This document shows positions 1 to 52,228 of a DNA stretch of 52,228 nucleotides, one piece after another. Positions within the stretch are counted from its first letter, which is position 1. Each line of letters begins with the position of its first letter. Position numbers and translations under genes: made by a program. This DNA is from a virus. Location of the stretch: positions 1 through 52,228 of IMG/VR virus record IMGVR_UViG_3300036852_000313; one strand, given 5' to 3'. The notes below the pieces were generated by a model. That model did no database searches and was not told where the DNA came from. It saw only the letters and a program-made list of their open reading frames with translations.

Positions 1-475
1 GCGCGGGCGACGCAACGTTGAATACGAGCAATTCTGAGGCACCTGCGCCGCCGCACTTCAAGCACGGCATAAGCGCATAGTCGCTCGGTTCATCGTCGGG
101 ACCGTCGAGTGCAGCATCCAACGCTTCATACTCAGCGATTCGTGCAGCAAGTTGCTTCTTGCTTGGCTTCTCCGCGAAGCCCGCGCAACTCCAGCACGCC
201 GCGCGCTTCGCCTTACCGTTTCGGCAGCACGCACACACAACGCGCTTGCGAAACAGGTGCGCTTTGCCGCTCGCGTTTAAACGCTCGGCCTGCGCAACCA
301 ACACATGCTGCGTCACATAAGCACTCGCGGCGGCTTCGAGCGGCGCCCGCACAGCGCGCAGCTCCGCGAGCATCGCAAGCCTGCGCGCCTCGTCAATACG
401 AATGCCGCGCGTGGTCATCGCGATGCAGGGATCGAGCAGAGCTAGCTCAAAGTCGTGAATGGCGCGAAGGGTCAC
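1..475 (-). CDS. polA: Family A DNA polymerase, N-terminal part (gene continues at the right end of the window)
   Basis: From a GTG at 475 that overlaps the TGA of the upstream gene (GTGA), the frame stays open to base 1. It encodes the segment that normally follows the exonuclease domain in Pol I-type enzymes (LLDPCIAMTTRGIRID, the conserved Met...Gly-Ile-x-Ile-Asp stretch). A Cys-rich insert follows with CACC, CWSC and CLKC pairs, perhaps a zinc ribbon, and then FNVASP, which is also found near 52015 at the right end. Because bases 153-229 equal 52152-52228, on a circular map this is the N-terminus of the gene that stops at 50894, about 526 residues in total. It carries no proofreading domain of its own; that lies in the gene at 896-1999. 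Confidence 0.85.
   Translation of the reverse strand, partial: MTLRAIHDFELALLDPCIAMTTRGIRIDEARRLAMLAELRAVRAPLEAAASAYVTQHVLVAQAERLNASGKAHLFRKRVVCACCRNGKAKRAACWSCAGFAEKPSKKQLAARIAEYEALDAALDGPDDEPSDYALMPCLKCGGAGASELLVFNVASPA
153..229. repeat. Left copy of the 77-bp terminal overlap
   Basis: Identical to 52152-52228; the base just before it differs between the copies. Upstream of the overlap both copies encode the same polymerase region with many substitutions and a one-codon length difference. This looks like the same locus from two variants rather than a tandem duplication. An exact 77-base overlap is also what a de Bruijn assembler run at k=77 would leave. Confidence 0.9.
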
Positions 476-915
476 GCCGGAAGCTCCGCCCCCGCCTTGA
501 CCTTCGTGACGAAGCGCCGAATGTGGCGCGCGACCTGCTTCGGCGTTGCGTCATCGGTAAGGCCGTTGTCCTTTTCGGCCCAAATTGACGAATTCGGAAA
601 GAACAGCCAGTATACCTGCTCATAGCTCAGCCCGAAAAACTCTCGGGCGACATCCGAGGTATTGTCGCTGCTATTCTTGCGCCACCGCACACCGAATGGC
701 TCTTTGGGATCATCCCACTTGAGGTACTTTGGAAACACCGCAGGCATCCAGCCCATCGCGCATGCGACGGTGCCACAGGGATGCTTACCTGCTTTCAGCG
801 CTTCGAGCATCGGCAGCCCTGATTGGTCAACTATGATACTGAAATCGAACTTCGCGCGCGGCAGCTTCTCAAGGAACGCCGCGAGTTTCAGCAGCCTACG
901 TGCTTGGATAGCCAT
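472..915 (-). CDS. Hypothetical protein inserted between exonuclease and polymerase genes
   Basis: A 147-residue protein with the stretch HPCGTVACAMGW near its middle, followed by a segment rich in aromatic residues. I know this style from uncharacterised phage and bacterial proteins but not a function. It overlaps the end of the UDG-exonuclease gene by 20 bases and its TGA overlaps the GTG of the polymerase gene. It therefore sits exactly at the junction where the exonuclease and polymerase domains of a normal Pol I are joined. No homing-endonuclease motif (LAGLIDADG, GIY-YIG, HNH) is visible, so it does not look like the mobile element that split the gene. Confidence 0.8.
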   Translation of the reverse strand: MAIQARRLLKLAAFLEKLPRAKFDFSIIVDQSGLPMLEALKAGKHPCGTVACAMGWMPAVFPKYLKWDDPKEPFGVRWRKNSSDNTSDVAREFFGLSYEQVYWLFFPNSSIWAEKDNGLTDDATPKQVARHIRRFVTKVKAGAELPA

Positions 916-1999
916 GTGTCAGGTCCGGTTGATGTGGTATGTCGAATTGCGTGGTTTGCTTCTGTGCAATCTCCAGCGTATTACAGCAGTCCCTACCACA
1001 CAGCATATAGCGCTCCATCTCGTCGGCGAAGTCATACGATTTCCAATACGGCACGCGCAGATAGATCGACGCAAGGAATTTGAGTGACTTTGCTGTGCGC
1101 TTCCCGCCCGCCTTCTTGTGACTCACAGCGGTTTTCTTGCCTGCCAGCTCGGGATTGAGCGCGTGCCACGCGAGCTGTGTGTCGAACACTTGATTGCGTA
1201 GTGTGATACCAGCGAAGCGCTGCAAAAAGAAGCGGTCGTATTGGCCGTTCTGGAGCGCTTTCGGCGTCGCCGATTCGCACAACGTGCGTATCGCATCGAG
1301 CTGCCAGCCCTCGACCGCCGGTATCACCCACGCTTCGTCAATGCTAGGTGCGAAGCCGACGCAAGCAAGCACCAGCTCGTGCGTGTTTTCGATGTCTACG
1401 GCGAGCAGCTGTGCGTGCTTTGCTGCTTTCTGGAGCGCACCCAACTCCAGCGGATGCGTTACGATGCGCACCAAACGCTGCACAAGCGGCGGTGCGCCCA
1501 AGTCAACCTCGGCCTTGGCACGCCGCATGTCGAAGTCCAACAGCGCGCGCCACGGTGTCCACTCGCGCAAAACCGCCGCTGGATGCACGCTTGCGAGCAC
1601 GCGCCCGAACGGGCCGTCCCAGAAGTACCCACGCAGCTCTTGGATGCCATCGCTGGGCCACGCCTCTCCGACAAGGAAACTGCATACTTCGTTGCCGAAG
1701 CCCACGACGACGCGTGGGCGATGCTCGCGAAGCAACGCCGTCAGGCGTTCGCTTCCCCACAACACATCACTTGGTGTGTGTCTGGCGAAGTCGTTCCCTG
1801 GCGGCTGGACCGGCACCAAATTGTCGATACGCACGGCGGCACGATCTAGCCCAGCAGACTTGAGCGCCGCATTCAATACGTAACCAGCCTGTCCAACAAA
1901 CGGCTGGCGCGCCTTGTGTTCCTCGGCGCCATAGTCGCGTCCAATGAGCCACAGCGGTGCGTCGAGCGGACCTGCGCCCAACTCAGGGGCCATATACAA
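896..1999 (-). CDS. Uracil-DNA glycosylase-like domain fused to a DnaQ-type 3'-5' exonuclease
   Basis: Residues 1 to about 165 resemble family 4/5 uracil-DNA glycosylases: IGRDYGAEE in place of the GEAPG loop, QPFVGQAG, and SVHPAA for the His motif. The Cys residues of the usual iron-sulphur cluster are not evident, so glycosylase activity is uncertain. Residues ~185-350 are a proofreading exonuclease with all three motifs: ExoI VDIEN, ExoII NGQYD, ExoIII YMLCGRD. The polymerase domain is on a separate gene (GTG at 475). Phage SPO1 polymerase is a known UDG-exo-pol fusion; here the same order is kept but cut in two. AAGGAG lies 7 bases before a TTG start (1999); an ATG follows at 1993. Confidence 0.85.
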   Translation of the reverse strand: MYMAPELGAGPLDAPLWLIGRDYGAEEHKARQPFVGQAGYVLNAALKSAGLDRAAVRIDNLVPVQPPGNDFARHTPSDVLWGSERLTALLREHRPRVVVGFGNEVCSFLVGEAWPSDGIQELRGYFWDGPFGRVLASVHPAAVLREWTPWRALLDFDMRRAKAEVDLGAPPLVQRLVRIVTHPLELGALQKAAKHAQLLAVDIENTHELVLACVGFAPSIDEAWVIPAVEGWQLDAIRTLCESATPKALQNGQYDRFFLQRFAGITLRNQVFDTQLAWHALNPELAGKKTAVSHKKAGGKRTAKSLKFLASIYLRVPYWKSYDFADEMERYMLCGRDCCNTLEIAQKQTTQFDIPHQPDLTHGYPST

Positions 2000-2021
2000 G
2001 CGTCAACTCCTTGTAGAAAAT

Positions 2022-2103
2022 TGCAAGGTGAGGATTTGAACCTCACATCCTGTACGCTTGCGACGTAACAGTACCCCGTGTGGTGGCTTTCGCTACCCTT
2101 GCA
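2022..2103 (-). ncRNA. tRNA-like element, possibly a degenerate tRNA
   Basis: On the minus strand the ends pair perfectly over 7 bp (TGCAAGG with CCTTGCA). Directly inside the 3' side is a textbook T arm, TGAGG-TTCAAAT-CCTCA, followed by a discriminator A. An anticodon-like hairpin has stem TACG/CGTA and a 7-base loop TCGCAAG; read as an anticodon the middle would be GCA (Cys), but position 33 is C instead of U. The D arm is not recognisable and is replaced by a GAAA-tetraloop hairpin, and the element is about 8-10 bases too long. The remainder of the gap (2104-2265) has no gene I can support; it contains a TAGCGCGCGCTA palindrome just after the gene that ends at 2266. Confidence 0.4.
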
Positions 2104-2265
2104 TGCCAGAGCGTTTCTCAACTCCCGCTGATTGCGAACGCACAAGCTCACAGCTCGGAGACGCAGGGTTTCAACCGACTCAGCGCCATCGTCGAACAGA
2201 CTACTTATAGTTTTCGTGCCGGGTTCCTACGCCGTCTGTCAGGGCGGCACAGCAAATAGCGCGCG

Positions 2266-2784
2266 CTACTTGCCCTCGCCGAACGCCGCTACGCGACTCA
2301 CTTCGTTGTCTATCACCGGCCCCTGCCCATCGTCGCGCATCACCACGGCGCCGTCACGCTTCCGTTTCTTCGTCGTGATGTACACATCGCAAGGCGAGCC
2401 AGCGACGCTGTTCAACTGCTCGACGAGTTCTTCGGGCGAGCTTGCCGTCATGCGCTTCGCCGTCTTGCCCTCTGGCGTCGTCGTGTCCTCGGCCAGCCCA
2501 AACGCGACCGCGACCGCTGTCGCCTGCTGGCGTCCAATCTCGACGGACTTATCCGAGTTTGGATTCTCTACCGTGATCTGAAAGCGCCGATCGCGCTCAT
2601 ACGTCTTGCCGTCTTTCTTGCTCGTGAAGCCCGCGAACGGAATGCGGACGCCCTTCCAGCCAGAATCGTTCTGCGCGATCTCGGCGCCCGTTTGCAGCGT
2701 CGTGCCATACCAGCCCGCAGGCATCAAAAAAACCGGCTTGGCGTTGAGGTCGTCGGTCGGAATTGGGATGTTGAAGTCTGTCAT
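2266..2784 (-). CDS. Putative single-stranded-DNA-binding or recombination accessory protein
   Basis: 172 residues, acidic and charged, with no recognisable catalytic motif (contains RIPFAGFTSKKDGKTYERD and AVVMRDDGQGPVIDNEV). Its ATG overlaps the TGA of the RecA/Sak4-like ATPase gene (ATGA), and in many phages the gene next to such an ATPase is an SSB-like or DUF669-type protein. The functional call rests on that context and on general composition, not on a recognised domain. Confidence 0.6.
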   Translation of the reverse strand: MTDFNIPIPTDDLNAKPVFLMPAGWYGTTLQTGAEIAQNDSGWKGVRIPFAGFTSKKDGKTYERDRRFQITVENPNSDKSVEIGRQQATAVAVAFGLAEDTTTPEGKTAKRMTASSPEELVEQLNSVAGSPCDVYITTKKRKRDGAVVMRDDGQGPVIDNEVSRVAAFGEGK

Positions 2785-3569
2785 TTCGGTGTCTCCGCCG
2801 CGCGTGGCGGCTCGTCGAGTGAGTTGAACAACGCTTGCATCGTGTTTTCGATCTGCGCAATATTCACGCCCGGTTTAAATGTCACGCTGTGCTTTGCTGG
2901 GCGCACGCTGTCAGCTTGCGCCGTGACATACCACTTGCGGGCAGGCCCGAACCCGAGCGGGCTTGTGTACAACCAAATGTCGAACGCTGAGTGAATGCGT
3001 TGCCGAATGGCGCTGCACATCACCGGCAGCATTTGATCGTCAAACTGCCACTCCTGCTTGTTTTTGTCGCCGAAGCTGGGACGGCGCGCGGCGGCACCTG
3101 CACCTTCCAGCTCGCGCATTTGCGCGTGAAACACGCACACAACAGTCTTGCCTTTGCTGGCGATGCGGCGCAGCTCCGTTACCAGCGCCTTGATTTGCTG
3201 GTCGTGGCCTGTGTACGCACGTCCGTGCCCCACGTCGCCAGGATCGTTCGTTGCGTGAACCTTGAGCACTTCGTGCATCGCGAGGTCGCTTGCTTCGCTC
3301 GCGGTATCAAGCACCACGAATTGCGAGTCGTCTTTGTAACGCGCGTCGAGCCACGCGAACAACCGCGTCAGTCCATCGGCGTTGAATTGGTTGATGTGTG
3401 GGCGCCAATCAAGATCGGCGAACAGCGTTACCCCATCGGTGCCGTAGAAGCTCGCTTCCTTTGGGTCTGTCAACGCGACAGCGGTTTTGCCGAGCGCGCG
3501 TGCGCTCCGCGCGAAGTGTGACTTGCCCGTGCCGGGAATCCCGGTAACGCCGATCAGATGTGCAGTCAT
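2781..3569 (-). CDS. RecA-like (Sak4/AAA_24-type) ATPase for recombination
   Basis: Begins with a short beta strand and a clear Walker A, GIPGTGKSH (residues ~8-16). Walker B is FVVLDTASE and a sensor-like segment is TVVCVFHAQ. The size (~262 residues) and lack of a helicase C-terminal part fit the Sak4-like single-strand annealing ATPases and related AAA_24 proteins of phages. These act with an SSB on phage DNA ends. The start chosen is the ATG at 3569, overlapping the upstream stop (ATGA); an in-frame upstream start would overlap that gene more. Confidence 0.75.
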   Translation of the reverse strand: MTAHLIGVTGIPGTGKSHFARSARALGKTAVALTDPKEASFYGTDGVTLFADLDWRPHINQFNADGLTRLFAWLDARYKDDSQFVVLDTASEASDLAMHEVLKVHATNDPGDVGHGRAYTGHDQQIKALVTELRRIASKGKTVVCVFHAQMRELEGAGAAARRPSFGDKNKQEWQFDDQMLPVMCSAIRQRIHSAFDIWLYTSPLGFGPARKWYVTAQADSVRPAKHSVTFKPGVNIAQIENTMQALFNSLDEPPRAAETPK

Positions 3570-3763
3570 GCGGTTTGCCTTTGCCACAGGGCTTCTACGT
3601 AACTGTAGTTCCCATAAAAAAGGAGGCGCCGTGCTATGAAAACGGAATATAGCGCAGCGCGCGCAAGTTCTGCATCTTCAGTAACCAGTGCATCGGTTAC
3701 GTCGAAAGGCGCTTCGCTGCTTTCTTCCGTATCTCCATACTCCGGCGAGAAGATGCGACTCAT
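3566..3763 (-). CDS. Small acidic hypothetical protein
   Basis: 65 residues with an acidic N-terminal half (EYGDTEESSEAPFDVTDAL) and a helical, aromatic C-terminal half. No family recognised. Coupled by ATGA overlaps to both the small basic gene upstream (3760-3927) and the RecA-like ATPase downstream. Confidence 0.65.
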   Translation of the reverse strand: MSRIFSPEYGDTEESSEAPFDVTDALVTEDAELARAALYSVFIARRLLFYGNYSYVEALWQRQTA

Positions 3764-3927
3764 TTGCCTTTGCCTGGTTGCGTGCTGGATACACGAATGA
3801 AGTGCTTGGTTGCCGACTGCCAGTCTCTGTCGTCTCGTGACGCAGGGCTTGTGCCAGCAGGACGACCAGCCTCGTAGCGAATCGTGATTTTGTTGCGCTT
3901 CCCGCGCAGGAGCTTGCGGCGGCTCAT
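3760..3927 (-). CDS. Small basic hypothetical protein
   Basis: A 55-residue frame from ATG 3927 to TGA 3760, starting MSRRKLLRGKRNKITIRYE. Supported by position: it fills the gap between two neighbours exactly, with ATGA overlaps at both ends. Its strongly basic N-terminus suggests nucleic-acid contact, but no family is recognised. Confidence 0.65.
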   Translation of the reverse strand: MSRRKLLRGKRNKITIRYEAGRPAGTSPASRDDRDWQSATKHFIRVSSTQPGKGK

Positions 3928-4157
3928 GGTGCCTCGTTCAGTGCAGCAATCAGCGCTTGCAATGCCAAGTCGCGCAACTCACGACGGTTTAGCTGTGGAA
4001 GCAATGACCACTCGCTGTATTTTTCGTGCTCTGCTTGATAATCAATTTCGCGCTGAACGTATTCCCGTATTGCAGCAGCAATGTGCTGTGTACGCTCAGT
4101 GCCTGACTTTTCATCCGTTAGAGCTTTCACACCACTTGCACAAAAAGCCGATGTCAT
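3924..4157 (-). CDS. Small helical hypothetical protein
   Basis: 77 residues, mostly predicted alpha-helical (QHIAAAIREYVQREIDYQAE, then LNRRELRDLALQALIAALN). No function recognised. Overlaps the next gene by ATGA and follows the gene at 4161-4391 by three bases. Confidence 0.6.
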   Translation of the reverse strand: MTSAFCASGVKALTDEKSGTERTQHIAAAIREYVQREIDYQAEHEKYSEWSLLPQLNRRELRDLALQALIAALNEAP

Positions 4158-4160
4158 CGG

Positions 4161-4391
4161 TCACCGTTTTTCACGCCCAACGTCGCGGAATAGCTCGCGG
4201 TCCTCGGGCAGCAGCCCACCAGGTGCGCTGTAGCGCGCCTGCAGCTCGTTATACACTTCGGGCCACGCTTTTTTGAGCAGCTCCGTGTTGACTGAATCTG
4301 CCTTCCGCATTGCGGCCATAAGCAGTGCGTAGAATGGGTGGTCTTGCGCCGCGATTTGTCGAGACACCACGTAGTCATGGTAACGGCTCAT
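4161..4391 (-). CDS. Small hypothetical protein
   Basis: 76 residues starting MSRYHDYVVSRQIAAQDHPF and ending in a charged tail. The opening resembles the many small phage proteins that begin with a SxxIAxxDxPFxALIMAAMRxAD-like stretch, whose function is unknown. The ATG at 4391 overlaps the TGA of the nuclease gene (ATGA). Confidence 0.7.
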   Translation of the reverse strand: MSRYHDYVVSRQIAAQDHPFYALLMAAMRKADSVNTELLKKAWPEVYNELQARYSAPGGLLPEDRELFRDVGREKR

Positions 4392-5278
4392 ATTGCGCGC
4401 TCCTCGGCGACTTGACGCGGGCTCCACTCACGGCGCTCGAATAGTTGCGTGGTTTGCGTGTGCAATTCCGCTGGTTCCGCATAAAAGTCTCTAAACTCAT
4501 CCACCTTGCCGTAGAGCCAATTCTGATACACCGGCCACGGCGTGTCAAGTCCTCGCGTGCGTTCCAGCTCCGCTATTTGTGCTAGTGTATAGCGCAAGTC
4601 CCACGCCCAGCGTTCGACGCGCCAGTCCCGAACGGGCACAGGGCCGAAACGCACAAAGTCTTTCTCAAGATCGACTTTCGGCGGCGCACCAGACTTCGAC
4701 ACATAATCGCTGATGTGAATCCCATCCGTGATATAGCCGTCGCAGCGCAGCCCGAGCGCACGACGCAGCGCCACATAGCCCGTCATTTGGTCAGACAAGC
4801 TCATTGCGGTTTCCCACTGGTCGCCGAGATACGCGCCGGTCGATTTCGTATCCACAACGTATTCGCTTGCATCGGGAAAGCGCACCGCAAAGTCCATGAT
4901 GCCACAATACATAAAGCCCGGCACGCAAGCGTCTGCATGAATCATTGCCTCAGCATACGTCTCATTCGCAATCAGTTCCCAAGGCTCGCTCGCGTAGCGC
5001 GCAGCATACGCGCGCACGATGCGCTCAACGTGCGCCGCGTCGCGCGGTCCCGCGCCTTCGCCGCGCAGCTTGCGCCCGTGCGCCACAGCTCCGTCAATGC
5101 TCACCCCTGAACGCAGCGCGTTTAGCGCACCATGAATCGCGCTTCCAGCACGCATCTTGTCGTCTGGCGTCGCGGGCTGTAGGTGCAGTCGATAGCGCAG
5201 TCTGAACGCTTCTGGATTTTCACGAAAGCGCGCAATGCTGGAATGGTCGGGAATCCATGTCACTTTGTCGCTGTACAT
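4388..5278 (-). CDS. PD-(D/E)XK nuclease (Cas4/RecB-type exonuclease)
   Basis: 296 residues. The nuclease core is visible: an early His/Gly segment (GSAIHGALNAL), an Asp strand (CGIMDFAVRF), the DxK motif (YVVDTKSTGAY) and a downstream QMTGY segment that matches motif IV of RecB/Cas4-like enzymes. Such phage nucleases process DNA ends for recombination or replication together with a Sak4-like ATPase, which is four genes downstream. The start used is the ATG at 5278; a longer frame to 5356 runs into the previous gene and lacks family similarity. Confidence 0.8.
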   Translation of the reverse strand: MYSDKVTWIPDHSSIARFRENPEAFRLRYRLHLQPATPDDKMRAGSAIHGALNALRSGVSIDGAVAHGRKLRGEGAGPRDAAHVERIVRAYAARYASEPWELIANETYAEAMIHADACVPGFMYCGIMDFAVRFPDASEYVVDTKSTGAYLGDQWETAMSLSDQMTGYVALRRALGLRCDGYITDGIHISDYVSKSGAPPKVDLEKDFVRFGPVPVRDWRVERWAWDLRYTLAQIAELERTRGLDTPWPVYQNWLYGKVDEFRDFYAEPAELHTQTTQLFERREWSPRQVAEERAI

Positions 5279-5559
5279 GGCGTTGGCTCCTGTTTGATTG
5301 AAAGGGTTCGGCAAGTTGTGGACCAGAGTCGTGCGCCTGCCACTTGATCGCAACACACATGCACACGTCCTTTAATGATGATTGTGGCCTTACGCGCACA
5401 TGGTTTCCAGCCATGCCACGGATTGCGGTCGCGCTTGTACATCCATGCGCGTAGCGCGCGCAACTCCTGGGCCAACGTGACCACGCGCGCCTGCGCGCGC
5501 GGCTTCTTCGGTATCCACACGTCGCCGCCGAACAGGGACGGATGGGCGGCGCACTTCAT
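5260..5559 (-). CDS. Basic hypothetical protein
   Basis: 99 residues, basic, with a helical middle (LAQELRALRAWMYKRDRN) and Cys residues near the C-terminus (WKPCARK, VCCDQ). The ATG at 5559 overlaps the upstream TGA (ATGA) and the end overlaps the nuclease start by 19 bases. No family recognised. Confidence 0.55.
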   Translation of the reverse strand: MKCAAHPSLFGGDVWIPKKPRAQARVVTLAQELRALRAWMYKRDRNPWHGWKPCARKATIIIKGRVHVCCDQVAGARLWSTTCRTLSIKQEPTPCTATK

Positions 5560-5747
5560 GGCGTGGTCTCGCCATAGACGCGATTTAGCGCCACGCACAA
5601 TCGCGGTGCGCGTGAACGCGCCTTCGGGTCGCTTTCCTTGCTGGGCGTAGCCGCTACGCGCATTTCGCCGCACACCACAACGTACTGCGACAGATTGATG
5701 CTGTACACAACCCGCCAGGCGTCTGGCGTCGGTGCGAGTGTGATCAT
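5556..5747 (-). CDS. Small hypothetical protein
   Basis: 63 residues from ATG 5747 (MITLAPTPDAWRVVYSINL). Short beta-rich start and basic tail. ATGA overlaps on both sides support it as part of the operon. Unknown function. Confidence 0.6.
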   Translation of the reverse strand: MITLAPTPDAWRVVYSINLSQYVVVCGEMRVAATPSKESDPKARSRAPRLCVALNRVYGETTP

Positions 5748-6634
5748 TGACGAACTTCTCCGGTTTCCAACAGGTGAATGAGGCGCGCTGTCAGGTTTTG
5801 ACGTGCGGCGTTCCATGCGGCGTCTGCTGCGGCGTTCGCTGCGGCGTTCGCTGCGGCGGCCCGTGTGGCGTCCCATGCGGCGTCTCCTGTGGCGTCCCAT
5901 GCGGCGGCCCGTGCGGCGTCTCCTGCGGCGGCCGCTGCGGCGGCGGCGGCCCTTGCGGCGCTCCATGCGGCGTCTGCTGCGGCGGCCCGTGCGGCGTCTC
6001 CTGCGGCGGCCGCTGCGGCGGCGGCGGCCCGTGTGGCGTCCCATGCGGCGTCCCCCCATGCGGCCCGTGCGGCGGCCCGTGCGGCGTCTCCTGCGGCGGC
6101 CGCTGCGGCGGCGGCGGCCCTTGCGGCGTCCCATGCGGCGTCCTCCCATGCGGCCCGTGTGGCGGCCGCTGCGGCGTCCCATGCGGCGTCTCCTGCGGCG
6201 TTAAGGAAGATGTGATTTACCTTGCCTTCCGCGAATGCTTCGATGGCTTCGATGCACTTCCGCATACGGTCGTCGTTCGGACGTTTGCGCTCAAAGAAAG
6301 GCAGCACGTCACGCGCGCAGGATGCGGCGAACAGGTGCACGGTGCGATCGTTCCAATGAGCGCAACGACGGAGCAGCCGAGCCGACGCGACGACAGTTTT
6401 ATTCTTGTCGCGGATGGACTCGCCACGCACTTCAACAATATAGATCGTCGGGCCGAGCCAGGTTATGAGATCGTGCGGTTCGCAAACGTGATAGCCACGC
6501 ACGCAAGGCTTGATGTTATCTAGCCTAGGCATCCACTTACCTGGCCTCTTGCCCGATGGCAGGCACCAGCGACCAGTTCCGCCGTGGTGCGCAGAACCAT
6601 CTTCACCGAGCACTTTGTAAAGTATGTCACTCAT
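5744..6634 (-). CDS. DUF7666-like protein with a long alanine-tryptophan repeat tail
   Basis: The N-terminal ~145 residues (GGTGRWCLPSGKRPGKW, YHVCEPHDLITWLGP, DRTVHLFAASCARDVLPFFE) match a widespread phage/bacterial protein of unknown function. Residues ~150-280 are degenerate short repeats built on AAWDAA/AARAAA, with Trp and Asp at regular spacing; they look like a continuous amphipathic helix or solenoid. The DNA of this tail (about 5800-6200) is a run of GCGGC-rich imperfect repeats, likely to change length by slippage. The start at 6634 overlaps the upstream TGA (ATGA). The opposite-strand open frames here are shadows of the repeat. Confidence 0.75.
   Translation of the reverse strand: MSDILYKVLGEDGSAHHGGTGRWCLPSGKRPGKWMPRLDNIKPCVRGYHVCEPHDLITWLGPTIYIVEVRGESIRDKNKTVVASARLLRRCAHWNDRTVHLFAASCARDVLPFFERKRPNDDRMRKCIEAIEAFAEGKVNHIFLNAAGDAAWDAAAAATRAAWEDAAWDAARAAAAAAAAAGDAARAAARAAWGDAAWDATRAAAAAAAAAGDAARAAAADAAWSAARAAAAAAAAAGDAARAAAWDATGDAAWDATRAAAANAAANAAADAAWNAARQNLTARLIHLLETGEVRQ
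5800..6200. repeat. GC-rich imperfect short-period repeat inside the alanine-rich gene
   Basis: About 400 bases built from variants of GCGGCGTC, GCGGCGGC and GTGGCGTCCCATGCGG. It encodes the AAWDAA-type repeats of the gene at 5744-6634. The period is short and irregular, so this is a coding microsatellite-like array and not a CRISPR or tandem duplication of a gene. Confidence 0.8.
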
Positions 6635-7113
6635 AGCCACGCCTGCCGCAACGCATAGCCGCCGTCCTTGTGCCAGTGCGCCACATAGCCCACCTCATAT
6701 GGACGCTTGCCACCGTTTGTGTGCGGCGTGTAGTCGTAGTCGCCGTTGCTGTGGTCATTGCTTTGGCATCGTTCGCCAACGCACGGTACGCCGTCCGGCC
6801 AGAGCGCGCGTCCCAGCTCATACACGAGCGCGAATCCCATATCCATGCCGCACCCGCCAATCTTGACGCCACCTCGGTCGCGGTCGAAACGCCTGTCGAG
6901 TGCACGCGCGACTGCCCAGCCAATCGCATACGGCACTGTGCGCGTTTCGTCGTGCTCAATGCGCGGCGCACAAATCACTAGCTCAATCGTGCGCTGCATT
7001 CCGCTCCGGCTCACATGGCGCAAGGTCGTATGCACCGTGTCACCAGGCTTGAGCCATTCACGCAACTTCGCTTGCGCTTCCGCGCGCTCGGTCTTGCTCA
7101 CTCTGTCACTCAT
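6631..7113 (-). CDS. Conserved phage hypothetical protein
   Basis: 160 residues. N-terminal charged helix (KTERAEAQAKLREWLKPGD), then a beta-rich part (HVSRSGMQRTIELVI) and a C-terminal HWHKDGGYALRQAWL. I recognise this as a common uncharacterised phage protein with those same anchors; no role is known to me. Preceded by GGAGGAT at a good distance. Confidence 0.75.
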   Translation of the reverse strand: MSDRVSKTERAEAQAKLREWLKPGDTVHTTLRHVSRSGMQRTIELVICAPRIEHDETRTVPYAIGWAVARALDRRFDRDRGGVKIGGCGMDMGFALVYELGRALWPDGVPCVGERCQSNDHSNGDYDYTPHTNGGKRPYEVGYVAHWHKDGGYALRQAWL

Positions 7114-7314
7114 CTATATATCCTCCAAGCTACTCGTTAACTGGTGCATTCGCTCTTGTGCTTCGTTCACCGCATAGCGTGCATCAGATACGCTTGAATA
7201 GCTCGGTTTGCCAACAATGAAATTAGCGATACACGCCAATACTGTTTGCACATACTGCGCATTTCGGCGCATTGCTTCCATGTTAGGTGTTACATACTTG
7301 TCATCGTCACTCAT
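7114..7314 (-). CDS. Small hypothetical protein behind a repeated leader
   Basis: 66 residues (MSDDDKYVTPNMEAMRRNAQ), helical, with no recognised domain. It is the last gene of the series that carries the GCTAGTCCC leader; its ribosome site is TTTGGAGC, about ten bases before the ATG. Confidence 0.65.
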   Translation of the reverse strand: MSDDDKYVTPNMEAMRRNAQYVQTVLACIANFIVGKPSYSSVSDARYAVNEAQERMHQLTSSLEDI

Positions 7315-7349
7315 TGCCGTCGCTCCAAAGGTTTGAGTTTGGGACTAGC
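7315..7349 (-). promoter_or_regulatory. Repeated leader, copy 1
   Basis: Minus-strand GCTAGTCCC, then a CCAAA...TTTGG potential hairpin, then GGAGCGACGGC before the ATG at 7314. The TAG inside the motif is the stop codon of the upstream gene. Confidence 0.6.
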
Positions 7350-7512
7350 CTTTTTGTGCAAACACTGCGGTTGGTACATTACCGTTGAGATACGCGCAGC
7401 GCCTTGCGGCACTTTCGCGGTCTGTGTGGTCTGAATCGCTGTGCCACGCACCGCGTGGATCATAAAAGCCTACTGTCCACAGCTCCGGCTCACTTCGCAC
7501 GTATACCCACAT
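7345..7512 (-). CDS. Small conserved phage protein
   Basis: 55 residues from ATG 7512 to TAG 7345, starting MWVYVRSEPELWTVGFYDP and continuing with a DHTDRESAARRCAYLNG helix. This WTVGFYDP...SDH...EAA...YLNGG layout is a familiar small phage protein of unknown function, likely one beta hairpin plus one helix. GGAGGAT lies upstream of the start. Confidence 0.8.
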   Translation of the reverse strand: MWVYVRSEPELWTVGFYDPRGAWHSDSDHTDRESAARRCAYLNGNVPTAVFAQKG

Positions 7513-7543
7513 CCTTTAATCCTCCAATTGAATGGGGACTAGC
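7513..7543 (-). promoter_or_regulatory. Repeated leader, copy 2
   Basis: GCTAGTCCCC, then CAATTGGAGGATTAAAGG and the ATG at 7512. This copy keeps the 5' motif but has a different ribosome-site segment from the others. Confidence 0.5.
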
Positions 7544-7553
7544 TTAACTGCGC

Positions 7554-7799
7554 TCACTCAATCTGCATCACTATCGTACATGCCGCAATATCGACTGGCC
7601 TGCCCGGCGTATCAAACTCCGCCGCAACTTGTGCGCCGTCCTGAATCACGACGTGACGCGCGCTTGCGTCATAGCGCACACGCGCACGGCACTCGTTTGC
7701 ATAAATCAATGTGCCTGTGCGCCGTCGCGTGCCGTCGTCGTCGAGCAGCGCGAATCGTGCACCGCTCGGTAGCGTCCACAGCTCGACAGTCGCGTTCAT
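7554..7799 (-). CDS. Small beta-rich hypothetical protein
   Basis: 81 residues, mostly predicted beta strands (ELWTLPSGARFALLDDDG). Not recognised. The ATG overlaps the TGA of the SprT-like gene (ATGA). Confidence 0.6.
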   Translation of the reverse strand: MNATVELWTLPSGARFALLDDDGTRRRTGTLIYANECRARVRYDASARHVVIQDGAQVAAEFDTPGRPVDIAACTIVMQIE

Positions 7800-8386
7800 G
7801 TTTCCTTCATGTGCTGGTTATCCTGCGGGCAGATTGGCGCGCCCGGCCCGTCCAACCAGACGCGCGTCACGCGCGCCACGTAACCACAACTCCTACACGT
7901 CACCTTCACGAGTCGCGCGCCCTGTGCTTTCGGCAAACTGTGTGCGTCCAGTGCCGCATGCGGCCACGGCCCAAGCTCAGCGTTTAAACGTTCTAGCACC
8001 GCGCGCAGTTCTGAGCCTGCACACTGCGAGCGCGCTGGGCCAACGCTCAGGCCGATGCGCTCGCACGCGCGCACAAACGCTCGTTTGTGGCCCGTGCCTG
8101 GCGGCATGCACGCGTGCACCATCTCGTGACACAGTGTGTCTAGCGCCGCAATGGCGTCCTCGTGCAGCGGACTCACAAAGATGTGCGGCGCGCCGTCCAT
8201 CGAGTGCGCTCCGGCCCAGCACTGCCCCACCGTGGCGCCACGTTTGCCACGTAGCCCACCACGACTCGGGAACCCGACGCTTACGTGTATGTGCTCTGGC
8301 AGCGCGAGCGTTTCCGCCTCGAAACGTGCGCGCAGCGCCACAATGGCGCGCGTCAACCAGGCTTCGCGTGTGTCACTCATAGACAT
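7796..8386 (-). CDS. SprT-like zinc metalloprotease
   Basis: About 196 residues. Contains the zincin motif in CHEMVHACMPPGTGH and, further on, a C-terminal zinc-ribbon-like part with CRSCG. This is the SprT/Spartan layout: a small zinc protease core followed by a ribbon. Cellular relatives act on DNA-protein crosslinks; phage versions are common but mostly untested. Two ATGs (8386, 8380) are close together; the first is used. Overlaps the end of the upstream gene. Confidence 0.8.
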   Translation of the reverse strand: MSMSDTREAWLTRAIVALRARFEAETLALPEHIHVSVGFPSRGGLRGKRGATVGQCWAGAHSMDGAPHIFVSPLHEDAIAALDTLCHEMVHACMPPGTGHKRAFVRACERIGLSVGPARSQCAGSELRAVLERLNAELGPWPHAALDAHSLPKAQGARLVKVTCRSCGYVARVTRVWLDGPGAPICPQDNQHMKET

Positions 8387-8660
8387 TGCACGCACAACCA
8401 ATCTGCCCGCAATCGCGACAGTATGCACTCGGATTAAGCGGTATCACGTCGTCAGCATCTACGCTGTGCTTCCGGTCGTCTCCAATCATCACGCACACGA
8501 CACGGCCAGTGCGCACTTCGTAGCCAGACCATTCCGTGTCCTCGTCTGGCTCTGTCTCCCAGCCCAGCACATAGAACGCTACGCCGTCGTAGCCACGCAC
8601 GGCGTATGCGTCGTGCGGGAAAGCTTGCTCGTCGGGTTCGTAATGCGTGCGGTTATACAT
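8373..8660 (-). CDS. Small acidic protein with C-terminal Cys cluster
   Basis: 95 residues from ATG 8660 (MYNRTHYEPDEQAFPHDAY), acidic, ending in YCRDCGQIGCACNVYE, a possible metal site. The reading frame is open further upstream, but that part is the leader and ribozyme sequence, and GGAGTGACAGC sits right before this ATG. Unknown function. Confidence 0.65.
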   Translation of the reverse strand: MYNRTHYEPDEQAFPHDAYAVRGYDGVAFYVLGWETEPDEDTEWSGYEVRTGRVVCVMIGDDRKHSVDADDVIPLNPSAYCRDCGQIGCACNVYE

Positions 8661-8693
8661 CGCTGTCACTCCGGTTTGGGTGTCGGGACTAGC
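8661..8693 (-). promoter_or_regulatory. Repeated leader, copy 3
   Basis: GCTAGTCCCGACACCC then CGGAGTGACAGC before the ATG at 8660. Lies directly 3' of the first hammerhead, so it would be near the 5' end of the cleaved downstream RNA. Confidence 0.65.
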
Positions 8694-8705
8694 GTATGGC
8701 TTGCT

Positions 8706-8765
8706 GACCTCATCAGTCGTGGCAGTCACCACGAGACGACGCGTGACTCGCGCGTCGTTTCGGTC
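8706..8765 (-). ncRNA. Type II hammerhead ribozyme, copy 1 (predicted)
   Basis: Read 5'-3' on the minus strand: GACC, GAAA, an 8-bp hairpin (ACGACGCG/CGCGTCGT) ending in GUC, a 6-bp hairpin (TCGTGG/CCACGA, loop TGACTG), the core CTGATGA, then GGTC. GACC pairs with GGTC as open stem II, the first hairpin is stem III closed by the required A-U pair, and the second is stem I. This is the complete hammerhead core in type II (stem II open) order with no mismatch. Predicted cleavage is after the GUC, between 8735 and 8734. Stem II begins on the base after the TAA stop of the gene at 8766-8948. Confidence 0.85.
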
Positions 8766-8948
8766 TTAGACTATAGTTCCCCAATCCGGGTCCAGATCGT
8801 AAGCGCTTACCCAACGACAAGATGCGTCCTCATACTCGACATATGCGCGGTTATGCTCTTCGTCTATCTCCAGCACGACAACAAATGCCGTTACGTCTCC
8901 GTTGTCGTATTCAAGCTCCTGCCCGATGTACATGTCTGAGCATTTCAT
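8766..8948 (-). CDS. Small acidic hypothetical protein
   Basis: 60 residues from ATG 8948 (MKCSDMYIGQELEYDNGDV), beta-rich and acidic. Its TAA stop abuts the first ribozyme, so cleavage would leave its mRNA with a short 3' tail. Upstream in-frame codons belong to the leader and the preceding gene. Confidence 0.65.
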   Translation of the reverse strand: MKCSDMYIGQELEYDNGDVTAFVVVLEIDEEHNRAYVEYEDASCRWVSAYDLDPDWGTIV

Positions 8949-8988
8949 TTGGCCGTCGCTCCGCGCTAGGTTAGCTGTCGGGACTAGC
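8949..8988 (-). promoter_or_regulatory. Repeated leader, copy 4
   Basis: GCTAGTCCCGACAGCTAAC, CTAGC (pairs with the initial GCTAG over 5 bp), then GCGGAGCGACGGC before the ATG at 8948. The TAG in the motif is the stop of the upstream gene. Confidence 0.6.
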
Positions 8989-9232
8989 ATTCTGTGTTTG
9001 ACGCAATGCTGCTCGTTGCATCCATCGCGTAGGCGTTCGCCTCTGCAACCAAGTCCGTTAGTGTCTGTTGTGAGCTGGGATAGAACAGCTCTACGCCCTC
9101 CTCGACAATAACGATGCGTCCGTTCTTGCTCCATATGTCGAGTGTGTTCGGCGTGCCTTGCACTGGCGTGCTTGCCATGTGCCGCCAACCTGACTCTATG
9201 AGCAGGTTTGTGAGTTGCTGGCCTCTGTCCAT
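8984..9232 (-). CDS. Small hypothetical protein
   Basis: 82 residues (MDRGQQLTNLLIESGWRHM), alpha/beta, with an acidic strand IVIVEEGVELF. No family recognised. Has its own leader copy. Confidence 0.6.
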   Translation of the reverse strand: MDRGQQLTNLLIESGWRHMASTPVQGTPNTLDIWSKNGRIVIVEEGVELFYPSSQQTLTDLVAEANAYAMDATSSIASNTEC

Positions 9233-9273
9233 TTGCTGTCACTCCGAGCTAGGGTTAGCCAATCGGGACTAGC
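9233..9273 (-). promoter_or_regulatory. Repeated leader, copy 5
   Basis: GCTAGTCCCGATTGGCTAAC, CTAGC, CTCGGAGTGACAGC, then the ATG at 9232. GCTAG and CTAGC can pair. It starts two bases after the TAA of the upstream gene. Confidence 0.6.
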
Positions 9274-9275
9274 GC

Positions 9276-9509
9276 TTACTCGTACTGCTCATCAATCATC
9301 TTCGCGAGTGCTTCGTCTTTCGTGGCGAATGGGCCGAAAGGTTCGCCGTCTGGCAGGCATCCAGGAAAGCAGGCCCACCAGTACCAGCCAGCTTCGCTGG
9401 GCTCACCATCGTTGTCCAGCTCCAACTCACCACGCCTAGCGTAGAATATCTCTACGTCTGGCAGCGTGTGTGGGTCATTCTCGCGGCTAGGATCGCTGTA
9501 CGCTTGCAT
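9276..9509 (-). CDS. Small acidic hypothetical protein
   Basis: 77 residues from ATG 9509 (MQAYSDPSRENDPHTLPDV). Aromatic centre (EAGWYWWACFPGCLPDGEPF) and a C-terminal GPFATKDEALAKMIDE helix. The aromatic-GPF-T..EA layout is common in small phage proteins of unknown role. Confidence 0.65.
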   Translation of the reverse strand: MQAYSDPSRENDPHTLPDVEIFYARRGELELDNDGEPSEAGWYWWACFPGCLPDGEPFGPFATKDEALAKMIDEQYE

Positions 9510-9540
9510 GCTGTCACTCCGAGTTAGTGTCGGGACTAGC
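9510..9540 (-). promoter_or_regulatory. Repeated leader, copy 6
   Basis: GCTAGTCCCGACACTAAC then TCGGAGTGACAGC before the ATG at 9509. Lies 3' of the second hammerhead, exactly as copy 3 lies 3' of the first. Confidence 0.65.
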
Positions 9541-9552
9541 GTATAACTTGCT

Positions 9553-9613
9553 GGCCTCATCGGCCGCGGCAGTCACCGCGGGACGACGCGCTACGTCGCG
9601 CGCCGTTTCGGCC
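9553..9613 (-). ncRNA. Type II hammerhead ribozyme, copy 2 (predicted, core variant)
   Basis: Same order as copy 1: GGCC, GAAA, a 9-bp hairpin (ACGGCGCGC/GCGCGTCGT with one G-U), GUC, a 6-bp hairpin (CCGCGG/CCGCGG, same TGACTG loop), CCGATGA, GGCC. Compared with copy 1, stem II changes A-U to G-C and stem I changes two U-A pairs to C-G with both sides altered together, which supports an RNA fold. The core reads CCGATGA in place of CTGATGA (U4 to C), so this copy may be slow or inactive. Predicted site between 9582 and 9581. The TAG stop of the upstream gene supplies the first base of stem II. Confidence 0.75.
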
Positions 9614-9822
9614 TATGCGTATGCTGGATCAATGACGCGTTGGATATCCTTAGCACAAGCAAGCGCTGCGAATTGTAACGCGACGTATAGCGAGCGCTCT
9701 GGCGAGCGCGCTGGAAACGCTAGTGCCATACGCCAAAGGCGGTCTGATGTGTGACACAATGCGCGCATTCTCTGCGCCATGCGCCGTTCTTGCTCTATGG
9801 TGTGTTGTGCGTTCGTGTGCAT
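9613..9822 (-). CDS. Small hypothetical protein
   Basis: 69 residues from ATG 9822 (MHTNAQHTIEQERRMAQRM), strongly helical, Arg-rich at the start. Unknown. First gene of the leader-bearing series; its stop overlaps the second ribozyme. Confidence 0.6.
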   Translation of the reverse strand: MHTNAQHTIEQERRMAQRMRALCHTSDRLWRMALAFPARSPERSLYVALQFAALACAKDIQRVIDPAYA

Positions 9823-9863
9823 TTTGCTGTCGCTCCGTAGGGGGTTAGCCAATCGGGACTAGC
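9823..9863 (-). promoter_or_regulatory. Repeated leader, copy 7
   Basis: GCTAGTCCCGATTGGCTAAC then CTACGGAGCGACAGC before the ATG at 9822. The 5' half is identical to copy 5. Confidence 0.6.
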
Positions 9864-9937
9864 GTAAGCACACACCGCGCAGGTTAAACACTGTTGCCCA
9901 TAGATAGTATCGGGTCAGTCCTGCGCCAGTGTATGCC

Positions 9938-10303
9938 TTGCGCTGCAACACATAGCATGATATGTGCCAAGCGCACTAACCGCGCGTTTCGGCCACTTGC
10001 GGTCGCATCGTATCACATTGACACACCGCAACCTGCGACGAATCGTGCAAATTGCGAGAGTGTGCAACGTAGTAGCCAGCTAACGTGCGTTTAGCTGGTT
10101 ACTCGCGTCGTGCTAACCGGCTAGGCGCGTTTATGGTGGTTAGCGTGTCGAAGTGACACGTTTGGTGCTGACCAGCCTGTTGGCGCTGCCCGGCGCTGCC
10201 ACATTGGCGCGCGCGTGCGCCATATTGGCGCGACCCCCACCATGCCCCTTGGCGCTGCGGCGCGCAGAACTACGCGTTCGCGCTAATGCGCGGCATATTT
10301 TTT
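9938..10303 (+). ncRNA. Candidate structured plus-strand non-coding RNA
   Basis: No gene fits here on either strand, yet the plus strand folds into a series of hairpins: 9939-9944/9970-9975 enclosing CACATA/TATGTG (9949-9966); 10018-10026/10060-10067 with one bulge; 10072-10083/10091-10102 (12 bp); 10112-10118/10138-10144; 10144-10149/10155-10160; 10205-10210/10217-10222. The 10072 stem contains a G-U pair and the 10112 stem can be extended by G-U pairs only when read as plus-strand RNA; on the minus strand these become A-C mismatches. An intrinsic terminator follows at 10279-10303. The RNA would be transcribed against the surrounding early genes. No promoter is clear, and no known RNA family is recognised. 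Confidence 0.5.
10279..10303 (+). terminator. Intrinsic terminator, plus strand
   Basis: Stem CGCGC/GCGCG with loop TAAT, followed after GCATA by six T. The T run is on the plus-strand side only, so it would end the candidate RNA and not the leftward early transcripts. Confidence 0.55.
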
Positions 10304-10338
10304 CTGAACGGTCTAGCTCGCTTCGCGCGATGCGGCGT

Positions 10339-10734
10339 TCATTTCGCATATCTCCACGGCAGCCCTGTCCAGCGCACAAGCAAGGTGCGCGCACCGAGTT
10401 CGCCGCCGTAGCGCAAACCGCGCTCCGCGCTCCAAAACAGCACCGAGTCCTCGACGAGCACGTAGATGCCGACGATGGAGTCGCGCTGCACGCCGCTATC
10501 TTGTGCTCTGGTCCACACAATCCAATCAGTAAACGTGCTGTCTGAACGCAACTCGATGGCGCCAGCAACAACCGCGCTTCCGTCAGCGCCGAATTTCCAC
10601 GGCAGCGTGTCGCCCGCGACGTTGCGCAGCGTCCATGTACCTAGCGCGCTAGCGTCTGGCGCCTGATTGTAGCACCCAGCGGCGCACGAGAGCATGAACG
10701 CAAGGCTCGTGGTGCAGCGAGCTGCGCCGATCAC
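10339..10734 (-). CDS. Putative lipoprotein with a lipocalin-like beta domain
   Basis: 131 residues from a GTG at 10734 that overlaps the upstream TGA (GTGA). The N-terminus has a hydrophobic stretch ending in MLSCAAGC, a plausible lipobox Cys. The mature part (GTWTLRNVAGDTLPW, FTDWIVWTRAQDSG, ending LPWRYAK) is a small beta-rich domain. The GTWTL-VNG-LP start and W.YRK-like end remind me of many secreted proteins of Gemmatimonadota, which is my main hint about the host. A surface lipoprotein made early could act in superinfection exclusion; this is inference. Confidence 0.65.
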   Translation of the reverse strand: MIGAARCTTSLAFMLSCAAGCYNQAPDASALGTWTLRNVAGDTLPWKFGADGSAVVAGAIELRSDSTFTDWIVWTRAQDSGVQRDSIVGIYVLVEDSVLFWSAERGLRYGGELGARTLLVRWTGLPWRYAK

Positions 10735-10883
10735 TTCGCCTTCTTGCGTTTGCGTGGTTTTCGTGCTTTGCCAGCGACATGCAACGCAATGGCGACAGAC
10801 TGTTTTTGCGCGTAACCGCTGCGTTGCAGCTCGGCGATGTTCTCGCCAATGGTTTTGCGGGACTTGCCGCGTTTCAGTGGCAC
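10731..10883 (-). CDS. Small basic phage protein (DUF6496-like)
   Basis: 50 residues from GTG 10883: PLKRGKSRKTIGENIAELQR, then GYAQKQSVAIALHVAGKA and a Lys/Arg tail. This PLKxGKSxKTIxxNI...QKQAVAIAL pattern is a widespread short phage protein of unknown function. Confidence 0.8.
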   Translation of the reverse strand: MPLKRGKSRKTIGENIAELQRSGYAQKQSVAIALHVAGKARKPRKRKKAK

Positions 10884-10885
10884 AG

Positions 10886-11110
10886 CTATGGCCTCGCGCG
10901 CGCGAGCTGCTCGCGGATGTCGAGTTCGCAGCGCCCGCTCGCTGGGCGATCAAGCTCAACATACACACGATCTCCGGCGCGCCCAGGCAGCACGTAATGT
11001 GTGATGCATGGCAGCAGCAACGGCTCCGGCGCGCGCTGGCGCGCAGACGCCGCTGCCGCAAGCGCGAGCAGCGCCACGACGACAAGCCGTACCACGCCGA
11101 TGTATGTCAT
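10886..11110 (-). CDS. Small secreted or membrane-anchored protein
   Basis: 74 residues from ATG 11110. Residues 5-23 are hydrophobic and end in AAAASA, a good signal peptide with a signal peptidase I site; the rest is a short charged domain. Position near a holin-like gene could suggest a spanin component, but no lipobox or proline-rich segment is present, so I leave it unnamed. Confidence 0.6.
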   Translation of the reverse strand: MTYIGVVRLVVVALLALAAAASARQRAPEPLLLPCITHYVLPGRAGDRVYVELDRPASGRCELDIREQLARARP

Positions 11111-11340
11111 TGCAGCGACGCCGCGCGAATGCGCGCAATCGCGCGCGCGGCCACCTGCGCATCGAGCGTCGAAAGCGGAAACGCGCATATCGTGGGCGCA
11201 GCGGGCGCGGTGCCAGGCGCTTTAAGCAGTTCAAGCACCGCGTCTCCAAGTTGCCGCAGAATCTCAGCGTCCGTCACGCTGACCGCGCTATCGTTCGCGA
11301 GTTCGCGCCGTACCGCCGCAACAAGATGACGCACGGTCAT
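11107..11340 (-). CDS. Small hypothetical protein
   Basis: 77 residues from ATG 11340 (MTVRHLVAAVRRELANDSAV), helical first half, no recognised domain. ATGA overlaps with both neighbours. Confidence 0.6.
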   Translation of the reverse strand: MTVRHLVAAVRRELANDSAVSVTDAEILRQLGDAVLELLKAPGTAPAAPTICAFPLSTLDAQVAARAIARIRAASLQ

Positions 11341-11531
11341 GGGCGCAGCGAGCGCAGCACAAGCGAATTCGCGTTGCGTGCCTTTCGGCGCGCACGCTTC
11401 GCGCCAGCCGCGTGCAGGCGCGCCACGCGTTGTGGGCTCGCTTCGAGCGCGGCCTGGCGTCGCGCCTCGGAGGCGCGCGTAGAGGCGTACACCCACTGGA
11501 CGCGCGCCAGCAATGCGTGTGTATCAGTCAT
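11337..11531 (-). CDS. Small basic helical protein
   Basis: 64 residues from ATG 11531 (MTDTHALLARVQWVYASTRA), Arg- and Ala-rich, a probable single long helix. ATGA overlaps both sides. Unknown. Confidence 0.55.
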   Translation of the reverse strand: MTDTHALLARVQWVYASTRASEARRQAALEASPQRVARLHAAGAKRARRKARNANSLVLRSLRP

Positions 11532-11866
11532 GCGGTCGGGCGCTCTTTCTTGAGCGCGTGCAGGAACATGGCGACCAGCGCCGCCGTCACGCCACGCACT
11601 ATGGTCGAGCCGCTGAGCGCTGAAACGCACACTTGCGTCACATCTTGCGGTAGTGTGTCGCATTCGGGCGGGAGTGCGATACCAAGCGCGTTGAGCACCG
11701 CTACCACCAGCGTCCCGAGGAGCACGACCGCGAACCGCTTAAATATGGGCGGCAAGTCGTCAACCCAAGTTGTTACGTTCAGCAACTGTCTCGCCCACAA
11801 GTACACAATCGGCCCAAGCACAATCGGCAGCACCCAGCCCGCCACCGTAAACGCAATGTTTGTCAT
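11528..11866 (-). CDS. Holin-like membrane protein
   Basis: 112 residues with three hydrophobic segments (about 4-24, 44-66, 88-106) and a basic C-terminus ending KKERPTA. Size, topology and small early-gene context fit a class I holin, but the endolysin (15839-16246) is 4 kb upstream in the same arm and not adjacent, so another membrane role is possible. Confidence 0.6.
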   Translation of the reverse strand: MTNIAFTVAGWVLPIVLGPIVYLWARQLLNVTTWVDDLPPIFKRFAVVLLGTLVVAVLNALGIALPPECDTLPQDVTQVCVSALSGSTIVRGVTAALVAMFLHALKKERPTA

Positions 11867-12615
11867 GCAGATACTCCAGAAGTTGTGCGTGTTGGTTCGC
11901 GGGCTCCGCGTGCGAGCGGTGCGCCCTCTGCCTCAAGTTCAAGCTGTAGCAATGCGAGCGCTCGCCACGCGAGCTTCGCGCTGTGTCGTGTTCCGTCAGA
12001 ATCTAGCGTGCCGCGCTCCAGCAAGTGTCGCACAAGCGTATCGGCTTGATCTGTTGACTTGCCGCGCGACCAATGCAGCGGCTGGCCGGGGTTGTGCTGG
12101 TCGTTTCCGGCCTTTGATACGCGCGCAACTTCGACGAGCGCCGCAGGAAAGTAATCGAGCACGCCCGAGACGAGCGGGATAGCTTTGCGCTCGGCGGCGT
12201 CGCTCGGAAGCACGGTGCGCGCTGATGGCGTAGCGTCTTGTACACGCTCCATTGTTATTGCGTCAAATACAGCAAGCTGCAACATTCGCGCTACTAGCAG
12301 CTCTTTGTTGGCGCCGCGTGAATTCTGCCAACCAGGCAACAACGCAATGGCAGCACAAGTCGAAATTTCTGCGATGTCCATGCGCAGAAACTCGTTATAG
12401 ATGGCGCCACCAGCTTTAATACTTGGGTCGGGATTGTTGACATCAAACTCTTCGTGAAAGCGTTCACGCCAGTATTGGCGATCCATGTCAGCAGGACTAA
12501 CGACTTCCCAGCCTGCTGCGCTCCACGCATCACGCGCCGCATCAAACGCAGGGAAATTGAATTGTGGTATTCCAGTCATCGGTCCAGCGATATAGATGCG
12601 TGCCAAGTGTGCCAT
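11863..12615 (-). CDS. DUF4406 domain fused to a DUF5664-like dNTP diphosphohydrolase domain
   Basis: About 250 residues. The N-terminal half (IYIAGPMTGIPQFNFPAF, then SRGANKELLVARMLQLAVF) is the DUF4406 fold, related to nucleoside 2-deoxyribosyltransferases. The C-terminal half (ALVEVARVSKAGNDQHNPG, LHWSRGKSTDQADTLVRHL, AKLAWRALALLQLELE) matches the DUF5664 family, described as dATP/dGTP diphosphohydrolase-like. The two are usually separate or adjacent phage genes. A role in adjusting nucleotide pools is inferred. The ATG at 12615 is used; the end overlaps the holin-like gene (ATGA). Confidence 0.75.
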   Translation of the reverse strand: MAHLARIYIAGPMTGIPQFNFPAFDAARDAWSAAGWEVVSPADMDRQYWRERFHEEFDVNNPDPSIKAGGAIYNEFLRMDIAEISTCAAIALLPGWQNSRGANKELLVARMLQLAVFDAITMERVQDATPSARTVLPSDAAERKAIPLVSGVLDYFPAALVEVARVSKAGNDQHNPGQPLHWSRGKSTDQADTLVRHLLERGTLDSDGTRHSAKLAWRALALLQLELEAEGAPLARGAREPTRTTSGVSA

Positions 12616-12617
12616 AC

Positions 12618-12935
12618 TTAACCTCTGTCGTCGAGCATTTCGCGCACGCGCGCGGTCGCGAGCGCGTCGCACAATCGCTCCGCAAGTTCCTCAGACACGT
12701 CGATACTCGCATCCCAGAGCAAGATATGCGCCCACTCGTGCCAATACGTCTGCCACGCCGTGATTGACGACATGTTTACTTCGAGTCGCACGTCGCGCTG
12801 GGCGCTGCGCCAAATCCCGAAGCACGCCTCGTCGCGCAAATTTCGCAAGTCCACCACGCAAGTCACCGGCACGTCACCAAGAACGCTCGGTATGGTTGCG
12901 GGAATGGGAGGAAGTGCTTTTTTTGTGCGTGTCAC
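12618..12935 (-). CDS. Small zincin-like metalloprotease
   Basis: 105 residues from a GTG at 12935 that overlaps the upstream TGA (GTGA). Contains HEWAHILLWD, an HExxH site of the kind found in small phage metallopeptidases, then an acidic C-terminal helix with ERLCDALA. Probably a one-domain zinc peptidase; substrate unknown. Confidence 0.65.
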   Translation of the reverse strand: MTRTKKALPPIPATIPSVLGDVPVTCVVDLRNLRDEACFGIWRSAQRDVRLEVNMSSITAWQTYWHEWAHILLWDASIDVSEELAERLCDALATARVREMLDDRG

Positions 12936-13429
12936 GCGGTGCACACCCCGGCCCACGACGGCCACCGTACCATTTGGCGCACAAGGCGCTCACTCTCTAT
13001 TGACGTCATGTCACGATCTGCCGTGGCCGCAAGCTGCACCAACTCACCCAGCGCAACGTGCATCGCTTCGTGTAGTGCAATCAAGCGCATATCTTCGTGG
13101 TCCCGCTGAATCGTGTACAAGTTGAAAATGCTTGTCGCTTCGAGCGCGCCAGCTCGCGTAAGTGTGCGTCCATACCACTCGAATGTCGGGTCACTAATGA
13201 CGCTGATATGCACGTCCCAGCGCGGTATCAAACCTAGCTTGCTCAAGAAACACCGTGCGTGCCACTGAATTGCAATGGCGGCCTCGTTGCTCTGTGGGGC
13301 GAGCGTGTATGTGGAGTCAACGTGCTGTCCCTGCGCGCACTGCACACATGTCAGCATCAGCGCGCTGCTTAAACCCAGCGCGCAGAGCGCAATGCGCAAA
13401 TACGAGAGCATCTTCGTGCGCTTCGTCAT
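12932..13429 (-). CDS. Secreted zincin-like protein
   Basis: About 165 residues. From ATG 13429 there is a basic start, a hydrophobic stretch (LRIALCALGLSSALMLTCV) and CAQGQ, a signal peptide. The mature part contains ALHEAMHVALGE, an HExxH site with a following Gly. It probably acts in the periplasm or on the cell surface. Alternative starts are an ATG at 13441 and a TTG at 13453 that overlaps the upstream stop. Confidence 0.6.
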   Translation of the reverse strand: MTKRTKMLSYLRIALCALGLSSALMLTCVQCAQGQHVDSTYTLAPQSNEAAIAIQWHARCFLSKLGLIPRWDVHISVISDPTFEWYGRTLTRAGALEATSIFNLYTIQRDHEDMRLIALHEAMHVALGELVQLAATADRDMTSIESERLVRQMVRWPSWAGVCTA

Positions 13430-13449
13430 ACACTTCAACATATTGTGGG

Positions 13450-14499
13450 TCAAGCCAATCGCGCAAGTTCGCGCGCTAAATGTGTCGCAACGCGCTCCGC
13501 CGCCCGCCCGCCGCCAAAGATTTGCGTCGGTTTGCGTGGAATCAGTTGCGCCGCAAGTGTAGTCACTGCATCTTGCGCGCCAGCCGCTGTTGGAGCGAAC
13601 AGGCGCGCGATGCCTGCATGCTCAGCCTCTGGACGGTCGTTCGCGACGCGCAAAATCGCGGTCGGCACGCCGAGCGCCGCCGCTTCCTCGACCAGTCCGC
13701 CCGAGTCCGTCAGTACACCGCGCGCTTCCGCAAGCGTTTGCAACATCGTGGTGTGCGCCAACGGTGGGCACAGCACGAAATTCGTCGGTATACGCAGTGT
13801 GCTGAGCAGTGGGTGCATGCCAGGATGCACGGGCCAAAACGCGCGAATGGGCGCTGCGCCAATTGCGTCACACAAACCTTGTAGCATTGCTGGGGCATCG
13901 CTGCGGGTGCGCATTTCACGTCGATGCAGCGTCACCAGCAGTACGTCGTTCGCTTCCGCACACGGGTGCACGTCGGTATAGTGTAGCGCGTCGATTCCCG
14001 TGTTGCCGGTCACGATACTCTCTAAGCGTTCGCTTGCGAGATTGTGAAACGCGTGCTCGGTCGGCGCATATCGCCACGTCGCCATTCGGTCGATTGCAAC
14101 GCGAATGATTTCCTCCGGCCACGGATCGGACTCGCTGCCGCTCCGTACGCCCGCCTCAACATGCGCAACCGGAATTCCGGCCTCGCGCGCGCACAACGCA
14201 CCCACCATAGCGGACATGGTGTCACCCTGTACCAGCACACTGCGCGGGCGGTGTGCCGCGAGATACGCTGTGAGCGCGCGGTGGGCGCGCGCCATAAATC
14301 GCATGATGCTGCCGTCCGATGCTACGTCAAGCGTTACGAAGCGGCCAAGCCGCATCAGCAGCGCGTCATCGACCAGCGACTTGTGTTGGCCTGTGGCAAG
14401 CGCTACAGTTGCTACGCCCGCCGCACGCAACGCCTCGATCACCGGCACGGTCTTGATGGCGTCTGGCCGCGTTCCGAACACGCAAAGTACGTCTGTCAT
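13450..14499 (-). CDS. wecB: UDP-N-acetylglucosamine 2-epimerase
   Basis: 349 residues, the usual length for this enzyme, which interconverts UDP-GlcNAc and UDP-ManNAc. All the family landmarks are present: GTRPDAIK, VQGDTMS, HVEAGVRSG, WPEEIIR, LHRREM, TDSGGLVEEA and NDRPEAEHAG. It lies in the early arm, away from the sugar genes in the late arm, and could supply a ManNAc-type precursor to them or alter host surface glycans. GGAG precedes the ATG at 14499. Confidence 0.9.
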   Translation of the reverse strand: MTDVLCVFGTRPDAIKTVPVIEALRAAGVATVALATGQHKSLVDDALLMRLGRFVTLDVASDGSIMRFMARAHRALTAYLAAHRPRSVLVQGDTMSAMVGALCAREAGIPVAHVEAGVRSGSESDPWPEEIIRVAIDRMATWRYAPTEHAFHNLASERLESIVTGNTGIDALHYTDVHPCAEANDVLLVTLHRREMRTRSDAPAMLQGLCDAIGAAPIRAFWPVHPGMHPLLSTLRIPTNFVLCPPLAHTTMLQTLAEARGVLTDSGGLVEEAAALGVPTAILRVANDRPEAEHAGIARLFAPTAAGAQDAVTTLAAQLIPRKPTQIFGGGRAAERVATHLARELARLA

Positions 14500-14673
14500 G
14501 TGCACTACTCCAGCTAGTTTTTCTCAGCTTTCTCAGTGAGAACTGAGGTACATATTGAGATAATTACCTGAGAATCATGATAAAAATTTCTCGATGTCGT
14601 TATGCCGCAGCGACTTACGCAAAAATTTATCATGAGAATTTCATGCGAATTTCTCATCGGCCCCTTTTTCTCA
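14500..14673. other. AT-rich iteron-like region, candidate replication origin
   Basis: A non-coding gap that is strikingly AT-rich for this genome. TTCTCA or its complement TGAGAA occurs exactly seven times in 153 bases (14521, 14530, 14537, 14569, 14633, 14651, 14668), with a near copy at 14588. TCATGATAAAAATTT near 14576 and AAAAATTTATCATGA near 14621 form an imperfect inverted repeat. It abuts the end of the RepA-type helicase gene. Iterons plus an AT-rich unwinding zone beside a helicase gene suggest an origin; a regulatory region for the genes downstream is the alternative. Confidence 0.55.
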
Positions 14674-15603
14674 CGGCTTCTCTTTGTCTCCCCGCACCAC
14701 GCGATCCCACGCGCGATACGCGGTGGCTTGCGCACACAACGGTTTGCCTTGTTCATCTGTTTGCGCCAGAAGCCACTTGATTGCATCTGGGCGTTTGGCG
14801 CGCGGATTGGCCGCAATCCATGAAAGCAGCAGTTTTTCAAGTGGAGTCTCTGTGACGGGTTCAAGCATAAGAGTTTCATTGAGGCGCAGCAGGATCGCGG
14901 CAGGTTCTTGGCAGCTTCGCGTTCGCACAAAATAGACCCGCGTCATCCAATCGGAATTGTTGGCGCGGCGAACACGACGCTGCATGATAACGGTGTCAGC
15001 GCTCGCAGCCCACGCGGTTGTGCCGCGAAATGCCTCGCGCACGCCGGTATCCGCAGTGACTTGCGCCGGGAGTTTGCGCGAGTGATGCAAAAAGACGAAT
15101 GCGGCGCCGGGAATCAGTGTGCGCCACGCGGCGTAAACTCGGTCTGCCGCCGTCGAGTCGTTTTCGTCGAAGTTGTGCGTTTTGCGAAGCGTGTCCACAA
15201 ACACCACATCGGGCGCGAAGGCGCGAATGGCGACAAACGCGGGTTCGCTCAACGCTATCTTGCAGACATCGAGCGGCATCGCGTCGGTGAGCAAGACCTT
15301 AATGTCGTCGGTGAGAAACGCAGCGCTAGAGCGCAACCGCTCCTGATACAGCAACGAATTCATATCGGCTTGCACAATCAGGACGCGGCAGCGTTGTACA
15401 GGAAACACGCCCCACAATGGTTCACCGCGCACGAGCGCACTCGCCATAGTCGCGGTCAGCATGGTTTTGCCAGCGCTCGGCGGGCCAAACAGCAGCGTTA
15501 CGCTGCCAGCCGCCAGAAACGGGTCGATCAGCAGCGGCGCGCGTGACGACAGCTCTAATGTCGTCAACGTTGCAGCGCCGTGTAACGCGACTCGAAGCGT
15601 CAC
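14671..15603 (-). CDS. RepA-type (AAA_25) replicative helicase
   Basis: 310 residues. RecA-fold ATPase with Walker A FGPPSAGKTML (residues ~40-50), Walker B DVVFVDTLRK and FVFLHHSRK as the following motif, then TTAWAASADTVI. This fits the RSF1010 RepA/DnaB-like AAA_25 family, hexameric helicases of plasmids and phages. A short winged-helix-like tail (ANPRAKRPDAIKWLLAQ) follows. The start is a GTG at 15603; the ATG just upstream is followed by a stop. Confidence 0.8.
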   Translation of the reverse strand: MTLRVALHGAATLTTLELSSRAPLLIDPFLAAGSVTLLFGPPSAGKTMLTATMASALVRGEPLWGVFPVQRCRVLIVQADMNSLLYQERLRSSAAFLTDDIKVLLTDAMPLDVCKIALSEPAFVAIRAFAPDVVFVDTLRKTHNFDENDSTAADRVYAAWRTLIPGAAFVFLHHSRKLPAQVTADTGVREAFRGTTAWAASADTVIMQRRVRRANNSDWMTRVYFVRTRSCQEPAAILLRLNETLMLEPVTETPLEKLLLSWIAANPRAKRPDAIKWLLAQTDEQGKPLCAQATAYRAWDRVVRGDKEKP

Positions 15604-15606
15604 ATG

Positions 15607-15822
15607 CTAGCGTTGCGTATCGTCGATACTGAGCTGAAGGCGAGGGCGCCGCGAACGCTGGCCGCGATCCCGTTCGCGCCGATAGAGAGGAAGGTTGAAT
15701 GGCGGGTCACAGTCCTCGTGCCACGCGCCGATGCCGTGCTCGTGATATGCACGTTCATCGTGCGCGATAGGTTCTTCGCACGTCAAACAGATAGTGTTGT
15801 AGCCGAGGCGACGGGGGTGCAT
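15607..15822 (-). CDS. Small zinc-ribbon-like protein
   Basis: 71 residues with CLTCEEPI, a later His-Glu-His segment and GAWHEDCDPPF, so a plausible Cys/His metal site. Basic tail. Unknown function; sits between the endolysin and the helicase. Confidence 0.65.
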   Translation of the reverse strand: MHPRRLGYNTICLTCEEPIAHDERAYHEHGIGAWHEDCDPPFNLPLYRRERDRGQRSRRPRLQLSIDDTQR

Positions 15823-15838
15823 TACTCAGGCTCCCAAT

Positions 15839-16246
15839 TTACGGCTCATCCAGCTCCACATGGCCCCAATCCAAAAACGTCTCATCGCGTGGATCGAGAT
15901 TCCGATTCCAGTCGAAACCGAAGCGCACGCGCACGCCTTGGCGCCTCGCGCACACCCAGATCACGCCGTGCATGAAGGCGAAGCGCGCGATGGCGGTTGT
16001 TTTGCTGGACCAGTCGAGCGGATATGGTGCACAGTCTGCTGCGCGGCTGGGCGTCGTATTGTGGTTTCCGTACGGCCAATGAACTTTCGAGGCACCAGTT
16101 CGATATGCGGCTTCTTGCGCTGCTTGGCCGCGATGCCCCTCCAGCACAGAAAAGTCGAAATACTGAATCGCTTCGCGCAGTACGCGCTGAAGTCGTGCAT
16201 CACATGTCGCAAGCTGTCGCTGGCTTTCTGTTCCGAATATTGGCAT
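15839..16246 (-). CDS. M15-type peptidoglycan endopeptidase (endolysin)
   Basis: 135 residues. The VanY/M15_4 pattern is clear: FSVLEGHRGQAAQEAAY, SRAADCAPYPLDW (the His/Asp zinc region with SxxxxD) and the closing DWGHVEL. Phage enzymes of this family, such as T5 endolysin, cut the L-Ala-D-Glu bond of the stem peptide. No signal peptide is seen, so release would need a holin. First gene of the leftward arm. Confidence 0.85.
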   Translation of the reverse strand: MPIFGTESQRQLATCDARLQRVLREAIQYFDFSVLEGHRGQAAQEAAYRTGASKVHWPYGNHNTTPSRAADCAPYPLDWSSKTTAIARFAFMHGVIWVCARRQGVRVRFGFDWNRNLDPRDETFLDWGHVELDEP

Positions 16247-16346
16247 CGTGTGTCTCGTTGTGCAAATTTGGCGCCGTGTGGCGCGCTCCTACGCCAACCT
16301 ATTGTGCAAGTTGCGCGCGCGCAACTCTGAGCGTTATCTTGCGCGT
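16247..16346. promoter_or_regulatory. Divergent control region between early and late arms
   Basis: The two long transcription arms diverge here, so promoters for both are expected. It contains a perfect 18-bp palindrome AGTTGCGCGCGCGCAACT (16309-16326) and two direct copies of TTGTGCAA (16258-16265 and 16302-16309), 44 bases apart; the second abuts the palindrome. These are candidate operator sites. I could not assign convincing -35/-10 boxes. Confidence 0.55.
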
Positions 16347-16925
16347 GTGACAGACATCGCTGCCGCCGCGCTTGGGCTCTTGCCCGAGGGCTCGCCGCCC
16401 AATGACCGCTCAGACCGCCAAGCACTCGCGAAAACCGGGCGCCAAATCCGCTACAGTGTCACTTTGATGCCGTGGATGCTTGCGTATGCGGAATGGCTGA
16501 TACTGGAGTGCATCGAGCCGCCGAAGGCATCACTTCGCTCTGCGCGGGCTCGCGCCCTTGCACGCGCTCCGGTCAGCTCGAATCAGATCAAGCTGCTAGA
16601 GGCGCGCGATGACTTCGTGGCGTATTGCGCTGAGCTGAGTCGCGGCCCGCTGGAACGTGCGCGCGCCAAGTTCCTTGCGGCATTCCCAGATTACGTGAGC
16701 GCGCATCGCGCGGCTCTCGATGATGCCGTGGCCGCAGGTGACTACAAAGCCGTCGCGGCGATCTCCGAGCCAGTGCTGGATCGCGTGATGCCAAAGAAAA
16801 CAGAAGCGGTTGCCGCGACGCAAATCAACATCACGCTATCGCCCGAGCAGATCGCGGGTGTGACTGCGTATGAAGCGCCTGTGCTTGTAATAAGCGAGCC
16901 GCCCCCCGCGCCTCCCGAGCCATGA
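16347..16925 (+). CDS. Terminase small subunit (putative)
   Basis: 192 residues from GTG 16347 (TDIAAAALGLLPEGSPPND). Alpha-helical N-terminal and central parts, Pro-rich C-terminal tail (EPPPAPPEP). The call rests on position: it overlaps the large subunit by ATGA and is the first gene of the packaging/structural arm. No clear helix-turn-helix is recognised. An upstream in-frame start at 16248 would run through the palindrome and seems unlikely. Confidence 0.7.
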   Translation: MTDIAAAALGLLPEGSPPNDRSDRQALAKTGRQIRYSVTLMPWMLAYAEWLILECIEPPKASLRSARARALARAPVSSNQIKLLEARDDFVAYCAELSRGPLERARAKFLAAFPDYVSAHRAALDDAVAAGDYKAVAAISEPVLDRVMPKKTEAVAATQINITLSPEQIAGVTAYEAPVLVISEPPPAPPEP

Positions 16926-18583
16926 CTGCCCCAGCGCAATCAGACACGCTCAGCTTCGTGGCGGGCGACGCTACATGGTATACATACCGCAAGCGCGCAC
17001 TGACCGATTTGTACTGGTTTGGTTCTGTGGTGCTTGGGCTCGGCTCACTCGTCCCGATGTACGAGCACACACATCGCGCGCTGTGCCGCATCGCTGAGGG
17101 CCGCACCGGCCACGCCGCGCTCGACGACGCGCATGTGCAGCGTTTGGAGCTTCCACGCGATTGGGGCAAAACGTCTACGATTACGCGCGCATTGGCTATC
17201 CAGCTCATTTGCGGGAATCCAGATATCAGCATTTTGCTCTGCAACGAGCGCGAGCAAAATGCGAAAGATTTTCTCAAGGCGATTCAATGGCACTTTGAGT
17301 CGAACGATTTCTTGCGCGCGCTGTTCCCTGAAATCATCCCCAAAGATTTCAATGCTACGACGTGGAGCGCGAGCCGCTTTATTGTGCCGCGCACCACGGG
17401 GCGCCAAGAGCCCACGATGTTCGTCGCGGGCGTCGGTGGCACCGTTACCGGCATGCACCCAGACGTTGTGATCGTGGACGACATGATCTCGCGCGAGGCG
17501 ATGGAGAACGCGCGTGCAGGCTCATGGCAAATTATGCACCAGACAAATCGTTGGATCAATCAGCTTCGTCCGCTGTTGTCGAAGCAATACGACCGCTGGC
17601 GCATCTATTTCATAGGCACGCGCTGGTGGCACGGAGACAGCTACGACCACATCGCGCTCGCGTACGGCTACGGTGAGGCCGAGACAACGTACACGCTACG
17701 CCTGCCGCTATCGAGCGGCGAAGTCCAAGTGCTGACCGCGACACGCGCGGGTGACCTCGTAACGTTTAAACGTTCTGCTATCGAGAACGGGCGGTCCAGC
17801 TTCCCCGAGAAGTGGTCGCTGGAAGATTTGGCGAAAATGCGTCTCGTGGACGAGGCGTTGTTCGCGTGCAACATGATGAACAATCCGAGCGACGAACGCA
17901 CCGCGACCTTCAAAGAAAGCTGGCTCAAATACTATGATTGGTTGAGCGAGCATCAACTTACGTTCACGGACGGCGCAGGCGCAAAGCGCATCCTTGCGCT
18001 GGCTGATCTCGACGTACTGATGTTCGTCGATCCAGGCGGCTTCGCGCTCCGTCAAGTCGAGGACCGCGCACGCCCAGCGGTTGCTGTCGTGGGCGACGAC
18101 CGCCGAGGCACGTATCTCGTGCTCGATATCTACAACGAAAAGGACACGTTCCTGGCCGCGATTCAGCAGATCGTGGCGTGGTGTACGCGATACAACCCGC
18201 GCAAAATCTATGTCGAGCGCGCAGGCCAGCAGGCGGCGTTCGCGGCGCTGCTTCGCGAGGAACTGCGCAAGGTGGGTTTGGCTGTCGTCGTGGACGATAC
18301 GACACTCAAGCCGGGCGTCACACAGAAGGAAGTGCGCATCCTTGCGCTGGAGCCGTACTTTCAGCGAGGTCAGATCGTTGTCGGCAAGGGCGCCGCGTTC
18401 CACACGTTCCGTGAGCAATACACGCAATTTCCTCGCACCGCCCGCTTCGACGTGCTGGATGTATTGGCGTACTTGCCGCGCGCCGTCAAGCCGCGCGCCG
18501 GTTCCGGCGCGCGCTCACAAAGTGACCGCCAAAACGAGGAATTGGCGGTGTATCGAGCGCGTCGGGGGCTGAGCGCCTCTTAG
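16922..18583 (+). CDS. Terminase large subunit
   Basis: 553 residues. ATPase part: Walker A-like LPRDWGKTST (residues ~78-87) and Walker B DVVIVDD (181-187) followed by MIS. Nuclease part: first metal Asp in MFVDPGG (D370), YVERAGQQ (E432) and ARFDVLDVLAYLP (D510/D513). This is the motor and nuclease that fills the capsid with DNA and binds the portal. The Walker A has RDWGKTS in place of the more common GRGxGKS, a known type of deviation in phage terminases. Confidence 0.93.
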   Translation: MTAPAQSDTLSFVAGDATWYTYRKRALTDLYWFGSVVLGLGSLVPMYEHTHRALCRIAEGRTGHAALDDAHVQRLELPRDWGKTSTITRALAIQLICGNPDISILLCNEREQNAKDFLKAIQWHFESNDFLRALFPEIIPKDFNATTWSASRFIVPRTTGRQEPTMFVAGVGGTVTGMHPDVVIVDDMISREAMENARAGSWQIMHQTNRWINQLRPLLSKQYDRWRIYFIGTRWWHGDSYDHIALAYGYGEAETTYTLRLPLSSGEVQVLTATRAGDLVTFKRSAIENGRSSFPEKWSLEDLAKMRLVDEALFACNMMNNPSDERTATFKESWLKYYDWLSEHQLTFTDGAGAKRILALADLDVLMFVDPGGFALRQVEDRARPAVAVVGDDRRGTYLVLDIYNEKDTFLAAIQQIVAWCTRYNPRKIYVERAGQQAAFAALLREELRKVGLAVVVDDTTLKPGVTQKEVRILALEPYFQRGQIVVGKGAAFHTFREQYTQFPRTARFDVLDVLAYLPRAVKPRAGSGARSQSDRQNEELAVYRARRGLSAS

Positions 18584-18600
18584 GCAGCATTTCCTGCCTA
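18581..18600 (+). other. Inverted repeat at the terminase stop codon
   Basis: TAGGCAG-CATTTC-CTGCCTA, a perfect 7-bp stem with a 6-base loop whose first three bases are the terminase stop codon. There is no T run after it, so it is more likely an RNA-processing or attenuation hairpin than an intrinsic terminator. Nothing else is seen before the gene at 18651. Confidence 0.5.
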
Positions 18601-18650
18601 GATGGCACACAGTATCTTGCGCTCAAACTGCGCTTTGGCTACGTTGTGTT

Positions 18651-19148
18651 ATGCCTGGCCCCAAGCCCAAACGCCGTGCGACGCGCGCCGACACAACGCG
18701 GCTTAAGGCCGAGGTTGTCGCAAACGACAGCGCGTATCGAAGCCTACGACGCGGCTCTGTGACAGCCAGCGGAAATGTTGCCGATGTGCTTGATCGTGCC
18801 GCGAAAAGCGCCTTTAACACAGCGACCGCCAAACAGGATACGCTAACCATGCTACGAAAAGCCGCGCCGCAAGGTACGCACAAAAGCTTCGCTAAAAATG
18901 TGGACGCCTTCGACGGCACCGCGACGACTAGCGAATCCGCGCCAAAACCTACGCATGTCAGCATTCCGCGCGGAAATCCGACGCCTGACACGTTGCCGCG
19001 TGCTGTTGGCTCGCCTGTGCGCGGCGCCACTGGCACCGACAACATTCGCGCGAACTACGCGACGTTTGAAGCAGGCAGCACACGCCCCGCCAGCTCGACA
19101 GGACGCGGCCCAGCCGCACCGCAGCACTTTGACGACGCGAGCGTATAG
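18651..19148 (+). CDS. Low-complexity hypothetical protein
   Basis: 165 residues, basic start (MPGPKPKRRATRADTTRLKA), then Ser/Thr/Ala/Pro-rich and probably disordered. Lies between terminase and portal. A packaging or scaffold accessory role is possible from position only. Confidence 0.6.
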   Translation: MPGPKPKRRATRADTTRLKAEVVANDSAYRSLRRGSVTASGNVADVLDRAAKSAFNTATAKQDTLTMLRKAAPQGTHKSFAKNVDAFDGTATTSESAPKPTHVSIPRGNPTPDTLPRAVGSPVRGATGTDNIRANYATFEAGSTRPASSTGRGPAAPQHFDDASV

Positions 19149-19149
19149 T

Positions 19150-19335
19150 ATGCGCTCCAAAAAGCAACGTCGTAGCAGCGGCAAGCCTATCAGCGCTCAG
19201 ATTCTCAATACGCGCAACGCCACCAGCGGCTCTGGTCCAGATAAGCGCGATGGTCGCGCGCGCCCTGACACGCCTACGCGCAGTCCGGTCACGCCCGTTG
19301 ACGCGCAGGCTCGCGTAATCAAGACGCGCAGCTAG
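19150..19335 (+). CDS. Small basic disordered protein
   Basis: 61 residues from ATG 19150 (MRSKKQRRSSGKPISAQIL), rich in Lys, Arg, Ser and Pro. One base separates it from the previous stop, and the portal follows after three bases. Unknown. Confidence 0.55.
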   Translation: MRSKKQRRSSGKPISAQILNTRNATSGSGPDKRDGRARPDTPTRSPVTPVDAQARVIKTRS

Positions 19336-19338
19336 GCT

Positions 19339-21366
19339 GTGCCCGAGAAAATTGTTTGGGGCGTTGGTCGAGAAGCTGCCTTTATTGCGCAGATCGACCA
19401 CGAGTTGCGCGAAGCTCAGGACGCGCGCGTTGGCCTCGATGCACAACACCGAGAATGGCTAGCGCAGTATCGCACAAGCGCGAAGCCCGCACTCAAAAAG
19501 TTTCCGTACGACGGCGCCGCGAACTACACGCTTCCGCTGACCGCCATCGACGTAGATGTGCTCTACGCGCGTTTCATGCAAACCATTCATGCGCCTGAAA
19601 ACATCTGGACGGTTTCTGCGCTCAACGAGCGTTGGGTTTCGACCGCGAAACCGTTGCAAGACTTTCTCGAAGTGCTCGACAAGCGCGTGCTTCGCATGTA
19701 CAACGTCAATAAGCGCGTGTTTCTGGAGACGGTCAAGCTTGGCACCGGCATCTACAAGACCGGCTGGAATTACGAGCGCCGCACTGTCTGGGGCTACGAC
19801 GACGCCGGGCGCCGCCAACAGCAAATGCGCACCACCAGCGCACCCTTTGTCGATCACGTTCGGCTTGCAGATTTCCTCTTTCCGGCGTACGCATACGCGA
19901 TTCAGCCCGATGAGCAAGGAGGGGCACCGTGGGTCGCGGAGCGTATTCGCGTTCCACTTGGACGGCTGTTTTCTCTCGCGGAAGCCAGCGAGCCGTTTTT
20001 GCCCAACATCGACAAAGCGACTGTCGAGTTCATCGCAAAGTTTGAGGAAGCCGAGAAGCCGCCTGCCGACATCGCGCGCCAAGAGCTTGATTACGACCAG
20101 CGTTCGCGCGGCGGTAGTGCAACCAAGCTTAGCGACGACAGCTTCGACCGCGACCGTGAATCCGGCACACCCGCTGGCGCATCGCGTATGCGCCCGCATG
20201 AAGTCGAGCTGTGGGAGCTTCACGCACGCTTCCCCACGAAATCTAGTGCCTCCGAGGATGATATCGTTGTTTGGTATCATCAGCCGACGCGCAAGATCGT
20301 GCGTGGGGTCTACGCATATTTGCACCACGGTCGCCGCCCCTACGACAAAATCGTCTACTTCCCTGGCGACGGTTTCTGGGGCATTGGCATCTGCGAGCAA
20401 AAGGAAATGTTTCAGGCGCTCGGCAGCGAGTTGATGAACTTCACGATTGACAACGTGTTGCTCGCGAATTCGCGCATGATCGTCGCGCAAGCGGGTGCGA
20501 ACATCGGTCCCAACGAGCCGATATACCCGTACAAAGTGTGGCTGACTGAAGGCGACGTGCGCCAGCAATTTGGCGTATTCCCGATGGCAGACATCTACCC
20601 CAGCCTGCCGATGGTTCAGCAAGGCATTGCCGCGCTTGGCGAAAAGCGCACGGGCATCGGTGACTTGCAGCTTGCGCAGCTCAACGAGCTGCCGGGACGC
20701 ACACCCGCCGCCACGATGCAGTCGTTGCTTGCCGAGGGCAGCCGTCGCCCAGACCTGACTATCCGCGATATGCGTAACGAAGGTCTGAGCATCGTTGGAT
20801 TGCGCGTGCTTCAGCTCTGCCAGCAGTTCATTTCGTCGCCGGTCGATCTAGAGGGCCGGACGTGGCTGCGCATGCTGACTGACGTGTTGGGCATGCCAGA
20901 GGGCGCCGAAGTCGGCAAGAAGCTCGCGATGCCGCTGGAGCCTGTCGAGTTTGGCGTAGGCGTCTCGCTGACTGCAACTTCTGGCTCTGCCAACAAGGAA
21001 GTCGAGCGTCAGGGCGCGCTGTCGCTGTTGCAACTCGCTGGGCAAATCGGCCCGCAGTTTATCCAGCTCATTCAGGTCGCGACGCAAGCGCAGGGCACGC
21101 CAGTTGGCGAAGTCGCGCTCAACGTCGCGCGTGGTATGCAGGAAATGTACAAACGCACACTGGAGCAATTCGATGTCAGGAACCTGGACGACGTTCTCCC
21201 GCTGGCTGACGCCGTGGCTCCACAAGGCGGCGCCAACGGCGCTCCCGCTGGGCCTAACGGAGCAGGAAATTTCGGCGCTCCGACAGCTCCGTTCGACCCC
21301 GCACTGGCGGCACTATTCGCTGGTTTTGTCTCGGGTGGCGGAGCAGCAGGCGGCGGAGTTGGTTAG
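19339..21366 (+). CDS. Portal protein
   Basis: 675 residues, start GTG 19339. Forms the dodecameric ring through which DNA enters. Recognised from its size, its place after terminase and its pattern: FPYDGAANYTLPL near the N-terminus; a beta-rich core with VWYHQPTRKIVRGVYAYLHH and YFPGDGFWGIGICEQKEM, which is typical of podovirus-type portals; LANSRMIVAQAGANIG; and a helical C-terminal barrel. Ends in a Gly/Ala-rich tail. The gene for a small helical protein starts inside its 3' end. Confidence 0.88.
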   Translation: MPEKIVWGVGREAAFIAQIDHELREAQDARVGLDAQHREWLAQYRTSAKPALKKFPYDGAANYTLPLTAIDVDVLYARFMQTIHAPENIWTVSALNERWVSTAKPLQDFLEVLDKRVLRMYNVNKRVFLETVKLGTGIYKTGWNYERRTVWGYDDAGRRQQQMRTTSAPFVDHVRLADFLFPAYAYAIQPDEQGGAPWVAERIRVPLGRLFSLAEASEPFLPNIDKATVEFIAKFEEAEKPPADIARQELDYDQRSRGGSATKLSDDSFDRDRESGTPAGASRMRPHEVELWELHARFPTKSSASEDDIVVWYHQPTRKIVRGVYAYLHHGRRPYDKIVYFPGDGFWGIGICEQKEMFQALGSELMNFTIDNVLLANSRMIVAQAGANIGPNEPIYPYKVWLTEGDVRQQFGVFPMADIYPSLPMVQQGIAALGEKRTGIGDLQLAQLNELPGRTPAATMQSLLAEGSRRPDLTIRDMRNEGLSIVGLRVLQLCQQFISSPVDLEGRTWLRMLTDVLGMPEGAEVGKKLAMPLEPVEFGVGVSLTATSGSANKEVERQGALSLLQLAGQIGPQFIQLIQVATQAQGTPVGEVALNVARGMQEMYKRTLEQFDVRNLDDVLPLADAVAPQGGANGAPAGPNGAGNFGAPTAPFDPALAALFAGFVSGGGAAGGGVG

Positions 21367-21592
21367 CGGACTTTCGCATGACCGTTATTTATTCGCGTGC
21401 GGCGCGCTAACCGCGCTTCGCCGTGTTTACACACTGGTGGACGACTTGATCGCCACCGCAACCAAACTTGAGGAGATTACCAATGCCCGCACTTCCGACA
21501 GCGCCAGTAGGGCCCAGCGAGCCGCAAGCACCTTCGTCAATACCCCCTGGTACGACGGATGGCGCGCCGAAACCTTGGCGCGCGGGCGCTGA
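21335..21592 (+). CDS. Small helical protein between portal and scaffold
   Basis: 85 residues from GTG 21335 (AEQQAAELVSGLSHDRYLFA, then CGALTALRRVYTLVDDL). This short G.L..D.Y.Y.CG...ALRRV layout recurs in podovirus genomes just after the portal; function unknown. It overlaps the portal by 32 bases and the scaffold-like gene by 110 bases, a large overlap for this genome. Confidence 0.6.
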   Translation: MAEQQAAELVSGLSHDRYLFACGALTALRRVYTLVDDLIATATKLEEITNARTSDSASRAQRAASTFVNTPWYDGWRAETLARGR

Positions 21593-22256
21593 CGCTTCCG
21601 CGTGGGCACGAGGCAAAACGGCAGAAGAAATTCTCGGCATCGCAAACACGCTGGTGGATATGTACAAGAATGTCGGAGCGCCAACGGCGCCAGCCACCAC
21701 GCCTGTTACTCCTACGGAGTCCGAAATCGCCGACGATGAATACGTCAGCGGTGCGCAGCTTAAGCGAATGCTGGCTGCGCGACCGCAGGACACTTCGGGA
21801 ATCGAGCTTGCCGCATCCACAAATCTCAGCATCGTGCAGAACCAGCACGCATCCGATTTCGCCAAGTACGGCGCCGAGATCAACGCGCTGATCGCGCGTG
21901 TGCCAGCCAACCTGCGCACGCTTGACAATCTGAAGCAATGTGTTAAAATGGTACGTAGCGACCACGTAGACGAGATTGTGAGCGAGCGTGCTCAGCAACT
22001 CGCATCTACCATGGAGCCGACGCTGCGCTCAAACGGAGCCGCAGCCCCGCCTACCCCGGTCACGCGCGAGTATTCGCTGGAGTCCGAGAAGATTCCCGCT
22101 GAGTGGAGAAAACGCGCGCAAGCAGCCGGAGTGACAGAGCGCGTGGTGGACGAATTCTGCCGCGCCAATGACATGACTCCAGAGGCGTTCTACAAGCAAT
22201 TCGACACGCCGCTGAATCGCATTGTCGAAGATGTTCCAACGCGCCGTGAGGCGTAG
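21483..22256 (+). CDS. Putative scaffolding protein
   Basis: 257 residues. Pro/Ala-rich disordered N-terminus, then an acidic helical centre (SEIADDEYVSGAQLKRML) and a charged C-terminal region. Its place between portal and capsid and its composition fit a capsid-assembly scaffold. The ATG at 21483 is preceded by TTGAGGAGATTACC, a strong ribosome site. Confidence 0.65.
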   Translation: MPALPTAPVGPSEPQAPSSIPPGTTDGAPKPWRAGADASAWARGKTAEEILGIANTLVDMYKNVGAPTAPATTPVTPTESEIADDEYVSGAQLKRMLAARPQDTSGIELAASTNLSIVQNQHASDFAKYGAEINALIARVPANLRTLDNLKQCVKMVRSDHVDEIVSERAQQLASTMEPTLRSNGAAAPPTPVTREYSLESEKIPAEWRKRAQAAGVTERVVDEFCRANDMTPEAFYKQFDTPLNRIVEDVPTRREA

Positions 22257-22267
22257 GCAGGCAAAGC

Positions 22268-22819
22268 ATGGCAAAGCGTCCGCTGGTTGCAGCGACAATT
22301 CGCACCGAATTCGGCGATGTGCTCGATGAGCCCGCGTTTCACGACATCGCGGGCTCGGCCAACGATCTGACCTACGTGCCGGGCTTCAGCGACATGCGGC
22401 GCGCCCGCGACCTGGAGCTTGCAGCAGTCGCAAGCGGTCAGAAGCCAAAACACGAAGCCAAACTGACGCCACTGCCCGTCAACGTGCGGTGGACGCGCTC
22501 TACCACGCCGAAAGGCGCACCGGATGGGCGCAAGCAAATTTCAACGGCGAACCTCGGTTATCGCACAGCCAACAAAGACCAGATCGGAAAAACTGACTGG
22601 CTGACTGCGCTGCCGCCAGGCGCCACCATCGAAGCCGATGGCTCGATCCGCAAGGGCGACACGATTTTGATGGTCACTGACGGTAAGACCGCTGCGCGTA
22701 ACGCCGCTCGCAAGGCTGTGCTAACGCAAAGAATGTCCGAAGATGTCGGCGCCGCCGCAGGCGGGCTGCTCACGCTCAACAAGCCCGGCACGGACGCCTA
22801 CGTGCGCAAGGAGGCATAA
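22268..22819 (+). CDS. Hypothetical capsid-region protein
   Basis: 183 residues with basic patches and a KGDTILMVTDGKTAARNAAR segment. Unrecognised. Always-cotranscribed position between scaffold and capsid genes suggests a minor head or assembly factor. Confidence 0.6.
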   Translation: MAKRPLVAATIRTEFGDVLDEPAFHDIAGSANDLTYVPGFSDMRRARDLELAAVASGQKPKHEAKLTPLPVNVRWTRSTTPKGAPDGRKQISTANLGYRTANKDQIGKTDWLTALPPGATIEADGSIRKGDTILMVTDGKTAARNAARKAVLTQRMSEDVGAAAGGLLTLNKPGTDAYVRKEA

Positions 22820-23299
22820 ATGGCATACGGACTTATTCCCGCGCGCGGCAATTGGGAAAGCCGCTGGTTTGAGACAGCGAGTGCTGCAACGTATCCGAAA
22901 GGCTCTGCCGTCAACTTCGATGACGCCTATCGGCTCAAGGAATATGCCTCGACCGATTCACAGGTCGTTGGCATTGCTGCCTCATACAGCACACAGTCCA
23001 CGTCGATTCGTGGCCTGAACATGGTGCAGGTCTATGTGCCCGCGCCCGGTTGCACTGCGTACAGCGACGTGACGACCGGCGTTACACAGTCGGCGCTCAG
23101 CATCGGCAAGAAAATTTGCCTGTACAAACAGGGCGATTATGCCTCGTATGCTTCATCGCTCATCGGGCATTCATCGCGCTTCAGCGGCGTTGCTCAAGTC
23201 GTCGGCCCCATCGACGCTACGAGATCGCGCGTCGAGATTGCATTTAACACCGAAGGCGTCGCGTTCTACAGCACGTCGTCTGTCACCTTCGCCAGCTAA
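22820..23299 (+). CDS. Putative capsid decoration protein
   Basis: 159 residues, almost entirely predicted beta strands, Ser/Thr/Tyr-rich, with no Trp/Lys-rich enzyme features. It is translated directly before the major capsid gene, as head-decoration or stabilising proteins often are. GGAGGCATAA precedes its ATG. Confidence 0.6.
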   Translation: MAYGLIPARGNWESRWFETASAATYPKGSAVNFDDAYRLKEYASTDSQVVGIAASYSTQSTSIRGLNMVQVYVPAPGCTAYSDVTTGVTQSALSIGKKICLYKQGDYASYASSLIGHSSRFSGVAQVVGPIDATRSRVEIAFNTEGVAFYSTSSVTFAS

Positions 23300-23311
23300 G
23301 GAGGCGTCCAA

Positions 23312-24226
23312 ATGATTACTCGCTCACAGGCGCTTTCGTTGCTGGAGCCCAAGCTCAGCAACATCTGGAACGAAGCTTATCCGCAGCGCCCCGTCGAGTA
23401 CACGAGCTTCGTGAACATTCGCGAAGCCAAAAAGCGCACCGTCACCGACTTCAAGCTGTCGGACTTCGGCCCGCTGCGTCTCAAGGGCGAAGGCGAAGCC
23501 ATCGTCTACGATGATGCGCTGTTCGGCCCCGAGAAGTCGTACACCCCTGTGCGTTTCGCCGAGGGCTACAAAGTCACGCAGGAAATGATCGACCACGAGC
23601 TGTACGGGCAGGTCGAGAAATTCGAGCGCGCCCTTATCAAGTCGGCGATTGATTTGCAGGAAGTCACGGCGGCGCTGATCCTGAACAGCGGATTCGGCAC
23701 GACGAATTCCGATGGCTTCAGCTCGACTGGCTTCGACAGCCTTCAGCTTTTCTCGACGGCGCACACGCGCCTCGACGGCGGCGCAGTGTTGCGCAACCGT
23801 CCAAGCACCGATGTGGACCTCGGCGTCACCGGGCTCCAAAACGCCCTGATCGACTGGCACACGCAAAACCTCGATGAGCGCGGTCGCCCGCAGCTCATTC
23901 GCCCGAAGCTCCTGATTATCAGCCCGAGCGACCTGTTTACGGCGCGCGAACTGCTTCAGTCAGAATTCAAGCCCGGTACCGCGAACAACGAGATCAACGC
24001 ACTCCGCGAGGAGGGCTTGAGCTTCATGGTGTCGCACTACACGACCGACACCGACGCTTGGTATCTCATTGGCGATCAACACGACCTGAACTTCCTTTGG
24101 GACGTGCGCCCGCGTGGTGGCATGGAGGAGGACTTCGACACCGAAGTCATCAAGCGCAAGGTGGTTGAAGGGTTCATGGCCGGTCACGGCGAGTGGCGTG
24201 GGGCGTGGGGCACGAGCGGAGGCTAA
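23312..24226 (+). CDS. Major capsid protein
   Basis: 304 residues; probably the HK97 fold. An N-terminal arm-like helix (SQALSLLEPKLSNIWNEAYP) leads to TVTDFKLSDFGPLRLKGEGE (E-loop-like), a long spine-like helix region (EMIDHELYGQVEKFERALIK) and the FSTAHTR and LLIISPSDL segments typical of Mu gpT-like head proteins. The strongest ribosome site in the arm, TAAGGAGGCGTCCAA, precedes it, as expected for the most abundant product. Confidence 0.85.
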   Translation: MITRSQALSLLEPKLSNIWNEAYPQRPVEYTSFVNIREAKKRTVTDFKLSDFGPLRLKGEGEAIVYDDALFGPEKSYTPVRFAEGYKVTQEMIDHELYGQVEKFERALIKSAIDLQEVTAALILNSGFGTTNSDGFSSTGFDSLQLFSTAHTRLDGGAVLRNRPSTDVDLGVTGLQNALIDWHTQNLDERGRPQLIRPKLLIISPSDLFTARELLQSEFKPGTANNEINALREEGLSFMVSHYTTDTDAWYLIGDQHDLNFLWDVRPRGGMEEDFDTEVIKRKVVEGFMAGHGEWRGAWGTSGG

Positions 24227-24229
24227 GCC

Positions 24230-24625
24230 ATGGCTGGAAACATTTCCGACCAAACCACGGTACTCAGCAACGTTTCGCTGACGGGGAATCTCGCGTTTGA
24301 CTCGACACTCAACGTGTCGGGCACGTCTAGCTCGCGCGTCACTGCCGCGACGGTATGGGCGACTTCACAGGTCACGACACCGAACGTTAGCGCCATTTCG
24401 TTGCAGGTCGTGGGCGGTGTGCAGGCGTCGGGCGTCACGTTCGACATGCGCACCAACGAGGTCATTCCGTCCTCGGTCACGTATGCGGGCGGCGCCTCAA
24501 TCTCCGGCTTGACCATCGGCCAGTGGGGCTTCGTGTTCAATGCATCTGGCTTCAGCATCGCGTTCTCCAGCGGCAAGTCGGCGTACTTTTTCGGCGGCAG
24601 CACACTCAGCGCAGCGATCACGTAG
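24230..24625 (+). CDS. Small beta-rich structural protein
   Basis: 131 residues, Ser/Thr/Gly/Val-rich, wholly beta in character, with no charged enzyme-like motifs. Starts three bases after the capsid stop. Probably a head- or tail-surface protein. Confidence 0.6.
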   Translation: MAGNISDQTTVLSNVSLTGNLAFDSTLNVSGTSSSRVTAATVWATSQVTTPNVSAISLQVVGGVQASGVTFDMRTNEVIPSSVTYAGGASISGLTIGQWGFVFNASGFSIAFSSGKSAYFFGGSTLSAAIT

Positions 24626-24636
24626 GCGAGACGCAT

Positions 24637-24969
24637 ATGGCGCTTCCGCTGGCGTTTCGGCACACTGCGCTCGGCGTTGATACGTCGAACCTGACTGGCG
24701 CCCCGCTGTTGGTTGCGGACTGGCGCCAGATCACGCTGAGCATCGTCACGCAAACCACGACCGCGAGCCAGTTCACTGTCATCGGCACCAATGAGGACGG
24801 ACTTCAGGCTGCGCTCTCGACGCCATCCCAGACCGTCAACGGTGCGTGGAGCATCTTGACGACACTCACCGGGCAAGGCATATACGAGTTATCCCCCGGC
24901 TTCCGCTGGCTGAACGTGTTTCGGCCCAGCGCCTCCAGCGCAACGGTGGTGTTCGCAGGGCGGACCTAA
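24637..24969 (+). CDS. Small beta-rich structural protein
   Basis: 110 residues from ATG 24637 (MALPLAFRHTALGVDTSNL). Beta-rich with a segment FTVIGTNEDGLQAALSTPSQ typical of virion proteins. No family name can be given. Confidence 0.6.
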   Translation: MALPLAFRHTALGVDTSNLTGAPLLVADWRQITLSIVTQTTTASQFTVIGTNEDGLQAALSTPSQTVNGAWSILTTLTGQGIYELSPGFRWLNVFRPSASSATVVFAGRT

Positions 24970-24970
24970 C

Positions 24971-25423
24971 ATGTGCGCGATGGTCGCGCAGTTTATGGTG
25001 CGGTCGGTAGACTCGATTGGTGGCGCAGGCAGCACAAGCACAGTTACAGCCGACACCACAGGAGAACTGCTGTTTGGTGGCATCACTACCGTTGCCACGA
25101 GCAGTTTCGGTGCGCTTAACACAAGCTCGTTGCATGCCACCGAAGTGAATCGTGTCTCGCCTATACCAAGCGCAATCACTATACTAGGACTACTTGCTCA
25201 CATAGATAACTCTGGTGGAGCATCGCGGCAAAGTGTTACGGTGCGCAAAAACTATGCAGCCTCGGCGCTGTCAGTCAGCGTTGCTGCCGGAGCCGCTATG
25301 CAAATTGCAGAAAACTATGCTTCGGCGCTCACATTCGCGCTGGGGGATACCTTCGATCTTCTTTTTCAGTCTGGTGGTAGTCCATCCTTTTGTTCGGGTG
25401 TGGGCATTGTTATTCAAGCCTAA
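24971..25423 (+). CDS. Tandem beta-sandwich virion protein, copy 1
   Basis: 150 residues. C-terminal half carries the motif VRKNYAASALSVSVAAGA...ALTFALGDTFDLLF, shared with the next two genes (VRK-x6-SALS, then a strand ending in gD-F). N-terminal half GSTSTVTADTTGELLFGG is more diverged. Probably a repeated appendage or collar protein. Confidence 0.65.
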   Translation: MCAMVAQFMVRSVDSIGGAGSTSTVTADTTGELLFGGITTVATSSFGALNTSSLHATEVNRVSPIPSAITILGLLAHIDNSGGASRQSVTVRKNYAASALSVSVAAGAAMQIAENYASALTFALGDTFDLLFQSGGSPSFCSGVGIVIQA

Positions 25424-25432
25424 CGAGGCGCT

Positions 25433-25888
25433 ATGCCTTTCTTAGATTCGCAGCGCATTCAGCAAGCTCCAGTGGCGTCTGTTGCCACCGTATCCTCGGG
25501 GGTGACAGCGCCGCATTTTGTCTTGGGGCCTATAGCACTCGTTCCTGCCATATCTGCGTCTACCACACAATTTGTGCGACTCAGCAACACCGCTCCCAAT
25601 GCTCAGGAAAACAACGCAATTGTACCGTCGCTCAGTACACTAACCATTACGCAACTTGTTATAAGCACATCGGCAGCACAAAGCGGGACAGGCACACTCA
25701 CGCTTCAAGTACGCAAAGCGCAAGCCAACAGTGCATTGTCCGTTGTAGTACCTGCAGGAGGCGCAGCGGGTTTGTACAGCACCGCTAGCACAGTGACCTT
25801 CGCACCAAAGGATTTGTTTAGTATTTCCGCCGTTAACGCTGCAACTGCCGCGTCCACGGCCTTCTCTTTCACGCTTATCGGCACATGA
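25433..25888 (+). CDS. Tandem beta-sandwich virion protein, copy 2
   Basis: 151 residues. Contains LTLQVRKAQANSALSVVVPA and VTFAPKDLFSISA, clearly the same domain as copies 1 and 3. Copy 3 starts within its stop codon (ATGA). Confidence 0.65.
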   Translation: MPFLDSQRIQQAPVASVATVSSGVTAPHFVLGPIALVPAISASTTQFVRLSNTAPNAQENNAIVPSLSTLTITQLVISTSAAQSGTGTLTLQVRKAQANSALSVVVPAGGAAGLYSTASTVTFAPKDLFSISAVNAATAASTAFSFTLIGT

Positions 25889-26253
25889 TTTGGATGTGGA
25901 CAGCGGGCAAACCCGCACTTACGTCTAACGTGACGTGGTTTACGGCGCCGGGTGATGCTATACCGGGTACTACCGAGGAGCCGGTTGTACTCAACTCTAA
26001 CATTACCGTCAGTGATTTCTGCGTCTATGTGGGCGGTGCGCAGCCGAGCAGTGGTTCGCTACTCGCGACTGTGCGTAAAAACGCTGTGGATAGCGCCCTT
26101 TCTTTGACGATTCCGCTAAGCAGCACTACAAGCGTATACGCCGCCGCAAGCAACGTCACATTTGCGAGCGGTGACCTATTCAGCATTTCGCTCAACAATC
26201 TTGCGTCCGCGAGCGCGATCAGCTTACTCGGCTTTGGGGTGACATACCAATGA
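25885..26253 (+). CDS. Tandem beta-sandwich virion protein, copy 3
   Basis: 122 residues. Contains LLATVRKNAVDSALSLTIPL and NVTFASGDLFSISLNN, the cleanest version of the shared motif. Shorter than the other two at the N-terminus. Confidence 0.65.
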   Translation: MIWMWTAGKPALTSNVTWFTAPGDAIPGTTEEPVVLNSNITVSDFCVYVGGAQPSSGSLLATVRKNAVDSALSLTIPLSSTTSVYAAASNVTFASGDLFSISLNNLASASAISLLGFGVTYQ

Positions 26254-26271
26254 TTCAGACGAGATAGTATA

Positions 26272-26685
26272 ATGACTCCCAAAAACGGCTGGACTTTCGA
26301 GACGCTGTTGCGCTACGTCATAGCGCGCATTGACGGCGACGCACGCACTACCGAACAGCGCTTTTTGGATCATCAGGTCGCTGTAGATGCTGCGCTAAAT
26401 GCCACAAAAGAAGCAGTCCTTAAGGCGGAAATCGCGTCCGAAAAGCGCTTCGAGAGCGTAAACGAGTTTCATTCGGCGCTGTCAGATCAGCAGCGCACAT
26501 TGCTACCGCGCGTAGAAGCAGAACAGCGCTTGGCGCAGCTTGCTGACCGAATTGACAAATTAGAGCGAGCTGCCGTCGCGCAAACAGGCCAACGGGCAGG
26601 GCTTAGAGAAAGCTGGGGCTGGATTGTTGGTTTAGTCGCCTTTGTGGTACTGCTGTTGTCGCTTGCGCGGGAGTTTTTGAAGTGA
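26272..26685 (+). CDS. Coiled-coil protein with one C-terminal membrane segment
   Basis: 137 residues: a helical N-terminal two-thirds (ASEKRFESVNEFHSALSDQQ is a stretch I know from many phage proteins), a coiled coil around LADRIDKLERAA, then a single hydrophobic segment (GWIVGLVAFVVLLLSLA) ending REFLK. This layout is frequent among phage lysis or membrane-associated proteins (XhlA/holin-accessory style). A second holin-type protein beside the one at 11528-11866 is possible. A 54-base gap with no clear element follows. Confidence 0.65.
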   Translation: MTPKNGWTFETLLRYVIARIDGDARTTEQRFLDHQVAVDAALNATKEAVLKAEIASEKRFESVNEFHSALSDQQRTLLPRVEAEQRLAQLADRIDKLERAAVAQTGQRAGLRESWGWIVGLVAFVVLLLSLAREFLK

Positions 26686-26739
26686 GCCGCTACGCATCGC
26701 GCCTTTTAGAAGCATCGCTCAGCCACTAGATTACACACT

Positions 26740-27429
26740 ATGCCCGTTCTTACTCTTGCCCAAATCATTTCACGCGCAACCGAGCTTGCGGGTGGACGCC
26801 TCGATTGGAACGCCTCAGACGCGAGTTTCTACGTCAACCAGGCCGCAGGGTACGTGGGACGCTCGGTTGGCATCGAGCACCGCTCGCTTGAATCGAGCTA
26901 TGCTACCACGGTTACGTCAGGCGTTTCGCGCATGGTGCTGCCGAGCGACTACAACTACGCTATTGTGCTGAGCATCGGTTCTTCTGTGCCATCTGGCTCG
27001 ACTCGTTGGCGCATACTTGGGAAGCGTGACATCGGATGGGCCGACACGTTTGCGGGGCGCCTCGACTCCACAACCGGCCAGCCCGAAGCTTACGTCGAGT
27101 ACGGCACAAACTTCGAGGTCGTGCCAAGCCCAAACAGCTCGTACAGTCTCGTGTTGCGTTATCGGCGACAAACTGAGGAGCTGACCTCCAGCGGCTCCAC
27201 GTATGGCTTCGATCAGCAATGGCATTGGTCTGTTGTGCTCAAAGCCGCAGAATTGCTCGCGATGTCGCGCGGTGACACCGAGACCGAGCAGCTGTCGCGA
27301 AATCGCTACATCGACTATATGAACGCGGTGTTGCCGGATCAGGCGAAGAAAGTCATGGATCAGCGCGGTTCGCTTCAGCCCTTTCCGCGCAACCCGGCGC
27401 CGGGCGGCAACGGCTCGGCGGCGCTCTAG
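26740..27429 (+). CDS. Head-tail adaptor (tail tube) protein, copy 1
   Basis: 229 residues. Opens PVLTLAQIISRATELAGG; the centre has PSPNSSYSLVLRYRRQTEEL; then QQWHWSVVLKAAELLAMS. This belongs to the podovirus adaptor group (T7 gp11/P22 gp4-like role), which joins portal to nozzle. It is paralogous to the gene at 27810-28493 over the whole length. Confidence 0.75.
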   Translation: MPVLTLAQIISRATELAGGRLDWNASDASFYVNQAAGYVGRSVGIEHRSLESSYATTVTSGVSRMVLPSDYNYAIVLSIGSSVPSGSTRWRILGKRDIGWADTFAGRLDSTTGQPEAYVEYGTNFEVVPSPNSSYSLVLRYRRQTEELTSSGSTYGFDQQWHWSVVLKAAELLAMSRGDTETEQLSRNRYIDYMNAVLPDQAKKVMDQRGSLQPFPRNPAPGGNGSAAL

Positions 27430-27431
27430 CC

Positions 27432-27803
27432 ATGCCACCGCGCCAGCCGCGCTTCGGCTCACAGATTCTCGAAAATGTGCTGCGCGACATCGCGGCGCAA
27501 CGCGACGCAACGCGCGTGCACGCTGCTCAGCGTCCGGCGCACGTTGCCAACGCGAGTATGCTAGAGCAGCTATTTCCACACGCGAGCGTTATGCCCGCCG
27601 AAGCGCTCGCAATGTGGGCGGAGCGCGCGCTGTATGACGCATATCGACGCGCGATGAGCACAGGCGACGAGTTTCACAAGGGACCGTACCCAACCGACCT
27701 GCCCGCGCCCGCCGACACGCGCTGGCTCGACGCGACCGATCCAGCATGGGTCGGCCCGCGTGAGTGGGCGCAACCGCGCGCGAAAAAGCGCGACTCTCGA
27801 TAG
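27432..27803 (+). CDS. Hypothetical protein between the adaptor paralogues
   Basis: 123 residues, helical in the middle (EALAMWAERALYDAYRRAMS), Pro-rich and basic at the end. No family recognised. Inserted exactly between the two adaptor genes. Confidence 0.55.
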   Translation: MPPRQPRFGSQILENVLRDIAAQRDATRVHAAQRPAHVANASMLEQLFPHASVMPAEALAMWAERALYDAYRRAMSTGDEFHKGPYPTDLPAPADTRWLDATDPAWVGPREWAQPRAKKRDSR

Positions 27804-27809
27804 CGCGTC

Positions 27810-28493
27810 GTGCCCACGCTCACACTTGCACAGCTTGCGTCGCATGCGACGCGCCTCGCGGGCGCGCCAGCAACACCGCTGTCGCTCGCCTCGGAGTACG
27901 TAAATCTCGCATATGCGATGGTCGCACAAAGCTCTGGCGTGCAGCATGCCGCGCGAGAAACCGTGGCGCATGCCTCAACCTCGACCAGCACAACCACAGC
28001 AGAAAATCGACTCGCGCTCCCCAGCGATTTCGATTACGCAATCGGCGTTAGGCTTGGCGTGCCGAATTCATGGAGCACCGCGACTTCACGCACTACAACG
28101 TGGAAGCCGTTGCCGAAGCAGCCCGCGTCATGGTTTGAAACATGCGTGCATAACTCTGACCTGTCTGCCGAGCCTGAAGTCTACGGCGAATTCGCGACAT
28201 GGCTAGAGCTGTCGCCATCGCCGAACAGTGCCTACTCGGTCGAAATGCGCTACGCACGCAAGATCACGGAAATGACCGCCAGCACCGCGACGCCAATTCT
28301 CGACGAGCAGTGGCATTGGGCGATAGCGCTCAAGGCGAGCGAATTGCTAGCAAGTACTTCCGCCGAAAGTCAGCTTGAACTGCGCAATGCGCGGCGCTAC
28401 ATGCTGTATGTACAAGGCTTGCGCGTGGATCAGACGAGACGCCGTATGGATGAGCGAGGCATGCGCGTCGCGTACGTGCGCACACAGCACTAG
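27810..28493 (+). CDS. Head-tail adaptor (tail tube) protein, copy 2
   Basis: 227 residues from GTG 27810. Shares PTLTLAQLASHATRLAG, PSPNSAYSVEMRYARKITEM and EQWHWAIALKASELLAS with copy 1 (26740-27429), differing mainly in loops. Both being kept suggests two successive rings or a hetero-ring in the tail. Confidence 0.75.
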   Translation: MPTLTLAQLASHATRLAGAPATPLSLASEYVNLAYAMVAQSSGVQHAARETVAHASTSTSTTTAENRLALPSDFDYAIGVRLGVPNSWSTATSRTTTWKPLPKQPASWFETCVHNSDLSAEPEVYGEFATWLELSPSPNSAYSVEMRYARKITEMTASTATPILDEQWHWAIALKASELLASTSAESQLELRNARRYMLYVQGLRVDQTRRRMDERGMRVAYVRTQH

Positions 28494-28496
28494 AGC

Positions 28497-29825
28497 ATGC
28501 CAACGACACAATGGACGACGTGCACACCGGGCGCAGCAGGCTGGACGGCGTGTACACCAAGCGGAGCAACGTGGGGTGCGTGCACGCCGGGCGCGCTCGC
28601 GTGGGAAAACTGCGATGGCGTCGCCCCCACGATACTTGCGCTCAACCCAGCGAGCATACGCCAAGGCCAAGCTGCCACGGTCGTGCTCACAGGCACCGAC
28701 TTCGTTGCTGGAGCAAGCGTTGCTGTCTCTGGTACAGGTGTTACCATCAGTAACGTTGTCGTCGTCAACGCACAAACTATCACAGCGACATTTACAGTCG
28801 CGGCGAGCGCCGCAGCGACTACGCACACCATCGCCGTCACCACGCTATACGGCACGAGCAACGCGGCGACGTTCACGGTACAGCGCGTGCTTGACTGGAC
28901 GCTGCGCACGAGCGTTGACAACAGTTGGTGGGACGTGGTGTGGTCGCCGACAGTGGGTACGCTAGTCACAGTTGGGTACACAGGCGTCGGCACATCGGGG
29001 CGCGCCATGTCCTCCACGGACGGCATTACCTGGAGTGCGCAAAGCGTTTTCACAACTAAAAACTGGTTCGCTGGGGTGTGGGCGCCTTCGCTTAGTCTCT
29101 ATGTTGTAGTCGCGGATTTCGGCGTCACGCAACGCGTGATGACATCGCCGGACAGCGTTACATGGACACTTCGTACCACGCCTGCCGACAATGACTGGAA
29201 AGCGCTTTGTTGGTCGCCAGAGCTAAGCCTGTTCGTCGCGGTTTCAGATACAGGGTCAGGGAATCGTGTGATGACATCGCCCGATGGCATTACGTGGACT
29301 GCGCGCGTCTCTGCTGCCAACAATAGCTGGCGCGGCGTGTGCTGGTCGCCCACGTTGAGTTTATTCGTCGCGGTAGCTTACTCCGGCTCGGGAAATCGTG
29401 TGATGACCTCACCAAACGGCGTTACGTGGACGTTGCGCACGTCCGCTGCCGACAACGAGTGGTTCTCGGTGACGTGGGCGGCGGCGCTAAGCTTGTTCGT
29501 CGCGGTAGCGCGCACAGGCACGGGTGACGGTGTGATGACTTCGCCAGATGGCATCACATGGACAACGCGTACACCCGCTGCTGATATCGGGTGGCGACGT
29601 GTGTGTTGGGCGGCGGAGTTAGGTCTGCTCGTGGCCGTTGCGTCAGACAGCGGCGTCGGCAATCGTGTGATGACCTCGTGGGATGGTATCAATTGGACGA
29701 TTGGTGTGAGCGCTGCCGATAACAACTGGCGCTCTGTTGTGTGGGCGCCTGAGCTGTCGCGCTTCGTGGCGGTCGCAAACAACGGGTCTGGGCAAAATGT
29801 GATGACGGGCGAGCTGGCGGCGTGA
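28497..29825 (+). CDS. IPT/TIG domain plus seven-repeat beta-propeller protein
   Basis: 442 residues. The N-terminus has short WxxCTPG-type repeats (WTTCTPG, WTACTPS, WGACTPG, WENCDG); residues ~45-130 are an IPT/TIG immunoglobulin-like domain (ILALNPASIRQGQAATVVLT). The rest is seven repeats of ~42 residues, each W-T-x-R...W..V.WSPELSLFVAVA..GSGNRVMTSPDGIT. Seven blades suggests a closed propeller. A tail or head appendage that binds host glycans is plausible. The gene is followed at once (GTGA) by a glycosyltransferase. Confidence 0.7.
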   Translation: MPTTQWTTCTPGAAGWTACTPSGATWGACTPGALAWENCDGVAPTILALNPASIRQGQAATVVLTGTDFVAGASVAVSGTGVTISNVVVVNAQTITATFTVAASAAATTHTIAVTTLYGTSNAATFTVQRVLDWTLRTSVDNSWWDVVWSPTVGTLVTVGYTGVGTSGRAMSSTDGITWSAQSVFTTKNWFAGVWAPSLSLYVVVADFGVTQRVMTSPDSVTWTLRTTPADNDWKALCWSPELSLFVAVSDTGSGNRVMTSPDGITWTARVSAANNSWRGVCWSPTLSLFVAVAYSGSGNRVMTSPNGVTWTLRTSAADNEWFSVTWAAALSLFVAVARTGTGDGVMTSPDGITWTTRTPAADIGWRRVCWAAELGLLVAVASDSGVGNRVMTSWDGINWTIGVSAADNNWRSVVWAPELSRFVAVANNGSGQNVMTGELAA

Positions 29826-30502
29826 CCCAACTTATCACAGCCATGTTAGCGCGGAATGAAGCCGCACCAGATCGCTACCTTGCGCGCGTGCTCGCGCGGT
29901 GCGCCGAGTTTAGCGACGCCATTTTGCTGCTCGATGATGGCTCGACCGACGATACCGCACAAGTTGCACGCGCCGCTGGTTGCGTGGTGCACACGCGTGA
30001 CGGCGCAGGCTTCTGGGGCGTCACTGAGGCGCCTGCCCGCCGCGAGCTATGGGAACGCGCCGCAGAGCTTATAGGCGACGGTTGGGTGCTTATTTGCGAC
30101 GCCGATATGCTGCTTGAGGGTGACCCGCGCCCGTTGTGCGCAAGCTGGGAGGCTGCAACATGGGCGTGGCCGCTCGCCGATCTGTGGGATAGCGAAAGCA
30201 CCTTTCGTGTCGATGGCCCGTGGGGCTTTGGCCCAACTGTGCCGCGCCCGTGGCTGTTTCGCCCGAGTGCCGCACCGCAAGACTTCGTGCCGCGCTGGCC
30301 CGAGAAGTGCGTCCATACTGGACACTGCCCAATGAATTTCGGTGAAGTGGGGCCAACCTTTGTTGCGCCACCCGACGTGTACTGGAAGCACCTTAGCTAT
30401 TTGCGCCGCGAGGACCGCTTGCGTAAGCACGCACAGTATGCTAGCGTGACGCATCAGCTCAGTGATTTTGAGCGAGCGCACGCTGCAACCATACTCGATT
30501 GA
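29822..30502 (+). CDS. Family 2-type glycosyltransferase
   Basis: 226 residues. GT-A fold with ITAMLARNEA at the start, LLLDDGSTDDT (nucleotide-sugar Asp residues) and ICDADM as the metal-binding DxD. Starts at a GTG inside the propeller gene's stop. Sugar and acceptor unknown. Confidence 0.8.
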   Translation: MTQLITAMLARNEAAPDRYLARVLARCAEFSDAILLLDDGSTDDTAQVARAAGCVVHTRDGAGFWGVTEAPARRELWERAAELIGDGWVLICDADMLLEGDPRPLCASWEAATWAWPLADLWDSESTFRVDGPWGFGPTVPRPWLFRPSAAPQDFVPRWPEKCVHTGHCPMNFGEVGPTFVAPPDVYWKHLSYLRREDRLRKHAQYASVTHQLSDFERAHAATILD

Positions 30503-31758
30503 TGCCACAACTTGCCCTGCTGGCCGATAAGCGCCCGATTGTCGTCGTCGTCGGCACCTCTGTGCGCAAGCCCGCCGCTGTACTGCGTCACTATCTCGCG
30601 AGTCTCGCGTGGCAAGAGTTACCACCAAACGTCGTGCTTGTGCCTGTGTTTGTCGCAGATAATGCAGACCCAGAAGCGGATGCGCTGCTCCGCGAGTGGA
30701 CCACAGCGCGTGATGGCAAAGTGCTTCGGGGCGTTCCCGCGCCAGTCGCAGATTTCAGCGATGAGCACCCCGAAACGCATCAATGGAGCGCAACCGCGAT
30801 GGAGCGCGTTGGAGTCAACAAGGATCGCATTATAGCGCGCGCCCGCGAGCTGCGTGCTGACTACGTCTGGTTCTGCGACGCAGACCTGATTTGTGATACG
30901 ACAACGCTGGCGTCGATGCTTGCGGTTGGGGCGCCGATTGTCACGGCAGTCTACTGGACGTATTGGAGCGCGCAAGGCACTGAGACGCGCAAGGTCCACG
31001 CCGCACCGCAAGTCTGGCTGCGTCATCCGTATGAGCTGTCTGGGTTCGGCTGGACCGAGCACGATTTTCGTGCGCGCTTAGCGCAACGTCAACTAACGCA
31101 AGTGCCTGGTTACGGCGCGTGCACGCTTCTGTCACAGCGCGCGCTCGACGCGGGCGTCGCGTTTGCACGCGTGCCAAACGTGCCGGTGACCGGGCTCATG
31201 GCGGGCGAGGATCGACACTTCTGCTTGCGCGCTCAAGCACTACATCTTGACGCATGGGCTGATCCGTGGCCGGACATTTATCACATCTATCACCTGCCCA
31301 CCGATTTGCGCCACGCGCCAGCGTACGTCGCGCGCTTGTCGGCTACACATCCCGAGCGCGCATCACTCGGTGATTTGGTAAGCGCAACCATTCAACCTAT
31401 TGAACCTGTCCCGTGGGCGAATGGGGGCTGGACCGCTGTGCCACCACAACGCGTGCGTGGACGCCTCGGCCAGCTCGCGCTTGTGCCCGAGCTGGAGGAA
31501 GCTTTTTATGGGCTGAAGCGTGGCGCGACCGTAACGGTGCCTGTGCACTTTCCCGCGCACTATGCTGTGCCATACTATCAAGGCAAGCGACGCCTGCTGC
31601 GCATTACGCTGCACGATGCGAAGCCGAACGGCTGGGCGCCTGTGCTCGAAAACGAAATGCTCGTCGGCGCGCGGAGCGGCAATGCGCTGCGCACGACAGA
31701 CTACAACGCGCGCCAACTCGACGGAATGCGCGAGATCACGGAGGCTACAAATGCGTAG
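30499..31758 (+). CDS. Glycosyltransferase fused to a trigger-factor-type FKBP domain
   Basis: 419 residues. Residues ~1-280 are a GT-A transferase: VWFCDADLI carries the DxD and MAGEDRHFC the late acidic motif. Residues ~320-375 read LVPELEEAFYGLKRGATVTV, then HFPAHYAVPYYQGKRRLLRI; this matches the trigger factor PPIase pattern (PGFEEaLvGmkaGE...v.FPedY....LaGK...F.v.v). A peptidyl-prolyl isomerase module joined to a glycosyltransferase suggests the sugar is put on a protein. The start overlaps the upstream gene (ATGA). Confidence 0.75.
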   Translation: MMPQLALLADKRPIVVVVGTSVRKPAAVLRHYLASLAWQELPPNVVLVPVFVADNADPEADALLREWTTARDGKVLRGVPAPVADFSDEHPETHQWSATAMERVGVNKDRIIARARELRADYVWFCDADLICDTTTLASMLAVGAPIVTAVYWTYWSAQGTETRKVHAAPQVWLRHPYELSGFGWTEHDFRARLAQRQLTQVPGYGACTLLSQRALDAGVAFARVPNVPVTGLMAGEDRHFCLRAQALHLDAWADPWPDIYHIYHLPTDLRHAPAYVARLSATHPERASLGDLVSATIQPIEPVPWANGGWTAVPPQRVRGRLGQLALVPELEEAFYGLKRGATVTVPVHFPAHYAVPYYQGKRRLLRITLHDAKPNGWAPVLENEMLVGARSGNALRTTDYNARQLDGMREITEATNA

Positions 31759-31957
31759 CACACAAAAGCAATGGTTTGAACTGCATGCACCAGGCTTGCG
31801 CAAAGCAAGCATTGGGTGGCAATACGACTATGACACAGGAGTGTATCACTTCTATCGCGTAGTAAAAGTACCGCAGACAGCGCTAGAAACAGGTGGTACA
31901 GAGCTTGCTGCCGCCATTGTGAGAAAATTAACCGGGAAGACAGAAGCGAATGGCTAA
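31751..31957 (+). CDS. Small hypothetical protein
   Basis: 68 residues from ATG 31751 (MRSTQKQWFELHAPGLRKAS), with an aromatic middle (WQYDYDTGVYHFYRVVKVP). No family recognised. Overlaps both neighbouring genes by 8 bases. Confidence 0.6.
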   Translation: MRSTQKQWFELHAPGLRKASIGWQYDYDTGVYHFYRVVKVPQTALETGGTELAAAIVRKLTGKTEANG

Positions 31958-32186
31958 AGGAACTTGGCACGCGCGCGGGCTCGCACGCATGCACTATGTA
32001 GACAATAGCGGCAAAGTGCTAGGCACGGTCGCTTTTGTTTATGGTGACGGCTTGTATAGCGCTAACACCAATAGTACACGTCTTGGTAACTACATAAACG
32101 AGTCAGACGCGCAACGCGCGGTCGAAATCGCGTGCGACGCGCCGCCACCTGCGCCCAGCACCATTCTTGGAAGCCAGAATGCCTGA
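31950..32186 (+). CDS. Small hypothetical protein
   Basis: 78 residues: beta hairpins (MHYVDNSGKVLGTVAFVYGD), then TRLGNYINESDAQRAVE, a layout common in small phage proteins of unknown role, and a Pro-rich tail. Confidence 0.6.
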   Translation: MAKGTWHARGLARMHYVDNSGKVLGTVAFVYGDGLYSANTNSTRLGNYINESDAQRAVEIACDAPPPAPSTILGSQNA

Positions 32187-33018
32187 TCTCCAGCGTATCG
32201 AAGTTCCCCCCGGTGTTGTCTGCGTCACGACCTACGGTGTCATTACGCAGCAAACTGCGCAATGCCTCATGGAAGCGCGCAGTCTCACAGAGCGCAACGG
32301 TGCGGACAACATTAGCTGGGTGCTGGAGCCCGCCGCGCTTGTGGAGCGCGCGCGTAACGCCGCCGTGCGGAGCATGCGCGCCGCAAACGCGAGTTGGCTG
32401 TGTTTCATTGACGGCGATGCGACGTTTCCGCCCGACGCAATTCTGCGCATGCTCCAGACCGCGTATCTTGACATGCCGCACGCAGATTGCGTGGGCGCCT
32501 ATATGCCCCTGCGCGGCGAGCTTGCGCTGCCCACTATCGACACCGGCACAGGAACATGGGAAAGCTGGTTTCCAGGCAGCGGCACCATTGAGGTTATTCG
32601 CACGGGCGCCGCGTTTCTGTTTATCAAGCGTCACGTTATTGAGGCGTTGACCGACCCGTGGTTTCGTGTGCGTGTGCCTGCGCGCCCGCTCGACTTCATG
32701 CTCGAAGTTGACAATTGGGCACGCATCAAGTTCGACGGACGCAACCCATTCCGCGAGCTGCCCGGCGAGCCGTGGGAAAAGCTGGAGCGCTGCGCCAAGG
32801 ACGATCCCAGCGTTGCACCAGAGCAATTTACGCCTCTCGAAGTTGGCGAGGACTCCGGCTTTTGCGACCGCGTGCGCGCCGCAGGCTTTCACATCTTCGT
32901 CAACACAGACATTTCGTGTGGGCATGTCGATCAGCTCATACGGACTGGCGCAGACCATCGGCGCGCCATCGACGAGCGCGACCGCTCTCAGCGTTTACTT
33001 GCGGGAATACTTCAATGA
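32179..33018 (+). CDS. Glycosyltransferase (GT-A fold)
   Basis: 279 residues from ATG 32179. CFIDGDATFPPDAIL carries the DxD; GEDSGFCDRVRAAGFHIFVN and SCGHVDQ are the late motifs of the Anp1-like and related phage transferases. N-terminal TYGVITQQTAQCLMEA is the donor-binding strand region. Third transferase in this cassette. Confidence 0.8.
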   Translation: MPDLQRIEVPPGVVCVTTYGVITQQTAQCLMEARSLTERNGADNISWVLEPAALVERARNAAVRSMRAANASWLCFIDGDATFPPDAILRMLQTAYLDMPHADCVGAYMPLRGELALPTIDTGTGTWESWFPGSGTIEVIRTGAAFLFIKRHVIEALTDPWFRVRVPARPLDFMLEVDNWARIKFDGRNPFRELPGEPWEKLERCAKDDPSVAPEQFTPLEVGEDSGFCDRVRAAGFHIFVNTDISCGHVDQLIRTGADHRRAIDERDRSQRLLAGILQ

Positions 33019-33296
33019 CGCCAAACGACACAGAAACCCGAACTGTAACCCTTTCTGGGCGCGATGTGCAATGGCTCACAGCACTAGTCGCATTGAGCAC
33101 CACAGTGCTAAATCCAAACGCGACCCGTGCTGCTCTTGAAAACAATGTGGACACGCTGTGTGAGCTGTTTGACAGCCACCACTACTCGGGTGCGGAAATC
33201 AACGCGCTATACGATATGCTATACAACGCGCTGCCTATCACGTCGCCTATCGGTGACTTTCGTCTAAGAGCATTTAGCACATCGCTCGTTTCATGA
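33015..33296 (+). CDS. Small helical hypothetical protein
   Basis: 93 residues from ATG 33015 (MTPNDTETRTVTLSGRDVQW), helical centre with DTLCELFDS. ATGA overlaps on both sides. Unknown. Confidence 0.55.
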   Translation: MTPNDTETRTVTLSGRDVQWLTALVALSTTVLNPNATRAALENNVDTLCELFDSHHYSGAEINALYDMLYNALPITSPIGDFRLRAFSTSLVS

Positions 33297-33484
33297 CCAG
33301 CATGCTGTCGTGCGCCTTTCGCCACGACTTTCCCTGGCCGTACTCTCAACTCTCGTGGAGCCCCAATGGAAACATCTACTGCCCTGATTGCGGAATCGAC
33401 CTTCAGCGAGCGTGGGGTGTCGCATCAAATTACACAGGCAAAACCGCGTTTAAACGCGCGCAATGCCTGTCGCGTTTGTGGTAG
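33293..33484 (+). CDS. Small zinc-binding-like protein overlapping a methyltransferase
   Basis: 63 residues with NIYCPDCGIDL in the centre, a half zinc knuckle. Joined to the previous gene by ATGA. It overlaps the methyltransferase start by up to 119 bases in another frame, so either the methyltransferase begins later or the two frames are both used. Confidence 0.5.
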   Translation: MTSMLSCAFRHDFPWPYSQLSWSPNGNIYCPDCGIDLQRAWGVASNYTGKTAFKRAQCLSRLW

Positions 33485-34619
33485 TCCTCGCCTGACGCCG
33501 TACCTGAATCTCGGCAAGCAGGCACTTGCGAACGATGTACGCAGCGCTGACGCGCCGCTCGGCGCGCGCTTTCCTTTGGTTGTGCAAGCATGCGCACATT
33601 GCAGGCTATCGCAGCTCACGTATGTTGCGCCAAAGGAAGCGCTATACACAACGTATGCATATAGCTCTGGTGTCAGTGCAGGCTGGCGGCAGCATTGCGC
33701 TGAGCTAGCCGCCGAGTTTGCGCGCCCAGACTCTCACGTCATTGACGTGGCGTCAAACGACGGCACACTGATACAAGCGTTCGCTGAGCGTGGTTGCTGG
33801 ACGCTTGGCATCGAGCCAAGCATCAGCTTCGCCGACGCCGATTACGCAAAGCGCACTGCATACTGGACAAGCGATCTTGCACGCGATCCAGAGATTTACG
33901 GGCACGCCGATGTGTTAATCGCGCAAAACGTTCTTGGGCACGTCGATGACGTGCACGACTTCATGGCTGGTGTAGCGCTTGCGCTTACACCGAACGGTAC
34001 CGCGATTGTCGAAGTGCCGTACCTTGGCTCGCTGTTCGACACACTGGCGTTCGACACAGTTTACCACGAGCATTTGAGCTATTGGAGCATAACTGCGCTT
34101 CAGCGACTCTGCCACGAGCACGGGCTTGTGCTGACGGATGTGCGTTGGCTCGCGGTGCACGGCGGCTCGGCTCGTGCACTGATCCGCAAAACTGGCACCG
34201 CGTCGCAGGCCGTCATGAGCGCCATTGTCAACGAAATGCACGACCTGCGCCGTTCTACTTACGAGCAGTTTTCGGCGCGCGTCACAAGGCGCATCGCAGA
34301 GATTAACGCGGAGCTGCTACAGCACACTCCGTATGTCGGCTTCGGCGCCGCCGCCAAAACGGCTGTGATGCTTGGCTGCCTCGACGTGCGTGCGTATCCG
34401 TACGTTGTCTACGATGACGCCGCAGCAAAGCAAGGCAAAGCGATTCCTGGCACGCGCGTGCCCATCGAAGCGGCACCAACGAATTGGCGCACCGCGCCGG
34501 GGCCGATGTGTTTGTTCGCGTGGAATTGGGCGAGCACGATTATTCCGCGCCTACGTCGTGCAGGCTACACAGGCGCCATCTACACGCCGTTGCCGCATCC
34601 GCGCTGGGACATCGCATGA
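33366..34619 (+). CDS. Sugar C-methyltransferase (NovU/TylC3 type)
   Basis: Up to 417 residues with the three parts of this family: an N-terminal zinc domain (CRVCGSP, ACAHCRL), a class I SAM domain (VIDVASNDGTLIQAF) with the catalytic-region signature DTVYHEHLSYWS, and the C-terminal domain with YVGFGAAAKTAVML. Relatives methylate dTDP-4-keto-6-deoxy sugars at carbon, which fits the RmlB-like gene that follows by ATGA. The first ~30 residues are not family-like, so a later GTG (33417) may be the real start. Confidence 0.85.
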   Translation: METSTALIAESTFSERGVSHQITQAKPRLNARNACRVCGSPRLTPYLNLGKQALANDVRSADAPLGARFPLVVQACAHCRLSQLTYVAPKEALYTTYAYSSGVSAGWRQHCAELAAEFARPDSHVIDVASNDGTLIQAFAERGCWTLGIEPSISFADADYAKRTAYWTSDLARDPEIYGHADVLIAQNVLGHVDDVHDFMAGVALALTPNGTAIVEVPYLGSLFDTLAFDTVYHEHLSYWSITALQRLCHEHGLVLTDVRWLAVHGGSARALIRKTGTASQAVMSAIVNEMHDLRRSTYEQFSARVTRRIAEINAELLQHTPYVGFGAAAKTAVMLGCLDVRAYPYVVYDDAAAKQGKAIPGTRVPIEAAPTNWRTAPGPMCLFAWNWASTIIPRLRRAGYTGAIYTPLPHPRWDIA

Positions 34620-35557
34620 GCCGCTATGTCTGCGTAACCGGCGCCGCTGGCTTCATTGGGCAACACCTTGTCCGCGCGTTAGCCGCGCGCGGCGATCATG
34701 TTTATGCAGTAGACGCGCTAACATATGCGGCAGACCCAGCTCGTTTTGCAGAGCTGTGCGCCACATATCCTGCGCACATCGTATCGCGCTTCGTGGACGC
34801 AAACACGCTTGCGCGCCTGCCTGATGTAGATGCTATCGTACATCTTGCAGCATCGACTCACGTAGACAACTCGCTCAATGAGGCAGAGGAATTTGTTGCG
34901 AACAACGTCGGCACCACTGCGCACCTGCTAGAGCTGGCGCGCGCCAAAGCACAACATGGCATGCCACACTTTGTGCTTATCTCGACTGACGAGGTATACG
35001 GAGCGATTGTGCGCGGTGGCGCAGCGTCTGAATCTTCGCCCTTTCGCCCAACCTCTCCTTACGCCGCGTCGAAGGCCGCAGCCGATCTGCTTGTGCGTGC
35101 GTGGGGCGCAACCTATGGTGTCCCGTACGCAATCCTGCGCCCAACGAATTGCTATGGCGTCGGTCAGCACCCAGAAAAGCTGATCCCAAAGACATTGCGC
35201 TGTCTCCAAAGCGACCAGCCAATTCCGATACATGGCACTGGTGAGCAAACACGTAGCTGGCTCGCGGTTGAGGACGCAGTAAGCGCAATCCTGCTTACGC
35301 TCGACCGGCCTGTGTACGGCGTCTACAACATTGGCGGGAACACTGAAGCCAGCGTGCGCGACGTGGTGCGTGCGATCCGTGAGGCATACGGCGCAGGTGC
35401 AGCGCTGGCTACTCGCGAGGCTGGGCGCCCAGCCTGTGACATGCGCTATGCTGTAGACGACGCTGCGCTTCGCGCGCTTGGCTGGGCTCCGCAAGGCTCA
35501 TTATGGCGCGATCTGCCGCTGCTCGTGCAGGCTGCGCGCTCTCAGTGGCGCTGGTAG
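34616..35557 (+). CDS. dTDP-glucose 4,6-dehydratase-like SDR enzyme
   Basis: 313 residues. NAD-binding GAAGFIGQHL, VDALTYAA, VHLAASTHVDNS, STDEVYGAI and SPYAASKAAADLLVRA (the YxxxK pair) match RmlB closely, including the T-D-E active-site triad. It would make a 4-keto-6-deoxy nucleotide sugar for the methyltransferase upstream. RmlA, C and D are not encoded here, so the host must supply dTDP-glucose. A 60-base gap with a TTGCGC/GCGCAA inverted repeat and a GAGGTAA ribosome site follows. Confidence 0.87.
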   Translation: MSRYVCVTGAAGFIGQHLVRALAARGDHVYAVDALTYAADPARFAELCATYPAHIVSRFVDANTLARLPDVDAIVHLAASTHVDNSLNEAEEFVANNVGTTAHLLELARAKAQHGMPHFVLISTDEVYGAIVRGGAASESSPFRPTSPYAASKAAADLLVRAWGATYGVPYAILRPTNCYGVGQHPEKLIPKTLRCLQSDQPIPIHGTGEQTRSWLAVEDAVSAILLTLDRPVYGVYNIGGNTEASVRDVVRAIREAYGAGAALATREAGRPACDMRYAVDDAALRALGWAPQGSLWRDLPLLVQAARSQWRW

Positions 35558-35617
35558 ACATAGGGCGTTAACTTGCGCAAGCGGCCCGCGCGCCGCGCAA
35601 ACCCTACGAGGTAATTT

Positions 35618-36262
35618 ATGGCGCTTGGCGGCTCGACAGTCAGTTGGCAAGAAACATTCCCAGCGGGCGCGGAAAGCATCGGGCTCGGCGATAACCGAAT
35701 TCGCTCACTCAAGACGGATATTCGTACCGGACTCGATAGTGAGCACAACTGGCCGTCATCGGGTGCCACAAACACAGGCTATCATCGCTACGGCTCCGCG
35801 CGCCCGTTCTTCGGTGCGCAATCACTCGCCAGTTCGACGGATACCGACGGCCGCATGCTGATCGCGAGCGACACAAGTCGCCTGTTTGGTGTGGGCTCGG
35901 CAGGCACCGTGCTCCTCGGCCCCGGCCCTTTGGGTCTCAGTATCGACTCCTCGGCGTACATCACGTTCCCGCAGCGCGCGCGCTGGGCGATGGAAGTAGG
36001 CTTCGCGGTCAACGCCTCAGATGAATACTACCTCGTCACGTTTCCCAACAGCGGTTTCAGCACCGTGCCATTCCTGTCGGTAATTCCGTTGCGCAGCAAC
36101 TCGGCTGCATCGACAAACGGTTCGCACGTTGCGTTCAATCTCACGTCCCTGACTGCGAGCGGCTTTAGCGGCATTATGGTGCTTGATTCCAACGGTGGTG
36201 GCGTCGCGGCGACTAGCCCGTCCTCGCTGTATTGGGCCGCCATCGGCCATCGCGCCCTCTAG
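35618..36262 (+). CDS. Tail fibre or receptor-region virion protein
   Basis: 214 residues. The start (WQETFPAGAESIGLGDNRIR, then SLKTDIRTGLDSEHNWP and a GSARPFFGAQS stretch) is a recurring module of phage tail fibre and spike proteins, followed by a beta-rich domain. The exact role is not known to me. Confidence 0.65.
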   Translation: MALGGSTVSWQETFPAGAESIGLGDNRIRSLKTDIRTGLDSEHNWPSSGATNTGYHRYGSARPFFGAQSLASSTDTDGRMLIASDTSRLFGVGSAGTVLLGPGPLGLSIDSSAYITFPQRARWAMEVGFAVNASDEYYLVTFPNSGFSTVPFLSVIPLRSNSAASTNGSHVAFNLTSLTASGFSGIMVLDSNGGGVAATSPSSLYWAAIGHRAL

Positions 36263-36271
36263 CATCGTAGC

Positions 36272-37906
36272 GTGACCACGCCCTTCGGCGCTCCCTTCGA
36301 GCTACGGTCGCAATCGCTCGTCAGTACACTGATCGTCGAGCCGACGCTGGGGCTCGACACATCGAAGTCACCGCCCAATTTGGCGCCCGGCTTCACGCCC
36401 AATTCCGACAACTTCATTATGCGCGACGGCGCGCTAGAACCGCGCTCTATGTTGTCACTTGTGAACAACACACCGCAGCCTATGGCGGCGCGTGTGCTCG
36501 GTGGCATAGACATAGTGAGTGTTGCCGGAGCGCATTATCCACTAGTGAGCGGCACGACGCAAATCGCATGGTATAACAACCCTGCGTGGAGCGTCGCAAG
36601 CTACGTCAGCGCAGCGGGGTTCAGTGATCCACCCGCAGGTTCAGACACCAACTATTGGGACTGGACGCAAATCTACGACGCTGACATCGACGAAAACATT
36701 GCGGTAGGCGCGCTGGGCAGCCGTCAATCGTTGTATTGCTGGGCGGCAGCAACAGGTGTGTTCAGCACGTTGACCGGCGCGCCTGGTGCAACAAGTGTTG
36801 CCGCCTTCGACAACTATTTGCTCGCGGCCAACGTCACCGACGCAGATGGCACCGAAGTGCAGCGCGTGCGCTGGAGTGATCGAGGTAACCCTTCCAACTG
36901 GACAACCGGGCTCTCTGGCTTTGAGGATTTGCTTGCAGCCAAAGGCGCGATCACGCGCATGCTGCCGCTGGAGAACCGCGTCGCGGTGTTTTTTGACGAC
37001 GAAATTTGGTACGGTGTTCCTGTACAGTTTCCCGGCATATGGCAGTTCACACCGCTCGACACAACAGTCGGCTGTCCGTATCCCTGGACCGCGACGGTCA
37101 CGTCGCAGGGCGTGTTGTTTGTCGCGCGCGGCTTTCAAGTATACTTGCTGCCGAAAGAGGGCGGTGCCGCGCAACCAGTTGGACAACGCCTTCATCGCAC
37201 ACTACGTGACACCATCGTGCAGCCGACGCGCGCCTTCGGTGTACACGATCCCATAAACACACAATATCAGCTCTACTATCCAATTGCGAATGACGAGAGT
37301 CTGCCAACGCGCGCAGCATTTCTGCACCTTGATAGTGGTGCGTGGGCGCCGCAGAGCTTTTCACGCACCACAGACTACCTTGCGCTAACGCGCGGATTCA
37401 GCACACAGTTCGGTTACTCGCGCGCATCAGTTTGGGATGATTATAGCGAAAGCACCGGCAGTACGTGGAACCAGCTCGCGGGCATGTCATGGAACGATAT
37501 TACTGGAACAGGTGACGCGCGCGCCTCGGTGTTTCTGGGATCGAGCGCGGGCACAATCTATTCGCTGAGTAGTGCTGCGACCTCCGACAACGGGAATCCC
37601 GTACAGAGCTTTTGGGAGTCCGCACCGCTTGAAGGCGGCGCACCAGGCGTCCAGAAATCCATCAGTGAAATCCGCCTTGACTACACCGCGCCCAGCCCAA
37701 GCACGCTCACCGTGCGCACGTCGCCCTCGCAGGGCGCCGCGTTCGACGCTGGTACGCTCGTCTCGTTTGCTTCGATCAGCAACGTGTCGCAGGCAGTTGC
37801 ATACACACGGCAAGCCTCACGCTATCCAGTTGTTCGCGTCGAGAGTGAAGGCCAACAATATCGCCTGCATCGACTGCACATCGCAATGCGCTTTGGTGGG
37901 CGCTGA
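36272..37906 (+). CDS. Tail nozzle protein (P22 gp10 / T7 gp12-like role)
   Basis: 544 residues from GTG 36272. Beta-propeller-like with VRWSDRGNPSNWTTG, ENRVAVFFDDEIWYG and PYPWTATVTSQGVLFVARG, which are hallmark segments of podovirus nozzle and stabilisation proteins. It would form the hexameric lower tail below the adaptor rings. Confidence 0.75.
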   Translation: MTTPFGAPFELRSQSLVSTLIVEPTLGLDTSKSPPNLAPGFTPNSDNFIMRDGALEPRSMLSLVNNTPQPMAARVLGGIDIVSVAGAHYPLVSGTTQIAWYNNPAWSVASYVSAAGFSDPPAGSDTNYWDWTQIYDADIDENIAVGALGSRQSLYCWAAATGVFSTLTGAPGATSVAAFDNYLLAANVTDADGTEVQRVRWSDRGNPSNWTTGLSGFEDLLAAKGAITRMLPLENRVAVFFDDEIWYGVPVQFPGIWQFTPLDTTVGCPYPWTATVTSQGVLFVARGFQVYLLPKEGGAAQPVGQRLHRTLRDTIVQPTRAFGVHDPINTQYQLYYPIANDESLPTRAAFLHLDSGAWAPQSFSRTTDYLALTRGFSTQFGYSRASVWDDYSESTGSTWNQLAGMSWNDITGTGDARASVFLGSSAGTIYSLSSAATSDNGNPVQSFWESAPLEGGAPGVQKSISEIRLDYTAPSPSTLTVRTSPSQGAAFDAGTLVSFASISNVSQAVAYTRQASRYPVVRVESEGQQYRLHRLHIAMRFGGR

Positions 37907-37909
37907 GAC

Positions 37910-38188
37910 ATGCCGCAAAAACTGCAAGCACCGCCGTCCAGTGTAACAGGGCCACTCGGCGCGTGGCTTAGCGTGCTATGGCAATACATCGAGAAGCAGC
38001 CCAGCATCAGCCTCGCGAGTTTCGCACCGACCGCAACGCCTAACTCGTCCGTGACAGGGCAAAGCGGCGACCTGTGCGTTAATCTCGGCAGCGGCTCTAC
38101 GACATCGCGTCTTTGGGTGCTCGGTGGCAACGTGCGCTCTACAATCACAGATCAAGGCTGGGCGTTGGTGCGAGTGCTACAGCTATGA
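37910..38188 (+). CDS. Small tail protein
   Basis: 92 residues: a short N-terminal helix ([19 protein letters not shown]) then beta strands. This small-protein style is frequent between nozzle and fibre genes. ATGA overlap with the collagen-like fibre. Confidence 0.55.
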
Positions 38189-39039
38189 GCGCGAGCTTCA
38201 CGACGGTGGGCGTGGCTGTGCGCGTCTCAGGCGGATTTGCTCAAGATTATATTGTGCTCGATGAGCTGGCTGTGGCGTCTAACACAACGTGCCTGCGATT
38301 GGTGTCGCTCGGTGGCAGCGGCACGACAGGACTAACTGGTCCAGCCGGGCCGAGCGGCGCTACTGGTCCGCAAGGTATTCAAGGCGTGCAGGGCATTCAA
38401 GGCGTGCAGGGTGTACAGGGCGAATCTGGCGTTACAGGTCCGCAGGGTGTCACTGGCGCTCCTGGGACGAGTGGAGCGACCGGCCCACCTGGTGCCAGCG
38501 GCGCAACCGGCTCCACAGGCAGCGCGGGAGTTAGCGGCGCTACAGGACCGCAAGGCTCTCAGGGTTCACAAGGAATTCAGGGCATTCAAGGACCAAGCGG
38601 AGATACAGGCCCCAGCGGAGCAACTGGCCCAACCGGAGGCGGTGGTGCGTATCGACTAATTCCGCTGCTCCCGCCCACGGGCGTCAATGTTGCATTCACG
38701 AACATGCCGAGCGCGGCAAGCGAGCCATTTGGCGCGCGCGCCCGCTTACGTACGGACCTGAGCGCGGTTACAGAATGTCGTATGGTTGTGCAGTGCTTGG
38801 TCGTCGGCGCATCGACTTCAAAGCTTTCTGCGCAATGGTCAACAAACTTGTCTGCGTGGACATTTCTATCAGCAGCGAGCGGTCCAGGCGTCCCGCTCAA
38901 TGTGCTTGGATTTGCTGTGTCTGCGTGGACGAGCCTACTGGCGTCAGCTCGCACAGATATATACATTCGTCTGCAAGGGCAAGGTGGCGACGGTGTGCTT
39001 GATCCGGCATTTGCATCAATTTTTCTGGAGGCGCGCTAA
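38185..39039 (+). CDS. Collagen-like tail fibre protein
   Basis: 284 residues. N-terminal ~50 residues beta-rich (attachment?), then about 35 uninterrupted Gly-X-Y triplets ([20 protein letters not shown] is the start) that would form a collagen triple helix, then a ~125-residue C-terminal beta domain that probably trimerises and/or binds the host. Collagen stalks in fibres are common. It is a possible acceptor for the phage's glycosyltransferases, since many triplets contain Ser/Thr. Confidence 0.8.
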
Positions 39040-39096
39040 TGCGCGTTGGCGCAAATACTGCACAACATCGTCTCCTACCATACAACCCGTGACTAT

Positions 39097-39336
39097 ATGC
39101 CAAAGCTAGTTGACAGAGTCGCCGCTCGTTCGCTTGAGCAATTCGCGCGCGATAAACGCCGCGCCAACTGCCCTGTGTGCAAACTCGATCTTAGCATCCG
39201 CAAGCAAATTGTCGCTGCGCGCGAGCGCAAAGTCCCACGCGCGGTTATCTTCTCGTGGTTGACCGAGGAGCATCACGCAAGAATCACCGACAGAGACCTG
39301 ACGCTGCACGCCGCTGGACGGCACGACACGCCGTGA
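39097..39336 (+). CDS. Small Cys-motif DNA-binding-like protein
   Basis: 79 residues from ATG 39097. NCPVCKLDLSIRKQIVAARE is followed by a helix-turn-helix-like VPRAVIFSWLTEEHHARITD and LHAAGRH. Genes like this often precede metallophosphoesterase genes in phages. A TTG at 39046 is an alternative start. The 57 bases before it contain only a 17-codon frame. Confidence 0.6.
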   Translation: MPKLVDRVAARSLEQFARDKRRANCPVCKLDLSIRKQIVAARERKVPRAVIFSWLTEEHHARITDRDLTLHAAGRHDTP

Positions 39337-40406
39337 CGCGCACTCTCGAAGCGTATGCAGATGATCGAGCACACGCACGCTTTGTCGAGAATCAAGAGAT
39401 TGCGCGCCAAAACCGCACACTCCGCGCAGAAGTGCGTGAGCAGGCCGCAGCGCTCGCGGAAGCCCGTAAGCTGCTTGGCGTATACGAAGTCGTAAACAAG
39501 GCGCGACTCGCTCCGCCAAAATGGGCGGCGCCCAAGCAGTCCGACGCTAAACATCGCGGCGTGTTATGCTTCGCGCTCAGCGATATTCATTGGGGCGCCG
39601 TGGTGCGCGCTGAGGAAATCAACGGCATCAACGCATATGATCTCGCGATAGCCGAACGCCGCCTGCGTTACACCTTCGAGTCCGTCATCAAGATTGCGCG
39701 CAGCTATTTCGCGGGCGTCGAGTACGACGGGCTCCAACTCTTTTTGCCGGGCGACATGCACTCCGGCGAAATTCACGCCGAGTTGCGCGAAACCAACGCG
39801 GTCGGCATCGCCGACAGCATTACAAGTCTGCTTGAACCAATGGAGGCGGGCATCAACATGCTCGCGCAGGAATTCGGCAAGGTCAACATTGCTTGTGTCG
39901 TCGGGAACCACACGCGTCGCACGCGGAAGCCACTGTCGAAACGTCGCGTCATAGACAACTACGATTACTTAACATACCGACTACTGGCGCGCGAATACAA
40001 CAAGCACGCGCGTGTTGCGGTCACAGTGTCGCCGTCTGCCGATGAGCGTGTTCAAGTATACGACACACGCTATGTCCTCACGCACGGTGACCAGTTTCGC
40101 GGCGGCGGTGGTATCAGCGCCGAAATGGCACCGTTGCTGCTCGGCGTTCACCGCAAGATGCGCCGCGATGCTGTCACAGGACACCCATTTGACATCATGG
40201 TCATGGGGCACTTTCATCGCACGCTGTTCCTGCCGACGAACGGCTTGATTGTGTGCGGCTCTGTCATGGGCTACGACGAATTCGCGTTCCTGTCGAACTT
40301 CCGCCCTGAGCGCCCACAGAGTATGCTGTGGATCACCACGCCAGAAAACGGAGTTACGCTATCATCGCCGGTCTACGCTGCGCGGCGCGGCGAGGAAGCG
40401 AAATGA
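39333..40406 (+). CDS. Metallophosphoesterase (calcineurin-like)
   Basis: 357 residues from a GTG overlapping the previous TGA. Five metal motifs in order: LSDIHWG, PGDMHSG, VVGNHTRR, THGDQFRG, MGHFHRT. An N-terminal coiled coil (VEN..IARQNRTLRAEVREQA) precedes the enzyme part. The family includes nucleases and phosphatases; phage members are often annotated as putative DNA repair exonucleases without proof. Being in the late arm, a virion or packaging role is possible. Confidence 0.8.
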   Translation: MTRTLEAYADDRAHARFVENQEIARQNRTLRAEVREQAAALAEARKLLGVYEVVNKARLAPPKWAAPKQSDAKHRGVLCFALSDIHWGAVVRAEEINGINAYDLAIAERRLRYTFESVIKIARSYFAGVEYDGLQLFLPGDMHSGEIHAELRETNAVGIADSITSLLEPMEAGINMLAQEFGKVNIACVVGNHTRRTRKPLSKRRVIDNYDYLTYRLLAREYNKHARVAVTVSPSADERVQVYDTRYVLTHGDQFRGGGGISAEMAPLLLGVHRKMRRDAVTGHPFDIMVMGHFHRTLFLPTNGLIVCGSVMGYDEFAFLSNFRPERPQSMLWITTPENGVTLSSPVYAARRGEEAK

Positions 40407-41053
40407 ACCGCGAAGTCGCGTGCATCGTCATCGCGAGTGAGCGCCGCAAGGCGCAGGTGCGCGCACGCGTGCTGCCAAGCGTTCTCGCGCAGGACTTTAA
40501 CGAAGTCGTACTCGTGGGCGATTGGGTTGAGTCAGAGCCGATAGAAGGTCGCCTGCGTTACCTCCATGTCGTACCAATGCTCGGCACCACAATCGACGCC
40601 CTCGTGAAGCGTGATGTGGGTACGCTTGCGACACACGCAGATACGCTCGTATATCTCTGTGACGATCATATACTCGCGCCGCACTTCTTGACGGAGCTGC
40701 GCGAAGTGCTCAACGAGCGTTGGGATGTACTGGTGCCGAACCGTAAAACAGTGCGTTCGCTGCCGTGTAAGTGCGGTGCAAAAGCTTCAGGACACTCTTG
40801 TGCTGCGTGTCTTGTAGGCGTTCAGCATATTTCGCTCAACAACGGCGAAGCTGATGGCTACTGTGGCGGACACGGCGGCGTGTTCCGGCGCCATGTCATC
40901 GCTGAGCGCCCGTGGAGCGCAGGCCCGCACGACCTCTGCTGGGACGCGCACATGAGCTTTAATATGCGTTTGCGCGGCGCAGAATTTGTGTGGAAGCCGC
41001 GCGCAGAAATCAGCATCATTGACATAGAGCCAGAAGCAGAGCCGTGGCGATAA
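40403..41053 (+). CDS. Glycosyltransferase-like protein
   Basis: 216 residues. IVIASERRKAQVRARVLPSV resembles the first strand-helix of family 2 transferases, LVYLCDDHIL gives a DxD-like site, and WDAHMSFNMRLRGAEFVWKP is a typical late motif. A mid-protein Cys cluster (PCKCGAKASGHSCAACL) is unusual and may bind zinc. The end overlaps the methyltransferase by 10 bases. Confidence 0.65.
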   Translation: MNREVACIVIASERRKAQVRARVLPSVLAQDFNEVVLVGDWVESEPIEGRLRYLHVVPMLGTTIDALVKRDVGTLATHADTLVYLCDDHILAPHFLTELREVLNERWDVLVPNRKTVRSLPCKCGAKASGHSCAACLVGVQHISLNNGEADGYCGGHGGVFRRHVIAERPWSAGPHDLCWDAHMSFNMRLRGAEFVWKPRAEISIIDIEPEAEPWR

Positions 41054-41643
41054 CTGCACTAGATGCTGCCGTCTCCGTGCGTGAATTGCTCAGCATCTTT
41101 CGCGCGACCGATTGGCGTGCGGGCAGCGCCGAGCCGTGGGTCGCGGACGTGCTGCGCTCGCTGGTACTCGCAAACGACACGCACGTCGCCATCGAGATAG
41201 GCGGCTTTCAGGGCTTCACGAGTAAGCGTCTTGCGCGCGCGCTTGCATGGCTTCCACACGCAACCTCGTTGACTGTCTGCGAAATTGACGCGGAGCGCGC
41301 GCAGCTCACCGATGACGCGGTTTGCGCCGCGCTTCGAGAGATCGCAGCAACGCGCGTCGCATTTCGTGTCGTGCTCGATGACTCGCTTCATTGGATTCCT
41401 ACGCTACAAAACGAAAGCGTAGACTTTGCGTGGCTCGACGGAAACCACGAGCAAGAGCACGTCGCACGCGAAATCGAGTTGTTGGTGCCGAAGCTCGCGC
41501 CTGGCGGGCTGCTTTGTGGGCACGACGTATTTGGCGTGTGTCGGCTCAACGAGGTGTTTGCACGCTGGAGCAATTCGTTTTCGCTCGACCTGCCGCGTCT
41601 GGGCCCGGCTGGTGGTATTGGTATCATCCAGGCGCCTCGTTAG
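41044..41643 (+). CDS. Class I SAM methyltransferase (Methyltransf_24 type)
   Basis: 199 residues from GTG 41044. SAM-binding VAIEIGGFQGFTSKRLA, VCEIDAERA, then DFAWLDGNHEQEHVAREIE and GGLLCGHDVFG. This CmcI/sugar O-methyltransferase-like pattern fits a modifying enzyme for a glycan, given the transferase just upstream. Confidence 0.8.
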   Translation: MAITALDAAVSVRELLSIFRATDWRAGSAEPWVADVLRSLVLANDTHVAIEIGGFQGFTSKRLARALAWLPHATSLTVCEIDAERAQLTDDAVCAALREIAATRVAFRVVLDDSLHWIPTLQNESVDFAWLDGNHEQEHVAREIELLVPKLAPGGLLCGHDVFGVCRLNEVFARWSNSFSLDLPRLGPAGGIGIIQAPR

Positions 41644-41647
41644 ATAA

Positions 41648-41857
41648 ATGAATCTTAAACATTTTGGGTCACAGAACTCTCGTGACACATGCGCTGCATG
41701 CTTATTTGACGCAAACGTGTCGTTTCAGGCACCAGGTACACGCGTAGACGCGCGCTGGCCCAGACCCAGCGACGCTACACTTCCTCCGCCTTGCCAAGAT
41801 TGCTATATGGCGCACGACAGCACACTGCGTTGTAGTGGCTGCTGGACGTTTCGATGA
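41648..41857 (+). CDS. Small protein with three CxxC knuckles
   Basis: 69 residues with CAACLF, CQDCYM and CSGCWTF, enough for one or two zinc sites. Overlaps the GNAT-like gene by ATGA. Unknown function. Confidence 0.6.
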   Translation: MNLKHFGSQNSRDTCAACLFDANVSFQAPGTRVDARWPRPSDATLPPPCQDCYMAHDSTLRCSGCWTFR

Positions 41858-42384
41858 TCTTTAGCGTCGCACCATACCTCGTCGTTCCCTACCGTCCCTT
41901 CGTCGGCGCCACGCACAAGAACGACACGATTCTAGCGCGTTGCGCCACCAACCCTGAGCGCTTCCTGCTTTCTGCTTGCTCCGGCGACCCACAAACGCTG
42001 ATCGCGCGCACCCTGACCGACCCTGCCAATGCGGCATGGGAAGTCTGGCAAAATGACGCCTTCATAGGTATCTTGATGCTGGACCATATTGTGCCGTTTG
42101 TAGACGCGCGTTGGCAGTTCGTGTTTTTCGACGATGAGCTTGCTAGCAAAACGCTGTTGCTGCGCGAGTTTGCACGACGTTGCTTCGTTGAGCTGGGCCT
42201 ACAACGTTTAACATTCGAGGCGCCCGAACACATGGCTGTACTGACAGGGTTTGTGCGGCGAAAACTAGGCTTCGCGTACGAAGGCGGCGACCGACATGGG
42301 AGTCGTCGCGAACGCGCTTATTGTGACGCCGAAGGACGTTGGCATGACGTGACGACGCTACGCCTACTGGCGGATCGCATCTAA
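41854..42384 (+). CDS. GNAT-type acetyltransferase
   Basis: 176 residues. Central strand (FVDARWQFVFFDDE), pantetheine-loop-like KTLLLREFARRCFVELG and the final VRRKLGFAYEGGDR segment match N-acetyltransferases of the GNAT fold. It may acylate an amino sugar or a virion protein. Confidence 0.7.
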   Translation: MIFSVAPYLVVPYRPFVGATHKNDTILARCATNPERFLLSACSGDPQTLIARTLTDPANAAWEVWQNDAFIGILMLDHIVPFVDARWQFVFFDDELASKTLLLREFARRCFVELGLQRLTFEAPEHMAVLTGFVRRKLGFAYEGGDRHGSRRERAYCDAEGRWHDVTTLRLLADRI

Positions 42385-43028
42385 TGGCTCGTCGCGAAAA
42401 CACCAGCGGTTTTGGCGGAATCTCGAATCGCGTTTATAACTGGTTGTTCGGTGGAGGCGACCACGCCATTGTACCACCCGACATAGCCGGGTTGCGCGGC
42501 CAGAACATCAACCTATTGATGCAGCTTCTGTCGCCCGGCGCATTCGATCAGGGTGGCGCGGGCGCAAACTTTTTCTACGGCGGTGGGCCGAATCGCGTAA
42601 ACGATTTCCTCGACAAGCCCTCGCCGGAAATGAGCACATTCGATTTCGCGCGCCCCATTCTCGAAGGTATGCTGACGGGCACGGGGCCGCAGTTTGAGCG
42701 CGATGTGTCGATGGCGAATCAGCAGGGTGGACGCTTTGGCTCAGGGAACGCGATCCTACGCGGCGAAGCTCTACGCAACCTGTTCAATATGCGTACACAG
42801 ACCGCAGGGGTGCTTGGCGGACTCGCAGGCCAGGCTGGATCAAGCCAATGGGAGCGCATCTTCGGCGCACAAAATCAGCGCGCGCAGCTCATGGCGGGAC
42901 TGCTCGGCATGAGTGGGCAGGCGACACTCGGGCTCCCGGTGCAGCAAGACAAGGGCACATTCGGCGATATCATGCAACTTGTCATGGCATTGTTTGCCAG
43001 CGGAGGCGGCGGAGGCGCACCTACGTGA
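42384..43028 (+). CDS. Internal virion or tail protein
   Basis: 214 residues. Gly/Ala/Gln-rich helices with RDVSMANQQGGRFGSGNAIL and repeated NQQ/AQNQ segments, features of podovirus ejection or internal proteins. Starts on the last base of the previous stop. Confidence 0.6.
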   Translation: MARRENTSGFGGISNRVYNWLFGGGDHAIVPPDIAGLRGQNINLLMQLLSPGAFDQGGAGANFFYGGGPNRVNDFLDKPSPEMSTFDFARPILEGMLTGTGPQFERDVSMANQQGGRFGSGNAILRGEALRNLFNMRTQTAGVLGGLAGQAGSSQWERIFGAQNQRAQLMAGLLGMSGQATLGLPVQQDKGTFGDIMQLVMALFASGGGGGAPT

Positions 43029-44341
43029 CCTCGCCAATCCAGTTTCCGTCAATCAGTCCGCCACAGCTCGCACCACAGAAAGAAAGCAGCTTACACGGCC
43101 TCGCGGAGCTAACACTCGCGATTGTGCATGGACGCCAGCAGCTTGCAATACGCAGACAGCAGCTTGAACAGGAAAAGCTTCGCACCGCCGCTCAGCTCGC
43201 GACAGACACGCAGGAACGCGCGGGCGCCGCTGCCGATCTGCGCAAGAAGCTCAAAGACATCGAGCTTCAGCAGCAGCGCGTGGACGCAGGCGAAATTGCG
43301 TCGCGCCATGTGCAGGCGATACTCGGTGCGCCGGGCGGCATCACGCCGAGTGTCTACGCTGAAACGCGTCAGCGCGCGATGAGCGAAAATAATAAGCTCG
43401 CACCCTACATTGCCGAAGCGTTCGATGCACAACTTGGCAACGCACAGCAGGCGCTCGCAACCAGCGCACAACGACGCGCCGAGGAAGTGCGCGCACGCGT
43501 CGGCGAACACACCGAGGCGGCACAAACTGCGACCGCACTCGCGCAGCCCACGCTTGTTCGATTGCAAATCAAAAACGAACAGCTTATGGCGCGCTTGCGC
43601 CAAGACGAACTAGAACTCGATCCAGCGCGGCGTGCACAGTTTACCGCGATTTTGCAAGGTGGCGGCACCGCAGGCGACGCTTATCGAATCATTGGACGCA
43701 CGCGCCCAGCAGACGTGCCAGAAAACTATCGACTGCCCGGCGCCAGACAAGCTGCCGGTGGAGGCGCCGCCGCACAGCAAACACAGAGCATCAGCGATCA
43801 AATGGCGCTCGGTAACTCGCTGATTGACGCAGCGAACGAAGGCGGTCGTGTGCCGATCACGATAAGAGGCACGCTTGTACGTTCCGGCAACCCGTTCGCG
43901 GTAATGGCACTTAACCCACACTTAGCGCCGCGAGAGCGCCAAATCATTCAAGGCTATCAATTGCTCGCACAGGCGTACGCACTCCACGTCACCGGCACCA
44001 CGGCGTCAAACACGCAGATGCAACTGTTCCAAAACACTGTGGTCGATCAGCGCGGCGATGACGAAGCAACATACAAACAGAAACGTGCGGTGCGTCACGC
44101 ACTTGTGTTACTTGTACAGAGTGGCGCGAAGCCTACCGAGGTCACCGCTGGGCTGCTTGATGCAGCAACACGAGCTGGAATGCCAACGAACGTGCTTAGT
44201 ATCATTCGTGCGCAAGCAGCACTTGCTAAAAAGTATGAAGCATCGCCACAGTACCGTCAACAGCAGGGCCTTTCATTGACGCCTGGTGATGCCACAAATC
44301 TTGACCCGGCGCTTGCGTCGCGCCTTAGCGGGCGTCCATGA
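43025..44341 (+). CDS. Internal virion protein with long coiled coil
   Basis: 438 residues from a GTG overlapping the previous stop. Residues ~30-100 form a strong Gln/Arg/Glu-rich coiled coil (GRQQLAIRRQQLEQEKLRTA); the rest is helical. Position and composition match T7-like internal core proteins that are ejected with DNA. Confidence 0.65.
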   Translation: MTSPIQFPSISPPQLAPQKESSLHGLAELTLAIVHGRQQLAIRRQQLEQEKLRTAAQLATDTQERAGAAADLRKKLKDIELQQQRVDAGEIASRHVQAILGAPGGITPSVYAETRQRAMSENNKLAPYIAEAFDAQLGNAQQALATSAQRRAEEVRARVGEHTEAAQTATALAQPTLVRLQIKNEQLMARLRQDELELDPARRAQFTAILQGGGTAGDAYRIIGRTRPADVPENYRLPGARQAAGGGAAAQQTQSISDQMALGNSLIDAANEGGRVPITIRGTLVRSGNPFAVMALNPHLAPRERQIIQGYQLLAQAYALHVTGTTASNTQMQLFQNTVVDQRGDDEATYKQKRAVRHALVLLVQSGAKPTEVTAGLLDAATRAGMPTNVLSIIRAQAALAKKYEASPQYRQQQGLSLTPGDATNLDPALASRLSGRP

Positions 44342-46590
44342 GCAATCCAATTCCGACCGATTCGACAGGGCTTGGACTGGTACCTGCAGCACCGTTGCCC
44401 AACGCCGTGCGGCCCCCGGCGCGCCCGCGCTTCGCGGGCCGTGCCGCCTCGCCGTTTTATCTGCGCTATCTTGACACGCAAGTCAAAAGCATTCGGCTGC
44501 ACGGCGGTGATGACGCCGCCGTGAACCAGTTCCTCGACATGGAGGAACGAAAGCCGCTTACGGCGCTGCCGCCGGTCAACGTCAACGCGACGCCCGACGA
44601 GGTTGCACGCGCCACGCTCTTGCCCAGCCATTTGCAGGGCGTCAGCATGGCGCTGCTTCAAGGCGCAACATTTGGCTGGGGCGACGAGACCATCATTCCG
44701 CTACTACACGCGCTCAGTGGGCAAGGTGCGCGCGAAAGCACAGAAGAGTTTCGTAAGGAGTATGCGGCGTGGGCATCGCTCCACGGCAAGGAGAACTTTG
44801 TGGCGCAACTCGCCGGAGGCGCGCTGACCGCAGGCATAGGCGCGGGTGCTGCTGCAGGTGGAGGCATTCTGCGTGGCGCCGCAACCGCTGCAAGCTTTGG
44901 TGCGGTCGCTGGCGCAGGAAGCACAGACGGCGAACTTGGTGATCGTGCGTGGGGTGCGCTTACAGGCGCTGGGCTCGGCGCGGCAGGTGGTTTGGTGCTT
45001 GGTGGCGCGGGACGCTTCGTCGCGGCACCCGTTGCGCGCGCATTAGCGCGCACGACGCTCGGTGGCGCCACTATCAGTGCGGTCGAGCGCACAACGCGCT
45101 TCGTTACGCGCCGTGAGCTTGTCAGTGTCACACCGCAAGCGCGCGCCCGCGAGGAGCTTGTACAGCGCCTAATTGCAGACGGCATCACGACGCCTGAGCA
45201 ACTTGCGGCGCGCGTCGCTACGCTTCAGGCGCAAGGCATTTTGCCGACTGTGCTTACCGTAGGCGGCGATGCCACAGCCGATCTTGCTGGAGCCGCATAC
45301 AAAATGCGCTCTCCCAAGACAACCGCATCGCTCGAAAAGCTCAAGCAGCTTCGTGGGCAGCAGCCTGATCGCATTATTGCTGCATTCTTGCAGCACGCTG
45401 TGCAGCCACAGCGCCTTGGGCTCGCGAATATATACGATGTCGAAGATATGCTACACAAAACCGCGATCAGCGCAGCGCAGCCACACTACGACGAAGCATT
45501 TGAGAAAGTCGTGCAGCTTACTCCACGTCTGTCACGCCTCTTGCGCCACCCCGCGCTGCGTGCGGCGTATCAACGCGGTGCGCGGGATGTGCGCGACGAG
45601 GCACTAGCCGGTACAGGGCATGGCCTGCCTGTGCCTGGGCTCGCGCGCGGCAAAGCTTTTCAGCAGGCGCGCGCAATGGGTATGTCGCCAGAGCGCGCGC
45701 GTGAGTTTGCACGGCTTGCGGGCGAGGCGCCGCCACCCACTGAGCTGCCTGTACGTGGCATCGACGGCATGAAGCGCGAACTCGACGCGATCATCGAAGA
45801 AAAGCTACTCGCTAAGAACCCGAATTTGTCGCCTAGCGCGCTCCAGCGCCTCAAAGCCAAAAAAGGTCGCACGCTGTTCGCCATGCGCGACGAAATTATC
45901 GCGGAGGCGCGCACGCAGGTTCCTGCATATGACCGCGCCCTGACCACATACGAAGGCCCTGAGTCAGCGCGCGAATCCGTGCAGCTTGGCGCAAAGATGT
46001 GGCGTATGACGCCGCAAGCTATTACACGACACATGACGGAATTGAGTCTAGCAAACCGCGATTTCGCGCGCATTGGCTACGCGCGCGAAGCGTATACGCG
46101 CATGATTAGCGCGAAGCCAGCAAGTGCAGCGCGGCGCATGGGCGGTCGCCTATTCGGTGAGCCGTCCGCGCGTGATGCACAGGTGCGCGCGATGTTCTAT
46201 GGCGCCGTTGGACCTGCCGAGCGCTTTTCGCGCTTGGTCGCTGGCCAAGCACTCGTCAGTGATCGCACCGGGCAAGTCGTCCGGCTCGCACGGAATATCA
46301 CTACTCAGCCGTTCAAAGAGCTGAGCGAAGGGAGCCTGCCCAGCGTGCGCGGTACTCCGGCAGTTGCCGCCGCAAGCGCTTTGCGCACGACTGCACAAAG
46401 CGCGCTGCGCATGTCGCAACAAGAAGCTGATGAGCTGACTCACCTGTTCATGAAGGGTGCGACCGACCCCGCTGATTTGACGGTGTTGATGCACGATCTG
46501 TTCTACACGTATCGGGGTGTGGCAGCGCGCCCGCTAATCAAGCGTGTTAGTGCGCGCTTGCTTGGTCAGCAAGTCGGTCTGGCGCAGTAG
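44338..46590 (+). CDS. Large internal virion (ejection) protein
   Basis: 750 residues, the largest late product. An N-terminal helical part, then two Gly/Ala-rich hydrophobic segments around residues 160-240 (GALTAGIGAGAAAGGGI; GAGLGAAGGLVLGGAG) that could enter membranes, then a long helical charged region. No lysozyme or peptidase motif seen. It would travel into the cell and help form the DNA conduit. Last gene of the rightward arm; its 3' end overlaps a leftward gene by 44 bases. Confidence 0.7.
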   Translation: MSNPIPTDSTGLGLVPAAPLPNAVRPPARPRFAGRAASPFYLRYLDTQVKSIRLHGGDDAAVNQFLDMEERKPLTALPPVNVNATPDEVARATLLPSHLQGVSMALLQGATFGWGDETIIPLLHALSGQGARESTEEFRKEYAAWASLHGKENFVAQLAGGALTAGIGAGAAAGGGILRGAATAASFGAVAGAGSTDGELGDRAWGALTGAGLGAAGGLVLGGAGRFVAAPVARALARTTLGGATISAVERTTRFVTRRELVSVTPQARAREELVQRLIADGITTPEQLAARVATLQAQGILPTVLTVGGDATADLAGAAYKMRSPKTTASLEKLKQLRGQQPDRIIAAFLQHAVQPQRLGLANIYDVEDMLHKTAISAAQPHYDEAFEKVVQLTPRLSRLLRHPALRAAYQRGARDVRDEALAGTGHGLPVPGLARGKAFQQARAMGMSPERAREFARLAGEAPPPTELPVRGIDGMKRELDAIIEEKLLAKNPNLSPSALQRLKAKKGRTLFAMRDEIIAEARTQVPAYDRALTTYEGPESARESVQLGAKMWRMTPQAITRHMTELSLANRDFARIGYAREAYTRMISAKPASAARRMGGRLFGEPSARDAQVRAMFYGAVGPAERFSRLVAGQALVSDRTGQVVRLARNITTQPFKELSEGSLPSVRGTPAVAAASALRTTAQSALRMSQQEADELTHLFMKGATDPADLTVLMHDLFYTYRGVAARPLIKRVSARLLGQQVGLAQ

Positions 46591-46786
46591 CACGCGCAAA
46601 GTGCCAGCCGAGACAAAATGGGCACGGATAGCTCCGTAAGCTACCTGGCTCACCGTAACGCGCCTCTATGTCGTGACGTGCTTTCTCTGCACGGTCACTG
46701 TTGCTGAAGCGCACCTTGCCGTCGCACGCGCGTTCTCGCGTTAGCGTGCCCGCTGCAATGGCGGCGCGTATTCCTTCGGCGCTCAT
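46547..46786 (-). CDS. Small zinc-ribbon-like phage protein
   Basis: 79 residues from ATG 46786. Helical start, then KVRFSNSDRAEKARHDIEAR and YPCPFCLGWHFAR: the K-x-R-F/Y...A..A...Y.CP.C.GWH pattern of a very common small phage protein with one metal knuckle. Last gene of the leftward arm. Confidence 0.7.
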   Translation of the reverse strand: MSAEGIRAAIAAGTLTRERACDGKVRFSNSDRAEKARHDIEARYGEPGSLRSYPCPFCLGWHFARATAPDRLADQASAH

Positions 46787-46968
46787 CTTGCTGTCGTGCG
46801 AGACACCGCGCGTAAAATCACAAAGCGCAGTTCGCCACAGCGACGGCAGGCTCGCGTACCAACGCCAGAATCGGTTGTGCGCTTCGCGCGCTTCCACTGA
46901 TGCCCACCAAGCGCACAGCGTAAACGCCCAAGTACAACCGCCACAACTCGCGCAATTTGCTGCGTCAT
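46783..46968 (-). CDS. DUF1660-like small zinc protein
   Basis: 61 residues from ATG 46968. ALGGHQWKRA followed later by CRRCGELRF, the G-H-x-W...C-x-x-C-G layout of a small phage family. A shorter relative lies at 48069-48236. ATGA overlaps both sides. Confidence 0.6.
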   Translation of the reverse strand: MTQQIARVVAVVLGRLRCALGGHQWKRAKRTTDSGVGTRACRRCGELRFVILRAVSRTTAR

Positions 46969-47651
46969 GCGTTCTCCTCTGAAAGAATTGCCAGCACTGC
47001 GTCCTGATGCACGTACCATTCCAAGCGCTCTGGCTCTGGGCCAGCGACAAAGCTGCGTGGCGTCACAAGCAGCCAGTCACCGACGTGCACCTTGCAGGGA
47101 TGCACACGCGTATGCGCATCTTCCCACTCGTGGGCGCGCATACAATCTTCGTTGTCTGCATCGCGCTCATCGCACAGCGGGCGATTTCCGACCGCGAGCA
47201 CTTCGCATTGATTTGCGGTCATGCGCTCGCGCGCGTCGTGCGTTAGCAGAATGCGCCCGCCAGGTAGCGTTTCATCAGTTTCGACAGGGCGCACAAGTAG
47301 TAAGCCGCGCGCTGGTCGCGTCGCCGCCGATCCAGCGCACGCTGAATAGGCTCCGTCAACCATTCTTTTCTCCATTTGTGGCTTCACGTCGTCTACCCAA
47401 AGCTCGACGCTCACCCGTCTCAGATGCTCAGGCAGTTCCGAGTAGAAAGCATACTGCCCCGGCTCGTGATGGCAGTCGTGCGTCGTCACCTTCGAGAAGC
47501 AGTCTACGGAGTCCGGTTGCACCCACGTACCAATGCGCCAACGCTCCACGATCTGCGCTTTCTCGAACGACCAGCACCGCTTCACGCCAAGCGGGTTCTT
47601 GTCGTTATAGAAATCGTCGCGGCACCCGAGACAGTGCTTGAGGTCAGGCAT
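46965..47651 (-). CDS. Cys-rich domain fused to a GroES-like domain
   Basis: 228 residues from ATG 47651. Residues 1-65 (CLGCRDDFYNDKNPLGVKRC, later HDCHHEPGQ) are a Cys/His domain widely found alone in phages. Residues ~120-228 (GLLLVRPVETDETLPGGRIL, then CEVLAVGNR, VHVGDWLLVTPRS, YVHQDAVLAILSEE) follow the co-chaperonin GroES pattern, with an acidic insert in the roof/dome region. It may help the host chaperonin fold virion proteins. Confidence 0.7.
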   Translation of the reverse strand: MPDLKHCLGCRDDFYNDKNPLGVKRCWSFEKAQIVERWRIGTWVQPDSVDCFSKVTTHDCHHEPGQYAFYSELPEHLRRVSVELWVDDVKPQMEKRMVDGAYSACAGSAATRPARGLLLVRPVETDETLPGGRILLTHDARERMTANQCEVLAVGNRPLCDERDADNEDCMRAHEWEDAHTRVHPCKVHVGDWLLVTPRSFVAGPEPERLEWYVHQDAVLAILSEENA

Positions 47652-48072
47652 CGGAAGGCCCCTGTCCTGTTGGTGAGGGGCAATCGTGACGAGTCGCGAC
47701 AAAGGACAGTTCGCCGTGCTCGCGTTCTTCGATCTGGAGGGTGATGGGCCGCGACGACTCCGCCCGTAATTGCTCGACCATCTCGGCCGCAATGCGGACG
47801 AATCGCACATGCTCGGGCGGCTCCGGCGTCGAGCGGGAGGCGGCGCGACGGAGCTTCGAGACAGCGTTGCCGAAATCGACGCTATTGAAGCTGGGCGGAT
47901 TGGAGAAAAAGAAGCCTTCACGAGTCAGCCCCATGCGAAGCAGAGCGGTCGCTTCGCGTCGCGTCAGAACGCATGTCACTCTCGGCTCGTCCCCAGCTTC
48001 GGCTGCTTTGATTTGGTCGCGCGACGGGTTGAAGCGCCCGCCATGCGCATTGTCGCGCTCGAAGTTGCTCAC
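47644..48072 (-). CDS. Hypothetical protein
   Basis: 142 residues from GTG 48072 (SNFERDNAHGGRFNPSRDQI). Mixed alpha/beta, with SRSTPEPPEHVRFVRIAAEM. The SRSTPEP segment and its 24-base DNA are repeated in the gene at 49136-50137. Unknown function. Confidence 0.55.
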   Translation of the reverse strand: MSNFERDNAHGGRFNPSRDQIKAAEAGDEPRVTCVLTRREATALLRMGLTREGFFFSNPPSFNSVDFGNAVSKLRRAASRSTPEPPEHVRFVRIAAEMVEQLRAESSRPITLQIEEREHGELSFVATRHDCPSPTGQGPSDA

Positions 48073-48236
48073 GTTAGGAACCTCACTTCGGCGCGGCCAC
48101 AGCGACCGCAGATGGGGATGGATTGAATGCTGGCAGCGCGATACCAGTGCTTGCCGCGAACGAGGCAGAGCCACGGCCAAGGCCGCGTCAACACGAAGTG
48201 GTGCCACCACTGGCGACACCACTGGCGCCACGTCAT
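48069..48236 (-). CDS. Small Trp-rich zinc-ribbon-like protein
   Basis: 55 residues (MTWRQWCRQWWHHFVLTRPW), with GKHWYRA and ICGRCGRAEVRF; apparently a diverged relative of the DUF1660-like protein at 46783-46968. GTGA and ATGA overlaps. Confidence 0.55.
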   Translation of the reverse strand: MTWRQWCRQWWHHFVLTRPWPWLCLVRGKHWYRAASIQSIPICGRCGRAEVRFLT

Positions 48237-48598
48237 GCTCTGCCTCCAGTCGGTGACCGACGACGCCGTATCTGCGTCCTTCCTCCGACCGGAATGACGG
48301 TGATCGCGTCCACTTCCCAGCCGCACGCCCAGAGAAGCGCGCCGAACGATTTGACTGTCATGTTGCGCGACCCGTTGAGTAGCTGGCTCACGTTCCCCTT
48401 CGTTGTGCCGAGCAGCTCAGCGACTTCTTTTCGCGTCATACCACACGCGTCGATTGCCGCAGCGGCGAAGGACACCAGGTGCGAGATGGCCCCTTCTTCC
48501 GCGTAGCTGCGAAGTGACGTGCCGGGCAGCAGTTGTCGGGCAATCCAGTGCCGACGGGGGAGGTCGTCGCTGAACCGAACGAGCTTGCGCGCCTTCAT
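48233..48598 (-). CDS. XRE-type helix-turn-helix regulator
   Basis: 121 residues from ATG 48598. The DNA-binding domain is GMTRKEVAELLGTTKGNVSQ followed by LLNGSRNMTVKSFGALLWA, a textbook Cro/CI-like or antitoxin-like HTH. The N-terminal ~45 residues include RHWIARQLLPGTSLRSYAEE. No toxin gene lies beside it. It may repress part of the phage genome. Confidence 0.8.
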   Translation of the reverse strand: MKARKLVRFSDDLPRRHWIARQLLPGTSLRSYAEEGAISHLVSFAAAAIDACGMTRKEVAELLGTTKGNVSQLLNGSRNMTVKSFGALLWACGWEVDAITVIPVGGRTQIRRRRSPTGGRA

Positions 48599-48795
48599 GT
48601 GGCACCCTTCTTGGCGCACTTTGTGTTGTCGATGCCCGAGATAAAAACTTCCGCGCCGCAGCCCATACACGGCCAGCGCCATTCGGTGATCTGTGAGCCG
48701 CCTTCCGTTTCTTCGCGGTAGACGCGGTACGCTGCTGGCGATGCCAGGCAACGGGGGCAGAACGGAACGCGAGCGGTTTCGCTTGAGGCGCTCAT
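48595..48795 (-). CDS. Small zinc-ribbon protein
   Basis: 66 residues with FCPRCLASP and PCMGCGAEVF on two strands, a classical four-Cys ribbon. Unknown partner. ATGA overlaps. Confidence 0.65.
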   Translation of the reverse strand: MSASSETARVPFCPRCLASPAAYRVYREETEGGSQITEWRWPCMGCGAEVFISGIDNTKCAKKGAT

Positions 48796-49139
48796 TTCGC
48801 ATCCTCCGAGGAAGGGCCACGTCCCGCTGATTGCGAAACAGGTCTGGCGAGAAGCCTGCCTGTGCCGTTGCACAGAGTGCATGTCACTCGGTGGCTGGGG
48901 GCAAGCGCGTGGTCGTGATACCAACCATCGCCGCCGCAAAGCGAGCACTCGACCTCTTTGAATGCCTGCGCTTCCGCGTCGAGGGACTCGGCGGCGCGTT
49001 CGAGCTGCTCGGGATCGTCGCCGATGTCGTTGGCGTGCAGCGTTTCGCCGTGGCGCATTGCGCTGCGGTAACCGCGATATAGCTCCGCGATACGGCGGAT
49101 CGTCTTGATGGCGTCGGATGGGTTCATGCTGTCAGTCAT
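48792..49139 (-). CDS. DnaJ-like zinc-knuckle protein
   Basis: 115 residues. Helical N-terminus, then CSLCGGDGWYHDH and CTLCNGTGRLL, two CxxCxGxG units as in the DnaJ Cys-rich domain; no J domain. Interesting beside GroES-like genes, but such knuckles are also common in unrelated phage proteins. Confidence 0.65.
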   Translation of the reverse strand: MTDSMNPSDAIKTIRRIAELYRGYRSAMRHGETLHANDIGDDPEQLERAAESLDAEAQAFKEVECSLCGGDGWYHDHALAPSHRVTCTLCNGTGRLLARPVSQSAGRGPSSEDAK

Positions 49140-50137
49140 TTCGCGTCCTCACGCCCTGTTGGTGTGGGAACGAAGCGCTGCGAATCCCGCCACGGATCGT
49201 TGTCGCGGTGGGCATTCACAAAGGCGCGGATTCTCGCGGCCAGCCCTAGGTCGCCTGCAGCGTAGTAGGCCATCGCCTCCGCTTCCATCAGCAAAGACTC
49301 GACATCATCGGGCAAGGCGGTCGGCTCCGGCGTCGAGCGGGAGGCGAGCCATCTGTCACAGAGTTCCGCGAGCATTTCGCCATTATCTCCGTCGCCACCA
49401 AACTTCCAATCGAAAGCATCCTCGGTGTCGAGTGCCGCCAACTCCTTCGCCATCTTATGACCATCGAGTGGGGCCGAGCGGTCGGCGGCGGCGATAGCAT
49501 CCCAAACACGTTCTGCCATGTCGGAGTTACGTAGTTGCGCGTCCCCGACTTCCGGCGCGCGGAGGGCGGCGAGACGAGCATCGCAGATCCATTCGCGCAC
49601 GGCTGCTGGATCGCGGGTGCCCAACTCGCTGTAGACCACATCGCCCAACCGTTGAAGCATCGTGTCGCTACTGAAGCGCCGCGCGTCCGTGACTTCGGGA
49701 CGGTGTAGGGTAGTCTGCGGGTCTCTTTTTGCAGCGAGAGCGCGATTCAGATCATCGGCGGTAATCGTGATCGTCGCGTTTTCTATTCCATCCCCGAAGG
49801 TCCCCGACTCGGAATAAAGCTTTTCCGCCATGTCCGGAACCCACTGACGGCGGTGCTCGTATTTGTCGAGCCGTTCCACCACGAACTGCTTTTGCGCGAT
49901 GAGTTCGCGGATTCCCGCTCGCGCGTTGTCTCGTTCTTCTAGCGCCGTCATAGCTGTGACGAGCAGGCGAGCAATGGCACACGGCCACTGTACGAGGTAG
50001 CAACCCTCGCCGCAGATGTGGTCCTTATCCGGCATATTCCGAAGGCGCTGCATCTCGGCCAGCCGATCCATCTCGTCCCTCGTCATCGGCGCTTTGGGCG
50101 CCCGCGTTACAGGCTCCGGCCCTTTGTGGTCGGTCAT
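49136..50137 (-). CDS. Hypothetical protein (accessory)
   Basis: 333 residues from ATG 50137. Mostly acidic and helical: an early Cys/His patch (HICGEGCYLVQWPC), a coiled-coil-like centre (ALEERDNARAGIRELIAQKQ), then segments that resemble short hypothetical proteins strung together. Contains SRSTPEP shared with 47644-48072. No function assigned. Confidence 0.55.
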   Translation of the reverse strand: MTDHKGPEPVTRAPKAPMTRDEMDRLAEMQRLRNMPDKDHICGEGCYLVQWPCAIARLLVTAMTALEERDNARAGIRELIAQKQFVVERLDKYEHRRQWVPDMAEKLYSESGTFGDGIENATITITADDLNRALAAKRDPQTTLHRPEVTDARRFSSDTMLQRLGDVVYSELGTRDPAAVREWICDARLAALRAPEVGDAQLRNSDMAERVWDAIAAADRSAPLDGHKMAKELAALDTEDAFDWKFGGDGDNGEMLAELCDRWLASRSTPEPTALPDDVESLLMEAEAMAYYAAGDLGLAARIRAFVNAHRDNDPWRDSQRFVPTPTGREDAK

Positions 50138-50391
50138 GCGTCCTCCAAGTATGCCAGCACCGCGCTTTCCTGAAGCATCACTTGCCCAGCAATTTCGATA
50201 CCCTGCAGCCGACTGACTACAACGTGCGCGCCGACGCGCGTCTCGCGCACATCCGGCCCAATCGCGAGCACAACGGCGTGACAACTTGGCTCACGCTCCA
50301 AGCGCGCCACGACGATGCCGCTCGCGCGTGCTGGCTCTGGCGCATCCTCCAGCTTGACAAGGATCATGTTGCGCAAAGGAGCGATGTTCAT
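50134..50391 (-). CDS. GroES-like co-chaperonin
   Basis: 85 residues from ATG 50391: IAPLRNMILVKLEDAPEPAR, SGIVV, then HAVVLAIGPDVRETRVGAHV, VVSRLQGIEIAGQVMLQES and AVLAYLE. Order and length match GroES, a heptameric lid of the GroEL chaperonin. The mobile-loop region is short. Phage co-chaperonins such as T4 gp31 replace host GroES to fold the capsid protein. Confidence 0.8.
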   Translation of the reverse strand: MNIAPLRNMILVKLEDAPEPARASGIVVARLEREPSCHAVVLAIGPDVRETRVGAHVVVSRLQGIEIAGQVMLQESAVLAYLEDA

Positions 50392-50395
50392 AAAT

Positions 50396-50635
50396 CTAGA
50401 ATCTCGTGAGATGAGCCTGAGCGCGCAATTCGTCTGACGCTTTGTCAAACGCAGCCCTTGGCGAAAGTCCTGCACGGATATAAGGCGCCGCCAAACGCTG
50501 TATGCGGCGCTTATCTGCGCGTGCTTGCCGTGCTTCCCATGTCCACATCCTCCATATCCTCTCAGCGCCCAATATAGCACTGATAGCTATACCAAACGCC
50601 ATTCCTACAACAAAAAAGCTGCCGTTAGCACACAT
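50396..50635 (-). CDS. Small single-pass membrane protein
   Basis: 79 residues from ATG 50635: hydrophobic 7-27 (FFVVGMAFGIAISAILGAE) then a basic helix (EARQARADKRRIQRLAAPYI). N-out/C-in topology is likely. Unknown. Confidence 0.55.
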   Translation of the reverse strand: MCANGSFFVVGMAFGIAISAILGAERIWRMWTWEARQARADKRRIQRLAAPYIRAGLSPRAAFDKASDELRAQAHLTRF

Positions 50636-50900
50636 TGGTCTGCTTCTCGGCGTGGCGCGCATCCCATACAGCAGTTGCACGCCGCCACGCTTCTTCTGGC
50701 GTATCGCCTGTTTCATCACCTACCGACCAATGCCCACCACGGTAATACAGACTCCACCTACGCACAAGCAGTGTCGCAAAAATGTCGACATCCGGATCAA
50801 CAGCGCGACTAAGCTTGTCGAAGTCGTCTAGCGTTTGATGCATAACGCCTACAGCGATAAGCGCCACAAGCACTGCAAAAATAGTTATTATCACTAACAT
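50625..50900 (-). CDS. Small single-pass membrane protein
   Basis: 91 residues from ATG 50900: hydrophobic 2-20 (LVIITIFAVLVALIAVGVM), then an acidic soluble part with RRWSLYYRGGHWSVGDETGD and a helix. Start overlaps the polymerase stop. Unknown. Confidence 0.55.
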   Translation of the reverse strand: MLVIITIFAVLVALIAVGVMHQTLDDFDKLSRAVDPDVDIFATLLVRRWSLYYRGGHWSVGDETGDTPEEAWRRATAVWDARHAEKQTNVC

Positions 50901-52228
50901 GTTTGCGCCTCCGCGCGTACCGCCCAGCTCTCCAACACCTTCACATCCACCGGCACCGTCAAGCGTATCCCGTGCACTTCGATTTCCTCCGTGAGGCACC
51001 GCCGTACAAGCGTAGCGCAGAGTTGCGCCTGCTCGCGTCGCGCCTGGATTAGCAAGCTATCGTAGACTTGTGCAAGCAGCAGGCCAACATGCCCGTCATG
51101 CTGCCGCCACCAGCGCAGCAAGCCGCGATTCAGCAAGTCCGCAATCGTGCTTTGCGGCTCATGCGCAATCGCTTCGCGATGCGTCTCGCCCAGCCGCACG
51201 CCCCGATTCCGTCCGTAGAACGTACGACGTCTGCTAAAGCATGTTGTCAATGTACCAGTGCGCACAAGCTCGCCGAGCAACGCGTCCCACCAACGCGGCA
51301 GAGACGGATGTACGCGATTGACGTATCTTGTGCAAAGCAGCTTCGCCTCACGCGCGGTAATCGCTACGCCCGTGCGATCCGCCACCGCATTCACGTTTTC
51401 CATGAAAGTTTTCCACTGCATACCATAGTTAAGCGCAAATCCAGCGGTTTTCGCTTTCATGTATTCCTGCTCGGTGACCTCTGCTTCGGCCAGCCCAAAC
51501 AGTTGCATCGCGTGCCAGCGATGGATTTTGGGCACCGTGCGCAGCATGTGCAGCCATTCCTCATCCTGCGCACATGCAGCAGCAATCCACATTTCCGCGC
51601 CGCTGTAGTCGGCCTCGACAAACACGCACCCAGGGTCCGGTATAAAGCATCGCCTCACATCGAACATCGGCTCCGTGGCCTCGCGCTTCGGCATGTTACT
51701 GAGATTCGTTGAGCGCACCAAAAAGGTTTCAGAGCTGGCGAAGCGTCCTGTTTCTGTGCCTGCCGGGTTATACACTGTGCGAATGCGTCCGTCGTCGCCC
51801 GGCGCGATGCGCTCCAAGATGCTTGCGATGGTGTCGAGTTTGCCGAGGCGCAACAGGCTTTGGATCAGCTCACGCGCTTCGGGCTTACCGCCGCATTCCG
51901 CAAGCAATGACTTGAGCGCACGCTCGTCGGTTGTCAGCTTGCCATCTTTCGTACGCGCGGGCAGACGAAGTAGCTCGTAGAGCACGACGCTGAGCTGCGC
52001 AGGTGACGCTACATTAAACACGAGGGATTCTGAGGCACCTACGCCGCCACATTTCGTGCATGACGTAAGCTGTGGCGATTCTAGTGGTTCGCTGCCCACC
52101 AGCGTACATGAAGTATGTCGTGACACTACGCTGTCTTGCCAATCTTTAAACTGCTTCTTGCTTGGCTTCTCCGCGAAGCCCGCGCAACTCCAGCACGCCG
52201 CGCGCTTCGCCTTACCGTTTCGGCAGCA
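50894..52228 (-). CDS. polA: Family A DNA polymerase, C-terminal part (gene enters from the left end of the window)
   Basis: Open through the right edge; continues at 475-153 on a circular map. All polymerase motifs are present: motif A EADYSGAEMW (metal Asp near 51610), motif B KAKTAGFALNYGM (O-helix Lys near 51451, with Phe at the position of E. coli Phe762) and motif C QVYDSLL (Asp near 51061). Motif C has Tyr and Ser where VHDE is usual. HEPQSTIADLLNRG is the standard segment before motif C. It is the replicative polymerase and depends on the separate UDG-exonuclease protein for proofreading. Confidence 0.92.
   Translation of the reverse strand, partial: CCRNGKAKRAACWSCAGFAEKPSKKQFKDWQDSVVSRHTSCTLVGSEPLESPQLTSCTKCGGVGASESLVFNVASPAQLSVVLYELLRLPARTKDGKLTTDERALKSLLAECGGKPEARELIQSLLRLGKLDTIASILERIAPGDDGRIRTVYNPAGTETGRFASSETFLVRSTNLSNMPKREATEPMFDVRRCFIPDPGCVFVEADYSGAEMWIAAACAQDEEWLHMLRTVPKIHRWHAMQLFGLAEAEVTEQEYMKAKTAGFALNYGMQWKTFMENVNAVADRTGVAITAREAKLLCTRYVNRVHPSLPRWWDALLGELVRTGTLTTCFSRRRTFYGRNRGVRLGETHREAIAHEPQSTIADLLNRGLLRWWRQHDGHVGLLLAQVYDSLLIQARREQAQLCATLVRRCLTEEIEVHGIRLTVPVDVKVLESWAVRAEAQTC
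52152..52228. repeat. Right copy of the 77-bp terminal overlap
   Basis: Identical to 153-229; joins the two halves of the polymerase gene and sets the unit length at 51,999 bases. Confidence 0.9.

Follow-up and report, generated by a model that had tools for sequence, protein, structure and literature searches.

The closest described counterparts of the elements reported here are the type II hammerheads that Perreault et al. (2011; PMC3088659) described in bacteria and prophages and that Rfam represents as RF02276. Bacterial type II hammerheads are as frequent as types I and III (PMC3088659), and the statement in an earlier note on this DNA that type II is the rarer class was therefore not upheld. 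In prophages, single genes are flanked by tandem type II arrays that cleave both in vitro and in E. coli, and ardA was recorded downstream of such ribozymes by Perreault et al.; four of 18 consensus hammerheads did not cleave when assayed in the same study (PMC3088659). The ardA arrays of Agrobacterium tumefaciens and Legionella prophages consist of type II ribozymes that flank single small early genes (PMC3088659), as is also the case at the locus described below. As in those arrays, several of the genes that follow the phage ribozymes found here belong to anti-restriction families, whereas the small genes adjoining the ribozymes at our locus match no known family. The HHphage hammerhead of haloviruses HF1 and HF2 is likewise located upstream of an early phage gene, but it has a variant core, belongs to an archaeal virus and precedes a helicase gene by 13 nt (PMC3088659).

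We analyzed a 52,228-nt stretch of DNA of a tailed phage (hereafter, the window) and found that it carries two type II hammerheads, designated HHR1 and HHR2. The two copies are a real type II pair and a further example of an already described element; both the kind of element and its arrangement were reported by Perreault et al. (2011; PMC3088659). The permutation, the core letters and the GUC triplet are the same as in the published type II ribozymes, and so is the setting, with tandem copies between small genes of a phage operon. The window copies differ in belonging to a subclass with a 4-bp stem II followed by an A and with no pseudoknot signal. The points worth keeping are a stop-codon placement rule, a subclass that scores below the Rfam cut-off, a recurrent U4C core and a set of Streptomyces phages that could serve as a test system.

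Structure of the two ribozymes

HHR1 (8706..8765, minus strand) was recognized as a complete type II hammerhead, with the core CUGAUGA / GAAA / GUC, from its sequence, its fold and its fit to covariance models. The earlier note had described exactly this element, free of mismatches, and the sequence, RNAfold and a newly built covariance model (R1, see below) all bore this out. Read along the minus strand from 8765 to 8706, its order is GACC-GAAA-CGACGCG-(7)-CGCGTCGTC-TCGTGG-(6)-CCACGA-CTGATGA-GGTC. Stem II, which pairs GACC (8765-8762) with GGTC (8709-8706) in both the sequence and RNAfold, has no loop, and this defines the ribozyme as type II. The GAAA box (8761-8758) and the core CTGATGA (8716-8710) were read directly from the sequence, while the two closed hairpins were seen both by eye and by RNAfold. 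The stem III hairpin (8758-8736) has 8 bp formed by ACGACGCG (8758-8751) and CGCGTCGT (8743-8736), with an A-U closing pair and a 7-nt loop (8750-8744). The stem I hairpin (8734-8717) has 6 bp, or 7 when a U.G pair is counted, formed by TCGTGG (8734-8729) and CCACGA (8722-8717) around the loop TGACTG (8728-8723). The core is complete (C3 U4 G5 A6 N7 G8 A9, G12 A13 A14, the A15.1-U16.1 pair and H17), and the minimum-energy and centroid folds of RNAfold are identical to the motif assignment. Judging from where the GUC triplet falls within the core, cleavage is predicted between C8735 (C17) and U8734 (1.1), in agreement with the site proposed earlier. The A at 8705, which adjoins stem II, probably makes a tertiary contact with the U of loop I (8728).

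The gene upstream of HHR1 (8766..8948, minus; 60 aa, pI 4.05) ends in a TAA at 8768-8766, so that HHR1 starts on the base after a stop codon, as had been claimed. The gene downstream (8373..8660, minus; 95 aa, pI 4.33) is preceded by a Shine-Dalgarno sequence (GGAG, 8672-8669). The placement of HHR1 between two small genes in an operon is supported.

Missing from the earlier note was a second copy, HHR2 (9553..9613, minus strand), which also sits at a stop codon and before the same leader sequence. It was read by eye first and then recovered by a descriptor scan. HHR2 has the core CCGAUGA, with C4 in place of U4 (U4C), and a GGCC/GGCC stem II; the remainder of the required core is present, and its cut is predicted, again from sequence, between 9582 and 9581. 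The G of the TAG stop codon of the upstream gene (9613..9822, minus; 69 aa) is the first base of HHR2, and the downstream gene (9276..9509, minus) encodes 77 aa with a pI of 4.05. Both copies lie inside an intergenic gap and share the strand of the genes on either side, and in both the minimum-energy and centroid folds consist of an open stem II with loop-closed stems I and III. Neither the type II scanner nor model R1 found a further hammerhead with a U4 or C4 core in the 52-kb window.

Comparison of the copies showed that four stem pairs differ and that none is broken. Three of the changes from HHR1 to HHR2 are compensatory (II.3, A-U to G-C; I.1, U-A to C-G; I.4, U-A to C-G), and the fourth converts the A-U at III.4 to G.U. 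Since the plus-strand equivalent of this G.U would be an A.C mismatch, the structure is kept on the minus strand, which bears the genes. The two copies share a module made of the ribozyme and the same leader. Such sharing of a whole ribozyme-plus-leader module, together with the core change in HHR2, would also be expected if a leader cassette had moved or been duplicated and had left inactive relics; given the preservation of pairing at every stem difference, the perfect core of HHR1 and the recurrence of U4C with full stems in other phages, we regard this explanation as very unlikely.

Among the matches listed that have full stems, those with a GGCC/GGCC stem II comprised 10 C4 and 86 U4 distinct motifs, while those with GACC/GGTC comprised one C4 and 70 U4. 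At least 11 full-stem type II hammerheads with U4C were observed (viral loci L125, L127, L143, L173, L183, L204, L211, L221 and L240); the U4C relatives mostly have a GGCC stem II, and many of them lack the A that follows it. In a viroid hammerhead, as summarized in PMC3088659 (citing Ambros and Flores, 1998), the U4C change makes the ribozyme considerably less active in vitro but leaves activity that is sufficient in vivo. HHR2 carries the same core change, although it differs from the viroid element in its type II permutation and in its occurrence in a DNA phage. By analogy with the viroid ribozyme, HHR2 is probably active but slower than the U4 form.

A phage subclass below the Rfam cut-off

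A whole-window Rfam scan at curated cut-offs returned no match. The covariance check suggested by the earlier note gave a divided result: RF02276 did find HHR1, with an E-value of 9.4e-5 genome-wide and 0.0023 over 301 bases x 4227 families, but its score of 26.1 bits lay below the gathering cut-off of 37. A strict descriptor (exact core, stem II of at least 3 bp, stems I and III of at least 5 bp) matched only once in 11,645 Markov-shuffled windows, indicating that HHR1 is not a product of chance. A covariance model (R1) was also built from 55 phage relatives with both window copies left out; it assigned 58.6 bits (E 2.8e-14) to HHR1 and 48.7 bits (E 1.8e-11) to HHR2. The calibration of these values is rough, and in most of the training sequences the letters of stem II and of the core had been set by the search pattern. 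HHR1 and HHR2 were the only elements that R1 found, the third-best match in 52 kb having an E-value of 1.6. An accidental resemblance to the hammerhead consensus, for which the sub-threshold Rfam score is the argument, is thus already refuted by the shuffled windows, the R1 E-value for HHR1 and the presence of two related copies in the window, and we consider its probability negligible.

The low Rfam score was found to be a general property of these elements. No hammerhead match was obtained at the Rfam cut-off in 18 viral loci that contain such motifs, and a more permissive Rfam search of eight loci gave 26.7-34.6 bits for the members listed. The phage relatives with a perfect core that were tested with RF02276 scored 26-35 bits or less, all under 37. 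The Rfam cut-off of 37 misses the subclass with a 4-bp stem II as a whole; since perfect phage type II hammerheads score equally low, the score of HHR1 reflects the model and not the motif, and does not refute it.

Relatives were collected by searching viral contigs with the pattern GACCGAAAC(26-56)CTGATGAGGTC, which leaves stems I and III unconstrained. The pattern occurred in at least 119 stretches of viral DNA, and both unconstrained stems reached at least 4 bp in 70 of 73 distinct viral matches (among the matches listed). The same pattern had 17 matches in 257 Gb of genomes from bacteria and archaea, and the stems were present in only four of these, so that the form with a 4-bp stem II belongs mainly to phages. 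Across 93 relatives among the matches listed, stems I and III stay paired by means of several pair types. Within this same set, the 4-bp stem II is followed by an A in 88 of 93, loop I opens with a U after a 6-bp stem I in 92 of 93, and an A occurs two bases past the loop I U in 65 of 93; HHR1 and HHR2 possess all three features.

A pseudoknot between loop I and the tail is present in about 40% of hammerheads and is therefore not a defining feature (PMC3088659). Among 95 examples, complementarity between loop I and the tail was 2.69, compared to 2.73 for shuffled tails (sd 0.08), and the longest contiguous pairing with the tail in the window was 3. One candidate pairing in the window, UG(A)CUG x CAGCA with a bulge, would cost stem II one base. 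As the complementarity of loop I to the tail does not exceed that of shuffles, the subclass appears to lack the pseudoknot seen in the type II consensus as published; we infer that a U-A contact from loop I to the tail likely replaces it.

Leader repeats and neighboring genes

The repeated leader that had been noticed beside HHR1 is real. The sequence GCTAGTCC occurs seven times between 7342 and 9863, always on the minus strand; the copies have the consensus GCTAGTCCC...GGAGyGACrGC-ATG, and each precedes a small gene. A ribozyme precedes only two of the seven leaders, and those two have a shorter spacer in common: the copy after HHR1 (GCTAGTCCCGAC...GGAGTGACAGC; 8661..8693, minus) and the copy after HHR2 (9510..9540, minus). 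Leader matches were absent from the viral contigs, the leader copies folded no better than shuffles, and scans of 7000-11000 for promoters and terminators remained at or near chance level.

Between the two ribozymes lies a small gene (8984..9232, minus; 82 aa, pI 4.31) that has its own leader but no ribozyme of its own. None of the five small genes around HHR1 and HHR2 matched PHROG or Pfam, and four of them encode acidic proteins (pI 4.0-4.3). A gene for an SprT-like metalloprotease (7796..8380, minus; phrog_6361, E 1.1e-36) overlaps the end of the 95-aa gene that follows HHR1, and its product is 45% identical to annotated SprT-like proteases. Among 75 non-redundant genes located directly 3' of phage type II hammerheads, a handful belong to anti-restriction families and one to phrog_6361. 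It is a guess that the small genes of the window are early counter-defense genes.

Other features of the window were recorded in passing. A 298-aa protein (5744-6640, minus) contains many AWDAARAAA-type repeats, and a gene for a UDP-N-acetylglucosamine 2-epimerase (13450-14505, minus; PF02350, E 3.1e-62) lies inside the early arm. The DNA polymerase gene (phrog_17; 1-1999, minus) covers 485-828 of the 1445 profile positions, and this partial coverage beside the end of the record indicates that the gene is probably cut or broken.

No close phage relatives were found in the collections by megablast, by the SprT-like protein or the PDDEXK nuclease, by the leader, or by the letters common to both ribozyme copies. 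A TerL search yielded three relatives with 55-73% identity, on contigs of 4.7-7.1 kb that start inside the terminase gene and stop short of the early region.

Stop-codon placement and probable intercistronic cleavage

We compiled 197 distinct type II hammerheads among the matches listed, the two window copies included, of which 186 had an ORF of at least 50 aa ending nearby; ORFs around the relatives were called by a simple script rather than by a gene finder. Most of the 197 among the matches listed lie in a gap between genes on the same strand, and in the Streptomyces phages Daudau, Tefunt and Spernnie, 22 of 27 type II hammerheads occupy gaps between annotated genes. Among the matches listed, the upstream stop codon fell at -3 to +6 nt from the start of the ribozyme in 128 of the 186, compared to 46 of 1021 positions drawn at random from these loci (4.5%), and the commonest gaps were -1 (44 cases) and 0 (26 cases). 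The gaps in the window are 0 for HHR1 and -1 for HHR2. The next start codon with a Shine-Dalgarno sequence mostly lay 15-40 nt past stem II in the relatives among the matches listed; the corresponding distance in the window is 43-45 nt because of the intervening leader. The abutment on stop codons may in part reflect the compactness of phage genomes. To our knowledge, the purpose of phage hammerheads has been an open question since 2011. A placement rule that applies to about two thirds of the 186 (among the matches listed) makes the idea of mRNA separation directly testable.

The explanation that we favor, and hold with considerable confidence, is that intercistronic self-cleavage of an early polycistronic mRNA produces separate, hairpin-ended messages that can be translated and decay independently. 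Each ribozyme starts where one small gene has its stop codon and ends ~45 nt before the next start codon. The nascent RNA would fold around the open 4-bp stem II and cut itself after C17 (8735^8734 in HHR1; 9582^9581 in HHR2), and the type II permutation would put this cut at the junction of the closed stem III and stem I hairpins. The upstream mRNA would then end ~30 nt past its stop codon in the stem III hairpin with a 2',3'-cyclic phosphate, and the downstream mRNA would open with the stem I hairpin, which would carry a 5'-OH, 72-74 nt ahead of its start codon. As the halves would be held together only by the 4-bp stem II and the loop-tail contact, the products should separate, which would make the cut one-way. 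Neighboring genes would thereby be placed on separate mRNAs with hairpin-protected ends, allowing independent translation and decay. Cleavage and end chemistry are here assigned to HHR1 and HHR2 by analogy with the hammerhead family, and protection by the hairpins with independent decay is what we ourselves infer. The earlier proposal that HHR1 processes mRNA between genes fits both the placement of the relatives and the published cleavage of similar arrays, with cleavage at this locus being the presumptive part.

The proximity to stop codons also raises the question of how translation might affect the ribozymes. A ribosome terminating at an abutting stop codon would, judging from known ribosome footprints, cover both the GAAA box and the first strand of stem II. 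Terminating ribosomes could accordingly hold the ribozyme open, and their departure would permit folding, cutting and the release of hairpin-ended mRNAs. We view such translation-coupled cutting as unlikely; if it were true, the subclass with a 4-bp stem II would constitute a widespread, under-annotated phage mRNA-processing system that lies largely below the Rfam cut-off. A related proposal, in which active, translation-gated hammerheads lower or time expression instead of separating messages constitutively, appears to us likewise unlikely. The overlap of a terminating ribosome with stem II and GAAA, expected from gaps of 0 and -1 here and from stops close by in most relatives, would suit a switch of this kind, and after a cut in the 5' UTR the downstream gene would be severed from the promoter-proximal part of the transcript and left open to decay. 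Compact gene packing gives the same geometry, however, and the minimum-energy folds show no regulatory alternative, nor is any ligand or effector indicated.

The presence of two copies flanking a block of three genes allows a different outcome, in which HHR1 and HHR2 excise an 847-nt RNA (9581 to 8735) that becomes circular when its 5'-OH and 2',3'-cyclic phosphate termini are sealed, either by a ligase or through the back-reaction of the hammerhead. By eye, the leftover halves could pair as a stem II (GACC with GGCC) in three of four positions, but the ends would then be joined by this short stem alone. When Perreault et al. searched the products of phage hammerhead arrays for spliced or circular RNAs, they detected neither (PMC3088659). 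Most relatives, moreover, are single-copy, two or more hammerheads being present on 23 of 158 locus strands (among the matches listed), although many of the fragments are short. We therefore consider a circular product extremely improbable, and retain intercistronic cleavage into separate messages as the preferred explanation.

Dense arrays were observed in some viral contigs. Ten distinct type II hammerheads lie between consecutive genes in locus L127 (174-4009, minus), six in L036 (7234-11141) and four in L048 (3333-6295). The Streptomyces phages Daudau, Tefunt and Spernnie (L261, L262 and L263) contain 8-10 type II hammerheads per genome, within one gene cluster, and none of these is shown in the annotation tables of the three phages. 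In contrast to the window subclass, 24 of the Streptomyces-phage hammerheads pass the Rfam cut-off. A common phage subclass is thus hidden by the Rfam cut-off, and cultured Streptomyces phages carry 8-10 unannotated hammerheads each. On one other viral contig, a Twister-P5 ribozyme (L107, 189-264, minus) was found together with a type II hammerhead.
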